Under the pieces are notes generated by a model, which searched no databases, was not told where the DNA came from, and worked only from the letters and a program-made list of their open reading frames with translations. A program made the translations under genes and the position numbers. Positions 1-64,000 of a DNA stretch of 64,000 nt are shown piece by piece. Source of the DNA: Myxococcales bacterium (GTDB lineage: Bacteria > Myxococcota > Polyangia > Nannocystales > Nannocystaceae); contig JAEUJW010000101.1 in NCBI GenBank assembly GCA_016793465.1, positions 62,001 through 126,000 on the forward strand. The letters run 5' to 3'. How positions within the stretch are numbered: the first letter of the stretch is position 1; each line of letters starts with the position of its first letter.

Positions 1-2
1 CC

Positions 3-743
3 ATGCGCGGCAAACCCCCCGAGGTCGACCCCGTCGAAGACCTGCTCGAGTCCGTCTACGCCAAGGCCGAGGACGACCCCGACGCCGCACTCGCCCTGCT
101 CGACGCCGCCGATCCGGAGCTGGCCGGCGTGCCCGAGGTCCTGGCCTGCCGCGGCGAGCTGGTGTGGACCATCCAGGGCCCCGAGGCCGCGCAGACGTTC
201 TTCGAACAGGCCGTCGCCGCCGACCCCGAGTTCGCCGACGCCCGCTACGAGCTGGCGGAGATCCACGGCCTGCTCGGCGAAGAAGAGGAGATGATCGCCC
301 AGTTCCTCGAGGTCTACCGCCTCGACGCGATCGCCGACCGCCGCGAGCGCGTCGGCACCCCGAGCCAGCAGCGCTTCATCGCCGAGGTCGCCGAGGAGGT
401 GCTCGCCAGCATCCCCGACGAGTTCCGCAGCCGCCTCGAGGCCGTGCCCGTGGTGCTCGAGGCCCGCCCCTCGAAGGCCCTGGTCGAGACCGGCTTCGAC
501 CCCCGCGCCCTCGGCGTGTTCGACGGCGACATCGACTACGTGCAGCGCACGCGTGGCACCGAGTCGGTGCCGACGGTCATCGTGCCGGCGCCCACTCGCA
601 TCGTCCTGTTCTACGCCAACCTCCTGACCAGCTTCCCCGACGAGGAGGTCCTGCGCGAGGAGATCGAGACGACGATCCTCCACGAGATCGGGCACTTCTT
701 CGGCCTCGACGAGGACGACATGGAGCGCCTCGGGCTCGAGTAG
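3..743 (+). CDS. TPR-like protein with C-terminal minimal zincin metallopeptidase domain
   Basis: A 246-residue protein. Residues about 10-110 are helical and TPR-like. The C-terminal half ends in an HExxH zinc motif (H227, E228, H231) followed by FFGLDEDD, the arrangement of the small MMP-like (DUF1025/zincin_1) family, in which an Asp after HExxHxxG is the third ligand. These are presumed metalloproteases whose substrates are unknown. No signal peptide is visible, so it is probably cytoplasmic. The ATG lies two bases from the window edge, so a longer N-terminus cannot be excluded. It converges on the TrkA-type gene downstream. Confidence 0.75.
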   Translation: MRGKPPEVDPVEDLLESVYAKAEDDPDAALALLDAADPELAGVPEVLACRGELVWTIQGPEAAQTFFEQAVAADPEFADARYELAEIHGLLGEEEEMIAQFLEVYRLDAIADRRERVGTPSQQRFIAEVAEEVLASIPDEFRSRLEAVPVVLEARPSKALVETGFDPRALGVFDGDIDYVQRTRGTESVPTVIVPAPTRIVLFYANLLTSFPDEEVLREEIETTILHEIGHFFGLDEDDMERLGLE

Positions 744-755
744 CCGCGCGCTCGG

Positions 756-1799
756 CTACGGCGGCAGCGCCCGCGCCTTGACCACGCGGATGTCGCTGGC
801 CGACAGGTGACAGACGAGCGCGTCGCCGACCGCGAGCGTGTCGGTGCGGCGAAACTTGTGGGTCGGCGGCTCGCCCTTGCGGCGCAGGCCGACCACCGCG
901 GCGTCGAGGTGCTGCTCGGCGTCGAGCAGCGTCTTGCCGACCAGCGGGCTGCCGGCGTCGACGTCGACCTGCACGCTGACCATCACCGTGTCGCCGAGGC
1001 GGTAGGCCCCGAGCACGCGCTCGTCGAGCGCCGCGGCCGCGAAGATCGGCGCCGCCAGGGCCGACGTCGAGAACGTCGAGTCGACCGAGAACGCCTTGCC
1101 GAGCTTGTGCGCGACCGTCTGGTCGAAGAACCGCATGACCAGGCGGATCTTCGGGTTGATCTGCCGCGCGTCGATCGCGACCTCGAGGTTGGCCAGGTCG
1201 TCGTTGGTGCAGGCGATCACGCAGGCCGCGTGCTCGATGCCGAGGTCGCGCAGCAGGCTCTCGCGGCGGGCGTCGCCGATGACCAGCGGGACCCCGCGGG
1301 CGCGCGCCTCCTCGACGAACTGCCCGCCGTCCTTGGACTCGACGCAGATGACCTGGCGCCCGCGCGCGAGCAGCTCGTCGAGCACGCGGAAGCCGACGTG
1401 GCCGAGCCCGATCAGCACGATGTGGTCGCGGTACGTGTCTGCCATGATGTGCACCCAGGCGGTCCGGTGGTTATTAAAATCCAGCAGCGAGGTCCCGATC
1501 TTCAGCACGCCCTCGGCCAGCACCAGCGCGCCGACGAGCGGCACGGTGAAGTACATGACCCGCAGGATCCAGTCGCTCGGCAGCCCGCTCGAGTGCTCGA
1601 AGAACAGCTGGGTGTAGACCTGGTAGCAGGCGGCCACGAAGTCGAGGTTCTGGCCGGGGTCGCGCCACTGCAGGCTGAGCCCGCCGATCACCAGCAGCGC
1701 CACCAGCACCAGCACGCGCGGGGCCAGCAGCCGCGCCGCGTACAGCATGAACCGCAGGCGCGCGCGCAGCGGCGTCCGGATGCGGTTCGGGGCGGCCAT
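756..1799 (-). CDS. Ion-channel-like membrane protein with TrkA-N and TrkA-C domains, no canonical selectivity filter
   Basis: A 347-residue protein with a transmembrane helix near residues 20-42, a pore-like loop, a second helix near 85-105, then a Rossmann RCK/TrkA-N domain (GLGHVGFRVLDEL is the dinucleotide-binding loop, about residue 131) and a TrkA-C domain to the end. The layout matches two-TM RCK-gated potassium channels, but the segment between the helices has no TxGYGD filter (it reads roughly FFEHSSGLPSDW). Ion selectivity is therefore doubtful. Related CASTOR/Pollux-type or TrkA-domain proteins are alternatives. An AT-rich patch (GAT TTT AAT AAC, D-F-N-N) sits at 1471-1480. Confidence 0.7.
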   Translation of the reverse strand: MAAPNRIRTPLRARLRFMLYAARLLAPRVLVLVALLVIGGLSLQWRDPGQNLDFVAACYQVYTQLFFEHSSGLPSDWILRVMYFTVPLVGALVLAEGVLKIGTSLLDFNNHRTAWVHIMADTYRDHIVLIGLGHVGFRVLDELLARGRQVICVESKDGGQFVEEARARGVPLVIGDARRESLLRDLGIEHAACVIACTNDDLANLEVAIDARQINPKIRLVMRFFDQTVAHKLGKAFSVDSTFSTSALAAPIFAAAALDERVLGAYRLGDTVMVSVQVDVDAGSPLVGKTLLDAEQHLDAAVVGLRRKGEPPTHKFRRTDTLAVGDALVCHLSASDIRVVKARALPP

Positions 1800-1888
1800 C
1801 GCCGCCCGAAGCTACAACGAAACCCGCCCCCCGCAAAGGGGACGGGCCGCTTCACCCCGACGTCACGCGGCCCGGGCGGCCGCGGCGG

Positions 1889-4024
1889 TCAGCCCGGCAT
1901 GATCGAGCAGAACCCGCCGATGCACGTGCCCTCGCCGTCGCAGCAGGCCGAGTCGACCTCGCACGAGTCGCCGATGTGCGAGCACTGGTCGGGCATGTCG
2001 TTGCACGTCGGCGCCATGTCGGGCGCCGGCGGGTAGCAGAAGCCGTCGCAGCAGTCGAAGCCGGCGTTGCAGCCCTCGCCGATCTGCTTGCACGGCGACA
2101 GCGACCACTCGCCGCGCATGTTCGAGTTGCCGAGCTCCTGGCCGGGCAGCCAGAACGGCGGGTGGCTGGGGTCGACGCCGGGCTGCACGTTGGCGTCGAT
2201 GGCGGTGACCCACAGCTGCTTGCGCCGCGAGCCCGGGTTGGTGTCGGTCAGCGTGTTGCCGTACTTGCGCTCGGTGCCGACGATCAGCCAGAAGTACCCG
2301 CCGACCGAGACCGGCAGGAAGGTCGGCTCGTAGGTGGTCTGGTCCTGGCCGGGCTCGATGATGCCGACGCCGTTGGCCTTGTCGAGGCGCATCTGGGCCG
2401 AGCCGTCGAGGTTGGTGATCCACACCTCGGTGACCGCGCCGCGCGTGCGGGCCTGGTTGAGCCGGTCGAACGCGATCCACTGCGAGTCCGGCGCGAACGT
2501 CGGGTACGTGGTCGTCGTCAGCGGCGCGCCCTGCTTGTCGACGATCATGTGGGTGTTGGCGAACGAGTTGTTCATCAGGTCGACGTCGGTGATCCACAGC
2601 TCGCTATTATTAAAGTCGAGCCAGTTGCCGTCGGTGCGCCGGGCGAACGCGATCTTGTTGCCGTCGCCCGACCACGCCGGGTGGACCGGCTTGCCGCCGT
2701 CGACGGCGAGCTGGGCCAGCACCGTCGCGTTGTCGTAGGTCGTCAGCTTGAGGATGCCGGTCTCGTCCGACTGGCCCCACAGCACGTGCGAGCCGTTCGG
2801 CGAGATGGCCTCGAAGCCCGAGGCGATGTCGGGGAAGTACAGCACGTTGCCGGTCGCGGTGTCGATCGTCGACCACGGGCTGTAGCCGCCGTGGAAGCCG
2901 GCGACCAGCCGCTGGCCGTCCTTCGACACGCTGTGGCAGGCCACGCAGCTCACGCCCGGCGGCTTGTTGATGAACGGCGCCGGCGCCGGCGCTCCGATGT
3001 TGAGGCGCACGACGTTGCCGTTGTTGACCTCCCAGTAGTAGACCGCGCCGGTCAGGTTGGCCGGGGCGATGGTCCAGGTCTGGGTCTTGGCCAGGTAGTA
3101 GTTGGCGCCGTCGAAGCGCTGGATGTCGAGCTTGACCGGGCCCTCGGTCGAGGCGGTCAGCTTCAGCCAGATGTCGACGGGCATCAGCGGGAACGAGAAG
3201 CGCGACGGCGGGGGGACGTTGGTGAACGTCTTGAAGTCGAAGAACTCGCTGTACGCGTGGATGTAATAGAGGTCGCCGGCGCCGCCGCCGTCCCACTGGA
3301 CCACCGGCCCGGTCAGGCCGCGCGGGAACACGGTCTGGTCGTAGGGGTAGAGCAGCGTCATGGCCGGGTCGGGCATGGTCGCGTTGTTGAAGCCGTCCAT
3401 CGTGGCGGGGTCGCCGGGCTGGCCGGTGTACTGCAGCTTGACCGTCGCCGACGTCGAGGCCTGCATGCCGATCTGCGCGTCGAAGGTCACGGTGCCGACG
3501 CCGCCGGCGAACCCGGTGGCGGAGAACTCCCCGTTGCCGCTGCCGATGTTGGCGAGGTCGATCTTGTCGTACGACCACGAGCCGCCGATCGGCACCTTCT
3601 GGTTGCTCTCGGTGATGCCGTAGGCCTTGTACTGCAGCGGCGCCGGGATCGCGCCGTCGACGACCGTCACGATCGCGTCGAGCGGGTCGATCTCGATCGA
3701 CACGATCGCGTCGCCGCCGGTGTCGGTCGTGTCCGCCGTCATGGTCGACGGACCGCTGGTGTCGAGCGTCGTGCCGGTGTCGTCGCCGGTCGGCGGCGTC
3801 GTGTCCGACGTCTCCCCCATGGTCGCCGGCGTGCCCGCGCTGGCGCTCGTGTCGGGGTTGCCCGTGTCCACGCTCGTCGTCGGCGGCCCCTCGCTGTCGG
3901 TGGCGCTGCCGAGGCTGCCCCCGGTGCCGGTCCCGTTGCCCTGCGTGTTGGTCTCGCGCCCGCCGTCGTCACCGCACGCGACCACCAACCCGAACACACC
4001 CGTCAGCCATGCAATGTTTCGCAT
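1889..4024 (-). CDS. Large lipoprotein: Ig-like domain, CxxCH motif, TolB-like beta-propeller, cysteine-rich tail
   Basis: A 711-residue lipoprotein with a lipobox ending LVVAC (C17). Order of parts: Thr/Gly/Asp-rich linker (about 18-105), an Ig/Big2-like beta domain (about 108-195), a CVACH motif near residue 360 that fits covalent c-type haem, a propeller-like region with repeated PDIASG, SGDGNKIAF and APDSQWIAF blades (about 370-600), and a C-terminal Cys-rich tail with two similar IG(E/D)SC..CCDG..C modules. It is predicted to be envelope-anchored, with substrate unknown. The haem motif suggests redox activity or a relict cytochrome, and the tail resembles small disulfide-knot modules. 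The mature N-terminus CGDDGG resembles that of three other lipoproteins here. Confidence 0.75.
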   Translation of the reverse strand: MRNIAWLTGVFGLVVACGDDGGRETNTQGNGTGTGGSLGSATDSEGPPTTSVDTGNPDTSASAGTPATMGETSDTTPPTGDDTGTTLDTSGPSTMTADTTDTGGDAIVSIEIDPLDAIVTVVDGAIPAPLQYKAYGITESNQKVPIGGSWSYDKIDLANIGSGNGEFSATGFAGGVGTVTFDAQIGMQASTSATVKLQYTGQPGDPATMDGFNNATMPDPAMTLLYPYDQTVFPRGLTGPVVQWDGGGAGDLYYIHAYSEFFDFKTFTNVPPPSRFSFPLMPVDIWLKLTASTEGPVKLDIQRFDGANYYLAKTQTWTIAPANLTGAVYYWEVNNGNVVRLNIGAPAPAPFINKPPGVSCVACHSVSKDGQRLVAGFHGGYSPWSTIDTATGNVLYFPDIASGFEAISPNGSHVLWGQSDETGILKLTTYDNATVLAQLAVDGGKPVHPAWSGDGNKIAFARRTDGNWLDFNNSELWITDVDLMNNSFANTHMIVDKQGAPLTTTTYPTFAPDSQWIAFDRLNQARTRGAVTEVWITNLDGSAQMRLDKANGVGIIEPGQDQTTYEPTFLPVSVGGYFWLIVGTERKYGNTLTDTNPGSRRKQLWVTAIDANVQPGVDPSHPPFWLPGQELGNSNMRGEWSLSPCKQIGEGCNAGFDCCDGFCYPPAPDMAPTCNDMPDQCSHIGDSCEVDSACCDGEGTCIGGFCSIMPG

Positions 4025-4189
4025 CGTCCATCACCCCTCGCGAGCCAAAGAAGTCCTCATTACCCGCTTCGCCGCCGAGCCGCCAGCGGGACCCCCCCGA
4101 TTTGACGCCGATGTCACCCGGGCGCGGCCGTGAGGCCGCGAGGTCGATACGGCGCCCGCGTGCGCTTCGATCGCCGACGATCGCCGGCG

Positions 4190-4672
4190 TCAGCGCGAAC
4201 GCGGCAGGCGCCCGGTCACGATCAGCGTCGCGTGGCCGTCGTGGTCGACGTGCACCGAGAACGGCGTGCGACCCGGCGCGGCGAACGCGGCGTGGTGCTC
4301 GTCGAGCAGCGCGACCACGCGCGAGCGCGCCGCCTCGAGCTCGGCCAGCGAGATGCCGCCCGGGCCGCGGGTCAGCGTCTCGCAGCACCGCACCAGCGGC
4401 CCCGAGATCTCGAACACCTGCGCGCCGGCCTTGGCGTTGGCCGCGTCGACCATACGCTCCAGGTACTCCGGGTCGGCGGACGGGCCCAGCGGGTCGTTGG
4501 CCTTGACCGCGATCACGCCCGGCGTCGAGAAGTCGAACGACACGACGTACCCGCCGGCGCCCTCGTTGAGGACCTCGAGCGCGTCGCCCTGCACGCGCGC
4601 CTGCGGACGAACCGCGTCCCAGGCCTTCAGCGCCGCCGCGGGGTCATTCACCAGGCCCGGATCCGTCGTCAT
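4190..4672 (-). CDS. Conserved hypothetical protein, 160 aa
   Basis: The reading frame stays open upstream, but the credible start is the ATG at 4672, preceded by GGGAG four bases away. An ATG at 4690 would add six residues. The product is acidic with an alpha/beta pattern; recognisable stretches are GYVVSFDFSTPGVIAVKAND and a C-terminal basic RLPRSR. Two adjacent cysteines (RCCETL) lie mid-protein. No signal peptide or membrane segment is seen. I do not recognise the family. It lies 65 bp downstream of the kinase gene on the same strand and may be co-transcribed. Confidence 0.55.
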   Translation of the reverse strand: MTTDPGLVNDPAAALKAWDAVRPQARVQGDALEVLNEGAGGYVVSFDFSTPGVIAVKANDPLGPSADPEYLERMVDAANAKAGAQVFEISGPLVRCCETLTRGPGGISLAELEAARSRVVALLDEHHAAFAAPGRTPFSVHVDHDGHATLIVTGRLPRSR

Positions 4673-4737
4673 GGTCTCCCTCGCCGACATCCTACCACCG
4701 CCGCGGCCCCGCGAGCGCCGAACCCTCGTCGGACCCG

Positions 4738-6465
4738 CTATTGTTTTTTCGCCGCGGCGCGCCCCTCGAGGAACGCCATCGCGTGGCTCAGCGTCCCGCG
4801 CAGGCAGCCGAGGCAGTCCTGCGCGTTGAACCACCCGCAGCCGCTGCGGCGCACCCGCGACAGCCGCCGCAACGCCGGCAAAGCCCGCGGGTCGCCGTCG
4901 GCCTCGATCTTCTCGAGCACGGCGCGCTTGTTGCCGCAGCTGCCGGCCTTCTCCAGCCAGGCGATGTTGAGCGCGAACAGCGGGACATCCGCCTTCGGCT
5001 TCCAGGCGATGACCCGCGCCGCGGCGCGCTTGCGGGCCTTGCGGGTGCTGCCGGCGAGGGTCGTGACGGCGTCGGTCAGGGCCGGCGGCACCGGCTTCGC
5101 GCCGGGCAGCGCGGCCACCGGCGGGGCCGGCTCGCTCTCGGGCTCGAGCTCCTCGTCGGGCTCGTCCTCGTCCTCGCCCGCGGGCGATCCCTCGCCCGCC
5201 TCCGCGCCCACGACCGGCGCCGGCGCCTCCGCGCCCGGGGCCGCGTCCGCGCCCGGGGTCGTGTCCTTCGCCTCCACGGGCCGCGCCTCCGCGGGCTCGA
5301 CCTTCGCCGCGACCGGCGGCGAGGCCTCGGCCGGCGCCTCCGCGGGCGAGTCCGCCGCGGGCTCGTCGCCCGCGGCCACGAGCTCGTCGCGGTCGCCGGA
5401 CAGCGCCAGCAGCAGACCGATCGTCACCAGCGCCGCGACGCCGGCGAACACCGGCCAGCGGCGGCCGTGCAGCGCCTTGCCGGCGACGGTGGTCCAGCGG
5501 CGCTGACGCGCCGGCATGATCGACAGCGGCAGCGCGGTCGTGCTGGTCGACGCCACCAGCGTGGCGAGCGACGGCGCGGTCGTCCCCGGCGTCGGGCCGC
5601 TGAGCAGCCCGCGCAGCGCCTCGTGCACGGCCGCGGCCGACTGCGGGCGCAGGCTCGGCGCGGACGCCAGCAGCTGGGCGACGAGCTCGCTGAGGGCCGC
5701 CGGCACCGCCGCGCCGCACTCCTGCGCGAGCGTCGGCGGGACCGAGCCGAGCTGCCGCGCGATCAGGTCGACCAGGTCCTCGCCCGCCCACAGGCGCTTG
5801 CCGGCGCAGCACTCCCACAGGATCACGCCGAGCGCGTACAGGTCGCCGCGGGCGTCGACGGCCTCGCCGACGGCCTGCTCGGGCGCCATGTAGCCGGGCG
5901 TGCCGATGATCGCGCCCATCCTGGTCAGCGGCTTCAGCGTCCCGTCGACTGACTCTTCGGACAGGCGGGCGATGCCGAAGTCGACGACCTTGACGTGCAG
6001 CTTCCCGTCGGCGCGGGACTCGACCAGGATGTTGTCGGGCTTCAGGTCGCGGTGCACGATGCCCGCCGCGTGGGCGGCCGCCAGCGCGTCGGCGATCTGG
6101 GCCCCGAGCTCGGCCGCCTCGCGCCAGGGCAAACGACCGGCCTCCATGCGGCGGGCCAGGCCCTGCCCGCGCACCAGCTGGATCACGAGGTAGAGCCCGC
6201 CGTCGGGCAGGCTGCCGTAGTCGATCGCGCTGGCCACGTGCGGGTGGTCGAGGCGCGACGTCGCGGTCGCCTCGCGGGCGAAGCGGGCCTCGGCGAGCGA
6301 GTTGCTGGCGAACTCCGCGCGGATGATCTTGAGCGCGACCTGCTTGCGCAGCTTCAGGTGCTCCGCCGCGAACACCGCCCCCATGCCGCCCTCGCCGATC
6401 AGCTCGACGATCTTGTAGCGGCTGTCGATGACCTGACCGATCCGGTCGGCGGCGGCGTCGGCCAT
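4738..6465 (-). CDS. Membrane-anchored Ser/Thr protein kinase
   Basis: A 575-residue Hanks-type kinase. The domain spans about 17-285 with GEGGMG (P-loop, 24-29), VALK (K46), HRDLKPDN (D140), DFG (162-164), and GTPGYMAPEQ (activation segment/APE). All key residues are intact, so it should be active and of the RD type. One transmembrane helix follows near 335-355, then an Ala/Pro/Glu-rich stretch and a C-terminal domain with about six cysteines (AGSCGN, SGCGW, DCLGCL), presumably periplasmic. Such kinases phosphorylate cytoplasmic partners in response to an envelope signal. Partners are not identifiable here. The short hypothetical gene below it may share its transcript. Confidence 0.92.
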   Translation of the reverse strand: MADAAADRIGQVIDSRYKIVELIGEGGMGAVFAAEHLKLRKQVALKIIRAEFASNSLAEARFAREATATSRLDHPHVASAIDYGSLPDGGLYLVIQLVRGQGLARRMEAGRLPWREAAELGAQIADALAAAHAAGIVHRDLKPDNILVESRADGKLHVKVVDFGIARLSEESVDGTLKPLTRMGAIIGTPGYMAPEQAVGEAVDARGDLYALGVILWECCAGKRLWAGEDLVDLIARQLGSVPPTLAQECGAAVPAALSELVAQLLASAPSLRPQSAAAVHEALRGLLSGPTPGTTAPSLATLVASTSTTALPLSIMPARQRRWTTVAGKALHGRRWPVFAGVAALVTIGLLLALSGDRDELVAAGDEPAADSPAEAPAEASPPVAAKVEPAEARPVEAKDTTPGADAAPGAEAPAPVVGAEAGEGSPAGEDEDEPDEELEPESEPAPPVAALPGAKPVPPALTDAVTTLAGSTRKARKRAAARVIAWKPKADVPLFALNIAWLEKAGSCGNKRAVLEKIEADGDPRALPALRRLSRVRRSGCGWFNAQDCLGCLRGTLSHAMAFLEGRAAAKKQ

Positions 6466-6508
6466 GGCCGCGGAGTATACCCCTCCCGTCGCCGCCCGCC
6501 CATGCCCG

Positions 6509-7312
<804 letters not shown>

Positions 7313-7343
7313 GGCGCCATGGTTGCAAAACCGCGACACCGGG

Positions 7344-8561
7344 TCAATCGCGGGGCCCGTCGCGGCCGTCGCGGCGGTCCTCACGGCGCTCCTGCAGGCG
7401 GGGCAGCAGGTTGTCCTTGATCCCGCCGATGCCGAGGATCAGGAGGTCGTCGCCGCTGAGGCCGAGCTGGGCCCCGAGGTCGACGTTCCACGCGCGGGTC
7501 GCCCCCTCCCACAGCCCGAGCTGACCGACGTTGGAGGCGCCGCGGAAGTTGTCGCGCGCGAGCTGGACCGTCGAGCGCACGCGGATGTCCGGACCCAGGC
7601 GGGTGATCGCCGCGGCGATGCGGCTCGCCGGCATGTTGCGCCCGCCGTCGCCGGGCGGTGCGATCTGGAAGTCGTGCAGGCGCAGCGCGACCTCCAGCGC
7701 GACCAGGGTCGGGTCCTGGCTCTCGAGACAGGTGATCGACACGTCGACGTCGCCGCTGCGGATCCAGCGCCCGGCCGGGCCGAGCTTGTGCGCCGCCGGC
7801 CCGAGCGGGATGTCGAGCGCCCGCCAGGACCCGCCGCCGGCCGCGAACCCGTAGCCGCGCGCCTGCCCGCGCGCGTCGCTGCGGCACAGCACCCCGAGCA
7901 TGGCGTCCTCGCTGCGCAGCGGGCCGACGTTGAAGTGCTCGAAGCGGATCGGCAGGCTCTGGAACGGCGCGCCGATCTCGTCCTCGAAGCGCACGTCGAT
8001 GTCGGTCAGCTCGACGCGGTCGACCGCGAACGCGTGGTAGGGCCGCGGCGCCGGCCCGCCGCCGCGGCGGACGATGTCCCCGCGCACGCCGTCGACCCGC
8101 ACCAGCTCGAGCGGCACCTCGCGGCGGAAGATCTTCGTCATGTCGACGTCGAGCACCACCTCGCGCACCGCCAGCGAGAACTCCGCCCCCGGGCCGCCGC
8201 GCCGCGCCGTCACCCCGGTCAGCTCGAGCCGCCCGGTGAACACGCTGCCGCGGGCGCGCTCGAAGCCGATGTCGATGCCCGAGCGCTGCTCGACCTGGTC
8301 GAGCGCCAGCCGCACCCCGGTCTCGAACAGCAGCAGGTCGACCAGCACCAGCCCCGCCAGCACCAGCCCCAGCACCGCCGTCGTCGTCCACACGAAGCGC
8401 CGCCACCAGCGGACCAGCAGCGGCCGCGCGCTCGACCGCGGCCGCACCAGCGCCGTGCCCACGCCGAGCACCAGCACGCCCAGCGCCTCCACGCCGAGCG
8501 CCAGCGCGGCCAGCAGCGGCACCGTCAACAGCTCGGCCACGACGAGCAGCAGCGACTCCAC
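7344..8561 (-). CDS. AsmA/DUF748-like inner-membrane protein
   Basis: A 405-residue protein. The N-terminus has hydrophobic segments at about 1-22, 24-42 and 58-80. The rest is beta-rich with alternating motifs (IGFERARGSVFTGRLELTGV, LELVRVDGVRGDIVRRG) characteristic of AsmA-like and DUF748 proteins, which form long beta-groove lipid-transport or envelope-assembly structures. A role in envelope lipid homeostasis is inferred from the family only. It ends 31 bp from the start of the minus-strand lipoprotein gene 6509-7312, and could lead a two-gene operon with it. Confidence 0.6.
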   Translation of the reverse strand: MESLLLVVAELLTVPLLAALALGVEALGVLVLGVGTALVRPRSSARPLLVRWWRRFVWTTTAVLGLVLAGLVLVDLLLFETGVRLALDQVEQRSGIDIGFERARGSVFTGRLELTGVTARRGGPGAEFSLAVREVVLDVDMTKIFRREVPLELVRVDGVRGDIVRRGGGPAPRPYHAFAVDRVELTDIDVRFEDEIGAPFQSLPIRFEHFNVGPLRSEDAMLGVLCRSDARGQARGYGFAAGGGSWRALDIPLGPAAHKLGPAGRWIRSGDVDVSITCLESQDPTLVALEVALRLHDFQIAPPGDGGRNMPASRIAAAITRLGPDIRVRSTVQLARDNFRGASNVGQLGLWEGATRAWNVDLGAQLGLSGDDLLILGIGGIKDNLLPRLQERREDRRDGRDGPRD

Positions 8562-8690
8562 GGGACCGGCATTGTCGCACCGGCCCCGCGCGCCGGCCAG
8601 CGCCGCGCGGGCGCGATTTCACGGCCGCGGTTGGAGCCACCGGCCACTTGCCGCGAGACAGCGCCCCGCGCCCGCGCGTACAGTGGATGC

Positions 8691-9152
8691 ATGGCCGACG
8701 CTCCTTCGACCCCCCGCGAGCGGCTGACCCGCGCCGCCGTGCTCGTGTTCTCCGGCAGCATCGCCGCCCTCCTCGTCGTCCAGGCCGGCGTCCCGGGCTG
8801 CGGAGGCGCGAGCGCCCCGAACACCACCGCGAGCCCCGAGCCCGCGCGAGGCGCCGCGCCGAACGCCCCCGAGGCCGACCCGCCCGCGCCCGCGGCTCCG
8901 TCCGACCTCGCCGAGCCCGCCGCGCCCGCGCCCGCCGCCGACACCGCGCCGAACCCCGCGCCTAACGCCCCGCCGAACCCCGCGCCGAACGCCGCCGGGG
9001 TCGCGCCGCCGGCCAAGGCCACCCCGGGCAAGGCCACCCCGGGCAAGGCCGACGTCGCCGAGCCCCCGCCGTTCCTGCCCGCGTCGAAGTCCGGCATGGT
9101 GTTCCGCCCGCCGCCGCAGCAGCAGGCCGGCGCGTCGGAGCAGGGGCTGTGA
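8691..9152 (+). CDS. Ala/Pro-rich putative lipoprotein
   Basis: A 153-residue product starting at ATG 8691; the upstream open frame has no coding character. A hydrophobic segment (about 13-32) ends in GVPGCGG, a plausible but imperfect lipobox. The remainder is low-complexity Ala/Pro/Asn with NPAPN and KATPG repeats and a short conserved-looking end (PPPFLPASKSGMVFRPPP). The composition suits a periplasm-spanning tether. Its TGA overlaps the GTG of the hydroxylase gene by 4 bp, so the two are translationally coupled. Confidence 0.55.
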   Translation: MADAPSTPRERLTRAAVLVFSGSIAALLVVQAGVPGCGGASAPNTTASPEPARGAAPNAPEADPPAPAAPSDLAEPAAPAPAADTAPNPAPNAPPNPAPNAAGVAPPAKATPGKATPGKADVAEPPPFLPASKSGMVFRPPPQQQAGASEQGL

Positions 9153-9916
9153 TCGCCGCGCTGACGACCGCGGCGCTCTCGCTGCTCGCGCTGGTCCTGG
9201 TGTTCGTGCCGCTCGAGCGGGTGTTCCCGGCGCGCCGCGGCCAGCCGATCCTCCGCCCCGAGTGGCTCACCGATCTCGGGTTCTTCCTCGGCCAGTACCT
9301 CGTGTTCTCCGGGCTGGCGATCGGCTTCCTCGTGGTCGTCAGCGGCCTCCTCGATCCGCTGCTGCCGCTGTCCGCGAGGTCGTGGTCGCAGGAGCTCCCG
9401 CTGGCGGCCCGCGTCGGCCTCGCGCTCGTGCTCGGCGACCTCGTCACCTACTGGTTCCACCGCGCCTGCCACCGCTACGCGCTGCTGTGGCGCTTCCACG
9501 CCGTGCACCACAGCTCCGAGCGCCTCGACTTCCTGGCCGCCCACCGCGAGCACCCGCTCGACGGCATGCTCACCCAGCTGTGCGTCAACCTGCCGGGCAT
9601 CGTGCTCGGCCTGTCGTTCGCCCCGCTCGGCGGCCTCGTGGTGTTCCGCGGGCTGTGGGCCATCTTCATCCACAGCAACGTGCGCCTGCCGCTCGGCCCC
9701 CTGCGCCTCGTGCTCGGCGCGCCCGAGCTGCACCACTGGCACCACGCGCGCGTGCCGGTGACGCGCCACAACTTCGCCAACCTCGCGCCGTACCTCGACG
9801 TGCTGTTCAACACCTACCACCGCCCGCAGGGCCCCGAGGACTACCCGCTCGGCCTGACGATGGCCTGGCCGCGCCGCTACCTCGCCCAGCTGCTGCGGCC
9901 GCTGCGCCCGCGCTGA
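9149..9916 (+). CDS. Fatty acid hydroxylase / sterol desaturase family protein
   Basis: A 255-residue integral membrane di-iron oxygenase of the FA_hydroxylase superfamily. The histidine clusters are visible in order: HRACH (HxxxH), HAVHH (HxxHH) and HHWHH near the C-terminus, with hydrophobic segments around 1-20, 45-70, 95-110 and 145-170. The family hydroxylates or desaturates lipids and sterols. The substrate cannot be told from sequence, although sterol synthesis is known in Nannocystis-type myxobacteria. The GTG start at 9149 forms a GTGA overlap with the upstream lipoprotein gene. Confidence 0.88.
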   Translation: MIAALTTAALSLLALVLVFVPLERVFPARRGQPILRPEWLTDLGFFLGQYLVFSGLAIGFLVVVSGLLDPLLPLSARSWSQELPLAARVGLALVLGDLVTYWFHRACHRYALLWRFHAVHHSSERLDFLAAHREHPLDGMLTQLCVNLPGIVLGLSFAPLGGLVVFRGLWAIFIHSNVRLPLGPLRLVLGAPELHHWHHARVPVTRHNFANLAPYLDVLFNTYHRPQGPEDYPLGLTMAWPRRYLAQLLRPLRPR

Positions 9917-9923
9917 GGGCGGC

Positions 9924-12900
9924 TCAGCGCGGCGTGGCGCAGACCCGCAGGCCGATCGCCCCCGCGTGCGCGAGCGCGTCGACGGCCCCGCGGAACTCGA
10001 GCGAGCTGCCGAGCATGTCCGAGACGTAGGCCCCGCCGCGGACCAGCCGCTCGTCGCCGCCGCGCCCGGCCGCGACCCACTCGAACAGGTTGCCCGCGGC
10101 GTCGCGCAGGTCGAACGGGCTGTCCGACGCCGGGTGCGAGCCGACCTCGTCGGGGCCGCGGCTGGCGACGTCGCGGGCGTGCGGCCCGGCGAAGTTGGCG
10201 TCCTCGGGGTCGAGCCGCGCCCCGCCCGGGTAGCTGCGCCCGTCGGCCCCGCGGGCCGCGTACTCCCACTCGAACTCGTTGCACAGGCGCGCCCCGGGCA
10301 CCCGGCCGCTGCGATCGAGCCACTCCACGTACGCCTCCGCGTCGGCCGGCGTGAGCCCGCCGACCGGCATGCGCGACCAGTCGTGCGAGGCCCGCGTGGC
10401 GCGCCCGGGGTAGACGAACGGCTCGCCGCTGCGGGTCACGATCGTCGCCTCGCCGCGCGGCACGTGCAGCTCCCACGCGCCCGGCCCGCGGTCGACCAGC
10501 GTCGGCACCCGCGCGCTCGCCGGGTCGGCGAGGTAGCGGGCCCGCTGCTCGGGCGCGAGGTCCTCGAGGAACGCGATCCACTCGCCGTAGGTCGTCTCGT
10601 GGCGCGCCACCAGGAACGCCGGCACCGTGACCTCGTGCAGCGGCGCCGCCGCGAGCGAGCCCTTGCGCAGCGACTCGGCCGCGCCCGTGCCGTAGAGGAA
10701 GCGCCCGCCCGGCACGTGCACGAAGCCCGCCGGCACCCGGCTCGCCGGCAGCAGCGCCGGGCTCACCGTCGGCCGCTCGCCGCGGCGCACCAGCACCGGC
10801 ACGTACGCCCGCGCCAGCCCGTCGGCGGTGAACGTGAAGCGGTACGAGCCTGCCGGCAGCTCGAGCTCCTGCAGCGGCGTGACCCCGAGGTCCCGCGCCG
10901 ACGAGCGTGTCAGCCGCCCGCCCTCGCCCTCGGCGTACGACTCGACGGTGACCCGCGCGCCGAGCGGCTCGCTCGTCACCGTCAGCACCGCCGGGGCCTG
11001 CCAGCGCGCCAGGCGGTCGCCGTCGTCGTCGTACAGCGCGGCCCGCTCGATCAGCGCCTCCGCCTCCGCCGCCTGCCCGGCCTGCTCGGCCAGCAGCGCC
11101 CGCTCGTAGAGCACGTCGGCCAGCGCCTCGCGCACGTCGGAGCGCTCGCCGTCGATGCCCAGCGCCGCCTCGAGCTCGCGCGCCGCCGCGTCGTGGTGGT
11201 GGGCGATCGCCGGCGCCTCGGCCAGCGCCCGCTCCCACGCCGCCTCCCCGCGCGCCGCGTCGCCGGCGTCGAACGCCGCGAACGCCTCGGCCCGCAGCCC
11301 CGCGACGTCCCCGGCCAGCGTGCGCGCCGCCGCCAGGTCGTCGGCGGCGGCGGTGCGGTGGGCCGCGATGCGCTCGTCCTGACCTGTCCTCTGGGTCATG
11401 TACAGCCCGAACAGCCCGGCGGTGGCCACCAGCGGCACCGCGGCGATCGCCAGCCGGCGCAGCAGCACCCGCCTGCGCGCGCGCGCGCGGCTGGCCGAGA
11501 GGAACGTCAGCTCGCGCAGGCGCAGCGAGCCCGCGTCGACGAGGTGGGCCCCGGCCAGCTGCTTGGGCTGCCACAGCAGGTCGCCCGGCCGACCGTCGCG
11601 CTCCCACGCCGCCGCCGCGGTCTCGAGCTGGTGCCGCAGCAGCCGGCCCTCGCGCTCCTCCTCGAGCCAGATCTTCAGCGTCACCCACCCGCGGATCAGC
11701 GCCTCGTGGGCGATCTCGTGGACGATGCCGCCCGGCACGTCGCGCACGACCAGCAGGTGCGCCGCGATCAGGGCGTCGAGCGCCGCCTGGTCCTCGTCGC
11801 AGCTCACCAGCTCGTCGGACGTCAGGCTCGCGCGCGTGTCGTCGACCGTCACCAGCCGCAGCAGCAGGCCGCGAGCCGCCCGCCGCGGCCCGGCGTCGAG
11901 GCGGGCCAGCGCCGCGTCCGCGTGGCGGGCCAGCGCCCCCGAGACCCCGCCGATGCGCTCGAGCGCCGCCGCCGTGATGATCGAGCTGTCGGGCTCGCGA
12001 GCCTCCCACAGCTCCGCCAGCGCGAACTGCAGCAGCGGCAGGCTGCCCTCGACCCCGGCGGTGACCAGGCGCTCGACCAGCTCCTCCGATTCGAAGTGCA
12101 CCTGCTGCGCGTTGGCCGGCCCGACGATCGCCTCGCGCACCGCGTCGATGCTGAGCGGCAGCAGGAAGCACAGCGAGCGCGGCAGCTCGGCCCCCAGCCC
12201 CGGCAGCTGGGCCAGGCGCGTCAGGAAGTCGCCGCGCACCGTCGCCACCACGCGCACGCCCGGGTGCCCGGCCGCCAGGCGGACCAGCAGCGCCGCGGCC
12301 TCGGCCGCCTCGCTCGGCTCGGCCAGCGTGACCAGCTCCTCGAGCTGATCGACGAGCAGCACGAACCCGCGGCGGCCCGCCTGGGCCCGCCGGATCTCCC
12401 GCTCGAGCTCCTCGTGCGGGTCCTCGATCGACGCCGAGATCGACGCCGAGCTGGTCCCGAGGTGGCGCGACAGCGCCGCGATGATGCTGGTCAGCGGGTG
12501 GCGCCCCGGGGTGATCGTCGCCACGTACCAGTTGCTGGTCGCGTCGAGGATCCCGTCCTGCAGCAGCGGCAGCACGCCCGCGCGGCACAGCGACGACTTG
12601 CCGACCCCCGAGTCGCCGGCCACCACCACCAGCGACTGCGCGCGCAGGCGGTCGATCACCGTCTGGATCTCGGTGCCGCGCCCGAAGAACACCTCGCGGT
12701 GCTCCGCCTCGAACGCCCGCAGCCCGCGGTACGGGTTGCCCGCGTGGGTCGCCGCCGCGTGGCCGGCGTTGACCGCCGCGCTGAGCGCCTCGAGCGCCAG
12801 CCGCAGCTCCTCGCCCGAGGCGTAGCGCTCGCTCGGCCGCCGGCGCACGCAGCGGTCGAGGATCGCCGCGAACCGCGGGTCGACCCCCGCCACCCGCTCG

Positions 12901-13673
12901 CGCAGCGGCGTCGGCTCGACCATCTGCACCCGCTGCGCCAGCTGCCCCAGCCCGCTCACGTCGGTCGGCGGGTTGCCGCTGCACAGCACGTGCAGCAGCA
13001 CCCCGAGCGCGTACACGTCGGAGCTGCGCGAGGCCGGCTCGGCCCGCCACAGCTCCGGCGCCATGTAGTTCGGCGTGCCGACCAGCCCCTGCGTCAGCGA
13101 GTCCTCCGGCCGCGTCTCGCCGCTGCCGTAGCCCTCGAACCCGCCGCTGCGCTCGCGCGCCCCCGACAGCGGGTTGTCGACCAGCTTGGCCAGGCTGAAG
13201 TCGAGCAGCTTGACCCCGCCGTCCTCGCCGACGATCGCGTTGGCCAGCTTGATGTCGCGGTGCAGCACCCCGTGGCGGTGCGCCGCCGCCAGCCCGCGCG
13301 CCAGGCCCACGCTGAGCTCGAGCACCTGCCGCCACGGCAGCGGCAGCGCCAGGTCGGCGAGGCTCTTGCCGCGCACGTATTCGGTGACGAGGTACGGGTG
13401 CGTGTCGAGCTCGCCGATGCGATGGATCGCCATCACGTTCGGGTGCTGGATGCGGGCCGCCGCCCGCGCCTCGACGATGAAACGATCGCGGGCGCGGACC
13501 TCGAGCGTGCGGATGAACTTGATCGCCACGGCCCGGTCGAGCACGCGATCGTGGGCGAGATACACGGCCCCCATCTCGCCCTGACCGAGCGGGCGGATCA
13601 GCCGGTAATCATCGAACACCGGCGGCGGGACCCAGGCCTGGATCGCCTGCTTCGAGATCGGCGCCGACACCAC
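9924..13673 (-). CDS. Ser/Thr kinase - STAND ATPase - PEGA-like - formylglycine-enzyme-like fusion protein
   Basis: A 1,249-residue multidomain protein. Kinase domain about 22-300: GQGEMG, VAIK (K52), HRDIKLAN (D140) and a DFS in place of DFG (158-160). A STAND-type ATPase follows: NPYRGLRAF then Walker A GDSGVGKSS (353-361) and a Walker B VLLVDQLEEL near 440. A transmembrane helix lies near 735-755, then a coiled region, a PEGA-like beta domain (SEPLGARVTV..LPAGSYRF) and a C-terminal FGE/SUMF1-like domain ending RGGAYVSD..GLRVCATPR. The DFS keeps the metal-binding Asp. Such fusions in multicellular bacteria are thought to be signalling or conflict sensors. Two GTG codons (13673, 13670) are possible starts. 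Confidence 0.9.
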   Translation of the reverse strand: MVSAPISKQAIQAWVPPPVFDDYRLIRPLGQGEMGAVYLAHDRVLDRAVAIKFIRTLEVRARDRFIVEARAAARIQHPNVMAIHRIGELDTHPYLVTEYVRGKSLADLALPLPWRQVLELSVGLARGLAAAHRHGVLHRDIKLANAIVGEDGGVKLLDFSLAKLVDNPLSGARERSGGFEGYGSGETRPEDSLTQGLVGTPNYMAPELWRAEPASRSSDVYALGVLLHVLCSGNPPTDVSGLGQLAQRVQMVEPTPLRERVAGVDPRFAAILDRCVRRRPSERYASGEELRLALEALSAAVNAGHAAATHAGNPYRGLRAFEAEHREVFFGRGTEIQTVIDRLRAQSLVVVAGDSGVGKSSLCRAGVLPLLQDGILDATSNWYVATITPGRHPLTSIIAALSRHLGTSSASISASIEDPHEELEREIRRAQAGRRGFVLLVDQLEELVTLAEPSEAAEAAALLVRLAAGHPGVRVVATVRGDFLTRLAQLPGLGAELPRSLCFLLPLSIDAVREAIVGPANAQQVHFESEELVERLVTAGVEGSLPLLQFALAELWEAREPDSSIITAAALERIGGVSGALARHADAALARLDAGPRRAARGLLLRLVTVDDTRASLTSDELVSCDEDQAALDALIAAHLLVVRDVPGGIVHEIAHEALIRGWVTLKIWLEEEREGRLLRHQLETAAAAWERDGRPGDLLWQPKQLAGAHLVDAGSLRLRELTFLSASRARARRRVLLRRLAIAAVPLVATAGLFGLYMTQRTGQDERIAAHRTAAADDLAAARTLAGDVAGLRAEAFAAFDAGDAARGEAAWERALAEAPAIAHHHDAAARELEAALGIDGERSDVREALADVLYERALLAEQAGQAAEAEALIERAALYDDDGDRLARWQAPAVLTVTSEPLGARVTVESYAEGEGGRLTRSSARDLGVTPLQELELPAGSYRFTFTADGLARAYVPVLVRRGERPTVSPALLPASRVPAGFVHVPGGRFLYGTGAAESLRKGSLAAAPLHEVTVPAFLVARHETTYGEWIAFLEDLAPEQRARYLADPASARVPTLVDRGPGAWELHVPRGEATIVTRSGEPFVYPGRATRASHDWSRMPVGGLTPADAEAYVEWLDRSGRVPGARLCNEFEWEYAARGADGRSYPGGARLDPEDANFAGPHARDVASRGPDEVGSHPASDSPFDLRDAAGNLFEWVAAGRGGDERLVRGGAYVSDMLGSSLEFRGAVDALAHAGAIGLRVCATPR

Positions 13674-13938
13674 GCCACTCTATCCGAACGCTGTAATCGC
13701 GGGTGCCGGCCCCGTCGCGGCGCGCGTGATCGAGTTCACCAGCCGCGCGCGACTCGCCGCCCGCACGCGCGCGCCTGCTCGCCGGCGATCTCCGGCCCCG
13801 CAGGCGTGAGCTTAGCGGCCGACGCCTCGCCCCGTAAAACCCGCCTCCGGGCCCCTACGCGGCCGCCTGCCGGCTCATGGGCGCTCGCACGCGGGCGTTG
13901 ACGCGTCTGCGCGAGATCGATATGGAGTTCTCGCCATC

Positions 13939-16938
13939 ATGACTGACGCGCTTCGATTCGACGGAAAGGTCGCCCTCATCACGGGCGCGGGCAACGGGCT
14001 CGGCCGCGCCCACGCGCTCCTCTTCGCCAGCCGCGGCGCCAAGGTCGTCGTCAACGACCTCGGCGGCGCAGCCACCGGCGGCGGCAAGAGCTCGGCCGCC
14101 GCCGACGCCGTCGTCGCGGAGATCAAGGCCGCCGGCGGCGAGGCCGTCGCCAACTACGACTCGGTCGAGGACGGCGGCAAGCTCGTGCAGTGCGCGCTCG
14201 ACTCGTTCGGCCGCATCGACATCGTCGTCAACAACGCCGGCATCCTCCGCGACTCGTCGTTCGTCAAGATGAGCGAGTCGGACTGGGACCTGATCATGCG
14301 GGTCCACGTCAACGGCGCCTTCAAGGTGACCCACGCCGCCTGGCCGCGGCTGCGCGAGCAGGGCTACGGCCGCGTCATCTTCACCGCCTCGGCCGCCGGC
14401 ATCTACGGCAACTTCGGCCAGGCCAACTACAGCACCGCCAAGCTCGGCCTCGCCGGCTTCGGCTTCACGCTGGCCGCCGAGGGCCGCAAGTACAACGTCC
14501 GCGTCAACACCATCGCCCCGCTGGCCGGCTCGCGCCTGACCGAGACGGTCATGCCCAAGGAGATCACCGACGCGCTGCGACCCGACTACGTCAGCCCGCT
14601 CGTCGCCTGGCTGTGCCACGAGCGCTGCGAGGAGACCGGCGGCCTGTTCGAGGTCGGCGGCGGGTTCTTCGCCAAGCTGCGGTGGGAGCGGACCGCGGGC
14701 AAGATGTTCCGCGTCGGTCGCGACATCACCCCGGAGACCGTCGAGAAGAACTGGGCCACCATCGTCGACTTCGGCAAGACCACCCACCCGACCGACGTCA
14801 CCCGCGCCCTCCAGCCGGTGCTCGACAACGTCCAGGCCGGCCCCAGCAAGGGCGGCAACGAGTTCATCGACGTCGACCAGGCCCTCGGCTACGAGTTCCC
14901 CAAGCTGTCGACGTCGTACGACGAGCGGGACCTCGCGCTCTACGCCCTCGGCGTCGGCGCGGCCGCCGACCCGCTCGACGACAACGACCTGCGCCTCGTC
15001 TACGAGATGCACGGCAAGGGCTTCGTCGCCCTCCCCACGTACGCCGTGATCCCCGCGCTCACCGGCGTGATGAAGGCCTTCCGCGAGGGCCACGTCGCCC
15101 CCGGCCTCAACTACGGCCTCGACCGCCTGCTCCACGGCGAGCAGTACACCGAGCTGCGCCGCCCGCTCCCGCCGCACGCCAAGCTGTCGCACCGCACGTG
15201 GGTCAAGGACATCTTCGACAAGGGCAAGAACGCCTTCGTGGTGTTCGCCATCGAGACCTCCGACGAGTCCGGCGAGGTGCTCGCCTACAACGAGCTCGGC
15301 TCGGTCATCCGCGGCGCCGGCGGCTGGGGCGGCGACCGCGGCCCCGCCAGCGACATCAACACCCCGCCGGACCGCGCCCCCGACTTCGTGCGCAGCGAGA
15401 AGATCGGCGACAACCAGGCCCTGCTCTACCGCCTCTCCGGCGACTGGAACCCGCTGCACGTCGACCCCAACTTCGCCTCGGCGTTCGGCTTCTCCAGGCC
15501 GATCCTCCACGGCCTATGCACCTACGGCTACGCCGTCCGCCACGTGCTGCGCGCCCTCGACATCGACCCCCGCAAGTTCAAGAGCGTGAAGGTCCGCTTC
15601 GCCGACAGCGTGTTCCCCGGCGAGACGCTCGTCACCGAGATCTGGAAGGAGTCGGACACCCGCGCCGTGCTGCGCTGCCGCGTGCAGGAGCGCGACAAGC
15701 TGGTCCTGTCCCACGCCGCCGTCGAATTTTACAAAGACATCCCCAACACCGCGCCGAAGGCCAAGGCCGCCCCCGCGGGCGCCGCCGCCGCCGCCGCGCC
15801 GGCGCAGCCGAACAGCGGCGACATCTTCACGGCGATCGGCCAGTTCTTACAAAAAAACCCCGACGCCGCCGCCAAGGCCAATACGATCTTCCAGTTCAAA
15901 CTCAGCGACCCCGCGAGCGTGTGGACGATCGACTGCAAGGCCAACAACGTCGCCCAGGGCGAGACGGCCGCGCCCGAGTGCACGCTCGAGCTCAGCGACG
16001 CCGACTTCATGGCCATGTGCACCGGCAAGGCCGACCCGCAGCAGCTCTACATGGGCGGCAAGCTCAAGATCGCCGGCAACGTGATGGCCTCGATGAAGCT
16101 GAACTTCCTGAAGAAGCTCGACCCCGAGGCCGTGCTCGCGGTCATGCGCGCGCGCGTCGGCTCGGCCGCCGCCGCCGAGGTCGTGCCCGAGGCCCCCGCC
16201 GCCAGGGCCGAGCCGAGCAGCGCCGACATCTTCACCGCCATCGGCCAGTTCCTCACCAAGAACCCCGACGCCGCCGCCAAGGCGAACACCGTGTTCCAGT
16301 TCAAGCTCGTCGACCCGGCCAGCGTGTGGACGATCGACTGCAAGGCCAACAAGGTCGCCCCCGGCGAGGGCGCCGCGCCCGAGTGCACGCTCGAGCTCAG
16401 CGACGCCGACTTCATGGCCATGTGCACCGGCAAGGCCGACCCGCAGCAGCTCTACATGGGCGGCAAGCTCAAAATCGCCGGCAACGTGATGGCCTCGATG
16501 AAGCTCAACTTCCTGAAGAAGATCGAGCCCGAGTCGGTGCTCGCGGCCATGCGCGCGCGCACCAGCGCCGCGCCGTCCGCCGCCGCTCCGTCCGCCGCCG
16601 CTGCGGCCCCCGCGGCCCCGAAGACCGCCCAGGCCCCCGCCGTCGCCGACCGCGCCGCCGGCAAGCTGTCCGCCAGCAAGACCGACGCCGCCGCCGTGCA
16701 GCTCCGCGTGCGCGAGCCCGAGAGCGCGTGGGTCCTCACCCTCGGCCCGCAGGGCGCCACCCTCGCGGCCGGCGAGGCCGACAAGCCGTCCGCCACCGTC
16801 ACGCTGTCCGACGACGACCTCGCCGCGCTGGCCCGCGGGCAGGTCACCGCCAGGTCGCTCTACCAGCACGGCAAGCTGCGCGTCGACGGCGACGCCCGGG
16901 CCGCCCATCATCTATCGCTCCTCGAGGGCGTCCTTTAG
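13939..16938 (+). CDS. Multifunctional beta-oxidation protein (MFE-2 type): SDR dehydrogenase, MaoC hydratase, three SCP2 domains
   Basis: A 999-residue fusion laid out like the peroxisomal D-bifunctional protein HSD17B4. Residues about 5-300 are a short-chain dehydrogenase (TGAGNGLG, catalytic YSTAK) predicted to oxidise 3-hydroxyacyl-CoA. About 320-600 is a hotdog/MaoC 2-enoyl-CoA hydratase 2 with the signature GDWNPLHVDP and HGLC. Three sterol-carrier SCP2 domains follow (about 620-735, 757-870, 905-999), the first two being a near-identical tandem duplication. Animal MFE-2 has a single SCP2. The thiolase next door completes the beta-oxidation spiral. Substrates such as branched acyl-CoA or sterol side chains are inference. 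Confidence 0.93.
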   Translation: MTDALRFDGKVALITGAGNGLGRAHALLFASRGAKVVVNDLGGAATGGGKSSAAADAVVAEIKAAGGEAVANYDSVEDGGKLVQCALDSFGRIDIVVNNAGILRDSSFVKMSESDWDLIMRVHVNGAFKVTHAAWPRLREQGYGRVIFTASAAGIYGNFGQANYSTAKLGLAGFGFTLAAEGRKYNVRVNTIAPLAGSRLTETVMPKEITDALRPDYVSPLVAWLCHERCEETGGLFEVGGGFFAKLRWERTAGKMFRVGRDITPETVEKNWATIVDFGKTTHPTDVTRALQPVLDNVQAGPSKGGNEFIDVDQALGYEFPKLSTSYDERDLALYALGVGAAADPLDDNDLRLVYEMHGKGFVALPTYAVIPALTGVMKAFREGHVAPGLNYGLDRLLHGEQYTELRRPLPPHAKLSHRTWVKDIFDKGKNAFVVFAIETSDESGEVLAYNELGSVIRGAGGWGGDRGPASDINTPPDRAPDFVRSEKIGDNQALLYRLSGDWNPLHVDPNFASAFGFSRPILHGLCTYGYAVRHVLRALDIDPRKFKSVKVRFADSVFPGETLVTEIWKESDTRAVLRCRVQERDKLVLSHAAVEFYKDIPNTAPKAKAAPAGAAAAAAPAQPNSGDIFTAIGQFLQKNPDAAAKANTIFQFKLSDPASVWTIDCKANNVAQGETAAPECTLELSDADFMAMCTGKADPQQLYMGGKLKIAGNVMASMKLNFLKKLDPEAVLAVMRARVGSAAAAEVVPEAPAARAEPSSADIFTAIGQFLTKNPDAAAKANTVFQFKLVDPASVWTIDCKANKVAPGEGAAPECTLELSDADFMAMCTGKADPQQLYMGGKLKIAGNVMASMKLNFLKKIEPESVLAAMRARTSAAPSAAAPSAAAAAPAAPKTAQAPAVADRAAGKLSASKTDAAAVQLRVREPESAWVLTLGPQGATLAAGEADKPSATVTLSDDDLAALARGQVTARSLYQHGKLRVDGDARAAHHLSLLEGVL
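15811..16563 (+). repeat. Tandem duplication of an SCP2-domain coding segment (period 405 bp)
   Basis: Two SCP2 segments (15811-16158 and 16216-16563) align with an exact 405-bp offset and are nearly identical in DNA over long runs, which indicates recent duplication or gene conversion. The clearest differences are codon choices: copy 1 has TTC TTA CAA AAA AAC where copy 2 has TTC CTC ACC AAG AAC. The third SCP2 domain is diverged. Confidence 0.9.
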
Positions 16939-16987
16939 TTAAACTTCACCCGTCCGCCGCCAGTCCACGAAAGGTTTTAAAAGAGCC

Positions 16988-18169
16988 ATGAGCAACGCAG
17001 TCCACGTCATCGGGGTCGGCATGGTGAAGTTCGCCAAGCCCGGAGCCAGCGACGACTACCACGTGATGGCCGCCGGCGCCGCGCGCACGGCCCTGAAGGA
17101 CGCCGGCGTCGACTACCGCGACATCGAGCAGGCCTTCGCCGGCTACGTCTACGGCGACAGCACCTGCGGTCAGCGGGCCGTCTACGAGCTCGGCCTCACC
17201 GGCATCCCGGTCGTCAACGTCAACAACAACTGCTCGACCGGGTCCACCGCGCTGTTCGCCGGCCGCCAGGCGATCCTCAGCGGCGAGGCCCAGTGCGTGC
17301 TCGTCGTCGGCTTCGAACAGATGGAGAAGGGCGCGCTCGCCTCCAAGTTCAACGACCGCCCGACCCCGCTCGACCCGCAGGCCAACCTGATGAACGAGCT
17401 CCAGGGCATCAACAACGCCCCCGGCGCCGCGCAGATGTTCGGCGGCGCCGGCCGCGAGTACCGCTGGAAGTACGGCACCAGGCGCGAGACGTTCGCCAAG
17501 ATCAGCGAGAAGGCCCGCAAGCACGCCGCCAAGAACCCGTACGCGCTGTTCAAAGACGTGCTGAGCGTCGAGGAGATCCTCGCCTCGCCCGAGGTCTTCG
17601 ACCCGCTGACCCGCTACCAGTGCTGCCCCCCGACCTGCGGGGCCGCGGCCGCCGTGCTCTGCTCGGCCGAGTTCGCCAGGAAGAAGGGCCTGCAGAACAG
17701 CGTCACCATCGCCGCCCAGGTCATGACCACCGACTTCAGGTCGAGCTTCGACGACAAGAGCATGATCAAGATGATCGGCTACGACATGGCCAAGGCCGCC
17801 GCCGACAAGCTCTACGAGAAGGCCGGCCTCGGCCCCAGGGACGTCCAGGTCGTCGAGCTCCACGACTGCTTCACCGCCAACGAGCTGCTCACCTACGAGG
17901 CCATCGGCCTGTGCCCCGAGGGCGAGGCCGAGAAGTTCATCTGGGACGGCGACAACACCTACGGCGGCAAGTGGGTCACCAACCCGTCCGGCGGCCTGCT
18001 CTCGAAGGGCCACCCGCTCGGCGCCACCGGCCTCGCCCAGTGCACCGAGCTCGTGTGGCAGCTGCGCGGCCAGGCCGAGGCCCGCCAGGTCGACGGCGCC
18101 CGCGTCGCCCTCCAGCACAACCTCGGCCTCGGCGGCGCCTGCGTGATGACGATGTACCGCAAGGACTGA
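16988..18169 (+). CDS. SCPx-type thiolase / lipid-transfer thiolase
   Basis: A 393-residue thiolase of the sterol carrier protein X class: NNNCSTGS contains the nucleophilic Cys, with [14 protein letters not shown] and [14 protein letters not shown] near the C-terminus carrying the His and glycine-rich loop. The family cleaves 3-ketoacyl-CoA, including 2-methyl-branched and sterol-side-chain intermediates. It lies 49 bp after the MFE-2 gene, so the two very likely form an operon carrying out the last three steps of the beta-oxidation cycle. In animals SCPx is thiolase fused to SCP2; here the SCP2 modules sit on the neighbouring protein instead. Confidence 0.93.
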
Positions 18170-18211
18170 CCCGCGCTCCGCGCTCGCCTCATCCCCGGCG
18201 AGCCCCCCCGA

Positions 18212-18251
18212 CGAGCTCGAAGCCTGTCCCGCAGGACAGGCCTCGAGCTCG
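18212..18251. terminator. Bidirectional hairpin between convergent genes
   Basis: A long near-perfect inverted repeat, CGAGCTCGA (18212-18220) and GCCTGTCC pairing with GGACAGGC and TCGAGCTCG (18243-18251), separated by CGCA. It sits between the convergent thiolase and CHAD genes. There is no U tract, so it may act as a GC-rich terminator or mRNA end stabiliser. Its core, TGTCC-CGCA-GGACA, belongs to a palindrome family seen elsewhere in the window. Confidence 0.7.
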
Positions 18252-18253
18252 CC

Positions 18254-19177
18254 TCATTGACCGGGTTCGGCGCTGCGCCACACCTGCCAGTACACCGCCA
18301 CCCGCCGCACGAACGCCCGCGGCCGCTCGGCGTAGATCTTCCGCCCGAGGTCCCACGCCTCGCGCCGCAGCCGCTCGCGCCGCCGGGCGATCGACGCCGC
18401 CAGCTCGACCTGCCCCGCCGCCGCCGGCTGGGCCGCGAGCACCGCCAGGTCGTGATCGTCGCCCAGCCGCTCGCCGAGCTCGTCGAGCAGCTCCTCGAGC
18501 CCGCCGAGCACCGGCTCGCAGGCGTCGCGCACCAGCTGGACCTGATACCACAGGTCCTTGGCCCGCTTGCGCCAGTCGTGGAACGCCTCGTCCTCCGGCG
18601 CCGTGAAGGCCGCCCGCATGGCCAGGCGACCCTGGCGATACGCGGTCTCGAGCCCGTCCGCAAGCACGTCCCAGGTCAGCTCCTCGCCCGCGAGCCCGTC
18701 GCCGAGCCCCGCCCGCACCCGCTCGAGCGCCGCCGCGGCCGCGACGAGCACGCCGTCCTCCCGCGCCGCCTCGCCCTGCTCCCCGCTCGTGAGCGCCGGC
18801 GCGTCGGGCCGCGCCGCCGGCTCGCGCTCCGCCGCGGCCCGCAGCCCGTCGCGCACCGCCGCCAGCGCCGCGTCGGGCAGCGGCACCAGCTCGTCGAAGG
18901 TCGCCAGCGCGACCGCGGCGTCACGCGCCGCCGCCAGCCCGCGCGCCGCGTCCCGCAGCCCGTAGTTGGCCGCGCGGAACCGCGGCCCCGGCAGCGCCGC
19001 GCGGATCACCCGCAGCAGCGCCCGCACGCGCTTGCTCGCCTTGCGCGCCCCGTGCACCCGCAGCTCCGCGGTGGTCGTGTCGTCTCGCAGCAGCGCGACC
19101 GCTGCGGCGAGCTCGGCCTCCGCGAGCCGACGAACCCCGGCGCCGAGCGCCTCCTGACGCGTGAACCGAAACGGCAT
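18254..19177 (-). CDS. CHAD domain protein
   Basis: A 307-residue all-helical protein starting MPFRFTRQE, with the CHAD pattern of conserved basic/His residues on helices: VHGARKASKRVRALLRVI near residue 40, FHDWRKRAKDLWYQVQ near 215 and LGDDHDLAVL near 250. CHAD domains bind polyphosphate through these basic surfaces. No polyphosphate kinase or CYTH partner lies in the window. The divergent P450 gene starts about 50 bp away, so the two may share a promoter region. Confidence 0.88.
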   Translation of the reverse strand: MPFRFTRQEALGAGVRRLAEAELAAAVALLRDDTTTAELRVHGARKASKRVRALLRVIRAALPGPRFRAANYGLRDAARGLAAARDAAVALATFDELVPLPDAALAAVRDGLRAAAEREPAARPDAPALTSGEQGEAAREDGVLVAAAAALERVRAGLGDGLAGEELTWDVLADGLETAYRQGRLAMRAAFTAPEDEAFHDWRKRAKDLWYQVQLVRDACEPVLGGLEELLDELGERLGDDHDLAVLAAQPAAAGQVELAASIARRRERLRREAWDLGRKIYAERPRAFVRRVAVYWQVWRSAEPGQ

Positions 19178-19229
19178 GTCGCGAGTGTACCGGAGCCCGC
19201 GCCCGCCGCGATCGTCTATCCTTGCGCGC

Positions 19230-20549
19230 GTGAACCCCCCCGAGCTCCGCGGTCTGACGCCCGTCGGCAACACCCTGCACCTGATGCTCGACACCGGCGG
19301 CTTCATGCTCCGCACCTTCGACCGCGGCGACGTCGTCCGCGCCCGCTTCGGCGGCGACTGGCCGCTGCTGGTGCGCCAGCCCGAGCTCATCGAGCAGATC
19401 CTCGTCACCCGCAACCGCAGCTTCATGAAGGACCGCGTGACCCGCCAGCTCGCCGACCTCGTCGGCAACGGCCTGCTGGTCAGCGACGGCGAGTTCTGGC
19501 GCCGCCAGCGCCGCCTGGCCCAGCCCGCCTTCCACCGCGAACGCATCGCCACCTACGCCGACGGCATGGTCGAGGTCGCCAGGCGCTGCGCCGCCTCCTG
19601 GCCCGAAGGCCAGGTCCCGGACCTCCACGCCCTGCTCATGCGCCTCACCCGCGAGGTCGTCGCCACCACCCTGTTCTCCAGCGCCGTCGCCCGCGAGGCC
19701 GACGACGTCGGCGAGAGCCTCGAGACCCTGATGGCCCGCTTCTCCGACTGGCGCTACGCCATGCTGCCCGCGCTCGCCCGCCTGCCCCTGCCGGCCAACC
19801 ACCGCTTCGCCGCCGCCCGCGCGCGCATGCACGCCGTCGTCGACAACATCATCGCCGAGCGCCGCCGCTCCGGCGCCGAGCACGGCGACCTGCTCGGCAT
19901 GCTGATGGCCGCCCGCGACGAGGACGGCACCCAGATGAGCGACGACCAGCTGCGCGCCGAGGTCCTCATCCTGTTCACCGCCGGCCACGAGACCACCGCG
20001 CTCGCGCTGTCGTGGGCCATGGTCCTGCTGTCGCAGCGCCCCGGCACCTGGGACCTGCTCGCCCGCGAGGTCGACGCCGTGCTCGGCAAGCGCCCCGCGA
20101 CCGCCGACGACGCCCCCAGGCTGGCCTACACCGAGCGCGTGATCCTCGAGTCGATGCGCCTGTACCCGCCGGCGTGGAGCATCGGCCGCGAGGCGATCGA
20201 GGACCTCGACCTCGACGGCCTGGCGATCCGCCGCGGCGACCAGGTGTGGATGGTCCAGTGGGCCTCGCACCGCGACCCGCGGTTCTTCCCCCGGCCCGAG
20301 GCGTTCATGCCCGAGCGCTGGGAGCACGACCTGCTGCGTCGCCTCCCGCGCTACGCCTACTTCCCGTTCGGCGGCGGCCCGCGCCTGTGCATCGGCAACA
20401 ACTTCGCCATGCTCGAGGCCGTGCTCGTGCTCGCGACCATCACCCAGCGCTGGCGCCCGCAGGTCCTCCCGCGCGACGTGCCCGCGCCCCAGTTCTCGAT
20501 CACGCTGCGCCCGAACGGCCCGCTGCGCGCGCACCTGCACGCGCGCTGA
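19230..20549 (+). CDS. Cytochrome P450
   Basis: A 439-residue P450 from the GTG at 19230; an ATG at 19161 would overlap the CHAD gene and lacks domain support. Landmarks: I-helix GHETT, K-helix ESMR (ExxR), and haem loop FGGGPRLCIG with proximal Cys at residue 387. The helix order and length fit a soluble bacterial P450, with CYP102/CYP4-like sequence around the haem loop. It would oxidise a lipophilic substrate with an unlinked redox partner. No ferredoxin or reductase gene is adjacent. Confidence 0.93.
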   Translation: MNPPELRGLTPVGNTLHLMLDTGGFMLRTFDRGDVVRARFGGDWPLLVRQPELIEQILVTRNRSFMKDRVTRQLADLVGNGLLVSDGEFWRRQRRLAQPAFHRERIATYADGMVEVARRCAASWPEGQVPDLHALLMRLTREVVATTLFSSAVAREADDVGESLETLMARFSDWRYAMLPALARLPLPANHRFAAARARMHAVVDNIIAERRRSGAEHGDLLGMLMAARDEDGTQMSDDQLRAEVLILFTAGHETTALALSWAMVLLSQRPGTWDLLAREVDAVLGKRPATADDAPRLAYTERVILESMRLYPPAWSIGREAIEDLDLDGLAIRRGDQVWMVQWASHRDPRFFPRPEAFMPERWEHDLLRRLPRYAYFPFGGGPRLCIGNNFAMLEAVLVLATITQRWRPQVLPRDVPAPQFSITLRPNGPLRAHLHAR

Positions 20550-20618
20550 CCAGGGCGCCGCCGCGCCTTTACTCGCCCCCGCCCGATCGACAATCCTCGG
20601 CGACAGCGAGGTGATGCG

Positions 20619-21428
20619 ATGTCCGAAGCGGTGAGCCACGAGCGCGATTACGACGGCGTACGGATCCCCGGGGTCCTGATGCTGCTGGTCGGCCTGCCCC
20701 TGATCTTCGTGTTCGGGCTCGGCCTGCTGGTGCTCCGCGGGCTCGTGCTGGTCGAGCCCAACCAGAGCCGCGTGGTCCTGCTGTTCGGCCACTACAAGGG
20801 CACGATCCGCCGCACCGGCTTCCACTGGATCAACCCCTTCACCGGCCGCCGCGCGGTGTCCCTGCGCGTCCGCAACTTCGACAGCGCCAAGCTGAAGGTC
20901 AACGACCTGCGCGGCAACCCGGTCGAGATCGGCGCGGTGGTCGTGTGGCGCGTCAAGGACACCGCCCAGGCGGTGTTCGACGTCGAGAGCTACGAGTCCT
21001 ACGTGGCCGTCCAGGCCGAGTCCGCCATCCGCACGACCGCCGCCAAGCACCCCTACGACGCCGCCGGCCACGGCCAGGTCTCGCTGCGCGGCGACTCGGC
21101 CGAGGTCAACGCCGAGCTGCTCACCCAGCTCGCCGAGCGCCTGGCCCACGCCGGCGTCGAGGTGCTCGAGGTCCGCATCAGCCACCTCGCCTACTCGCCG
21201 GAGATCGCCGGGGTCATGCTCCGCCGCCAGCAGGCCGAGGCGATCCTCGACGCCCGCCAGCGCATCGTCGAGGGCGCGGTCGGCATGGTCAAGATGGCCC
21301 TCACGCAGATGCACAACGAGCAGGTGGTCGAGCTCGACGCGCAACAGAAGGCCCGCCTCGTCAGCAACCTGCTCGTCGTGCTGTGCTCGGAGACCGAGGC
21401 CCACCCGGTCGTCCACGCCGACGCCTGA
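20619..21428 (+). CDS. SPFH/band 7 (stomatin-like) membrane protein
   Basis: A 269-residue protein with an N-terminal transmembrane helix (about 17-43) followed by a band 7 domain: [30 protein letters not shown], then [29 protein letters not shown] and [15 protein letters not shown] proteins oligomerise as membrane scaffolds and often control proteases. GAGG lies 8 nt before the ATG. It follows the P450 gene by 69 bp and converges on alkB with a 6-bp gap. Confidence 0.9.
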
Positions 21429-21434
21429 GCCGCC

Positions 21435-21980
21435 CTACCCGCGCAGCACGGTGCGAAAGGTGAGCGACAGCCGCCGACCCCGCGGGCCGCGCCCCGGGTC
21501 GCCGAGCCGCCCGGCGATCGCGTGCTTCCACGCCGCGCGCGCCTCCCCGGCGAGCACCACCAGGCTGCGCGCCGGCAGCCACACGTCGACCTTCCCGCCC
21601 GGCGCCGTGAACGTCATGGTCGCGCCCGACAGCAGGCTCAGCGAGGCGATCGTCGGCCCGAAGCACGGCACGCAGTCGATGTGCCCGGAGATGCCCTGCC
21701 CCGGCAGGTACTCGTTGACGATCACCTGGTCGGGCTCGCGCTCGAAGCCCGCCTCGTCGACCATGGCCCGCGCGAGCGGCAGCAGCCACTCCGGCAGCGG
21801 CCCGAGCGCCATGCTGGTGTCGACGCGCCGCGCGCTGTAGGCGTAGCGGTAGCCGTAGTGCTGCACCCGCCGCTTCAGGTCCGCGAGCCAGGGCGAGGCG
21901 TCGATCGCCGCCACCAGCGCCGCCGCCGTCGCCGCGTCGACGAACTCCTCGCGCAGCCGCAGCCCCGGCACCGTCGTCAT
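21435..21980 (-). CDS. AlkB-family 2-oxoglutarate/Fe(II) dioxygenase
   Basis: A 181-residue protein with the AlkB jelly-roll signature: NEYLPG (89-94), iron ligands H100 and D102 (HID) and H153, and the 2OG-binding arginines R170 and R176 (RRLSLTFR). The family repairs N-alkylated bases in DNA or RNA, or demethylates tRNA. It is the last gene of a kinase-tsaC-alkB unit, 4 bp after tsaC. Proximity to a tRNA-modification gene fits, but does not prove, a tRNA-directed role. Confidence 0.88.
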
Positions 21981-21984
21981 CGCG

Positions 21985-22968
21985 TCAGCCCTGCGCCGCG
22001 CGCCGCAGGCGGTCCATGATCGCCGCGCCGAGCCCCGTCTCGGGCAGCGACTCGATGACGATGCGCTCGACGTCCAGCTCGTCGAGCTCGCGCAGCGTGG
22101 TGAACAGCGCGCGCGCGAAGCCCTCCGGCGTGTTGGCCAGCTTGCGCACCAGCGCCGGCGAGCTCACCGTCCGCCGCACGATCAGCGCGACCTTCTGGCC
22201 CGCCGCGATGGCCCGCGCCGCCGCCGCCTCGCCCTCGCCCTCGGCGACGAGCTCGACCATCGCCTTCGGCGCGTAGTGGCGGTGGCGCAGCCCCGGCGAG
22301 CGCAGCACCGCCTTGGGGTCCTGCTCGTCGAGCACGTCGACCGGCCCCAGCACCTGGCGCAGGCGCTCGATCGTCACGCCCCCGCGGCGCAGCAGCAGCG
22401 GCCGCGGCCGCGTCATGTCGACCACCGTCGACTCGAGCCCGACCGACGTCGGCCCGCTGTCGAGGATCAGCGCGACCCGACCGTCGAGGTCCGCGAGCAC
22501 GTGGCTGGCCTGCGTCGGGCTCGGCCGCCCCGACAGGTTGGCCGACGGCGCCGCGATCGGCCGCCCGAACACCCGCAGCAGCACCCACGCCACCGGATGC
22601 GCCGGCACCCGCACCGCCACCGTCGGCCCGCCCGCGGCGACGATGTCCGGCACCTTCGGCCCGCGCGGCAGCACCATCGTCAGCGAGCCCGGCCACAGCG
22701 CCGCCGCCGCGCGCTCGGCCAGCGGAGGGAACGCCGCCGCCACCGCCCGCGCCCCGGCGATGTCCGCCACGTGCACGATGAGCGGGTTGTCCGGCGGCCG
22801 CTCCTTCGCCTCGAAGATCTTCGCCACCGCGGCCGCGTCGAACGCGTTGGCCCCGAGCCCGTAGACCGTCTCGGTCGGGAACGCCACCAACTGACCGGCA
22901 CGGAGGAGGGCCGCGGCTCTCTCGACCGCCCCCGGTTCGTGGCCCCCCATCACCGGTGTTATCGCCAT
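21985..22968 (-). CDS. tsaC: Threonylcarbamoyl-AMP synthase, Sua5/TsaC type
   Basis: A 327-residue YrdC-fold enzyme that makes threonylcarbamoyl-AMP from Thr, bicarbonate and ATP for t6A37 of ANN-decoding tRNAs. The YrdC part (about 15-215) shows FPTETVYGLG, the K/R pair in EAKERPPDNPL, PSANLSG and STVVDM. The remaining C-terminal 110 residues form the Sua5 domain, which makes it the long Sua5 form. It starts 15 bp after the kinase stop. Confidence 0.95.
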   Translation of the reverse strand: MAITPVMGGHEPGAVERAAALLRAGQLVAFPTETVYGLGANAFDAAAVAKIFEAKERPPDNPLIVHVADIAGARAVAAAFPPLAERAAAALWPGSLTMVLPRGPKVPDIVAAGGPTVAVRVPAHPVAWVLLRVFGRPIAAPSANLSGRPSPTQASHVLADLDGRVALILDSGPTSVGLESTVVDMTRPRPLLLRRGGVTIERLRQVLGPVDVLDEQDPKAVLRSPGLRHRHYAPKAMVELVAEGEGEAAAARAIAAGQKVALIVRRTVSSPALVRKLANTPEGFARALFTTLRELDELDVERIVIESLPETGLGAAIMDRLRRAAQG

Positions 22969-22983
22969 AGCGAGCGAGTCCCT

Positions 22984-24084
22984 CTACCCGAACTTCGCCA
23001 GCTCGTTGAGGGCCTCCTTCATCTGGGCCGCGTCGGCGAAGCGGTGGTGGGCCGGCTTGGCACAGGCTTTCACGAAGAACTCGTCGATCGCCCGCGCCTT
23101 GGCCGAGGGCACCGAGTCCGACAGGTAGTGGCTGACCGGCAGCGGCTCGCGTTCGCGGTGCGCCTGCAGCAGCGAGCGCGGGTGGTGGTCGAACAGGTCC
23201 TCGAACGGGTGGCGTCCGCCGGTCACCAGCTCGAAGAACGTCATGCCGAGCGCGTACAGGTCGGCCCGGTGGTCGATGTAGTTGCCGGGGATGGTCTGCT
23301 CCGGCGCGATGTACCGCGGGTCGCCCATCACGTGCCCGGTGTTGTGCGAGCTCAGGTCGCTGAGGTCGCGCGCGACCCCGAAGTCGAGCACCTTGACCAC
23401 GCGCAGCAGCGGGTCGTGCGAGTCCCGCGTCACGAAGATGTTGCTCGGCTTGATGTCGCAGTGGACGATGCGCCGCAGGTGCACGTAGCGCAGCGCGTCG
23501 AGCACCTGCGCGAAGATCTCGCAGATCACCGGGATCGACATGGTCGTGCCGCTGTCGACGAACCAGCCGACGTCCTTGCCGCGCAGGTACTCCATCGCGA
23601 ACCACAGCAGGTCGAACTCCTCGGTGGTCCCGACCTGCATCACGTGCACGAGGTTGTTGTGCATGAAGCTCGCGCACATCCTCGCCTCGCGCCGGAAGTG
23701 GCGGTGCGCCCACTCCGGCACGTCGTTCTTCATGACCTTCAGCGCGACGTAGCGGTTCATCAGGCGGTCGAACGCCTTGTAGACCTTGCTCATCCCGCCC
23801 TCGCCGAGCCGCTGCACGATCTCGAACTGCGACGCGCACGACACCACCGTCCCGGGCGGCAGCTCGGTACCCTGATAGCCCTCGTACTGCGACTGCGACG
23901 TCGGCGTGATGCCCGTCGTGATGTTCGCAGGCCGGTCGCCGGCGGTGTGGTCCTGATTGGGCACGTGGGGGAGAACGGAGGCGGACGAGGACGGGAGACG
24001 GCGGAAGCGGACGGGACAGCGGCGCGAGGGCCAGGCCCCGCGTCGTAAAGTCCAGGTCTGGCAAACTACACCACCTGTACCCAT
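22984..24084 (-). CDS. Cytosolic Ser/Thr protein kinase (HCD variant)
   Basis: A 366-residue protein. The ATG at 24084 has a strong GGGGGAGG seven bases upstream and is preferred over a GTG at 23964, although the first 85 residues look disordered and basic. The kinase domain (about 86-366) contains GEGGMSK, VALK (K116), HCDIKPSN (D210), DFG (234-236), and DPRYIAPEQ. The HRD Arg is Cys, so this is a non-RD kinase that may not need activation-loop phosphorylation. There is no transmembrane segment. It is first in the kinase-tsaC-alkB run. Confidence 0.9.
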   Translation of the reverse strand: MGTGGVVCQTWTLRRGAWPSRRCPVRFRRLPSSSASVLPHVPNQDHTAGDRPANITTGITPTSQSQYEGYQGTELPPGTVVSCASQFEIVQRLGEGGMSKVYKAFDRLMNRYVALKVMKNDVPEWAHRHFRREARMCASFMHNNLVHVMQVGTTEEFDLLWFAMEYLRGKDVGWFVDSGTTMSIPVICEIFAQVLDALRYVHLRRIVHCDIKPSNIFVTRDSHDPLLRVVKVLDFGVARDLSDLSSHNTGHVMGDPRYIAPEQTIPGNYIDHRADLYALGMTFFELVTGGRHPFEDLFDHHPRSLLQAHREREPLPVSHYLSDSVPSAKARAIDEFFVKACAKPAHHRFADAAQMKEALNELAKFG

Positions 24085-24177
24085 CCGTCAGCCTCCCCCG
24101 TCCCCGGGGTATTGCCGCCCACGGCCCCCTGGCGGCCTCGAGAGACCGCGCGGGTCGGCCGCCGCGCGGCCCTTAAA

Positions 24178-24213
24178 CCGTGTCCGGTCGGGGCCGCGCG
24201 TTTGCGGACACGG
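24178..24213 (-). terminator. Hairpin terminator after ahpCD
   Basis: CCGTGTCCG (24178-24186) and CGGACACGG (24205-24213) form a 9-bp stem with an 18-nt loop immediately after the ahpD stop. On the minus strand it is followed by TTT, so it could be a weak intrinsic terminator. Confidence 0.55.
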
Positions 24214-24214
24214 C

Positions 24215-24742
24215 TCAGGTGCCGAGTTCGAGCCCGACCGCGACGCCCATCACGGTCGCGGCGATGCGGATCGCGTCGTTGACCTGCTCGGCGGTCACGC
24301 CGGACTCGCGCACGGTCTTCTCGTGGGCCTGGATGCACCGCTCGCAGCCCCCGATCGCGCTGACCGCCAGGCACATCAGCTCGAAGTCGGTCCGGCTGGT
24401 CGCCGGCCTGGCGATCCGCGTCATCCGCAGCCTGGCCGGGATCGCGTGGTACTCGTCCTTCCCGACCATGTGCTTGAAGCGGTAATAAACGTTGTTCATC
24501 GCCATGAGCGTGGCCGCCGCCCGGGCGTCGTCGATCACCGCCGCGCCCACGTGTTCGCGGGCTTCGTCGAGCAGCGCCTGGCCGAGCGCGGGGCTGCGGA
24601 CCGCGAGGCCGCAGGCCACCGCCACCCCCCAGCGCTGCTCCGGACCCAGCGTCGAGTCCGCGAGCACCGACTGGAGGTTGACCTTCAGGTCCTTCGCCGG
24701 CTCCGGCAGGCCCTCGCGCAGGCTTGCGAGTTTGTCGCTCAC
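24215..24742 (-). CDS. ahpD: AhpD-family alkylhydroperoxidase
   Basis: A 175-residue all-helical carboxymuconolactone-decarboxylase-like protein. The catalytic CxxC is C133-E-R-C136, with H140 and an upstream acidic residue, as in AhpD, which reduces oxidised AhpC through lipoamide. The GTG at 24742 is preferred because it overlaps the ahpC TGA as GTGA. An upstream start at 24778 would lie inside ahpC. It is coupled with ahpC and followed by a hairpin terminator. Confidence 0.92.
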   Translation of the reverse strand: MSDKLASLREGLPEPAKDLKVNLQSVLADSTLGPEQRWGVAVACGLAVRSPALGQALLDEAREHVGAAVIDDARAAATLMAMNNVYYRFKHMVGKDEYHAIPARLRMTRIARPATSRTDFELMCLAVSAIGGCERCIQAHEKTVRESGVTAEQVNDAIRIAATVMGVAVGLELGT

Positions 24743-25266
24743 AGCGTCGGCTGGCCCTTCTCCCAGTTGCAGGGGCACAGCTCGTCGGTCTGGAGCGCGT
24801 CGAGCGTGCGCAGCACCTCACCCACGTTGCGCCCGACCGAGAGGTCGTGGACGCTGACGAAGCGGATGACCCCCTGCGGGTCGACGATGAACGTCGCGCG
24901 CAGCGGCACCCCGTCCTTGTGCAGGATCCCCAGCGCCTGCGACAGCTCGCGCTTGGTGTCGGCCAGCATCGGGATCTTCAGGTCCTTCAGGTCGTCGTGG
25001 GCGTTGCGCCACGCCAGGTGCACGAAGTGCGTATCGGTGCTGACCCCCAGCACCTGCGCGTCGCGGTCGGCGAAGTCGCCGGACCGCTTCGAGAACTCCG
25101 CGATCTCCGTCGGGCACACGAACGTGAAGTCCATCGGCCAGAAGAACACCACCAGCCACTTGCCCGGGTACAGCTCCTGCCGGCTCTGCAGGAACTCCTT
25201 GCCCTTCTCGCGGCTCACCACCGCCTGCAGCTCGAACTTCGGGAACGTATCGCCTACTGTCAGCAT
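24739..25266 (-). CDS. ahpC: Alkyl hydroperoxide reductase C (2-Cys peroxiredoxin)
   Basis: A 175-residue peroxiredoxin of the AhpC/Prx1 type. The peroxidatic Cys is C51 in DFTFVCPTE; resolving Cys candidates are C164 and C166 in ELCPCNW, the double-Cys tail of actinobacterial and deltaproteobacterial AhpC that pairs with AhpD. It reduces H2O2, alkyl peroxides and peroxynitrite. AGGAG lies 8 nt before the ATG. It is divergent from a sigma-54 activator across 173 bp containing palindromes. Confidence 0.96.
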   Translation of the reverse strand: MLTVGDTFPKFELQAVVSREKGKEFLQSRQELYPGKWLVVFFWPMDFTFVCPTEIAEFSKRSGDFADRDAQVLGVSTDTHFVHLAWRNAHDDLKDLKIPMLADTKRELSQALGILHKDGVPLRATFIVDPQGVIRFVSVHDLSVGRNVGEVLRTLDALQTDELCPCNWEKGQPTL

Positions 25267-25339
25267 GTCCTTGTCTCCTGGGCCTGCCCTTTAGCAGCCC
25301 CCGCACCACCCGCGTCGAGCAAATAATTCCAGGTAGTTA

Positions 25340-25394
25340 CCTCGGACCGAGGGGAACCTCTCACCGATATTTCGCTGGGTAACGATATTTCGGT
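25340..25394. promoter_or_regulatory. Palindromes in the ahpC / sigma-54-activator intergenic region
   Basis: Two structures lie in the divergent spacer. The first is a 6-1-6 inverted repeat CCTCGG-A-CCGAGG at 25340-25352. The second is a pair of CGATATTTCG decamers at 25365-25374 and 25383-25392, spaced 18 bp start to start, each nearly self-palindromic and flanked so that the outer ends (ACCG and CGGT) are inverted. They are candidate activator sites for ahpC, the regulator itself, or both. I found no convincing -24/-12 element. Confidence 0.5.
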
Positions 25395-25439
25395 GCCGAG
25401 ACACTGGCATGTCGGTGTCGCGCACCCCAAGCTCCGGCC

Positions 25440-27002
<1,563 letters not shown>

Positions 27003-27033
27003 GGCGCGCCCGGACGCGGTATCCTCCGCGGCC

Positions 27034-27978
27034 ATGGACGACATCCTGTCGCACTCCGAGCGAGTGCCGAGGGACGAGCTGCGCCGCCTGCAGGCCCGCA
27101 GCGACGCGCCCGGCCTCGCCCGCCTGCTGGCCTCGCTCGCCGCCCTGCTCGTCGGCGGCACGGCCGCGTGCATCCTCGCCGCCCACGACGACCCGTGGTG
27201 GCCGCTCGCCTCGACCCTGTGCGCCCTGGCGATCCCCGCGCTGTTCGCCGCCCTCCACGAGAGCGCCCACGGCACCGCCTTCCGCACCCCGCTGCTCAAC
27301 CGCGCGACCGCCTGGATCGGCAGCGCGCTCATGCTGCAGTCCCCGAGCTTCTTCCGCGAGTTCCACTGGGAGCACCACCGCCAGACCCAGTCCAAACAGC
27401 GCGACCCGGAGATCCACCTCGGCGCCGGCGTCCTCGGCGAGTGGCCCCGCAGCCCGCTCCTCTACCTCGCGCTCGCCTCGGGCCAGCTGCTCCTCGTCGG
27501 CAAGCCGATGTTCACCCTGGCCTGCGCCCTGCTCCCCGTCTCGCTGTGGCGACGGATCTTCCCCTGGGTCCGCGCGTCGCACGCCCGCGCCGTCGCCCGC
27601 GAGAGCCGCCTCGTCGTCGCCCTGCTCGTCGCCGCCGTCGCCCTCGGCCTCCACTCCGTGCCCGGCTTCCGCGCCGTCCTGCTCGCCTGGCCGATCGGCC
27701 ACGTCCTGCTCGGCCTCTACCTCATGGCCGAGCACACCGGCCTGCCCCACGACGGCAGCCAGCTGCACCGCACCCGCACCATGGCCACCACCGCCGCCGT
27801 GCGCTGGTGGATGTGGAACATGCCCTACCACGGCGAGCACCACGCCTACCCCTCGGTCCCGTTCCACGCCCTCCCGCAGCTGCACGCCCTCCTCGCCCCC
27901 GAGCTCGAGCACGCCGACCAGGGCTACCTCGCCTTCCACCGCGAGGCCCTGCTGCGCTCGCTCGCCCGCCGCCCCTGA
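27034..27978 (+). CDS. Fatty acid desaturase family protein
   Basis: A 314-residue membrane di-iron desaturase. Histidine boxes in order: HESAH (HxxxH), HWEHH (HxxHH) and HGEHH near the C-terminus, with hydrophobic pairs around 35-75 and 175-220. The family introduces double bases into acyl chains or hydroxylates and ketolates carotenoid-like substrates. The acyl substrate is unknown. It follows the activator gene by 31 bp on the same strand and precedes the TPR gene by 10 bp, so a three-gene transcript is possible. Confidence 0.9.
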   Translation: MDDILSHSERVPRDELRRLQARSDAPGLARLLASLAALLVGGTAACILAAHDDPWWPLASTLCALAIPALFAALHESAHGTAFRTPLLNRATAWIGSALMLQSPSFFREFHWEHHRQTQSKQRDPEIHLGAGVLGEWPRSPLLYLALASGQLLLVGKPMFTLACALLPVSLWRRIFPWVRASHARAVARESRLVVALLVAAVALGLHSVPGFRAVLLAWPIGHVLLGLYLMAEHTGLPHDGSQLHRTRTMATTAAVRWWMWNMPYHGEHHAYPSVPFHALPQLHALLAPELEHADQGYLAFHREALLRSLARRP

Positions 27979-27988
27979 GCGCCGCCCC

Positions 27989-28780
27989 ATGACCCGACGC
28001 AAACCCGCCCCCGACCCGCTCGCCACGGCCCGGCGCGCCGCCGACGACGACGACGCCGACGGCTTCCTCGCCCTCACCGCCGCGCTCGCCCCCGTCGACC
28101 TCCACACCCTCGTCTTCCGCGAGCTCCGCGACGCCTGGCCCCTGTGGATCCTCGCGCCCCGCATCCGCGGGTTCGCCGACGCCGACCTGCGCCTGTTCCT
28201 GCGCAGCGCCGTCGCCGTCGCCCCCGACCACAGCGCCGTGCACGAGCTGCTCGCCGAGTGCCTGGCGCGCGCCCACGCGGGCAACGCCCCGCTGTGGGCC
28301 AACCACCTCGGCCACATGGCCTACGAGCTCGTCGGCGACCGCAACTTCGACGCCGCCATCACCCTCTACGCCGCCGCCATCACCCTCCCCTGCGAGGTCG
28401 ACCTCTCGCTCTACTGCAACGCGCTGTGGGTCCTGCAGCACGACAACACCGGCCGCCCCGTCGACCCCGTCCTCAACGACCGCTTCCTCGCCGCCTGCCT
28501 GCCCTGGGCCCCCAAGAACCCAGCCATCTTTTATAACGCCGCCTGCCTCACCTACGAGATGGGCGACATCGACGGCACCCTCGCCCACCTCGAAGCCTGC
28601 CTCGCCCACGGCTTCAAGAACCCCGCCCAGGTCCAGCGCGAGCCCCTGTTCGCCCCGCTGCGCCACAGCGACCCCCGCTTCGACGCCCTGTTCACCGCCC
28701 ACGCGGCCAGGAAGAAGCCGCCCCGCAAGACGACCGCCCGCAAGCAGACCACCAGGCGCTCACGCCGCGACTCCGACTGA
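27989..28780 (+). CDS. TPR-like helical protein
   Basis: A 263-residue protein from ATG 27989. It contains helix-turn-helix repeats of TPR type (HELLAECLARAHAGNAPLW, RNFDAAITLYAAAITL, PAIFYNAACLTYEMGDIDGTLAHLEACL) and ends in a basic Lys/Arg-rich tail. No signal peptide; presumably a cytoplasmic scaffold of unknown partners. Its stop codon lies inside the first, diverged unit of a 33-bp tandem repeat. An AT-rich patch (ATC TTT TAT AAC) encodes IFYN at 28528-28539. Confidence 0.7.
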   Translation: MTRRKPAPDPLATARRAADDDDADGFLALTAALAPVDLHTLVFRELRDAWPLWILAPRIRGFADADLRLFLRSAVAVAPDHSAVHELLAECLARAHAGNAPLWANHLGHMAYELVGDRNFDAAITLYAAAITLPCEVDLSLYCNALWVLQHDNTGRPVDPVLNDRFLAACLPWAPKNPAIFYNAACLTYEMGDIDGTLAHLEACLAHGFKNPAQVQREPLFAPLRHSDPRFDALFTAHAARKKPPRKTTARKQTTRRSRRDSD

Positions 28781-28914
28781 ACGTCGCCACGCTCGCGCCG
28801 CGACGCCGACCGAACGTCGCCACGCTCGCGCCGCGACGCCGACCGAACGTCGACACGCTCGCGCCGCGACGCCGACTGAACGTCGACACGCTCGCGCCGC
28901 GACGCCGTCGACAC
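28757..28914. repeat. 33-bp tandem repeat, about 4.8 units
   Basis: Copies of a 33-bp unit containing CGCTCGCGCCGCGACGCCGA and GAACGTCG, spaced exactly 33 bp (GAACGTCG at 28779, 28812, 28845, 28878). The first unit is diverged and overlaps the 3' end and stop of the TPR gene. Period 33 is a multiple of 3, and TGA versus CGA at the equivalent position differs between units. There is no CRISPR character because units abut directly. Confidence 0.9.
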
Positions 28915-28929
28915 GCCCGCCCGGCGCCC

Positions 28930-29442
28930 TCACGGCGCCAGACGGATGTCGACGCGTCGGTCGTACGGCCACTCCTCGGGCTGCGACGGGTCGGCCCCCC
29001 GCTCGCCCTGGGTCTCGACGGCGACGTTCGCGGCCATCACCCCGCGCTCGACCAGGAACGCCTCGACCGACTGCGCCCGCGAGCGCCCGAGCTTCAGGTT
29101 GTACTCGTCGGTCCCCCGCGGATCAGCGTGGCCGACCACGGCCACGCGCCGCCCCTGCAGCGGCCCGCTGCTCAGGCAGGTCGCGAGCTGCGCGAGCGCG
29201 CCGCTGTCGCCCGGCTCGACCTGGGCCGAGTCGAACTCGAAGAACGCGCCGAGCCCGGTGATCCCGCAGCCCGAGGCCAGCCCCGGCTCGAGGTACACGC
29301 CCGACACCGTCAGCGACCGGCCGCCGCCCGCCGGGACATCGCGCGACTCGCCCGCGGGCCGCGCCGTGTCCGTCGAGGACTTGCTGCACCCCGCGCCGAG
29401 CGCCACAAACAGCCCGATCGCCAGTAACGTGGGACGTTGCAT
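28930..29442 (-). CDS. OmpA/Pal-like peptidoglycan-binding lipoprotein
   Basis: A 170-residue lipoprotein with lipobox GAGC (C19). After a short linker, residues about 65-170 form an OmpA C-terminal domain: FFEFDSAQVEPGD, VVGHADPRGTDEYNLKLGRSRAQSVEAFL and a terminal YDRRVDIRL. The Asp and Arg that bind diaminopimelate (in GTDEYN..GRSRA) are present. It tethers the outer membrane to peptidoglycan. It has a short Ser/Thr/Asp/Arg linker rather than a Pal-type Ala/Gly one. Convergent with the TPR gene across the tandem repeat. Confidence 0.9.
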   Translation of the reverse strand: MQRPTLLAIGLFVALGAGCSKSSTDTARPAGESRDVPAGGGRSLTVSGVYLEPGLASGCGITGLGAFFEFDSAQVEPGDSGALAQLATCLSSGPLQGRRVAVVGHADPRGTDEYNLKLGRSRAQSVEAFLVERGVMAANVAVETQGERGADPSQPEEWPYDRRVDIRLAP

Positions 29443-29563
29443 GTCGGCAAACCTGGCCCACCTCCGGCCCGGCGCCCGCCGTCACTTTTGCGGCCGAGCC
29501 CCGCAAATCCGCGGCTTCTTCGCCCCCTTGATCCGCGCCAGCATCCCCGCTACCAGCCCCCTC

Positions 29564-29987
29564 ATGCACCTGCTCGCCAACATCGACGTCGACGACCTCC
29601 CCGGCGCGATCGCCTTCTACACCCGGGCCTTCGACCTCACCGTCGCCCGCCGCTTCGGCGCCGACGGCGTCGAGCTCCACGGCGCCGGCACGCCGATCTT
29701 CCTGCTGCGCAAGTCCGCCGGCACCCCCGCAGCGACGACCACCACCGCCACCCGCGACTACCACCGCCACCCGCGACTACCACCGCCACTGGACCCCGGT
29801 CCACCTCGACTTCGTGGTCGACGACGTCGACGCCGTCACCAGCAGGGCCGTCGAAGCCGGCGCCACCCTCGAGTCCCCGCCCACCTCGCACGCCTGGGGC
29901 CGCATCGCCACGCTCGCCGACCCCTTCGGCCACGGCCTCTGCGTCCTGCAATTATTAAATCGCGGCTACGACGAGATCGCCTCCTGA
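29564..29987 (+). pseudogene. VOC-family (glyoxalase/bleomycin-resistance-like) gene frameshifted by a 19-bp tandem duplication
   Basis: From ATG 29564 the frame encodes a VOC beta-alpha-beta fold start (HLLANIDVDDLPGAIAFYTRAF..GVELHGAGTPIFLLRKS), but at 29744-29789 a 19-bp unit (ACCGCCACCCGCGACTACC) occurs 2.4 times. Because 19 is not a multiple of 3, the second half (WTPVHLDFVVDDVDAV..LADPFGHGLCVLQ) lies in another frame, ending at TGA 29985-29987. Removing one unit restores a continuous protein of about 134 residues. It may be a recent inactivation, a slippage-switchable gene or an assembly error. Confidence 0.85.
29744..29789. repeat. 19-bp tandem repeat, 2.4 units
   Basis: Exact units at 29744-29762 and 29763-29781 followed by 8 further bases of the unit (29782-29789). 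It causes the frame break in the VOC gene. Confidence 0.95.
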
Positions 29988-30016
29988 CCCCGCGCTCTCC
30001 AAAACGCCGCCCCGAA

Positions 30017-30101
30017 CGGTAGGTTGAGGAATCGAACCCCCAGGATCTCCCTGCCACCCTCGCCCTCCAAGCGAGTCGTTACCCCTGTAACGGAACCCAC
30101 C
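30017..30101 (-). tRNA. tRNA-Ser(GGA), noncanonical 8/4-type cloverleaf, copy 1
   Basis: An 85-nt gene. Acceptor GGTGGGTT pairs with AACCTACC over 8 bp (one G-U), discriminator G, no encoded CCA. CC is followed by a 6-bp D stem (CGTTAC/GTAACG) with a 4-nt AGGG loop. Anticodon stem CTCGC/GCGAG with loop TTGGAGG gives anticodon GGA (30066-30068). A variable arm CAGG-GAGAT-CCTG and a T arm of only 4 bp (GGGG/CCTC) with loop TTCGATT follow. The long variable arm and G73 suit SerRS. A canonical 7/5 fold would need a G49-A65 mismatch. Confidence 0.8.
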
Positions 30102-30164
30102 AACCGTCTCCCAACGGTCCTTTAATTATTTTAATGAATAATTGGATCAAACATCGGCTCCGAA

Positions 30165-30249
30165 CGGTAGGTTGAGGAATCGAACCCCCAGGATCTCCCT
30201 GCCACACTTGGCTTCGAGGCAAGCTGTTACCCCTGTAACGGAACCCACC
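30165..30249 (-). tRNA. tRNA-Ser(CGA), noncanonical 8/4-type cloverleaf, copy 2
   Basis: An 85-nt gene nearly identical to copies 1 and 3 outside the anticodon arm. Acceptor GGTGGGTT/AACCTACC, 5-bp D stem GTTAC/GTAAC with AGGG loop, anticodon loop CTCGAAG giving CGA (30214-30216), variable arm CAGG/CCTG and a 4-bp T stem. The innermost anticodon-stem pair is C-C, unlike copy 1. The CGA anticodon reads UCG. No 3' CCA is encoded. Confidence 0.8.
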
Positions 30250-30340
30250 AGATTGTCGCGCACCATTCGCCGCTCGCCCGCCTCCTTCCCCGAGACCCCC
30301 CGCGAGGCCCCGTGAGCACGCACTGCTCCACGAAAATAAA

Positions 30341-30425
30341 CGGTAGGTTGAGGAATCGAACCCCCAGGATCTCCCTGCCACGCTTGGCTTCGAAGCAAGC
30401 TGTTACCCCTGTAACGGAACCTACC
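30341..30425 (-). tRNA. tRNA-Ser(CGA), noncanonical 8/4-type cloverleaf, copy 3
   Basis: An 85-nt gene with a perfect 8-bp acceptor GGTAGGTT/AACCTACC, two-nucleotide CC linker, 5-bp D stem GTTAC/GTAAC with 4-nt loop AGGG, anticodon arm GCTTGC/CCAAGC with a C-C inner mismatch, loop TTCGAAG and anticodon CGA (30390-30392). Variable arm CAGG-GAGAT-CCTG, T stem GGGG/CCTC, discriminator G. This copy is the strongest case for the 8/4 fold because all eight acceptor pairs are Watson-Crick. Confidence 0.8.
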
Positions 30426-30520
30426 AGTCGTCTCGCCTCATTTTAATAATGACCTCGCGTATGAGCACACCGCCCCCGCGGCGCGCACGGCCTCCTGTCT
30501 GCGTCTGTCTGCGTTGCGAG

Positions 30521-30607
30521 CGGAGGAGAGAGGGATCGAACCTCCAAGGGCATTACACCCACCCATACTCAAGACGGGTGCCGTCGCCGGCCTTCGGCTG
30601 CTCCTCC
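30521..30607 (-). tRNA. tRNA-Ser(TGA)
   Basis: An 87-nt gene with 7-bp acceptor GGAGGAG/CTCCTCC, D stem GCCG/CGGC, anticodon stem CCCGT/ATGGG and loop CTTGAGT (anticodon TGA), variable arm GGGT-GTAAT-GCCC, T arm GGAGG-TTCGATC-CCTCT, discriminator G. Position 8, almost always U, is C here. It is otherwise a standard class II serine tRNA, with CCA not encoded. Confidence 0.88.
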
Positions 30608-30622
30608 GAATATGTAGATGAG

Positions 30623-30709
30623 CGGAACGGGCGAGATTCGAACTCGCGATGGCATCACACCACTGCCTGTTCTCCAAACAGGTGCCATGGACCGCTAGGC
30701 GACCGTTCC
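30623..30709 (-). tRNA. tRNA-Ser(GGA), canonical
   Basis: An 87-nt class II tRNA: acceptor GGAACGG/CCGTTCC, U8 present, D arm GCCTAGCGGT.., anticodon stem CCTGT/ACAGG with loop TTGGAGA (anticodon GGA at 30673-30675), long variable arm, T arm GCGAG-TTCGAAT-CTCGC, discriminator G. It shares its anticodon with noncanonical copy 1. Only three nucleotides separate it from the upstream Ser(GCT) gene. Confidence 0.95.
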
Positions 30710-30712
30710 AGA

Positions 30713-30799
30713 CGGAGGGAGCGCGGATCGAACGCGCGCAGGTCGTGAGACCCGTCCACGGGTTAGCACCCCGGAGCCTTACCCCTCGGCCACCCCTCC
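30713..30799 (-). tRNA. tRNA-Ser(GCT)
   Basis: An 87-nt class II tRNA: acceptor GGAGGGG/TCCCTCC with one G-U, U8, D arm GGCCGAGGGGTAAGGC, anticodon loop GTGCTAA (anticodon GCT at 30765-30767) on a 4-bp GC stem with a C-U outer mismatch, variable arm GGTC-TCAC-GACC, T arm GCGCG-TTCGATC-CGCGC. It is the first gene of the minus-strand serine tRNA run. Confidence 0.93.
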
Positions 30800-31200
30800 A
30801 GAACTCCGCACGGACGACCCACCCGGGGCCGTGGCGCCGCTCGCAGGCCCTCAGCCCCGCGAACTCGACCACCGCCGCGGACGGCCGTAAAGCGAGCTCA
30901 CGAACTGGAGCGTGACGAGCCGACGCCCGACGAACTGGACGAGGAGCGGCGCGCCTGGGACAGGCCGACGGTCTCGACTCGAGCAGTGTGGTTGGCGTTC
31001 ATGATGGGAAGCTTCTTACCACCCACCCGCGCAGCTCGTCAAGCCGATATCCACCGAGTTTGATAATTTTTGTCGCTACCCACTGCGAGCATTCCACGGG
31101 TTCGGGCGCGCGCGCGAATGTCTGCACATTGCCGGCGCGCCGGGCCCCGCGGCCGCCCGCCGTTGCGTCCCCGCGGCCGAGGTGCGACGCTCCTCCCTCG
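30800..31200. other. Intergenic region between the tRNA run and the lysyl oxidase gene
   Basis: 400 bp without a supported gene. It must contain the minus-strand promoter of the tRNA run and the plus-strand promoter of the lysyl oxidase gene. AT-rich stretches occur near 31010-31080 (including GATAATTTTTG), but I could not fix clear -35/-10 pairs. A short open stretch near 30895-31065 has no start codon or family resemblance. Confidence 0.5.
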
Positions 31201-33075
31201 ATGCGCGTTCTCGTCGTCCTCTCACGGCCGGCCCTCGCCGCGGCCTGCACGCTCGCGCTGCCCGCCTGCCCGCCGACCGCGCCGATCGACGAGACCACCT
31301 CCACCGGCACGTCCTCCGCCTCGACCTCTCCGCCCCCCCCGACCTCCTCGACCTCCGCCGCCCCCACGACGACCACCACCGGCACGACCGGCGGCGAGCC
31401 CGACACCACCTCGCCCACCACCAACCCCGACGCCCTCCCGCCCGCGCCGACGCTCGTCAGCCCGGCCGACGGCGCCGTCGACGTCCCGCTCGTCACCGAC
31501 CTGTGCTGGGACCTCGTCATGGACCCCGACGGCGAGCCGCTGCGCTACCGCGTGTTCGTCGACGACCTCGAGCTCACCAAGGGCGTGCTCGACCCGCTGC
31601 CCGGCCACGAGGGCCCCTGCGTCGGCCCGCTCGACTTCACCTACGAGCGCACCTACACCTGGCGGGTCGAGGCCTTCGAGCTCGACGACCCCGCCCGCAC
31701 CTCGCCCCCGAGCCCGACGTGGAGCTTCTCGACCGTCGGCGACGGCATGGCCCGCACCGTGTTCTTCGACGACTTCGACGCCGACCTCGGCTGGCAGATC
31801 GCCGGCGACGCCGGCACAGGCGCGTGGGTCCGCGGCGAGCCGGTCCCCGCCGACAAGGACGCCGTGCGCACCCAGCCCGGCGCCTGCCTCGGCGGCGCCT
31901 CCTGCTACTTCACCGGCCAGAACCCCGACGGCGTCGCCGCCATGGCCGACGTCAGCGGCGGCGCCACGACCCTCACCTCGCCGCCGTTCGACCTCGGCGG
32001 CGCCGGTGCGGCCACCGTCCAGCTCGGCCGCTTCTTCTACAAGTCGGTCGTCGACCCCGGGCCGCGCCTGACGGTCGAGCTGCTGGTGCCGAAGGACGGC
32101 GCCACCGACGAGTACGACAGCTTCCAGCTCGAGCAGCTCGCCGCCGCCACCGCCGCCGACCCCGAGAACCTGTGGCTCCCGCGCGAGTACACGATCTGCG
32201 ACGCCCCCCTGCGCGACGGCTCGCGCCTGCGGATCTCCGCCGCCGATCTGAGCGGGGGGATCCTCGAGGCCGCGATCGACTCGGTCAAGGTCCGCGCCTT
32301 CGACGACGTGTCAGTGTGCGGCATCGGACAGGGCAGCGCCTGCGACCCGGACAGCGGTCCGGCCGCCTGTCCCGGCGATCTCCTGTGCTGCTCGCAGGGC
32401 ACGATCAACGAGGGGATCTACCGCTGCAGCACCCCGGTCCCCGGCCTCGTGTACGGCGACCCGACGCCGGGCCCGGACGCGCCCGGCAACGGACCCATGG
32501 GCTGTGACGCCCCGGACCTGATCGTCGACACCAGCCTGCTCTATCCCATCTTCCACACCATCGAGGTCACCAACAACACCTGCGAGTACTACGAGGGCTG
32601 CGTCGGCGGCCTCGGCGCCCGCGACCTCATGCTGTTCACCACCGCCGTGCCCAACATCGGCTCGGCCGACCTCGTCATGGGCGTCCCGGCCAACCACCCC
32701 GAGCTCTTCCACTACAGCGCCTGCCACGACCACTACCACTTCGACGAGTTCGCCCGCTACGAGCTGCTGTCCGCCGACGACGTGGTGGCCGCCACCGGCC
32801 ACAAACAGGCCTTCTGCATGCTCGACACCACCAGCTGGGCCTGGCCGAACCCGCTGCCGGTGTTCACGTGCGCCAACCAGGGCATCAGCCGCGGCTTCTC
32901 CGACCACTACGAGTCCGGCCTGCCATGCCAGTGGATCGATGTCACGGGGGTATCCCCCGGGGACTACATCCTGCGCATCACGCTCAACCAGCCGCGCCGC
33001 GACTCCGCGCTCCCCCTGCTCAACGAGCGCGACTACGCCAACAACACGCTCGACACGCCCGTGACCATCCCGTGA
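31201..33075 (+). CDS. Lysyl oxidase-family lipoprotein
   Basis: A 624-residue lipoprotein. Signal and lipobox (LALPAC) are followed by a Thr/Ser/Pro-rich linker, an Fn3/Ig-like domain (about 80-180), a beta-rich, jelly-roll-like region (about 190-370), a Cys-rich patch, and a C-terminal lysyl oxidase domain (about 440-624). The copper site is CHDHYHF with H509, H511 and H513, followed by GHKQAFCMLD and CQWIDVTGVSPGDYILRI. Animal LOX oxidises peptidyl lysine and builds a Lys-Tyr quinone cofactor. Bacterial members are rare, with unknown targets; matrix or envelope cross-linking is inference. Confidence 0.9.
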   Translation: MRVLVVLSRPALAAACTLALPACPPTAPIDETTSTGTSSASTSPPPPTSSTSAAPTTTTTGTTGGEPDTTSPTTNPDALPPAPTLVSPADGAVDVPLVTDLCWDLVMDPDGEPLRYRVFVDDLELTKGVLDPLPGHEGPCVGPLDFTYERTYTWRVEAFELDDPARTSPPSPTWSFSTVGDGMARTVFFDDFDADLGWQIAGDAGTGAWVRGEPVPADKDAVRTQPGACLGGASCYFTGQNPDGVAAMADVSGGATTLTSPPFDLGGAGAATVQLGRFFYKSVVDPGPRLTVELLVPKDGATDEYDSFQLEQLAAATAADPENLWLPREYTICDAPLRDGSRLRISAADLSGGILEAAIDSVKVRAFDDVSVCGIGQGSACDPDSGPAACPGDLLCCSQGTINEGIYRCSTPVPGLVYGDPTPGPDAPGNGPMGCDAPDLIVDTSLLYPIFHTIEVTNNTCEYYEGCVGGLGARDLMLFTTAVPNIGSADLVMGVPANHPELFHYSACHDHYHFDEFARYELLSADDVVAATGHKQAFCMLDTTSWAWPNPLPVFTCANQGISRGFSDHYESGLPCQWIDVTGVSPGDYILRITLNQPRRDSALPLLNERDYANNTLDTPVTIP

Positions 33076-33102
33076 GTCCCCGGGCGTCCGCGCCCTGAGT
33101 TT

Positions 33103-33137
33103 GTGGACCCCCGTGGCCGGGCCCTGTTACATTGCGG
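33103..33137 (+). promoter_or_regulatory. Duplicated upstream block, copy 1
   Basis: GTGGACCCCCGTGGCCGG followed by GCCCTGTTACATTGCGG is conserved with only a few changes before the paralogous gene at 34955. TACATT (33128-33133) could be a -10 with GGACCC about 17 bp upstream. It is a promoter candidate, retained across the duplication. Confidence 0.5.
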
Positions 33138-33159
33138 TCCGACTAGTTCGGAGGTGCAC

Positions 33160-34785
33160 ATGTTGTTCGAAAAGCGTTTTCTTGGCCTCGGTGGCGCGTT
33201 CTTCTCCACGGTCCTGCTCGCGTGCGGTGACAGCGGCTCCAGCACGACTGGCACCACCCTGACATCCACCGTCGGGACCACCTCGGCCGGCCCGACCTCC
33301 GACCCCAGCTCGGATCCCGCGACCGACACCTCCGCCGCGCCGACCACCGGCGGCGGCATGAGCAACAGCAACAGCAACGCCACCACCGACGCCGAGAGCA
33401 CCAGCACCGGCGCGGTCGACACCGGCATCGGCGAGGTCAGCACCAGCGAGAGCTCGACCACCCAGGGCGTCGACGACAGCACCTCGACGTCGAGCTCGAG
33501 CGAGGACACCGGCGCGATCAAGTTCGACGTCATGCCGGAGACCAGCGGCAGCACCGGCGAGCCGCCCCCGCCGATGGTCGGCTCGTGCCGCCCCTCGGAG
33601 ATCCACGGCGCCGCCGGCGGCTTCCCCAAGTACACCGACCCGCTCTACGCGCCGTTCCTCGACAAGAAGATCGCGATCGTCACCACCAACTCGCAGGAGT
33701 TCCCCAACGACCACGTCCTGCACATCGTCGACATCAGCGGCGACCCGCCGCCGCCGGCCCTCAACTACGCCGCGCCGAAGTACCGCAACCCCAACTGGAA
33801 GGCCGGCAACATCGGCAAGGTGTTCGGCCTCACGCTCGACTCGGCCGGCAACATCTACCTCGCCGCCTCCTCGGTGTGGTCGTTTAGCCCGACGCCGGGC
33901 AAGATCCGCAAGATCGACGCCGTCACCGGCGCCATCACCGACTTCGCGACCTTGCCGAACAACGGCCCCGCGTTCGGCAACATCAACTACGACTGCGTCA
34001 GCGAGACCATCTACGTCAGCTCCCACGAGGACGGCCGCATCTGGCAGCTCGACATGAACGGCCAGGTCGTCAGCACCTACCGCCACAGCGACAAGACCGT
34101 CACCATGGGCATGCCGAACGACCCGGGCGAGCCCAACGGCGCGTTCACCCCGCTCGGCGACACCCGCGTGTGGGCCGTGCAGTCGCACGCCGGCCGCCTC
34201 TACTACAGCGTGTGGAAGGAGGACACCGGCCGCCAGAACGGCGCCGCGTCCAACGAGATCTGGTCGGTCGCCTACATCGACGAGAAGGGCGTGGTCGACC
34301 CGGCCACCGCCAAGAAGGAGTTCGAGCCGCCGAACAACCAGGGCGCCACCTTCTCCAACCCGGTGTCCGACCTCAGCTTCGCCGCCACCGGCTGGATGCT
34401 GATCTCCCAGCGCACGATGTACCAGGACAACGGCACGACCGCCCACCAGTCGTACACCTACGAGTATCAGTTCGACATCCCGACCCAGACCTGGGTGCCC
34501 AAGGGCATGACCTACGTCGTCGGCGAGCTGCCCGGCAGCGCCGCCGGCGGCGTCGACCACGACTTCGAGGAGAACGGCTACGTGTGGATGACCGGCGACG
34601 CCCTCGACTTCTACACGCCGCTGGTGGTCTACGGCCTGCAGGGCACCCCGCACGGCGGCGGCACCTACATGATCAGCACGCTCATCGACATGGACGACGA
34701 GCTCAACGACCAGGACAAGACCGAGCAAGGCGACGTCGAGCTGCCGATCCCCGGCGACGCCAACCCGGTGCCCCCGCCGCAGTGA
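33160..34785 (+). CDS. Beta-propeller-type lipoprotein, paralogue 1
   Basis: A 541-residue lipoprotein from ATG 33160 (GGAGG five bases upstream; an earlier GTG at 33103 lacks support). Lipobox LLACG, then about 110 residues of Ser/Thr/Asp/Asn-rich linker, then a propeller-like domain with repeats such as GLTLDSAGNIYLA, GAITDFATLPNNG and CVSETIYVSSHEDGRIWQLD, reminiscent of SMP-30/NHL strands. It ends in a Pro-rich tail (PVPPPQ). No catalytic motif is evident. The next gene is a close paralogue; only the linker differs markedly. Confidence 0.75.
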   Translation: MLFEKRFLGLGGAFFSTVLLACGDSGSSTTGTTLTSTVGTTSAGPTSDPSSDPATDTSAAPTTGGGMSNSNSNATTDAESTSTGAVDTGIGEVSTSESSTTQGVDDSTSTSSSSEDTGAIKFDVMPETSGSTGEPPPPMVGSCRPSEIHGAAGGFPKYTDPLYAPFLDKKIAIVTTNSQEFPNDHVLHIVDISGDPPPPALNYAAPKYRNPNWKAGNIGKVFGLTLDSAGNIYLAASSVWSFSPTPGKIRKIDAVTGAITDFATLPNNGPAFGNINYDCVSETIYVSSHEDGRIWQLDMNGQVVSTYRHSDKTVTMGMPNDPGEPNGAFTPLGDTRVWAVQSHAGRLYYSVWKEDTGRQNGAASNEIWSVAYIDEKGVVDPATAKKEFEPPNNQGATFSNPVSDLSFAATGWMLISQRTMYQDNGTTAHQSYTYEYQFDIPTQTWVPKGMTYVVGELPGSAAGGVDHDFEENGYVWMTGDALDFYTPLVVYGLQGTPHGGGTYMISTLIDMDDELNDQDKTEQGDVELPIPGDANPVPPPQ

Positions 34786-34813
34786 GCCGCCCTCCGGCGC
34801 CGCGCCAGGACCC

Positions 34814-34847
34814 GGCCCCCGCCACGACGTCAGCGTCGGCGGGGGCC
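34814..34847 (+). terminator. GC-rich hairpin after paralogue 1
   Basis: GGCCCCCGCC (34814-34823) and GGCGGGGGCC (34838-34847) flank an inner CGACG/CGTCG stem. There is no strong U tract. It probably insulates the two paralogous transcription units. Confidence 0.6.
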
Positions 34848-34894
34848 GCCTCGTTCGTCCGCCACGCCCCCGTGAGTCCGCCCCCGCGCGCCCC

Positions 34895-34930
34895 GTGGAC
34901 CCCCGCGGCCGCGCCCTGATACATTGCAGG
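34895..34930 (+). promoter_or_regulatory. Duplicated upstream block, copy 2
   Basis: GTGGACCCCCGCGGCCGC then GCCCTGATACATTGCAGG matches the block before the first paralogue, keeping the TACATT hexamer. It lies 25 bp upstream of the start codon. Confidence 0.5.
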
Positions 34931-34954
34931 GCCAACTATCTTCGGAGGTGCAAC

Positions 34955-36562
34955 ATGTTGCTCGTTGACCGGTCCCTCGCTCTCGGCGGCGTCCTCTTCA
35001 CCACGGCCCTGCTCGCCTGCGGCGACAGCGGCACGGCCACCACGGACGCGTCCACCACCAACGCCACGCCCGCGGGCCCGACCTCCGACCCGAGCTCCGA
35101 GCCCGGCACCGACACCGGCGTCGCCCCGACGTCCGGCGGCGGCGGCAGCATGAGCAACAGCAACGGCGACGACAGCACCAGCACCGGCGTCGCCTCGGGC
35201 GCCACCGACACCGCCGGCGAGGTCAGCACCGCCGGCGAGGTCAGCACCGTCGGCGTCGACGACACCGGCACCACCGACGTCGACGACACCGGCATCAAGT
35301 TCGACGTCATGCCCGACTCGACCAGCACCACCGGCGACCCGCCCCCGCCGATGGACGGCTCGTGCCGCCCCTCGGAGATCTATGGCGCCGCCGGCGGCTT
35401 CCCCAAGTACACCGACCCGCTCTACGCGCCGTTCCTCGACAAGAAGATCGCCGTCGTCACCACCAACTCGCAGGAGTTCCCCAACGACCACGTCCTGCAC
35501 ATCGTCGACATCAGCGGCGACCCGCCCCAGCCCTCGCTCAACCACGCCGCGCCGAAGTACCGCAACCCCAACTGGAAGGCCGCGGGCCTCGGCAAGATCT
35601 ACGGCCTCACGCTCGACTCGGACGGCAACATATACGTCGCCGCCACCACCGTGTACGGCAACGGCCCCACGCCGGGCAAGATCCGCCGCATCGACGCCAT
35701 GACCGGCGCCATCACCGACTTCGCGACCTTGCCGAACAACGGCCCCGCGTTCGGCAACATCAACTACGACTGCATCAGCCAGACGATCTACGTCAGCTCC
35801 CACGAGGACGGCCGCATCTACCAGCTCGACATGATGGGCCAGGTCAAGAGCACCTACCGCCACAGCGACAAGACCGTCACCATGGGCCCCGCCGCCGACC
35901 CCGGCGAGCCCAACGGCGCGTTCACCCCGCTCGGCGACACCCGCGTGTGGGCCGTGCAGTCGCACGCCGGCCGCCTCTACTACAGCGTGTGGAAGGAGGA
36001 CACCGGCCGGCAGAACGGCGGCGCGTCCAACGAGATCTGGTCGGTCGCCTACGTCGACGAGGGCGGCGTGGTCGACCCCGCCACCGCCAAGAAGGAGTTC
36101 GACCCGCCTAACAACCAGGGCTCGCAGTTCTCCAACCCGGTGTCGGACCTCAGCTTCGCCGCCACCGGCTGGATGCTGATCTCCCAGCGCACCATGTTCA
36201 GCGACAACGGCTCGACCGCCCACCAGTCGTACACCTACGAGTACCAGTTCAACGTCAACAACCAGACCTGGGAGCCCAAGGGCATGACCTACGTCGTCGG
36301 CGAGCTGCCCGGCAGCGCCGCCGGCGGCGTCGACCACGACTTCGAGGAGAACGGCTACGTGTGGATGACCGGCGACGCCCTCGACTTCTACACCCCCGAC
36401 GTCGTCTACGGCCTGCAGGGCACCCCGCACGGCGGCGGCACCTACAAGATCAGCACCGTGATCGACATGGACGACGAGCTGTTCGACCAGGACAAGACCG
36501 AGCAAGGCGACGTCGAGCTGCCGATCCCCGGCGACGCCACGCCGGTGCCCCCGCCGCAGTGA
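34955..36562 (+). CDS. Beta-propeller-type lipoprotein, paralogue 2
   Basis: A 535-residue lipoprotein from ATG 34955 with GGAGG six bases upstream. Lipobox LLACG, a Thr/Asp/Gly-rich linker with several TAGEVST repeats, then the same propeller-like domain as its neighbour (DGSCRPSEIYGAAGGFPKY onward), with near-identical stretches to the Pro-rich tail. Function unknown; it is probably surface or periplasmic. The conserved domain with divergent linker suggests purifying selection or conversion on the fold and relaxed selection on the stalk. A strong hairpin terminator follows. Confidence 0.75.
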   Translation: MLLVDRSLALGGVLFTTALLACGDSGTATTDASTTNATPAGPTSDPSSEPGTDTGVAPTSGGGGSMSNSNGDDSTSTGVASGATDTAGEVSTAGEVSTVGVDDTGTTDVDDTGIKFDVMPDSTSTTGDPPPPMDGSCRPSEIYGAAGGFPKYTDPLYAPFLDKKIAVVTTNSQEFPNDHVLHIVDISGDPPQPSLNHAAPKYRNPNWKAAGLGKIYGLTLDSDGNIYVAATTVYGNGPTPGKIRRIDAMTGAITDFATLPNNGPAFGNINYDCISQTIYVSSHEDGRIYQLDMMGQVKSTYRHSDKTVTMGPAADPGEPNGAFTPLGDTRVWAVQSHAGRLYYSVWKEDTGRQNGGASNEIWSVAYVDEGGVVDPATAKKEFDPPNNQGSQFSNPVSDLSFAATGWMLISQRTMFSDNGSTAHQSYTYEYQFNVNNQTWEPKGMTYVVGELPGSAAGGVDHDFEENGYVWMTGDALDFYTPDVVYGLQGTPHGGGTYKISTVIDMDDELFDQDKTEQGDVELPIPGDATPVPPPQ

Positions 36563-36582
36563 GCCCCACGACGAGCGATACA

Positions 36583-36626
36583 CGCGAAGGCCGCCGCGCG
36601 ACCGAGGTCGCGCGGGGGCCTTCGCG
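36583..36626. terminator. Bidirectional intrinsic terminator
   Basis: CGCGAAGGCC (36583-36592) pairs with GGCCTTCGCG (36617-36626), with inner GCGCGACC/GGTCGCGC. It lies between convergent lipoprotein genes and is followed by the AT-rich TTATTAAA at 36641. Confidence 0.85.
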
Positions 36627-36743
36627 CGTAGCGACTTCAATTATTAAAATCTTCGGACTGCCAGGCCCTCCGGATCCGCCACGACGGCGCGGACCTACCC
36701 CCGCGCCGGCGCACCCGCGGACCCGGAGGGCCGTGGCCCGCGG

Positions 36744-37805
36744 TCACTCGCACGCGAGGTGCACGTCGACGACCTCGCCGACGCGCTCCTGCCCCATGGT
36801 CCGGTACACGAAGCCGGCCCGCTCGACCCCGCAGTTGCCGCGCTCGTCGCAGTCGCGCCGCATCTCGTAGCCGAGGTCGATCGAGACGATCTCGAAGCTC
36901 GCCAGCGGCAGCATCTCCCACCCGCTCGACCGCCGGTCGGCGTCGTGGTCGGCCCACAGCACCAGCTCGCCCCAGCGCGCGTCGGCCGGCGAGACCTTGC
37001 CGTCGCCGTCGCTGTCGAGCTCGGCCAGCGCCTGGAAGCCGTTGTGCGGGGCTGTCCCCGCGGACAGGCGGGTGGCCGAGCCGAACAGCTCGCGCCCGCC
37101 GTCGATGCTGCCGTTGCCGTCGCGGTCGAGCGCCAGCCACGGGGTCTGCGCGGTCGGCCAGTCGGCGCGCGTGCACGCCTCGCCGGCCGCGTTGAAGTCC
37201 GCCGCCGCCGTCGGCGCCGCCTCGAAGCGCAGCTCGCCGCCGAAGTTCAGCACCAGCGGCGTGTTGCAGTCGTCGTAGTTCCAGGTCGGCCGCCCGTTCT
37301 CGTCGCTCGTGCAGTACATGTAGATCCCCGACATGTACTCGTCGCCCGGGAAGCACTCCTCCTTGGCCCCGTCCTCGCACTCGCCGGCCTCGCCGCAGGC
37401 GCCCCAGCGCAGCTCCTGGGCGTCGGCCTCGGCCGCGTAGCCTGCACAGTACTGGGTGCCGCCCTCGCACGCCCGCGAGGCCCCGGCCTCGGCGCACGCC
37501 TCGACCAGGCACGCCGTCCACACGTAGTCGTAGCCGTCGAGGTCCCACGCGCAGAACTCGAGCCCGTCCACGCCGCCGCTGCGGCAGGCCGCCGACAGCA
37601 CCGACTGGTCGCAGGCCTGGCCCGCGCGCCCGAAGTCCTCCATCGGCTCGGGCGGCGGCTCCTCGCCGTCGTCGTCCTCGCCCGCGCTCGCCTCGCCCGC
37701 GCTCGCGCCCTCCTCCTCGCCGCCGCCGACGCTCGACTTCTCGTCGCACGCGCTCAGGGTCAGGGCCATCAGGACGGACAGGGCAACGAAGCGTTCGGTC
37801 AGCAT
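36744..37805 (-). CDS. Lipoprotein with EF-hand-like calcium-binding repeats
   Basis: A 353-residue lipoprotein; the ATG at 37805 gives a good signal with lipobox LTLSAC (C17). An acidic Glu/Gly/Asp linker is followed by a Cys-rich region (QACDQSVLSAACRS, CEDGAKEECFPGDEY, CTRADW) and two Ca-binding loops, DRDGNGSIDGGRELFG and DSDGDGKVSPADARW, as in bacterial surface EF-hand proteins; a third, degenerate DHDADRR follows. An extracellular Ca-stabilised adhesin or enzyme accessory is possible, but unproven. It contains one TGTCC-N4-GGACA palindrome. Divergent from the prolyl oligopeptidase. Confidence 0.75.
   Translation of the reverse strand: MLTERFVALSVLMALTLSACDEKSSVGGGEEEGASAGEASAGEDDDGEEPPPEPMEDFGRAGQACDQSVLSAACRSGGVDGLEFCAWDLDGYDYVWTACLVEACAEAGASRACEGGTQYCAGYAAEADAQELRWGACGEAGECEDGAKEECFPGDEYMSGIYMYCTSDENGRPTWNYDDCNTPLVLNFGGELRFEAAPTAAADFNAAGEACTRADWPTAQTPWLALDRDGNGSIDGGRELFGSATRLSAGTAPHNGFQALAELDSDGDGKVSPADARWGELVLWADHDADRRSSGWEMLPLASFEIVSIDLGYEMRRDCDERGNCGVERAGFVYRTMGQERVGEVVDVHLACE
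37053..37066. repeat. TGTCC-CCGC-GGACA palindrome
   Basis: Copy inside the EF-hand lipoprotein gene, encoding part of RLSAGTAP on the minus strand. Confidence 0.6.
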
Positions 37806-37989
37806 ACAGGCCCCATGAGCACGACCCGTGCCAACCGCCGTCCGCCCTCGTCCCGCCGCCGTCGGCCCGCCCCGCGCCGCCCGCGTGACGCCGACCTCGT
37901 CACCCGTGTCGCCCCCCGCGGCGGCGCGCCCGGGCATCCCTGTCATGCCGCCGCGAGCCGCCTGCAGCCCCCGTGATACCCTCGCCCGC

Positions 37990-40149
<2,160 letters not shown>

Positions 40150-40153
40150 CCGG

Positions 40154-41296
40154 CTACAGCCCCATCTGCTTGGCGATGATCACCTTCATGATCTCGTTGG
40201 TCCCGGCGTAGATCCGCTGCACGCGGGCGTCCATGTACGCCCGCGTCACCGGGTACTCGAGCATGTAGCCGTACCCGCCGAAGAACTGCAGGCACTCGTC
40301 GACCACCCGCCCGAGCATCTCGGTGTGCCACAGCTTGGCCATCGAGCACTCCTTGACCAAGTACTCGCCCGACATGTGCTCGCTGATCAGCTTGTCGAGG
40401 AAGGCCCTGCCGACCTCGACCTCGGTCGCGCACTCCGCCAATTTGAACTGCGTGTTCTGGAACCTGGCGATCGGCTTGCCGAACGCCCTGCGCTCCTGCA
40501 CGTACTTCAGCGTCTCGTTCAAGACCACCTCGGCGCCGACCTGGGCCGCGATCGCAACCACCAGCCGCTCCTGCTGCAGCTTCTGCATCAACATCAAGAA
40601 CCCCGCGCCGGGCTCGCCGAGGATGTTGGCCGCCGGCACGCGGCAGTCCTCGAACGCCAGCTCGGCCGTGTCCTGCGCGGCCATCCCCATCTTGCGCAGC
40701 TTCTTGCCTTTAAGAAATCCGGGCGTGTCGGCCTCGACCACGAACAGCGACAGATTTTGGTGGGGATTGGCGCCCGTCTCGGTGCGCGCCGCGACCACGC
40801 ACAGGTCGCACAAGATCCCGTTGGTGATGAACGTCTTGGCCCCGCTGAGCACGTAGTGGTCGCCGTCGCGGCGCGCCGTGGTCGCGATCGCCGCCAGGTC
40901 CGACCCGGTGCCCGGCTCGGTCATGGCGATCGCCGTCACGTACTCGCCCGACACGCAGCCCGGCAGGTAGCGCGCCTTCAGCTCCGCGCTGCCGAAGCTG
41001 TGCAGGTACGGCACCACCACGTCGCTGTGCAGCGACACCGCGAAGCCCGACTCGAACACCTTGCCGAGCTCCTCGATGATCACCACCGAGTGCAAGAGGT
41101 CCCCGCCCGGTCCGCCGTCCTCCTCGGGCAGCCACGGGCACAAGAGCCCCGCCTCGCCGGCCTTGCGCCACGCCTCGCGGTCGACCTTGCCGGCCTCCAT
41201 CCAGCGCTCCTGGTGCGGCGTGACCTCGCGGGCGATGAACTCGCGGACGGTCTTGCGGTAGATGTCGTGCTCGGGGGAAAAAAGCGTGCGCTTCAT
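40154..41296 (-). CDS. Acyl-CoA dehydrogenase, long-chain (LCAD/IVD-like) type
   Basis: A 380-residue flavoprotein of full family length. Signatures: [14 protein letters not shown] (FAD/substrate), [16 protein letters not shown] and [24 protein letters not shown]. The MCAD catalytic Glu position (YEGT) is Ala here; as in LCAD and isovaleryl-CoA dehydrogenase the base is probably E243 in LQQERLVV. It oxidises acyl-CoA to enoyl-CoA, the first beta-oxidation step. It follows the thioredoxin gene by 8 bp on the same strand, so is likely co-transcribed. Confidence 0.93.
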
Positions 41297-41304
41297 GGCG
41301 ATGT

Positions 41305-41748
41305 CTACACGAATGGTTCGACGACGCGGTCGAGGTCACGCCCGAACACCGCGCCGATCTGGCGATTGACCAGGTCTCCGTCCTTAAAGACTGCGAGCGT
41401 CGGGATCGACTGGATCCCCAGCGACCCGGCGAACCCGCGGTGCTCCTGCGTGTTCACTTTTACGACGATGATCCGCCCGGCGTGCCGCACCGCCAGGTCG
41501 GCGACGTGCGGCGCCAGCGTGCGGCACGGCCCGCACCACGGCGCCCAGAAGTCGACCAGCACCGGCACCGGCGCCGACGCGATCAGCTTCTGCAGCGCGG
41601 CGTCGTCGACGTCGGCCGGCGCCGCCGCGGGCTCGACCTTCGCCCTGCACTGCCCGCACTTCGGCCCGTCGTACAGGCGCTCGCTCGGGATCCGGTTGAT
41701 CGCGCCGCACTTGGTGCAGCGAAAATGCAGCTTGTCTGCGGTCGTCAT
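41305..41748 (-). CDS. trxC: Thioredoxin 2 (zinc-ribbon thioredoxin)
   Basis: A 147-residue TrxC-type thioredoxin. The N-terminal ribbon shows CTKCG and CGQC pairs, and the thioredoxin fold carries the active site WCGPC (in FWAPWCGPCRTLAPH) and the cis-Pro loop SIPTLAVF. The ATG at 41748 was chosen because it begins directly before the zinc ribbon; the longer frame lacks support. It reduces protein disulfides and is linked to oxidative stress. Upstream partner of the acyl-CoA dehydrogenase gene. Confidence 0.92.
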   Translation of the reverse strand: MTTADKLHFRCTKCGAINRIPSERLYDGPKCGQCRAKVEPAAAPADVDDAALQKLIASAPVPVLVDFWAPWCGPCRTLAPHVADLAVRHAGRIIVVKVNTQEHRGFAGSLGIQSIPTLAVFKDGDLVNRQIGAVFGRDLDRVVEPFV

Positions 41749-41855
41749 CCCGTCTTCATGCGCACCGTACCCTCGGGGCGCCAGCCCCCGCAAGGGGAGC
41801 CAGCGCGAGCCCTGGCTCACCAGACCGTCCCCGCGGGCGACGCGTTGCAGACCGC

Positions 41856-42671
41856 ATGCCCCGCCACGCCGCGCTCCTCGGCGCCCTCCTGCTCGGCCTC
41901 ACCCCGACGGCCAGCGCCGATCCTCCGGCCCACGCCGCGCTCGGCGGCTTCGCCAGGCAGCAGCTTCGCCACCCGCGCGTCGCCGAGGCCGCCCGCGACC
42001 GCCTCGCCGCCGTCGAGGCCGACTTCCGCGAGGCCGCCGCCGCCTGGCCGCCGCGCGGCGTGTTCATCCGCGGCTTCAAGACCGAGGGCCAGGTCGAGCT
42101 GTGGGCCGCCCCCGCCGCCCGCAGCGCCAGCGAGTGGGTGCTCGTGCGCACCTTCCCGGTCTGCGCCGCCTCCGGCGAGCTCGGACCCAAGCGCCAGGTT
42201 GGCGACCTCCAGGTCCCCGAGGGCTTCTATCACGTCAGCGTGTTCAACCCCCGCAGCGACTTCCACCTCTCGCTCGGCGTCAGCTACCCCAACGCCGCCG
42301 ACCGCTTCCACAGCGCGGGCCGTGCCCCCGGCTACGCCATCATGGTCCACGGCAACTGCGTGACGATCGGCTGCCTCCCCCTGCAGGACGGCCCGATCGA
42401 GGACCTCTACCTCGCCGCCGTCATGGCCCGCGACAACGGCCAGACCACCATCCCCATCCACCTGTTCCCCTGCCGCCTCGACGAGCCCGCCTGCGCCGCC
42501 ACCCTCGCCGCTGCCGGCGCCGAGCGCCCCGACCTCCACGACTTCTGGGCGGGCCTGCGCCCCGGCTACGAGGCCTTCACCGCCACCAAGGTCCCGCCCG
42601 TCGTGCGCGCCAACCGCGACGGCACCTACACGCTGATCCCCGACAAGAAGAAGCCGCGCTCCGCGAGCTGA
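41856..42671 (+). CDS. L,D-transpeptidase (YafK-type YkuD domain)
   Basis: A 271-residue exported protein (signal about 1-22, SASA/DPP cleavage). The YkuD catalytic motif is HGNCVTIGC (catalytic Cys last, with the His), preceded by FPVCAASGELGPKRQVGDLQVPEGFY, typical of YafK/ErfK proteins. Such enzymes cross-link or trim peptidoglycan or attach lipoproteins. Divergent from trxC. Confidence 0.9.
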   Translation: MPRHAALLGALLLGLTPTASADPPAHAALGGFARQQLRHPRVAEAARDRLAAVEADFREAAAAWPPRGVFIRGFKTEGQVELWAAPAARSASEWVLVRTFPVCAASGELGPKRQVGDLQVPEGFYHVSVFNPRSDFHLSLGVSYPNAADRFHSAGRAPGYAIMVHGNCVTIGCLPLQDGPIEDLYLAAVMARDNGQTTIPIHLFPCRLDEPACAATLAAAGAERPDLHDFWAGLRPGYEAFTATKVPPVVRANRDGTYTLIPDKKKPRSAS

Positions 42672-42789
42672 CGCGGGACATCCTCCGCCGCGAGGCCGCG
42701 GACGCGTCGATCACCACGCGCGAGGCCGCGGCCCCGTCGACGGCGCCGCCGGGCCTATCCGCGCCCGCGCGCCTTCGTTATGCTGCGGC

Positions 42790-44781
<1,992 letters not shown>

Positions 44782-44847
44782 CCGGTGCCCCGCCCTGAAT
44801 GCTGTTCCGCAGCAGAGCAGCGAATGGCGCGCGAAAACGTTTGACTG

Positions 44848-44863
44848 CTGGTCAAAAGACCAG
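44848..44863. promoter_or_regulatory. Palindrome CTGGTC-AAAA-GACCAG upstream of the VOC gene
   Basis: A perfect 6-bp inverted repeat, extended imperfectly by ACTG/TAGT, ends 15 bp before the start of the two-domain VOC gene. It sits where a repressor would block transcription or translation; a terminator reading is less likely because no U tract follows. Confidence 0.5.
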
Positions 44864-44878
44864 TAGTTATTTCCGCGC

Positions 44879-45667
44879 ATGACCCAACCAACCGGATACT
44901 CCGAAGGGGCCCCCTGCTGGGCCGATCTGTCGACCCCCGACCTCCAGGGCGCGATGCGCTTCTACGGCCCGCTGCTCGGCTGGTCCTTCGATGAACCGGT
45001 GGCCGAGATGGGCCACTACACCATGGCCCGCGTGCGCGGGAAGATGGTCGCCGGCCTCGCCCCGCTGATGCCCGAGATGGGCTTCCCCCCGGCCTGGTCG
45101 CTCTACATGTGGACCGACGACGCCGACGCCACCGCCGCGAGGGTCGCCGACGCCGGCGGCAAGCTGATCATGCCGGTGATGGACATCCCCGGCGCCGGTC
45201 GCATGATGTTCGCCTTCGACAGCACCGGCGCCGCCTTCGGCGCGTGGCAGCCCGGCAACCACCGCGGCTCCGAGCTGTACGACGAGCCCGGCGCGCTGTG
45301 CTGGGCCGAGGTCAACACCCGCGACGGCGCCGCCACCGACCTGTTCTACAAGCGCGTGTTCGGCTACGCCGAGCAGAAGCAGATCGGCGACGGCAAGACC
45401 TTCGACTACACGGTGTGGCAGGCCGGCGGCGAGGACGTATGCGGCCGCATGCTCATGTCCTCGCCCGAGTGGCCGGCCGAGATCCCGCCCCACTGGATGA
45501 TCTACTTCGACATCGCCGACGTCGACGCCGCCTGCACCCGAGTCGCCGAGCTCGGCGGCAAGGTCTGCCACGGACCGTTCGACTCGCCCCACGGCCGCAT
45601 CGCCGTGATCAACGACCCCTACGGCGTGACCTTCTCTCTCATCCAGCGCAACGCCGTCGCGGTCTGA
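44879..45667 (+). CDS. Two-domain VOC-family protein (glyoxalase-like)
   Basis: A 262-residue protein with two VOC modules: about 8-125 (PCWADLSTPDLQGAMRFYGPLLGW..FGAWQPG) and about 135-258 (LCWAEVNTRDGAATDLFYKRVFGY..NDPYGVTFSLIQ). This is the CFP-30B-like arrangement of tandem domains. Metal-ligand positions are partly occupied, and substrates of this group are mostly unknown. It has an upstream palindrome and a clear rho-independent terminator. Confidence 0.85.
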   Translation: MTQPTGYSEGAPCWADLSTPDLQGAMRFYGPLLGWSFDEPVAEMGHYTMARVRGKMVAGLAPLMPEMGFPPAWSLYMWTDDADATAARVADAGGKLIMPVMDIPGAGRMMFAFDSTGAAFGAWQPGNHRGSELYDEPGALCWAEVNTRDGAATDLFYKRVFGYAEQKQIGDGKTFDYTVWQAGGEDVCGRMLMSSPEWPAEIPPHWMIYFDIADVDAACTRVAELGGKVCHGPFDSPHGRIAVINDPYGVTFSLIQRNAVAV

Positions 45668-45683
45668 CCCGCCCCGCCCCGCC

Positions 45684-45726
45684 GTCGAGGATGCCGCGGC
45701 GAACCGCGACATCCTCGACATTTTTT
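45684..45726 (+). terminator. Rho-independent terminator after the VOC gene
   Basis: GTCGAGGATG and CATCCTCGAC with inner CGCGG/CCGCG form a long stem around GCGAA-type loop bases, followed by ATTTTTT (45720-45726). It is the clearest U-tailed terminator of the window. Confidence 0.92.
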
Positions 45727-45809
45727 GCCCCACCTTCGACCGCATCTGTCCCTGACGTCAGCGGCCTGCCTGGCCACACGGCCGGCGTTGCAACCCCGAC
45801 TCCTCACTG

Positions 45810-45867
45810 GCACGATCGCCATCGTAGTTCGATCGCTGATCAGCAACACGTCGAGGGACGATCGTGC
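45810..45867. promoter_or_regulatory. Inverted repeat upstream of the rebB-like gene
   Basis: GCACGATCG (45810-45818) and CGATCGTGC (45859-45867) are a 9-bp inverted repeat 40 bp apart, with TGGCACG overlapping the left half. This could be a regulator site. A full sigma-54 promoter is not present. Confidence 0.4.
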
Positions 45868-45902
45868 GGTCGTCCGCTCGCTCCACGGAAACTGAGTCTC
45901 TC

Positions 45903-46181
45903 ATGAGCGACCCCACCGATAGTCCTTCCACTGTCAATCCGCAGATCACCGACGCCGTCACCCAGGCCAACGCCAAGGTCCTCGGCGACGCGCCCCCGCT
46001 CGCGCTGAGCGACCTCTACCAGGCGATCAGCCAATCGATGGCCCTCGCCGCCGGCAACGCCGTCACCGCCCAGCAGCAGGCCAACGTCATCCACCAGGCC
46101 GCCACGACCATGGGCGTCACGGCCCTCTACACCCTCGGCAACGCCGGCATCACCGAGGCTGTCGAAAAGCAGGACGAGTAG
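45903..46181 (+). CDS. rebB: RebB-family R-body protein homologue
   Basis: A 92-residue small protein whose sequence NPQITDAVTQANAKVLGDAPP and GNAVTAQQQANVIHQAATTMGVTALYTL is the RebB signature. In Caedibacter, Reb proteins polymerise into R-bodies, coiled ribbons that unfurl with pH change to burst a host membrane; homologues are widespread without shown function. No rebA/C/D companion is present here. The ATG at 45903 was chosen for the conserved N-terminus. Its compact spacing after an inverted repeat and terminator suggests its own promoter. Confidence 0.88.
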   Translation: MSDPTDSPSTVNPQITDAVTQANAKVLGDAPPLALSDLYQAISQSMALAAGNAVTAQQQANVIHQAATTMGVTALYTLGNAGITEAVEKQDE

Positions 46182-46238
46182 CTCCGCACGGGACCCCTCC
46201 CCCTGCTTGCGAGGCCCGACTCGCCGCGGCCCCGCCTG

Positions 46239-49200
46239 CTACTCGACGATCACCCGGTCGCCGGCCGAGCGCCCGAACGTCTCCGGCGCGTACATCTCCT
46301 CGGCCCTGGCCGGCGGCACCACGAAGCTGCCCGGCGTCGTCGCCCGCGCGATGTACGTGTACGTATAGACCCCGTCCCACAGCAGCGGCGTGAACGCCTC
46401 GACCCGCTCGTCGCGCAGGTTCTCGTGCTCGTACCACGGCCGCCACCACCACCAGCCGTAGCCGTATGGCGAGTTGCTGCCCCTGTCGTCGCGGTCGCGC
46501 GAGGGGTCGAGCGCCCCCGTGGTCGCCAGCGCCGGGTTGACCGCCTCGAGCCCCGCGGGCAGCGGGTCGACGAGCGCCACGTGATAGCGCCGGTCCTGCG
46601 CCGCCATGGTCAGCGTCACCTCGACCCGCGCGCCGGCCTTGATCCGCCAGGTCCCGTCGGCGTCGCGGCGCACGTCCGCCTTGTCGTCGACCGCCGCGTA
46701 CTTGCGCTCGACCACGAAGCCGTAGTCAGCCGCCGGTACCGTCAGATCTTTCGGCGCGTAGCGCATCCCGAGCCGGTAGTAGAGCCGCCCCGGCCCGTCC
46801 TTGCCGATAATCAGATCCTTCGCCCCCTCTTTAATTAGTGTCGCCATCGGCACGTCGACGCGGTGCTGCTCGGTCGTCCTGCCTTTAAATTTGTGCTCCC
46901 CCGCCGACTTGTTGCCGAGCCAGGCCCGCGCCACGAAGTCCGGCGTCGCCTTCTCGTAGGTCCCGAAGTAACGGTCGAGCGCCAGCAGGATGAACGCGTT
47001 CTCCTGAGTGTTGTTCCACCGCCCCGCCGTGCGCTGCGCAAGCAGCCCGCGCACCAGCTTGGGGATGATGTCCGACTGCGGCTCCGCGCCGATCAGCGCG
47101 TCGAGCAGCACCCCGTCGACCCGCCGCTCCGAGTGCAACAGCAGGTGCCCCCCATCGCTGTAGCTGGTCGTGAAGTGGGCCGCCCCCGCCGTCTCGCGCA
47201 GCTGGTTGCCGAGGTGCCGCAGGATCTCCCGCGACTCCGGCCCGTCGCCGAGCACCGGCAACAACCACCCCAGCGTCTCGAGCGAATGTTTATTGATTGG
47301 CACCTCCGCGTACAGCGACCTGGCGCGCTGCTGGTCGCGCACGCCGAGCCTCTGGCGCACGTACAGCGCATACGCGACGATCGGCCGCCGCGCCTCGACC
47401 GGGTACCAATCGTCGAACCGCGACTCGATCTCCTTCAAATAGTCTTGGGCCCGATCCAGCGTCGCGGGCGGCACCTTATTAAAGCCCTTGCTGCGGGCGC
47501 GCTCGAGCGCGTGGGCCACGTGCACCGTCAGGTACGGCCACGTGCGCTCGCCCTGCCGCCAGAAGCCCCACCCGCCGTCCGGGTTCTGCAGGCGGGCCAG
47601 CCGCTCGATGTCCGCCTCGACGAACGCCGCCAGCGCCTCCGGCTTCGGCAGCTCCGGCGTCTTGAACGCGCCGAGCACGTCCTTCAGCGCCGCGATCGTC
47701 AGCAGCCGCGACGCGACCTGCTCCTGGCACTCGAACGGGTAACGCACCAGGTACAGCACCGCGTCCGTCAGCTCCGCCACCGCCGTCGACGACGTCGTCA
47801 GTTCGAGCCCGCCGAACTGCGCCACCGCGTCGCCCGGCGGCTTGATCGGCTGCGCCACCGCCCCGCTGTCGATCTGCCCGTAGGTCGCGAACGCCTCGGT
47901 CGTCGCCGGCGTCCACACCGGCAGCTCGCCGGTCGCCGCGTCCGCCCACTTGCCCGCCGCCGCTGCCACCTGGAAGCGCGCCGTCCCGGCCCTCACCGCC
48001 GCGGCCGGCAGCCGCACCTCGACGCGGTCGTTGGCCGGCACCTGCACCCTGCGACCTGCCCCTTCGACCAGGTCGAGGTTCGTCGTGCGCGCCGCCAGGT
48101 CGACCGTCATCGGCGCGTCGGTCTGGTTCTGCACCACGATCGGCAGCTCGAACCTGTCGCCGTAATTTAAAAACCGCGGCGCCGACGGGCGCACCATCAG
48201 CGGCAGGCGGGCCGTGATCGCCGACTCCGCCTTGCCGAAGCGGTCGCTGCCCGCCACCGCCACCGCCATCACGCGATAGCGCGTCAGGTTGTCGGGCAGC
48301 TTGACCTCCACCCGCGCCCGGCCCTGCGCGTCGGTCGGCAGCGCCGCCGCGAACACGGCCAGCGCGTCGAAGTTCCTGCGCACCGCGATCGCCGGCCCCT
48401 GCTTGTCCTTGTCGGCCCCGTTGCCCCTGCGCTTCGCGTCCATCGGCGCCTCGGGCGGCGGCGGCGGTGCCGGTGCCGGTGCCGCCGTCGGCGCCATCTC
48501 GACGACCGCCGTGAAGTCGCGGCTCGCCCCGCTGCCCGGTCCGCCGCCCCCGCCGGACTCGCCGACCATCCCACCGGCCACACCCCCGACCACCCCGACG
48601 TCCTCCGGATTGGCCAGCACCACCGTCGACCGATTGTGGTGATCGCCGACCCCGGGATCCCGCTGGGGATAGAACGCCGCGATCGGATCCAGCAGGTCGT
48701 ACCCCGCCAGCGCCAGCACCGCCTCGTCGACCACCACCGCCGCCACCTCGCTGCCGGCCACCGGCCTGTCCGCCGCGTCGTGGACCAGCACCTCGAGCGT
48801 CGTCGACCCGCCCGGCTCGAGCTTGTCCGCCCCCGGCTTGAGATAGAGATTCAGCGTCCGACTGCGCGCGGGCACCGACAGCATCAAATTCCCCGACGCG
48901 TACGCCGGCCGCCGCTGCAGCTTCGGGTCCGGCTTGCCGTCGTCGCGCGTGCGCATGGCCGCCCCGACCACGTCGACCTGCAGCTGGATCCCCGGCACGA
49001 ACGCGTCGTCGATCGGCACCTCGAGCGTCGTCGACGTCCCGCTGAGCGACAGCCGCCGCGTCTGCACCACCCCCTCGCGCCGCAGCGTCACCACCCCCTC
49101 CGCCGGGGCGAACGGCGCCATAATCAAAAATTTCGCCGTCTCGCCCGCCGCGTACTCCTTCTTGTCGGGGACGATCTGCACCTCCTCGCGCTCCACCCCG

Positions 49201-52200
49201 CGCGCCGGCGGCTGATCCCCGCCGGCGACCCACAGCGTCAGCTCCGAGCGGTTGGGCCGCCCCTCCGCGTCCTTCACGTGCGCCGAGATCTTGAAGGTGC
49301 CGCCCTCCTTCGGCACGAACGAGCAGCGCACCGCCTCCGCCGTCGACGTCTTCTTGCACTCCTGCGGGTCCTTCTCGACCTCCTTGTACTCCCCGTCGAC
49401 CTGCTCCCACGTCGCGCGCACGGCTCTAATTAAAACCTCGCGGCCGAGCACCGCCTTGCCGTCGAGGTCGACCGCGATCGCGTCGACGTCGAGCGCCTCG
49501 CCCTGCTGCACGAACAGCCGCGAGCTCTTCATCCCGACGTACAACTTCGACGGGTGGACCAGCAGGTCGACGCCCGCCGTCCACGCCTGGCGGTTGACGT
49601 CCATCACCGTCGCCTCCGCGCGCAGGCTGGTCGGCTCCGGCGGATCTACTTTAATAAAGTCTGCGCGCAGGTGGTGCTCGCCCGCGCCGTCGGTCCGGCT
49701 CGAGAACGTCTCCGACTCGCGATATTGCGGCTGCCCGCCCCAGCGCCACATGTCGCCCCACCACGGCGTCCACTTGCCGAACGTGTAGTCGTCGCGCCCC
49801 GGCGGCACGAACGAGCCCGGGTTCGCCGACACGTTCCACGTCACCTGCGCGGCGGGCAGCGGCCCGCCCGAGAAGTACTTGGCGGCGACGGTCAGCTCCG
49901 CGTGGCCGCCGACCAGGTGCGGCCCCTCGCCCGCGCGCGCCGTGACCTCGTACTCCGGCCGACGAAACTCCTGGATCTGCAGCGTGTGCGCGAAGCTCTG
50001 CTCCTTCATCGCGCCCTGCGTGACCGTGAAGGCGACGTGCGCGTGGCCGAGGTTCGGCGTCTTCGGCAGCGGCAGCTCGAGGAAGAACCCGCCGAGCGCG
50101 TTGAGGGCCACCTTGCCGTGGGCCAGCTTGTTGCCCTGCGCGTCGTTCAGCGTGTAGCCGAGCTCGCGCGCCGCCTCGCTCGGCAGCACGAGCCCGCCCC
50201 TGGGCCCGCCGGTCTGCTTGCGCAGCCAGCCCTTGATCCGCACCGTCTCGCCCGGGCGGTACAGCTGGCGGTCGTCGAACACGTACCACAGCAGCCGGTC
50301 CTCGCGCTTGACCGTGCGCCACCCGTGGTCGTCCTGCGGCGCGTACCAGTAGCCGTCGCCGTCGAGCAGGAACGCCGAGTCCTCGCCCACGGTCGCCTGG
50401 ATCATGCGGCTGCCCTTGCTCGTCAGCGCCAGCGTCGCCAGCCCGTCCGCCGCCGACTTCGCCTCCGAGCCGCCCGGGACGAGCCGCAGCTGCGCGCCCG
50501 CCAGCGGCTTGCCGTCACGCAGGTCGGTCGTGAACGCGACCAGCTTCTCGCCGTCGACGTACGCGTCGACGCCGATGCGCGTCGACTGGGCCCACGTCAC
50601 GATCTCCTCGCGCCCGTACTTCGGCTGCTTCGGCGGCTCCACCACCACGATCGCGTGCCCCACCCCGCCCTTATTGAACGCCGCGCCGAGGTCGATCCGC
50701 GTCTCCGTCAGCTCGTCGGGGTCGCCGGCGATCTTCACGCTGTCGACGAACACCGGCTTGCCCGGCGGCGGCGCCGAGAACAGGGTGCTGTCGTTGCGCG
50801 CCCGCAGCCACGCCGTGTACGCCTCCCAGTCGCCCGGCGAGACCGCGTGCACCCGCACCTTCACGCTCCTGTGCCCGGTCGTGAACACCGACAGCTTCCC
50901 GCCCGCGGCCGGGTCGAGCACCGTCGTCGTGTGCACCTGCGCCGACAGCGAGTCCGGCGCCGGCCCGACCTTGAACCTCTCGCTGACGCCCTTGCCGAGC
51001 GTCTGCTTGTACTGGTCGCGCAGCGCCCCGTCGATCGTCACCTTGTAGGTCTCGCGGGCCCTGGTGCTGCCGTGGACCTGGACCACGTTCCCGTAGGTCG
51101 TCACCTGCATCCCGGGGATCGCCGGCTCGACCCGCACCCACTCCTTCTTGAAGCGCCTGGCGTCGATGGGGTTGGTGAACTCGAAGCGGAAGGGCATGCC
51201 CGGCGGACAGCCCGTGCCCTCCCACCCGCACTCCGCCTTATTTAACTTCAGCGGCCCGAACGTCTGGAACGTGAACGACTCCGCCGTCGTCGTCTTGCGC
51301 GGCCCCTCCGCCGAGGCCAGCCCCGCCGCCAGCTCGACGGTGATCGGCGAGTCCGCCGGCAGCGCCTCCGTCGGCCTGACGACCACCCAGCGACCGGGCT
51401 CGGCCGACTCGACGAGCGCGCGCAGCTCCGGGTCCTTGACCGCCTCGGCCTGCGTCAGCGCCCGCAGCGGCACCGCCTGGCCGCGCGCCGCCTTGACCGT
51501 GATCGACGGCAGCACCGCCGCCGGGTCGACCCGCTGGTCGAAGCTCAGGAAGATCGCCGGCGCGCGCGTCGTCGTCGTCTCGCGCGGGTACGCCGTCACC
51601 AGCTTCGGCGGCGGCGTGGCGAACTTAATGTTCGGCACCTCGCCCGCGAGCCTGGCCCCGCTCGCCGACTTCGTGCCCGGCGGCACCGTCACCGTGTACT
51701 CGGTCGCCATCGGCAAGCGCCCGGTCGGACGGAACACCAGCGTCTTCGTGCCCACCCACACCCACTGCCCCGGCGGCTGCGGGCTCAGCTTCACCGGCAC
51801 CTCGCTCGCCGCCAGCTCGCCGCGCGACGTCACCGCCACCATCGGCTGCGAGAACGTAATTGAAAAGTCCGCGGCGATCGGCACCTCGCCGTCGGGCTGG
51901 TGGCGCAGCACCTTCAACTCGCCCGCGCTCACGCTCGGCGGCCGCGGCTGCGGCGGCCCCGGGAACGACGCCAGCACCGTCGCACCGGTCTTCGGCGGCG
52001 GCTGCGACGCCGGTCGCAGCGCGAACGCCTGCTCGTCGCCCGCCTCCTTGTCGAGCTGCGGCAGCCGGGCCAGCAGCGCCGCGACCTCCTTCGCGCCCAG
52101 CGGCGTCGCCGCAGCGACCTGCACGCGCTCGCCGCCCTCGGCCTGCGGGCGCCCCTCCGACAGCGTGAACTCGAGTCCGGGCTCCTTCTCGGCGATCGCC

Positions 52201-52322
52201 GCGTCGTCGCCGCCGACGTCGGCGTCGCCCGCGTCGGGCCCCTGCACCGGCTCCCGCCTGGCGGGGCAGCTCAGCATGACAAATCCGAGTCCGGAGACGA
52301 CGAGCGGTCGGTGAGTGCGCAT
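46239..52322 (-). CDS. Alpha-2-macroglobulin family lipoprotein
   Basis: A 2,027-residue bacterial A2M. The ATG at 52322 gives a signal with lipobox (FVMLSC); 23 upstream codons are unlikely. Many MG domains precede a Gly-rich, Pro-rich segment (about 1230-1300) that could be a bait region, then the thioester domain with CQEQ (FECQEQVAS) and a C-terminal receptor-binding-like domain. The intact CxEQ implies a covalent protease trap protecting the periplasm. Unlike enteric loci no pbpC follows. The gene carries many AT-rich codon patches. Convergent with rebB, 57 bp apart. Confidence 0.93.
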   Translation of the reverse strand: MRTHRPLVVSGLGFVMLSCPARREPVQGPDAGDADVGGDDAAIAEKEPGLEFTLSEGRPQAEGGERVQVAAATPLGAKEVAALLARLPQLDKEAGDEQAFALRPASQPPPKTGATVLASFPGPPQPRPPSVSAGELKVLRHQPDGEVPIAADFSITFSQPMVAVTSRGELAASEVPVKLSPQPPGQWVWVGTKTLVFRPTGRLPMATEYTVTVPPGTKSASGARLAGEVPNIKFATPPPKLVTAYPRETTTTRAPAIFLSFDQRVDPAAVLPSITVKAARGQAVPLRALTQAEAVKDPELRALVESAEPGRWVVVRPTEALPADSPITVELAAGLASAEGPRKTTTAESFTFQTFGPLKLNKAECGWEGTGCPPGMPFRFEFTNPIDARRFKKEWVRVEPAIPGMQVTTYGNVVQVHGSTRARETYKVTIDGALRDQYKQTLGKGVSERFKVGPAPDSLSAQVHTTTVLDPAAGGKLSVFTTGHRSVKVRVHAVSPGDWEAYTAWLRARNDSTLFSAPPPGKPVFVDSVKIAGDPDELTETRIDLGAAFNKGGVGHAIVVVEPPKQPKYGREEIVTWAQSTRIGVDAYVDGEKLVAFTTDLRDGKPLAGAQLRLVPGGSEAKSAADGLATLALTSKGSRMIQATVGEDSAFLLDGDGYWYAPQDDHGWRTVKREDRLLWYVFDDRQLYRPGETVRIKGWLRKQTGGPRGGLVLPSEAARELGYTLNDAQGNKLAHGKVALNALGGFFLELPLPKTPNLGHAHVAFTVTQGAMKEQSFAHTLQIQEFRRPEYEVTARAGEGPHLVGGHAELTVAAKYFSGGPLPAAQVTWNVSANPGSFVPPGRDDYTFGKWTPWWGDMWRWGGQPQYRESETFSSRTDGAGEHHLRADFIKVDPPEPTSLRAEATVMDVNRQAWTAGVDLLVHPSKLYVGMKSSRLFVQQGEALDVDAIAVDLDGKAVLGREVLIRAVRATWEQVDGEYKEVEKDPQECKKTSTAEAVRCSFVPKEGGTFKISAHVKDAEGRPNRSELTLWVAGGDQPPARGVEREEVQIVPDKKEYAAGETAKFLIMAPFAPAEGVVTLRREGVVQTRRLSLSGTSTTLEVPIDDAFVPGIQLQVDVVGAAMRTRDDGKPDPKLQRRPAYASGNLMLSVPARSRTLNLYLKPGADKLEPGGSTTLEVLVHDAADRPVAGSEVAAVVVDEAVLALAGYDLLDPIAAFYPQRDPGVGDHHNRSTVVLANPEDVGVVGGVAGGMVGESGGGGGPGSGASRDFTAVVEMAPTAAPAPAPPPPPEAPMDAKRRGNGADKDKQGPAIAVRRNFDALAVFAAALPTDAQGRARVEVKLPDNLTRYRVMAVAVAGSDRFGKAESAITARLPLMVRPSAPRFLNYGDRFELPIVVQNQTDAPMTVDLAARTTNLDLVEGAGRRVQVPANDRVEVRLPAAAVRAGTARFQVAAAAGKWADAATGELPVWTPATTEAFATYGQIDSGAVAQPIKPPGDAVAQFGGLELTTSSTAVAELTDAVLYLVRYPFECQEQVASRLLTIAALKDVLGAFKTPELPKPEALAAFVEADIERLARLQNPDGGWGFWRQGERTWPYLTVHVAHALERARSKGFNKVPPATLDRAQDYLKEIESRFDDWYPVEARRPIVAYALYVRQRLGVRDQQRARSLYAEVPINKHSLETLGWLLPVLGDGPESREILRHLGNQLRETAGAAHFTTSYSDGGHLLLHSERRVDGVLLDALIGAEPQSDIIPKLVRGLLAQRTAGRWNNTQENAFILLALDRYFGTYEKATPDFVARAWLGNKSAGEHKFKGRTTEQHRVDVPMATLIKEGAKDLIIGKDGPGRLYYRLGMRYAPKDLTVPAADYGFVVERKYAAVDDKADVRRDADGTWRIKAGARVEVTLTMAAQDRRYHVALVDPLPAGLEAVNPALATTGALDPSRDRDDRGSNSPYGYGWWWWRPWYEHENLRDERVEAFTPLLWDGVYTYTYIARATTPGSFVVPPARAEEMYAPETFGRSAGDRVIVE

Positions 52323-52371
52323 GGACTGGCGATTGGTAGACCCCGCCGGGGATCCGCACAAGCCCCGCGAT

Positions 52372-52845
52372 CTACCGCTGCGCGAGCGCACGCGTGAGCT
52401 CGTCGAGCCACGCCACCTGGGCGGGGTTGAGCTTGGCCCGCGCCGCCTGCAGCCCGAAGAACTCCGCGCAGTCGACCTCCGGGAACTCCGCGAACCGCCC
52501 CGAGCGCGGCGGCCACTCCATCGTGAACAGGTTGCTCTTCAGCGTGCCCGGGTCGCAGTCGCCCGCGAACGCCCACGCGTGCACCACCTTCCCGCCCTTC
52601 TGCCGCACCGGCGTCAGGGCCACGAACGGCCCCGTCGGGGTCATGCCCGTCTCCTCCTGGAACTCGCGGCAGGCCGTCGCCAGCGGGTTCGCGTCGCTGC
52701 CCTGGATGATCTCCCCCTTCGGGATGGTCCACGCGCCCTCGTCGCGCCGGGCCCAGAACGGCCCGCCCGGGTGCACCAGCAGCACCTCGAGGGCCTCGCC
52801 GCGCCGGCGGTACATCAACAGGCCCGCGCTCTGCTTGCGCTTCAT
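52372..52845 (-). CDS. NUDIX hydrolase
   Basis: A 157-residue NUDIX protein. The box has R60-E61-x-x-E64-E65-x-G67 (REFQEETGM), with IPKGEI upstream; the first Glu of the usual box is displaced, as GSDAN replaces GESP-type spacing. Close to the YfcD/diadenosine-polyphosphate and MutT-like groups that hydrolyse nucleoside diphosphate derivatives. It begins with KQSAGLLMYRRRG. It precedes the A2M gene by 49 bp on the same strand, so may share a transcript. Confidence 0.92.
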   Translation of the reverse strand: MKRKQSAGLLMYRRRGEALEVLLVHPGGPFWARRDEGAWTIPKGEIIQGSDANPLATACREFQEETGMTPTGPFVALTPVRQKGGKVVHAWAFAGDCDPGTLKSNLFTMEWPPRSGRFAEFPEVDCAEFFGLQAARAKLNPAQVAWLDELTRALAQR

Positions 52846-53305
52846 CGCCGCACCGTCGACGCCGCCGGCGAGTGAACGGGCGCGCGCCTCATCGTCACCA
52901 GGCTATCGCCGCCGCGATCGACGCGTCAAGCCGTGGTCCGCGCACCTCCGCGTCGCCGCCGGCCCTCCTCGGCCCGGACCACTTCGACAGGCTGTAGCAG
53001 CAACATTCTAAATCCCTCGACGAAAATCATCGACGCCCGCGACCGCGACCCCGCGCCCGCGCCCGCGCCGCGTACGTCGTTACCCGCGGCGAATCTCCGC
53101 CCTCGCCGATATCCCATGAGCAATTGCGGAGCGACCTCGATCGCCGCCGCCGCCGCTGTACACCCCCCGCGTACACCTGCGCACGCTGGCGATCGACGAT
53201 ATCTACACTATCGAACATGCTGCCCAATATGACGAATCGTCACGCTCACTTTCGCCGTACTTTCGTGCTTGCATTCTTTGGAACGATCATGGCACCCTGC
53301 GCAAG
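52846..53305. other. 460-bp AT-richer intergenic region
   Basis: Between the divergent NUDIX and pseudo-receiver genes. From about 52990 the sequence is noticeably less GC-rich than its surroundings (for example ATATCTACACTATCGAACAT near 53200), typical of a promoter region. I find no RNA gene, and no clear -35/-10. Confidence 0.5.
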
Positions 53306-54160
53306 GTGGATGCTGCAGGGACGGACGCGGCTGTGCTCTTGATGGGTAATGTCGCCGGGGTGGTCGGGCTGCCGCCGGAGGCCATCGATAACGCGTGCTC
53401 GGGCGCCCGCATATCGCGGACCGTGCTGCGCTCCGAGGCCCTGCGGATCCTCCGCGCCGAGCCCATCGATCTGATGATTACCTCCTCGAGCCCGGCGGTC
53501 CTGCTGAGCGACGAATTCCTCGCCGCGCTCACCGCCAGCGGCCCGATGACGCTGCTGCTCGCCACCCGCCGCCCCGACGCCGCCGCCCCCGCGCGGTTTC
53601 AGCGGGTCGGCGTGCGCGCGGAGTACCTCGAGTTCCCCATCACCGAGGCGACCCTGCGCGAACGAGTGCACGCTGCGCTGCAGCAGAGCGCCCGCTCGCG
53701 CGCTGCCAAACCTTCAGCCTCGTCAACACCCACACACAACAGCAATCCAGCACCCGCCCCCGCGCGGCCACGCAGACAATACGGAGAATCGGAAATGGCA
53801 AGCATCAACAAATCACTCGAGGAAGCGATGAAGATCGACGGAGCGATCGCAGTCGCGCTGGCAGACTGGGACTCGGGGCTGTGCCTCGGCACCGCGGGCG
53901 GCGGCGCCCGGCTCAACGTCGAGGTCGCGGCCGCCGGCAACTGCCAGGTCGTGAAGGCCAAGATGGCGATCATGACCGAGCTCGGCATCAAGGGCGCGAT
54001 CCAGGACATCCTCATCACCCTCGACGACCAGGTCCACCTGATCCGCCCGCTGCGCCGCGGCGACACCCTGTTCCTCTACCTCGCCATCGACAAGACCAAG
54101 GGCAACCTCGGCCTCGCCCGCCACCGCCTGCAGAAGATCGAGTCGGAGCTCAACGTTTGA
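53306..54160 (+). CDS. Pseudo-receiver - Roadblock/LC7 protein
   Basis: A 284-residue protein. The ATG at 53306 places a beta-1 strand (AAVLLMGN) at the start of a receiver-like fold (about 8-128), but the phospho-acceptor Asp is absent (LMITSSSPAVL) and the Lys-Pro loop is YLEFPIT, so it cannot be phosphorylated conventionally. A Ser/Pro linker leads to a Roadblock/LC7-like domain (about 165-284: MKIDGAIAVALADWDSG..DILITLDDQVHLIRPL..LFLYLAIDKTKGNLGLARHRLQKIE). A internal ATG at 53796 has GGAG upstream and could yield the Roadblock part alone. First gene of a pair with 54213. Confidence 0.82.
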   Translation: MDAAGTDAAVLLMGNVAGVVGLPPEAIDNACSGARISRTVLRSEALRILRAEPIDLMITSSSPAVLLSDEFLAALTASGPMTLLLATRRPDAAAPARFQRVGVRAEYLEFPITEATLRERVHAALQQSARSRAAKPSASSTPTHNSNPAPAPARPRRQYGESEMASINKSLEEAMKIDGAIAVALADWDSGLCLGTAGGGARLNVEVAAAGNCQVVKAKMAIMTELGIKGAIQDILITLDDQVHLIRPLRRGDTLFLYLAIDKTKGNLGLARHRLQKIESELNV

Positions 54161-54212
54161 GCCCCGCCCGCGCGGCCGGGCTGAGCCGGCCGCGGACCTG
54201 CTACAGAGCGCC

Positions 54213-55568
54213 ATGGCGACGGACGACGATCGCAAGCACGTCCTGTTCGTCGACGACGAACCGACGATGCACAACATCGTCGCGCGCACCCTGCGCAACC
54301 AGGACGTCAGGCTGACCTGCGCCGCCGACGGCGCCGAGGCCCTGCGAGTCCTCGGGAGCGGCCACGTCGACCTCCTCGTCACCACCCTCACCCTGCCGGT
54401 CGTCGACGGCGTCGACCTCCTGCGCCACGTCGCCAACCGCGGCATCACGGTCCCCGTGCTCGTCGCCACCGCCGGCGTACCGCCTCCGCCGGCCTCGCGC
54501 TCGCCGCTGCGGTTCGTCCGCGAGCCCCTGCGCCCCGCCGACCTCGCCGTGCTGGTCCACGAGCAGCTCACGGCCGCGGCCCCCGACGGCCCCATCGCCC
54601 TCGCCGAGCTGGCCCAGATCCTCGCCGTCGACCGCCGCAGCTGCACGCTGCGCGCGGCCGCCGGCGGCCTCGAGGGCGTGCTCCTGTTCTACCGCGGCTC
54701 GCTCGTCGACGCCGCCGTCGGCGCCCTCGCCGGCGACGCCGCCGCCCGCCTGCTGCTGTCCTGGCGCCGCGCCACGCTCCGCGTCGAGCCGCTCGACCGC
54801 ACCCGCAAACAGTCGATCACCGCCGACCTCGCGTCTCTGCTGCCCACGCTGCCCCGGCCGACGGCGAGCCCCGCCCCGACCCACACCCCGGCGCCCGCCC
54901 GCTTCGAACCCGCGACGCCCGCGGCCAACGCCCCGGTCTCCCGCCGCCACTCCTCGTCCCACCCCGCCCCGCCCACCAAGCCCGTCTCCGCCGCGCCACC
55001 GCCGACCCCCGAGCCCGCCGCACCCGCGACACCCGCCGCACCCGCGACGCTCGTATCCACCGCGCCACCGCCGACCCCCGAGCCCGCCGCACCCGCGACG
55101 CCCGCATCCACCGCGCCCGCGGCGTCGACCCCCGCACCCGCGACCTCCGTCGCCGCCCTCGCGCCGTGGGAGCGCCCCGAAGCCGCCGCCCGGATCGCAG
55201 CCCTGCTGGGCGACGTCATGCAGATCGACGGCGCTATCGGTGCCGGCCTGGCCGTGTGGGAGCTCGACGAGTGCCTCGACCTCCGCACGGCGCCCGTCGC
55301 CCTCGCCGCCGGCCCCATGCGCACGACCCTGTCCGGCCACGCCCGCATGATGCGCGCCGTGCAGGCCACCATGGCCCGCCTGCACCTGTCCGCGGCGGTC
55401 CACGACGTGCTCATCACGCTCGACGAGCAGCTGCACGTGCTCGCCACCCTGCCCCACCACGACGGCCTCATGGTCGACCTCGTGCTCGACCGCCCGCGCA
55501 GCACCCTCGCCCTCGCCCGCATCCGCCTCGCCGCGCTGCTCGCCGGGTTCGACCTCGGCCCCGCCTGA
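54213..55568 (+). CDS. Response regulator - DUF4388 (PATAN) - Roadblock/LC7-like protein
   Basis: A 451-residue protein: receiver (about 8-122; LFVDDEPTMHNIV has the acidic pair, but the phospho-Asp strand reads LLVTTLTLPVVDG, so the acceptor Asp is replaced by Thr), a PATAN/DUF4388-like region (about 128-205: VDRRSCTLRAAAGGLEGVLLFYRGSLVDA), a 110-residue Thr/Pro/Ala linker, and a C-terminal domain (VMQIDGAIGAGLAVWELDE..VHDVLITLDEQLHVL) homologous to the Roadblock domain of the preceding gene. It starts 52 bp after that gene. They may form a heterodimer for a Ras-like GTPase such as MglA, none of which is present here. Confidence 0.82.
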   Translation: MATDDDRKHVLFVDDEPTMHNIVARTLRNQDVRLTCAADGAEALRVLGSGHVDLLVTTLTLPVVDGVDLLRHVANRGITVPVLVATAGVPPPPASRSPLRFVREPLRPADLAVLVHEQLTAAAPDGPIALAELAQILAVDRRSCTLRAAAGGLEGVLLFYRGSLVDAAVGALAGDAAARLLLSWRRATLRVEPLDRTRKQSITADLASLLPTLPRPTASPAPTHTPAPARFEPATPAANAPVSRRHSSSHPAPPTKPVSAAPPPTPEPAAPATPAAPATLVSTAPPPTPEPAAPATPASTAPAASTPAPATSVAALAPWERPEAAARIAALLGDVMQIDGAIGAGLAVWELDECLDLRTAPVALAAGPMRTTLSGHARMMRAVQATMARLHLSAAVHDVLITLDEQLHVLATLPHHDGLMVDLVLDRPRSTLALARIRLAALLAGFDLGPA

Positions 55569-55657
55569 CCGCCCGCCGGGGTCCGCACACCCCGCCGCGC
55601 GCCGACCCGACGGCGTGCAACAGCAACCTCCGCGACCCTGATACTGTCGGCCCCGCG

Positions 55658-58192
55658 ATGACCGCGACCGCGGCGACCCCGGCCGCCCCGCACGACCCTC
55701 GAAGCCTCGCGCGGGCCCTCGCCCCCGTCTGCCGCCGCCTCCGCGACGCCCTGCCGGCCGGCCCCGACCCCCAGCAGGCCGACGCCGCCGCCCGCACCGT
55801 CACCCTCGGCCTGCTCGCCGCCCGCGGCCTCGGCCTCGCGCTCGCCAGCGGCCTCGCGCCCGCCGCCCGCGCGCTCGCCCGCGTCGCCGGCCCCGACGAC
55901 CCCACCCCGACGATCGCCGCCGCCCTGCAGCGCGTCGCCGACGCGGCCCCGCACCATCCCGCCCTGCAGGCCGCGCTCGCCGACCTCACCCGCCGCCTCG
56001 ACGCCCTCGACCCCGCCGCCTGCGCCGACCCCGACGCCTGGCTGTACTTCCACGAGCACCTGCTCGCCGCCTGCGACCCCGCGCAGCGCCAGCAGACCGG
56101 CACCTACTACACCCCGCCGCCGGTCGTCGACGCCATGGTCCGCCTGACCGACGCCACCCTCCGCGCCCGCCTCGCCCGCCCCGCCGGCCTCGCCGACCCG
56201 GCCGTCACCGTCGTCGACCCCGCCGCCGGCACCGGCGCCTTCCTGCTCGCGACCCTGCGCCGCTGCGCCGCCGCCCGCGACGCCGGCCCCCGGCTCGTCG
56301 GCCTCGAGATCCAGCAGGCCCCGCTCGCGCTCGCCGAGCTGCGCCTGCTGCTCGAGCGCGCCGCCCTCGCGCTGCCCCGCGCCGCCCTCGACCTCCGCCA
56401 CGCCGACACCCTGGCCGCCCCGCCCGCGTTCGCCGAGCCCGGCCGCACCCTCGTCGTGCTCGGCAACCCTCCGTACCGCGAGCGGGCCCGCGGCCTCGGC
56501 GGCGCCGTCGAGTCCGCCGCGCTCGCCGCCTTCATGCCCCCCGCCGACTGGCGCGTCGGCCCGCACGCCAAGCACCTGCACAACCTCTCGACCTACTTCT
56601 GGCGCTGGGCCACGCAGGCGGCCTTCGACGCCCCCGGCGCCGGCGGCCTGGTCTGCTTCATCACCGTCGCCGGCCTGCTGACCGGCCCCGGCTTTCAGCG
56701 CATGCGCGCGTATCTCCGCCGCGCCGCCGACGAGATCCTGGTGATCCACTGCTCGCCCGAGGGCCACCGCCCCGACGTCGGCGCCCGCCTGTTCCCCGCG
56801 GTCCAGCACGAGCTCTGCATCGTGCTCGCCAGCCGCTCGCCGCGGACCCGCGACGACGCCCCGGCCGACGTCCGGCACTACGCCCTGCCCGCCGGCCCGC
56901 GCGCCGACAAGTTCGCCGCCCTCGCCGCCCTCACCCGCGACGACCCCGCCTGGCGGCCCTGCCCCACCGACTGGCGCGCCCCCTTCGTGCCCGACCAGCC
57001 CGGCGCCTGGTCGTCGTACCCCGCCCTCGAGCGATTGTTCGACTACCACGGCAGCGGCGTCATGCCGGGCCGCACCTGGCCGATCGCACCCGACCCGGAG
57101 TCGCTCCGCCGCCGCTGGCACGCCCTCGTGCACGCCCCCGCGGACGCCAAGGCCCGGCTGTTCCACGACCACCTGCGCAACGACCTGCCCGGCGACAAAC
57201 ATTCCCAAAAAGTCGTGCGCGAGGGCCTGCCCGGCTTCCCCGCCAACCCCGTGCCCGTCGCCGACGACCGCGCCCCCTGCCCCGACCCCGTGCCCTACGC
57301 GCTCCGCTCGTTCGACCGCCAATTCATCATCCCCGACAATCGCCTGATCAATCAGCCCAACCCGGGCCTGTGGTCCGCACATTCGCCGCGCCAGATCTAT
57401 CTCACCACGGTCACGCGCACCGCCCCCGCGTCCGGCCCCGCGATCACGTTCACCGCCCTCGTGCCCGACATGGATCATTACAACGGCCGCGGCGGCCGCG
57501 TGTTCCCGCTGTGGGCCGACCGCGACGCGACCCGCCCCAACCTGCCCCCCGCGCTGCTCGAGGCCCTGTCCCGACGCCTGCGCGTCGCCGTCGCCCCCGA
57601 GGACGTGTTCGCCTACCTCGCCGCGATCGCGGCCCACCCCGCCTACTGTGAACGCTTCCGCCGCGACCTCGTCCAGCCCGGCCTGCACGTCCCGCTGACC
57701 GCCGACCCCGAGCTGTTCGCCCGCGCCGTCGCCCTCGGCCGCGCCGTGCTCCACCTCCACACCTTCGGCGCCCGCCTGCCCGGGCACGCCCCGCCGCCGC
57801 GCGCGGCCCCCGTCGCCGTCGCCGTGCCCGCGCTCGTCGACAGCATCTCCCACGACCCCGAGGCCCGCCGCCTCCACCTCGGCGCCGGCCACATCGACGA
57901 CGTCTCCGCCGAGGTCTGGCGCTACCAGGTCTCCGGCAAGCGCGTGCTCCGGCAGTTCTTCAACTACCGCCGCCGCACCCGCGAGCGCCCGCTGATCGGC
58001 ACGCGCCGCCCGCCCTCGCCGCTCGCGGCGATCGCCCCCGAGCGCTGGCTGCCCGCCTACACCGCCGAATTGCTGGCCGTGATCCGCGTGCTCGACGCCC
58101 TCGTCGCGCTCGAGCCGCAGCAGCGCGACGTCCTGCTCGCGGTCTGCGACGGGCCGCAGATCGCCGCGCGCGAGCTGCCGGCCGCGCGTTGA
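55658..58192 (+). CDS. Orphan N6-adenine DNA methyltransferase with type ISP-like specificity domain
   Basis: An 844-residue protein with TGTYYTPPPVVDAMV, the SAM-binding DPAAGTGAF and the catalytic NPPY (GNPPYRERA), a gamma-class adenine methylase. The C-terminal third has FTALVPDMDHYNGRGGRVFPLW and DVFAYLAAIAAHPAYCERF, as in the target-recognition region of type ISP (LlaBIII) enzymes. The nuclease and helicase of type ISP proteins are missing, and no restriction gene is adjacent, so it is probably an orphan methylase or a relic. The start ATG at 55658 is 90 bp after the Roadblock gene stop. Confidence 0.88.
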   Translation: MTATAATPAAPHDPRSLARALAPVCRRLRDALPAGPDPQQADAAARTVTLGLLAARGLGLALASGLAPAARALARVAGPDDPTPTIAAALQRVADAAPHHPALQAALADLTRRLDALDPAACADPDAWLYFHEHLLAACDPAQRQQTGTYYTPPPVVDAMVRLTDATLRARLARPAGLADPAVTVVDPAAGTGAFLLATLRRCAAARDAGPRLVGLEIQQAPLALAELRLLLERAALALPRAALDLRHADTLAAPPAFAEPGRTLVVLGNPPYRERARGLGGAVESAALAAFMPPADWRVGPHAKHLHNLSTYFWRWATQAAFDAPGAGGLVCFITVAGLLTGPGFQRMRAYLRRAADEILVIHCSPEGHRPDVGARLFPAVQHELCIVLASRSPRTRDDAPADVRHYALPAGPRADKFAALAALTRDDPAWRPCPTDWRAPFVPDQPGAWSSYPALERLFDYHGSGVMPGRTWPIAPDPESLRRRWHALVHAPADAKARLFHDHLRNDLPGDKHSQKVVREGLPGFPANPVPVADDRAPCPDPVPYALRSFDRQFIIPDNRLINQPNPGLWSAHSPRQIYLTTVTRTAPASGPAITFTALVPDMDHYNGRGGRVFPLWADRDATRPNLPPALLEALSRRLRVAVAPEDVFAYLAAIAAHPAYCERFRRDLVQPGLHVPLTADPELFARAVALGRAVLHLHTFGARLPGHAPPPRAAPVAVAVPALVDSISHDPEARRLHLGAGHIDDVSAEVWRYQVSGKRVLRQFFNYRRRTRERPLIGTRRPPSPLAAIAPERWLPAYTAELLAVIRVLDALVALEPQQRDVLLAVCDGPQIAARELPAAR

Positions 58193-58230
58193 GCTTTCCT
58201 TCCGCGGCGAACTGTGCGATGGCCTGCGCC

Positions 58231-58851
58231 ATGCCTAAGAAGCCGCAAAAGCCCGCCCCGACCCCGCATAAGCTCGACACCCGCGCCATCATGCGTCCGG
58301 GCACGCAGCTCGTGTGCGCCATGGCCGACTTCGACGCCGCCGACGGCTACCAGCTCCGCATCGACGAGCTCGCCGACGTCCTGCGCTTCTCCTACGCGTT
58401 CGTCGACGAGGACGACGAGGAGGCCTTCGACCTCGACGCCGAGCTCGACGAGACCCAGGCCGTCACCTCGGCCGCGCTCGGCGACGCCGCCGAGCTGCTG
58501 TTCCTCTCGCAGGGCAGCGCCAGCGCCGAGGAGGACCCCGAGGGCCCGTACACCACGTGCACCCCGCCGTTCATGGTCAGCCGCCGCGTGCTCGCCGCGA
58601 TCAAGGCCGGCCAGGCGCCGACGCTGGGGATCCACGGCGACACCGGCCGGCTCGCGCACGACGGCACCGACTCGGTGTCGCTGAAGGTCAACGGCGAGGA
58701 GCGCAACGTCACCGCCGTGCGCGCGCGCGACGAGGAGAGCGGCATGACCGTGTGGATCCTCGACGACGACACCTGGCCGCTGCTGCTGTCCGCCGAGTTC
58801 CAGGGCGACAACTACGTGCGACTGGTGTCGATCTACACCCGCGGCAAGTGA
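58231..58851 (+). CDS. Hypothetical acidic protein
   Basis: A 206-residue product from ATG 58231 (58219 is an alternative). It has a basic N-terminus (PKKPQKP), then an acidic segment (FVDEDDEEAFDLDAELDE) and beta-rich C-terminal half (DTGRLAHDGTDSVSLKVNGEERNVTAVRARDEESGMTVWILDDDTWPLLLSAEF). No signal peptide or membrane helix is seen. I do not recognise the family. It lies just after the methyltransferase. Confidence 0.6.
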   Translation: MPKKPQKPAPTPHKLDTRAIMRPGTQLVCAMADFDAADGYQLRIDELADVLRFSYAFVDEDDEEAFDLDAELDETQAVTSAALGDAAELLFLSQGSASAEEDPEGPYTTCTPPFMVSRRVLAAIKAGQAPTLGIHGDTGRLAHDGTDSVSLKVNGEERNVTAVRARDEESGMTVWILDDDTWPLLLSAEFQGDNYVRLVSIYTRGK

Positions 58852-58897
58852 CACGCCCGACCAGCGCGTCGCGCGCGCCCCCGAGCCCGTAAAAAAC

Positions 58898-58914
58898 TTC
58901 GCCGACCCGGCGAA
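58898..58914. promoter_or_regulatory. Inverted repeat TTCGCCG-ACC-CGGCGAA upstream of the ECF sigma gene
   Basis: A 7-3-7 perfect palindrome 35 bp before the sigma factor start. On the minus strand it is followed by GTTTTTT, which would make it an intrinsic terminator for minus-strand transcripts; on the plus strand it may be an operator. No minus-strand gene abuts it, so the regulatory reading is plausible. Confidence 0.45.
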
Positions 58915-58949
58915 CGATCCGGCCGCCTCGTGCATACCTGCCCGCGGAC

Positions 58950-59489
58950 ATGGACGCGTCCCCCGACAGCGACGAGGAGCTGGTCCGCCGCCTGCGGCGC
59001 GGCGAGCTCGTCGCCTTCGACGCCCTCTACGACCGCTACGAGCGCCGCCTCCACGGCTACGTCCGCCGCATGAGCGGGGCAGACCGCGTCGACGACCTGT
59101 TCCAGGACATCCTCCTCACCGTCCTGCGCGACCGCACCTACGACCCGGCGAAGGGCCGCTTCGCCGCCTGGCTGTTCATGGTCGCCCGCAACCGCTGCCT
59201 CGCCGAGCAGCGCCGCGAGACGTCCCGCGAGGCCCTGCGCGACCAGGCCCGCGTGCACCTCGAGCCCGCCGCCCCGCCGGCGCCCGACGCCGACAGCACG
59301 CGGGTGCACGCCGCGATCGCCGCCCTGCCCGAGCCCCAGCGCCAGCTCCTGTTATTAAAACAGGTCGGCGAGCTGACCTACCGCGAGATCGCCGAGCTGC
59401 TCGGAGTCGCCGAGGGCACCATCAAGTCGCGGCTGCACGCCGCCACCGTCGCGTTCCGCCGCGCGCTGACCGAGGGATCCGGACCATGA
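58950..59489 (+). CDS. ECF-type RNA polymerase sigma factor
   Basis: A 179-residue sigma-70-family factor with region 2 (FDALYDRYERRLHGYVRR..DDLFQDILLTVL, residues about 22-90) and region 4 (ALPEPQRQLLLLKQVGELTYREIAELLGVAEGTIKSRLHAA, about 128-172), lacking region 3. It directs RNA polymerase to stress promoters. Its stop overlaps the anti-sigma start (ATGA), the standard arrangement. The L-L-K codons are TTA TTA AAA, part of the window's AT-rich octamer set. Confidence 0.95.
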   Translation: MDASPDSDEELVRRLRRGELVAFDALYDRYERRLHGYVRRMSGADRVDDLFQDILLTVLRDRTYDPAKGRFAAWLFMVARNRCLAEQRRETSREALRDQARVHLEPAAPPAPDADSTRVHAAIAALPEPQRQLLLLKQVGELTYREIAELLGVAEGTIKSRLHAATVAFRRALTEGSGP

Positions 59490-59920
59490 ACTGCCAGCAA
59501 TGTGACGAGCAACTGATCGACTTCGTGTTCGCCGAGCTCGCGCCGGCCGCCCGCGCCGACCTCGTGCGCCACCTCGCCGCGTGCCCGACCTGCGCGCTCG
59601 CCTCGTACCGCCTGCGCGCCGACCTCGACGGCCTCTCGCACGCCGGCGAACCCGCCCCGCCGCCGGCCCTGCGCGCCCGCGTGCGCGCCGCCGTGGCCGC
59701 CGAGTTCCGTCCGCCGTGGTGGCGACGCACCCTCGCCTCGGGCCTGCGCCCCGTGCCCGCCTACGGGCTCGCAGTCGCCGCCCTCGCGCCGATCCTCGTG
59801 TGGGCCGCCGTCCACGCCCTCGCCGTCCGCGCGCCCGCGCCGCCGGCCGCCGACCTGCGCCCGGTGGTCGCCGACTACGACGCGAGCGCCCCGGTCGTGC
59901 GCCCGTGGAACCTCCTCTGA
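59486..59920 (+). CDS. Zinc-finger anti-sigma factor with one transmembrane helix
   Basis: A 144-residue protein. The N-terminal ZAS motif is C3..C6 with H29xxxC33xxC36 (HLAACPTC), a helix (about 93-112, LAVAALAPILVWAAV) spans the membrane, and the tail is Pro/Ala-rich. It would hold the adjacent sigma factor at the membrane until a signal triggers release. The ATGA overlap implies translational coupling. Confidence 0.92.
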   Translation: MNCQQCDEQLIDFVFAELAPAARADLVRHLAACPTCALASYRLRADLDGLSHAGEPAPPPALRARVRAAVAAEFRPPWWRRTLASGLRPVPAYGLAVAALAPILVWAAVHALAVRAPAPPAADLRPVVADYDASAPVVRPWNLL

Positions 59921-59972
59921 TTTTTTAACAACGCGAACACCAGCCCCACAAAATTTCTCCGGAGCGACGACG

Positions 59973-61181
59973 ATGCGCAGCCTCTCCCTGATCCTCCTGA
60001 CCCTCGCGCTGGCCTGCGACCACGACGGCCCCGAGCCCGAAGACCACGACGCCGACGAGCCCGCCGTCGCCCGCGCCGCCGAGCCCGCGCGCCCCGGCGC
60101 CCCGCCCGAGCACGACGGCGGCGTCCAGACCATGCCCGCCGCCGAGGCCGCCTTCGCCGAAGTTTTAAAATTGATCGAGGACGGCTACATCGACGCGAAG
60201 CTCGACCGCGACGCGCTCTACACCGGCGCCGCCGAGGGCATGCTGGCCCGCCTCTACCAGGTCGGCGACCACCCCGTGAATGCATTATTAAACCCGCGCG
60301 AGCTCGAGGAGCTGATGCACGACACGACCGGCTCGATCGTCGGCGTCGGCGTCGAGATCGCCCACACCGCCGGCGTCATCGTCATCAACCGGGTCATCCC
60401 CCGCGGTCCGGCCGCGCTCGGCGGCCTCGAGCCCGGCGACAGGATCCTCGGCGTCGACGGCCAGCGCGTGCACGACCTCTCGCTGCCCGAAGTCGTCGAC
60501 AAGATCCGCGGCGCCGCCGGCAGCAAGGTCGACCTGTTCGTCCAGCGCGACACCGAGGAGTGGAACGCCAGCCTCACCCGCGCCACCGTCACCATGCAGA
60601 ACGTCGGCCCCGCCGAGCTCGAGGACGGCATCGCCGTGCTGCCCATCCGCGCGTTCGCCGAGAACACCCCCGCCGAGCTCGACGCCGCCGTCGCCGACCT
60701 GCGCAGCCGCGGCATGCGGGCCCTCGTGCTCGACGTCCGCGAGTGCCCCGGCGGCATGCTCGACGCCGCCGTCGCCGTCACCGCCCGCTTCCTCGCCAGG
60801 GGCCAGACCATCGCCGCCATGCAGGCGCGCGACGGCGCCGCCAGGCCGTTCGTCGCCGAGTCCGACGGCCCCCACCGCGACCTCGCCGTCGCCGTGCTCG
60901 TCGGCCCGCACACCGCCTCCGGCGCCGAGGTCCTCGCCGACGCGCTGCAGCACCACGGACGCGCCATCGTCGTCGGCGGCGACACCCTCGGCAAGGACAG
61001 CGTCGAGCACATCCACAAGCTCGCCAACGGCTGGGGCCTGAAGCTCACCCAGGGTCGCCTGCTCGGCGCCGACGGCCGCGCCCGCGAGGGCAAGGGCATC
61101 CACCCGCGGCTGCCCGTCCCCGGCGACGACGCGGCCGCGCTGTCGGTCGCCCGCGCGTGGCTGCGCGAGCGCCTGCGCTGA
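59973..61181 (+). CDS. S41-family C-terminal processing protease, lipoprotein
   Basis: A 402-residue lipoprotein (lipobox LALAC). It has a PDZ domain (about 115-205: GVGVEI..IPRGPAALGGLEPGDRILGVDGQ) followed by the S41 catalytic fold with Ser316 (TASGAEV) and Lys341 (TLGKDSVE), 25 residues apart as in CtpA/Tsp. It would process periplasmic or secreted substrates. It may be under control of the upstream ECF module (52-bp gap), in which case cleavage of envelope proteins could be part of that response (inference). Confidence 0.94.
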   Translation: MRSLSLILLTLALACDHDGPEPEDHDADEPAVARAAEPARPGAPPEHDGGVQTMPAAEAAFAEVLKLIEDGYIDAKLDRDALYTGAAEGMLARLYQVGDHPVNALLNPRELEELMHDTTGSIVGVGVEIAHTAGVIVINRVIPRGPAALGGLEPGDRILGVDGQRVHDLSLPEVVDKIRGAAGSKVDLFVQRDTEEWNASLTRATVTMQNVGPAELEDGIAVLPIRAFAENTPAELDAAVADLRSRGMRALVLDVRECPGGMLDAAVAVTARFLARGQTIAAMQARDGAARPFVAESDGPHRDLAVAVLVGPHTASGAEVLADALQHHGRAIVVGGDTLGKDSVEHIHKLANGWGLKLTQGRLLGADGRAREGKGIHPRLPVPGDDAAALSVARAWLRERLR

Positions 61182-61262
61182 CGACCGCGGCCGCTGGAGC
61201 GAGCCGCCACGCCCGCACTTCCGGCCGTGGAACGACCTGCGGGGATGTGATACTCGCGAGCC

Positions 61263-61985
61263 ATGTCCCGCGCCCACTCCCCGCTCCGCCCGCGCTGGCT
61301 GCACGCCGCCGTGTTCGCGGCCTCGCTCGCCGCTCCGTCCGGCTGCGCCTCCACGCCCGACGTGATGGTGCTCGACCTCGGCTACCGCCCGACCAACCAG
61401 CCGGACATGGGCAAGCTGGCCGGCGCCCTGCCGATCCCCGCGACCACCGCGATCTGGATCAACCCGGTGCTCGACCAGCACCCCGAGGGCAGCCGCATCG
61501 GCGTCTCGCAGGAGGAGGACGACGCCGCCGTGTACTTCGGCCCGAACGGCCTCCCGCCCGCCGACTTCGTGCGCGCCGCCCTCGTCCAGGCCCTGCCGGC
61601 CTTCGGCGTGCCCCTGCACAACGACCCCAACACCGCCACCCACGTGCTCGAGGTCCGCATGTCGCGCTTCTGGGCCGTCGAGTCGAACCTCTACCAGACG
61701 TGGATCACCGGCACCGTGCTGCTCGCCGACCGGGCCGGCAACGTGCTGTGGCAGGGCGAGGTCACCGGCTTCGGCAAGCGCTGGGGTCGCACCTTCAACG
61801 CCGGCAACTACCTCCAGGGCTTCAGCGACTCCGCCCTCGACTTCGCCCAGAACCTCGCCATCACCCCCGCCTTCCGCCAGGCCGCCGCCGGCGTGGCCCC
61901 CGAGGCCGCCCCGGCCGCCCCGGCCCCCGAGGCCGCCCCGGCCCCCGCCACCCCCGCCGGCTACACCGCGCCCCCCGCCGGCTGA
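61263..61985 (+). CDS. Hypothetical lipoprotein with Ala/Pro-rich tail
   Basis: A 240-residue protein with a long signal and lipobox (APSGCAS). The body (about 30-205) contains a mixed beta pattern (THVLEVRMSRFWAVESNLYQTWITGTVLLADRAGNVLWQGEVTGFGK), similar in outline to YajG-like lipoproteins, then a low-complexity Pro/Ala/Glu tail. Function unknown. It follows the S41 gene by 81 bp on the same strand. Confidence 0.65.
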   Translation: MSRAHSPLRPRWLHAAVFAASLAAPSGCASTPDVMVLDLGYRPTNQPDMGKLAGALPIPATTAIWINPVLDQHPEGSRIGVSQEEDDAAVYFGPNGLPPADFVRAALVQALPAFGVPLHNDPNTATHVLEVRMSRFWAVESNLYQTWITGTVLLADRAGNVLWQGEVTGFGKRWGRTFNAGNYLQGFSDSALDFAQNLAITPAFRQAAAGVAPEAAPAAPAPEAAPAPATPAGYTAPPAG

Positions 61986-62006
61986 CCGCGCCGCGGCCCG
62001 CCGCGT

Positions 62007-63224
62007 TCACGGCTTCCAGCAGTAGTTGATGCTCGTGCCCTGGTCGCAGTGGTCCATCACGTACGCCGAGTAGGCGCAGCCCGGGCCGCCGCAGTCGTAG
62101 GTGACATTGACCTTGTAGTCGTCGTCCTTGGGCGTCGCGCAGAACTCTCCGTCGCCCCAGCCGCTGACGTAGGCCGTGCCGCTCGGGGTGTCGGCCTCGA
62201 TCGAGCACACGTAGTCGCCGGCCATGCCGCCGAAGATCTGCGCGCACGCCTCCTTGCACGAGTACGTCGGCGGGTCCTCGTACCACGCCGGCCCCGAGTG
62301 CACGTCGTACTGCCCGACCTTCAGCACCACCCGCACGCAGTCGTTGCTGCAGCCGTCGTTGTCGATCACGTTGGCGTCGTCGCACTGCTCGACGCCGGCC
62401 TGCACGAACCCGTCGCCGCACTCCGCCTGCTTGCAGCCGGCCACGCAGGCGTCGTTGTCGTCGGCGTCGCCGTCGTCGCACTCCTCGACCATGTCCTGGA
62501 CGATGCCGTCGCCGCAGATCGCCAGCACGCACGAGCTCAGGCACGCGTCGGTGTTGATGGCGTTGGCGTCGTCGCACTGCTCCGGCTCCACCACCATCAT
62601 GTCGCCGCAGCCCGGCATGGCGCACGCGTTGGAGCAGCCGTCCGCGTTGTTGTTGTTGCCGTCGTCGCAGGCCTCGCCCGGCCCGATGTTGCCGTCGCCG
62701 CACACCCGCGGCGTGCAGTCGGCCCGGCACGCCCCCGTCGGCGAGTTCTGGGCGCCCGCGTCGCACGTCTCCACGCCGACGTGCACGAACCCGTCGCCGC
62801 AGCTGGCCGCCACGCAGCCCGGCAGGCACTCGTCGCTGACGTCGACGTCGCCGTCGTCGCAGTCCTCGCCCGGCTCGACCACCCCGTTGCCGCAGGCGTA
62901 CGTCTGGCACAGCCCGCCCACGCACGACAGCTCGCCCTCGCAGCCGGACCCGCACGGGCACAGCAGCGTGCCCGCCGGGCACTCGCCCGAGCCCGCGGTC
63001 TCGGGCGTGGCCGTGGTCTCCCCGCCCGGCAGCCCGGTCGACGAGCTCTCCCCGGTCGTCGACCCGGTGGAGTCGGGGGCCCCCGTGGTGGTGGTCTCCA
63101 TCATCGGGGCCGTCGTCATGGGGACCGGGCCCCGGCTGTCACCGGTGAGCTCCTCCCCCCGCGCACACGCGGACATCAGCAAGACCCACGCGAGCAAACG
63201 CGGGCGCACCGGCGAACCTGCCAT
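62007..63224 (-). CDS. Lipoprotein with Myxococcus cysteine-rich (DUF4215-like) repeats
   Basis: A 405-residue lipoprotein; the ATG at 63224 gives lipobox LLMSAC. A Thr/Ser/Gly-rich stalk is followed by about six CGDGx..GE.CDDGN....DxCxxxC repeats (for example CGDGNIGPGEACDDGNNN, CGDGFVQAGVEQCDDANV), then a C-terminal module with CKEACAQIFGGMAGDYVCS and a terminal CWKP. The repeats are typical of myxobacterial surface proteins. Likely a cell-surface adhesion or binding protein, based on composition. Convergent with the previous gene. Confidence 0.88.
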   Translation of the reverse strand: MAGSPVRPRLLAWVLLMSACARGEELTGDSRGPVPMTTAPMMETTTTGAPDSTGSTTGESSSTGLPGGETTATPETAGSGECPAGTLLCPCGSGCEGELSCVGGLCQTYACGNGVVEPGEDCDDGDVDVSDECLPGCVAASCGDGFVHVGVETCDAGAQNSPTGACRADCTPRVCGDGNIGPGEACDDGNNNNADGCSNACAMPGCGDMMVVEPEQCDDANAINTDACLSSCVLAICGDGIVQDMVEECDDGDADDNDACVAGCKQAECGDGFVQAGVEQCDDANVIDNDGCSNDCVRVVLKVGQYDVHSGPAWYEDPPTYSCKEACAQIFGGMAGDYVCSIEADTPSGTAYVSGWGDGEFCATPKDDDYKVNVTYDCGGPGCAYSAYVMDHCDQGTSINYCWKP

Positions 63225-63450
63225 ACAGGCCACGTTGCCCGGCGAACGCCGGTCTGGCAAGCCGTCGCGGCCGCCGCTCGCCTCGCCGTCACGCGCGCCG
63301 AACGCCCGCAATCGCGACGTAGACCGCCAGCAATTCCGTGGATTCTGCGCGAACCGAGACATGCGCACATGTGCACGCATTACACCTCACTATGCGTCCC
63401 ATAGCGCGCGTTTGTTGGCCACGAGCCCCCCGCGGTCTACTGTTGGCCGG

Positions 63451-64000
63451 ATGAGCTACAGAACCCACCTGACCTACCGTGACTCGCGCGCGCTCGGCCT
63501 CCGGACCCTCGGCCTCGGTGTGTGCATGTCGGTCGTGATCGCCTGCGGCGACAGCGGCGGCGACGAGTCCACCGATCCCGCGACCGATCCCTCCACCGAC
63601 CCCGCGACCGATCCCGGCACCTCGACGGTCGACCCCTCGACCGACCCGCCGACCACCGACCCCGAGACCACCGCCCCGACGACGACCGCGCCGACCACCG
63701 ACCCGACGACGACCGCGCCGACCACCGACCCGACCACCGGCGATCCGACGACCACCACCACCGATCCGACCGACACCGACACCAGCACCGGCGACCCGCC
63801 GGTCACCGTCGCCGGCGGCCCCAGCAAGGGCGGCCCGATCGCCGTGAACGCCGCCGGCGACACCCTCGCGGTCGCCAACAAGGGCACCGACGACGTCACG
63901 CTGTTCGAGCTCAACGGCAACTTCAACCCGGTCGAGCGCGCCCGCGTCAGCGTCGGCGACGAGCCCGTGTCGGTCAGCTGGAGCCCCGACGGCCACACGC
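63451..64000 (+). CDS. Lipoprotein with Thr/Asp/Pro-rich stalk and beta-propeller start (truncated by window end)
   Basis: Open to the window end, 183 codons. Signal and lipobox (VVIACGD) are followed by about 85 residues of DPATDPSTDP and TTDPTTTAPTTDP repeats, then GGPIAVNAAGDTLAVANKGTDDVTLFELNGNFNP, a YncE-like beta-propeller opening. The mature start CGDSGG matches other lipoproteins here. Continues past 64000. Confidence 0.85.
   Translation, partial: MSYRTHLTYRDSRALGLRTLGLGVCMSVVIACGDSGGDESTDPATDPSTDPATDPGTSTVDPSTDPPTTDPETTAPTTTAPTTDPTTTAPTTDPTTGDPTTTTTDPTDTDTSTGDPPVTVAGGPSKGGPIAVNAAGDTLAVANKGTDDVTLFELNGNFNPVERARVSVGDEPVSVSWSPDGHT

Follow-up and report, generated by a model that had tools for sequence, protein, structure and literature searches.

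The stretch of DNA that was analysed (64,000 nucleotides, referred to below as the window) carries a single minus-strand run of six serine tRNA genes, and no other tRNA was found in it by using ARAGORN. In transcription order the anticodons are GCT, GGA, TGA, CGA, CGA and GGA, and the last three genes (A3, A2 and A1, respectively) have an 8-bp acceptor stem and a 4-bp T stem (8/4). The genes are listed below; R3 is an 8/4 covariance model built from 24 members outside of the window alone.

30017..30101, minus strand: A1, 8/4 tRNASer, anticodon GGA; D stem of 6 bp with a 4-nt loop; called by ARAGORN; R3 60.8 bits
30165..30249, minus strand: A2, 8/4 tRNASer, anticodon CGA; C31-C39 mismatch; no ARAGORN call; R3 57.9 bits
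30341..30425, minus strand: A3, 8/4 tRNASer, anticodon CGA; C31-C39 mismatch; no ARAGORN call; R3 60.1 bits
30520..30607, minus strand: ordinary tRNASer, anticodon TGA, adjoining A3 on its upstream side; called by ARAGORN; R3 41.6 bits
30622..30709, minus strand: ordinary tRNASer, anticodon GGA; called by ARAGORN; Rfam tRNA 53.2 bits
30711..30800, minus strand: ordinary tRNASer, anticodon GCT; called by ARAGORN; Rfam tRNA 40.7 bits

The coordinates, the 85-nt lengths and the anticodons of A1-A3 agree with the original prediction, and all three genes lie on the minus strand. In alignment they are near-identical, with differences confined to column 4 and to columns 25-44 (the anticodon-arm region). 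The acceptor stem is complete from pair 1-84 to pair 8-77 (8 bp), with position 4 being A-U in A3 (30341-30425) and G-U in A1 and A2. The D arm reads GTTAC-AGGG-GTAAC, which matches the proposed 5-6-bp stem with a 4-nt loop, the sixth pair (C10-G25) being present in the GGA gene A1 only. The V stem (CAGG/CCTG) belongs to a long variable arm, and the T stem (GGGG/CCTC) has 4 bp including one G-U, so that the acceptor stem, T stem and variable arm are also as had been proposed. The discriminator base is G (G73) and CCA is not encoded. In both CGA genes (A2 and A3) the anticodon loop is closed by a C-C mismatch at 31-39. A scan for sigma-70-like promoters, of a type ill-suited to this phylum, was negative.

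An ordinary 7/5 fold (7-bp acceptor and 5-bp T stem) had been said to demand a G49-A65 mismatch, and this mismatch is real in each of the three genes (columns 61 and 77), leaving the 7/5 T stem mismatched. These could still be ordinary 7/5 serine tRNAs in which U8 happens to match A65: each gene alone can be drawn as 7/5 with the one mismatch, and U8 is the usual base at its position. Because such a match might arise by luck, a single sequence was insufficient and relatives were collected. Two search patterns that left positions 8 and 65 free yielded 39 viral-contig loci, which correspond to 34 distinct tRNAs (the other five loci being identical copies). Positions 8 and 65 were paired in 32 of the 34 (GC 12, UA 9, AU 8, CG 2, GU 1), against a shuffle mean of 14.6, and none of 10,000 shuffles reached 32. 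The 7/5 pair 49:65, in contrast, was paired in 15 of the 34, which is chance (shuffle mean 15.1). Sorted by class, 19 tRNAs paired at 8:65 only, 13 at both and two at 49:65 only. An earlier count of the 7/5 pair (4 of 25) was biased, given that most alignment rows had been picked for an absent 49:65, and the test on 34 tRNAs is the fair one. By this covariation, the 8/4 fold is not an accident of U8.

The 24 members from outside of the window were hand-chosen as 8/4; in their alignment the acceptor stem (eight pairs) and the T stem (four pairs) were complete throughout, and the pair closing the acceptor stem (8:79) was GC in 14, AU in six and UA in four. Two alignments had a G-U wobble at the second T-stem pair from the acceptor (24 of 25 members in one, 23 of 24 in the other); for many rows the search patterns imposed it, but the window genes and model-found rows have it as well. 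D arms were compared between 41 genes that pair as 8/4 only and 91 serine genes that pair as 7/5 only. The 41 genes came from loci L081 onwards and from the window, after two rows (one false cloverleaf and one tyrosine-type tRNA) had been removed by hand. A best D hairpin of at least 5 bp with a 4-5-nt loop was present in 38 of the 41 and in 3 of the 91; the script takes the best hairpin and favours long stems, a bias that the 7/5-only control answers.

Scoring and energy pointed the same way. A comparison of canonical and 8/4 covariance models had been suggested as a check that could refute the original prediction, and its outcome favoured that prediction: R3 gave 57.9-60.8 bits for A1-A3 versus 41.6 and 30.5 bits for the ordinary TGA and GGA neighbours, and the generic Rfam tRNA model (RF00005, not specific to tRNASer), with a cut-off of 29 bits, left A1-A3 unreported. 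Under a fixed energy model, each gene favoured the 8/4 over the 7/5 form by 4.0 kcal/mol, a gap that includes one V-stem pair given up by the 7/5 form as drawn; the predicted probability of pair 8-77 was 0.74 in A1, 0.62 in A2 and 0.63 in A3. A1-A3 therefore depart from a canonical tRNASer both in the G-A at 49:65 and in energy, and they combine the covarying 8-bp acceptor and 4-bp T stem of an 8/4 tRNASer with a serine anticodon, a long variable arm and G73. The ordinary 7/5 reading was already disfavoured and is, with homologues retaining 8:65 as GC, AU, UA or CG, very improbable.

8/4 serine tRNAs of bacteria and their phages were reportedly treated by Mukai et al. (2017, NAR, doi 10.1093/nar/gkx013), and the kind has probably been described already. 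Shared with it would be the 8-bp acceptor, the 4-bp T stem, serine identity and carriage by phages, the last of which was also found here (below). The window differs in its setting, which is a serine cluster of a Nannocystis relative with three tandem copies and two anticodons.

The original prediction had likened the three genes to tRNASec and to allo-tRNAs. Bacterial tRNASec is given as 8/5 in PMC8450103, and with it A1-A3 share an 8-bp acceptor, a long D stem with a 4-nt loop and a long V arm (PMC8450103 and PMC7609411). They differ in a T stem of 4 rather than 5 bp, hence a branch other than the 13-bp 8/5 one, and in anticodons other than UCA. Rfam tRNA-Sec was the best Rfam family for the three genes, with scores of 33.7, 31.4 and 32.9 bits, under its cut-off of 47. 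The allo-tRNAs (8/4 or 9/3) have, according to PMC7609411 and PMC7590224, the 12-bp branch that A1-A3 show in its 8/4 form, as well as a long variable arm and serine identity features; a long D stem, too, is stated there for the 9/3 members. Most described allo-tRNAs carry non-serine anticodons (for another amino acid or a stop) according to PMC7609411, unlike the serine anticodons of A1-A3. The likeness thus stood for the 8/4 form and the long D stem and fell for membership in tRNASec (8/5, UCA); allo-tRNAs are nearer in architecture and do not agree in anticodon. On the best reading, A1-A3 are neither tRNASec nor typical allo-tRNAs.

A selenocysteine or allo-type recoding tRNA, placing a non-serine residue at serine codons or handled by SelA, would accommodate the Sec-like D stem with its 4-nt loop and the rank of tRNA-Sec among Rfam families. 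The branch of 12 rather than 13 bp, the CGA and GGA anticodons in place of UCA and a tRNA-Sec score well below cut-off speak against it, and we hold such recoding to be most unlikely.

Other carriers of 8/4 serine tRNAs were sought with R1 (an 8/4 model made from A1-A3) in 317 genomes of the class. Matches were obtained in a 35-tRNA contig (L119/L130, 62.5 bits, the best R1 match) and in a 26-tRNA stretch (L120/L131, 47.5 bits). Position 8 is A facing U in the gene of the former and G facing C in that of the latter; the L119/L130 gene is not decisive alone because 49:65 also pairs there (G-U), and some relatives, including this one and L160, can be drawn both ways. The L130 contig encodes a terminase, an integrase, an HNH protein and a phrog_850 RNA-binding protein, and L131 encodes an HNH protein and phrog_850, which we take to be a Ro-type protein. 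Further array or phage-like contigs are the viral contig L149 and L160, with its gene pairing both ways. With a viral-contig 8/4 gene as query, 133 phage records were matched, 126 of them named Mycobacterium phages, and in the two that were read (Yucca and Rey) the CGA genes pair as 8/4 only.

Within the phylum, 377 Myxococcota genomes were searched with R2 and 106 had matches, of which many were ordinary serine tRNAs; 15 of the 28 new loci that were put through the pairing script held at least one serine gene pairing as 8/4 only. Tandem GGA, TGA and CGA genes, all 8/4, were found in five genomes (the Polyangium genomes of L017, L020 and L064, plus G285 and G289); for the Polyangium genome of L016 the resemblance is in score only. 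The rows of G284 and G285 include a fourth gene, GCT, which pairs neither as 8/4 nor as 7/5. By sequence and predicted fold, A1-A3 are members of a wide group of phage and array 8/4 serine tRNAs, a group absent from the original prediction.

Compared with tRNA array units (PMC5966550 and PMC12803027), several of these 8/4 relatives likewise sit in arrays, two of them with HNH genes (L130 and L131). The window differs in having six serine tRNAs with no other tRNA found, and no HNH among the ORFs queried.

Three single genes were also observed. A tRNASer(CGA) at 12401-12550 (plus strand) of L149 (IMGVR_UViG_3300048591_001682), 8/4 by eye, has about 65 extra nucleotides with a strong hairpin in the T loop between GTTC and GACTCC, possibly an intron or an insertion at an unusual place. 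A tRNA-Asp(GTC) at 8254-8326 (plus strand) of L130 can likewise be drawn as 8/4 (D stem 5 bp, loop 4 nt) and has A at position 8, so 8/4 may extend beyond serine in this array. In Mycobacterium phage Rey (L201, 1499-1627), an 8/4 tRNASer lies under hypothetical protein gene 113, where no tRNA is annotated and ARAGORN was silent.

As finders overlook such genes (ARAGORN detects only A1 of the three, the Rfam tRNA model none), 8/4 tRNAs are probably under-counted. An exact pattern of the window D arm and T loop had no match in the genomes and viral contigs, the 801-base cluster had none in phages at E 1e-5, and a viral-contig 8/4 tRNA had none in plasmids; one tRNA searched against phages and plasmids at E up to 10 gave partial matches only, covering at most 46% of the query.

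In a tree of 38 serine tRNAs, one branch (93/91; 92% of 200 bootstrap trees) had all 24 of the 8/4 rows to the same side. A1-A3 grouped at 100/99, with the viral-contig CGA genes L179 and L177 as neighbours within a mostly viral CGA group; the forks near A1-A3 are weak (83/60 and 87/81). Given the short genes, the modest support and a bootstrap that had not settled, the tree supports kinship with the phage and array kind and names no donor. Its Yucca row was two bases too long. By pairwise alignment score, A3 was closest to L165, a viral-contig gene of the same CGA group (71% identity). The second-best score of A1 was with an ordinary GGA gene (G027), consistent with a swap of the anticodon arm, and the body common to A1-A3 suggests that the change from CGA to GGA came after duplication.

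The window organism is, on sequence similarity, a myxobacterium related to Nannocystis. Its GCT gene (30711..30800) is 88-89% identical over about 90 bases to the serine-cluster GCT stretch of five Nannocystis genomes, a lipid-transfer thiolase (16988-18169) has 85-86% identity with seven Nannocystis loci, and a protein with a myxobacterial cysteine-rich repeat is encoded at 62007-63380. The corresponding cluster is GCT-GGA-CGA in six Nannocystis genomes, GCT-GGA-TGA-CGA-Tyr in G026 and G027, and GCT-GGA-TGA-Tyr in G014; in the window, the 8/4 genes follow GCT-GGA-TGA, at the place taken by an ordinary CGA gene in G026 and G027. The best R1 match in 29 genomes of the family was 41.9 bits, versus 111-112 for A1-A3 (the source of R1). 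Those family matches that were read were 7/5; no close relative with 8/4 genes, and no direct donor, was therefore found. Gene order around 30 window genes was compared with nine loci, five of them around serine clusters of relatives (L101, L102, L108, L132 and L133; the Nannocystis clusters L134-L139 were left out), and showed no common neighbour except for kinase-domain matches in L133.

All nine related genomes read (G002-G007, G014, G026 and G027) have an ordinary GGA-CGA pair outside of the cluster. A TGA gene also lies outside of it in six of the nine, and a GCT gene in all four tested; in the seven genomes where pairing was checked, the genes apart from the cluster are all 7/5. The window cluster is thus, judging from these relatives, most likely a second (accessory) serine set, with the 8/4 genes as extras and not the sole CGA decoders. 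The idea that they replaced an only CGA tRNA was dropped on this account; it is also countered by carriers that have ordinary genes elsewhere in the genome (TGA, CGA and GGA in G284 and G285) or ordinary CGA and GGA genes beside one 8/4 CGA gene (G184).

Serine codons were counted in 35 window ORFs (16,687 codons; n = 855 serine codons: TCG 360, AGC 330, TCC 146, TCA 9, TCT 7, AGT 3). UCG is the commonest and UCC the third commonest, so extra CGA and GGA genes match demand. Starting from the comparative 8/4 fold, the sequence kinship, the place at the end of an ordinary serine run and this codon use, we consider it probable that A1-A3 are horizontally acquired extra serine decoders, charged by SerRS, in an accessory cluster, copied in tandem and with one CGA changed to GGA. 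We infer the capture and its direction, and also that the cluster is accessory in this genome. The ancestor would have been an 8/4 tRNASer(CGA) circulating in phages and tRNA arrays, captured into the second serine-tRNA cluster of a Nannocystis-like myxobacterium; tandem copying would have followed, and then the anticodon arm of one copy would have changed. The genes would be transcribed and receive CCA; the ordinary SerRS would charge the tRNAs by way of their long variable arm and G73, and EF-Tu, to which an acceptor branch of still 12 bp should be suited, would carry them. CGA would then read UCG, and GGA would read UCC and UCU, all as serine, raising UCG and UCC decoding capacity with no code change required. 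According to PMC7609411, efficient serine insertion was seen in E. coli with two expressed allo-tRNAs, one of them 8/4 and the other 9/3.

The three genes might instead be decaying remnants of a captured mobile tRNA array with little role in translation. Both CGA copies have the C31-C39 mismatch, and the minimum-energy fold of A2 is not a cloverleaf, its D-stem pair 11-24 having a predicted probability of 0.05, so that a decayed copy is possible; with the ordinary GGA-CGA pair elsewhere in all nine relatives, the extra genes could also be dispensable. However, all three copies retain intact acceptor, D, V and T stems and differ only in column 4 and columns 25-44, and A1 is a complete cloverleaf with another serine anticodon, which makes decay an unlikely account of the set.

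Compatible with acquired extra decoders, and not exclusive of them, is a role as nuclease-resistant spares, whose unusual body would sustain serine decoding when a phage or defence system cuts ordinary tRNASer. The 8/4 kind travels in phages and arrays, and tRNA arrays are termed a putative antidefense system in PMC12803027. Against this, no nuclease target is known here, and Pfam or NCBIfam queries (40, covering 37 different window ORFs) turned up no phage or defence gene, the sole defence-named matches being kinase matches below cut-off; we regard the role as improbable. More broadly, and as a doubtful extrapolation, 8/4 tRNASer might form a parallel serine-decoding system that moves among phages, arrays and myxobacterial chromosomes, here settled in a host cluster in place of an accessory CGA gene and extending to further serine codons through altered anticodons. 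The cause would be the escape of its body from the tRNA-cutting enzymes of defence systems or toxins. On the preferred reading of acquired extra decoders, a bacterial serine cluster would have taken in a non-standard tRNA architecture, seen here chiefly in phages and arrays, and an anticodon would have changed there; A1-A3 offer a concrete system for asking what the 8/4 body is good for.

Some further features of serine and neighbouring tRNA genes were observed. The ordinary Ser-GGA genes of the window (30622-30709) and of Nannocystis (L139, 1377-1461) group at 94/90 in the tree, and their D arm is one that we take to resemble that of tRNAGlu. In G317, a gene at 893-980 (plus strand) of L281 was given a four-base anticodon (ggaa) by ARAGORN and adjoins a normal Ser-CGA gene; a second near-identical gene pair elsewhere in this genome carries a normal GGA. 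Finally, a 1.3-kb run in Nannocystis poenicansa (L294, G004) holds ten tRNA-Leu and tRNA-Tyr genes.
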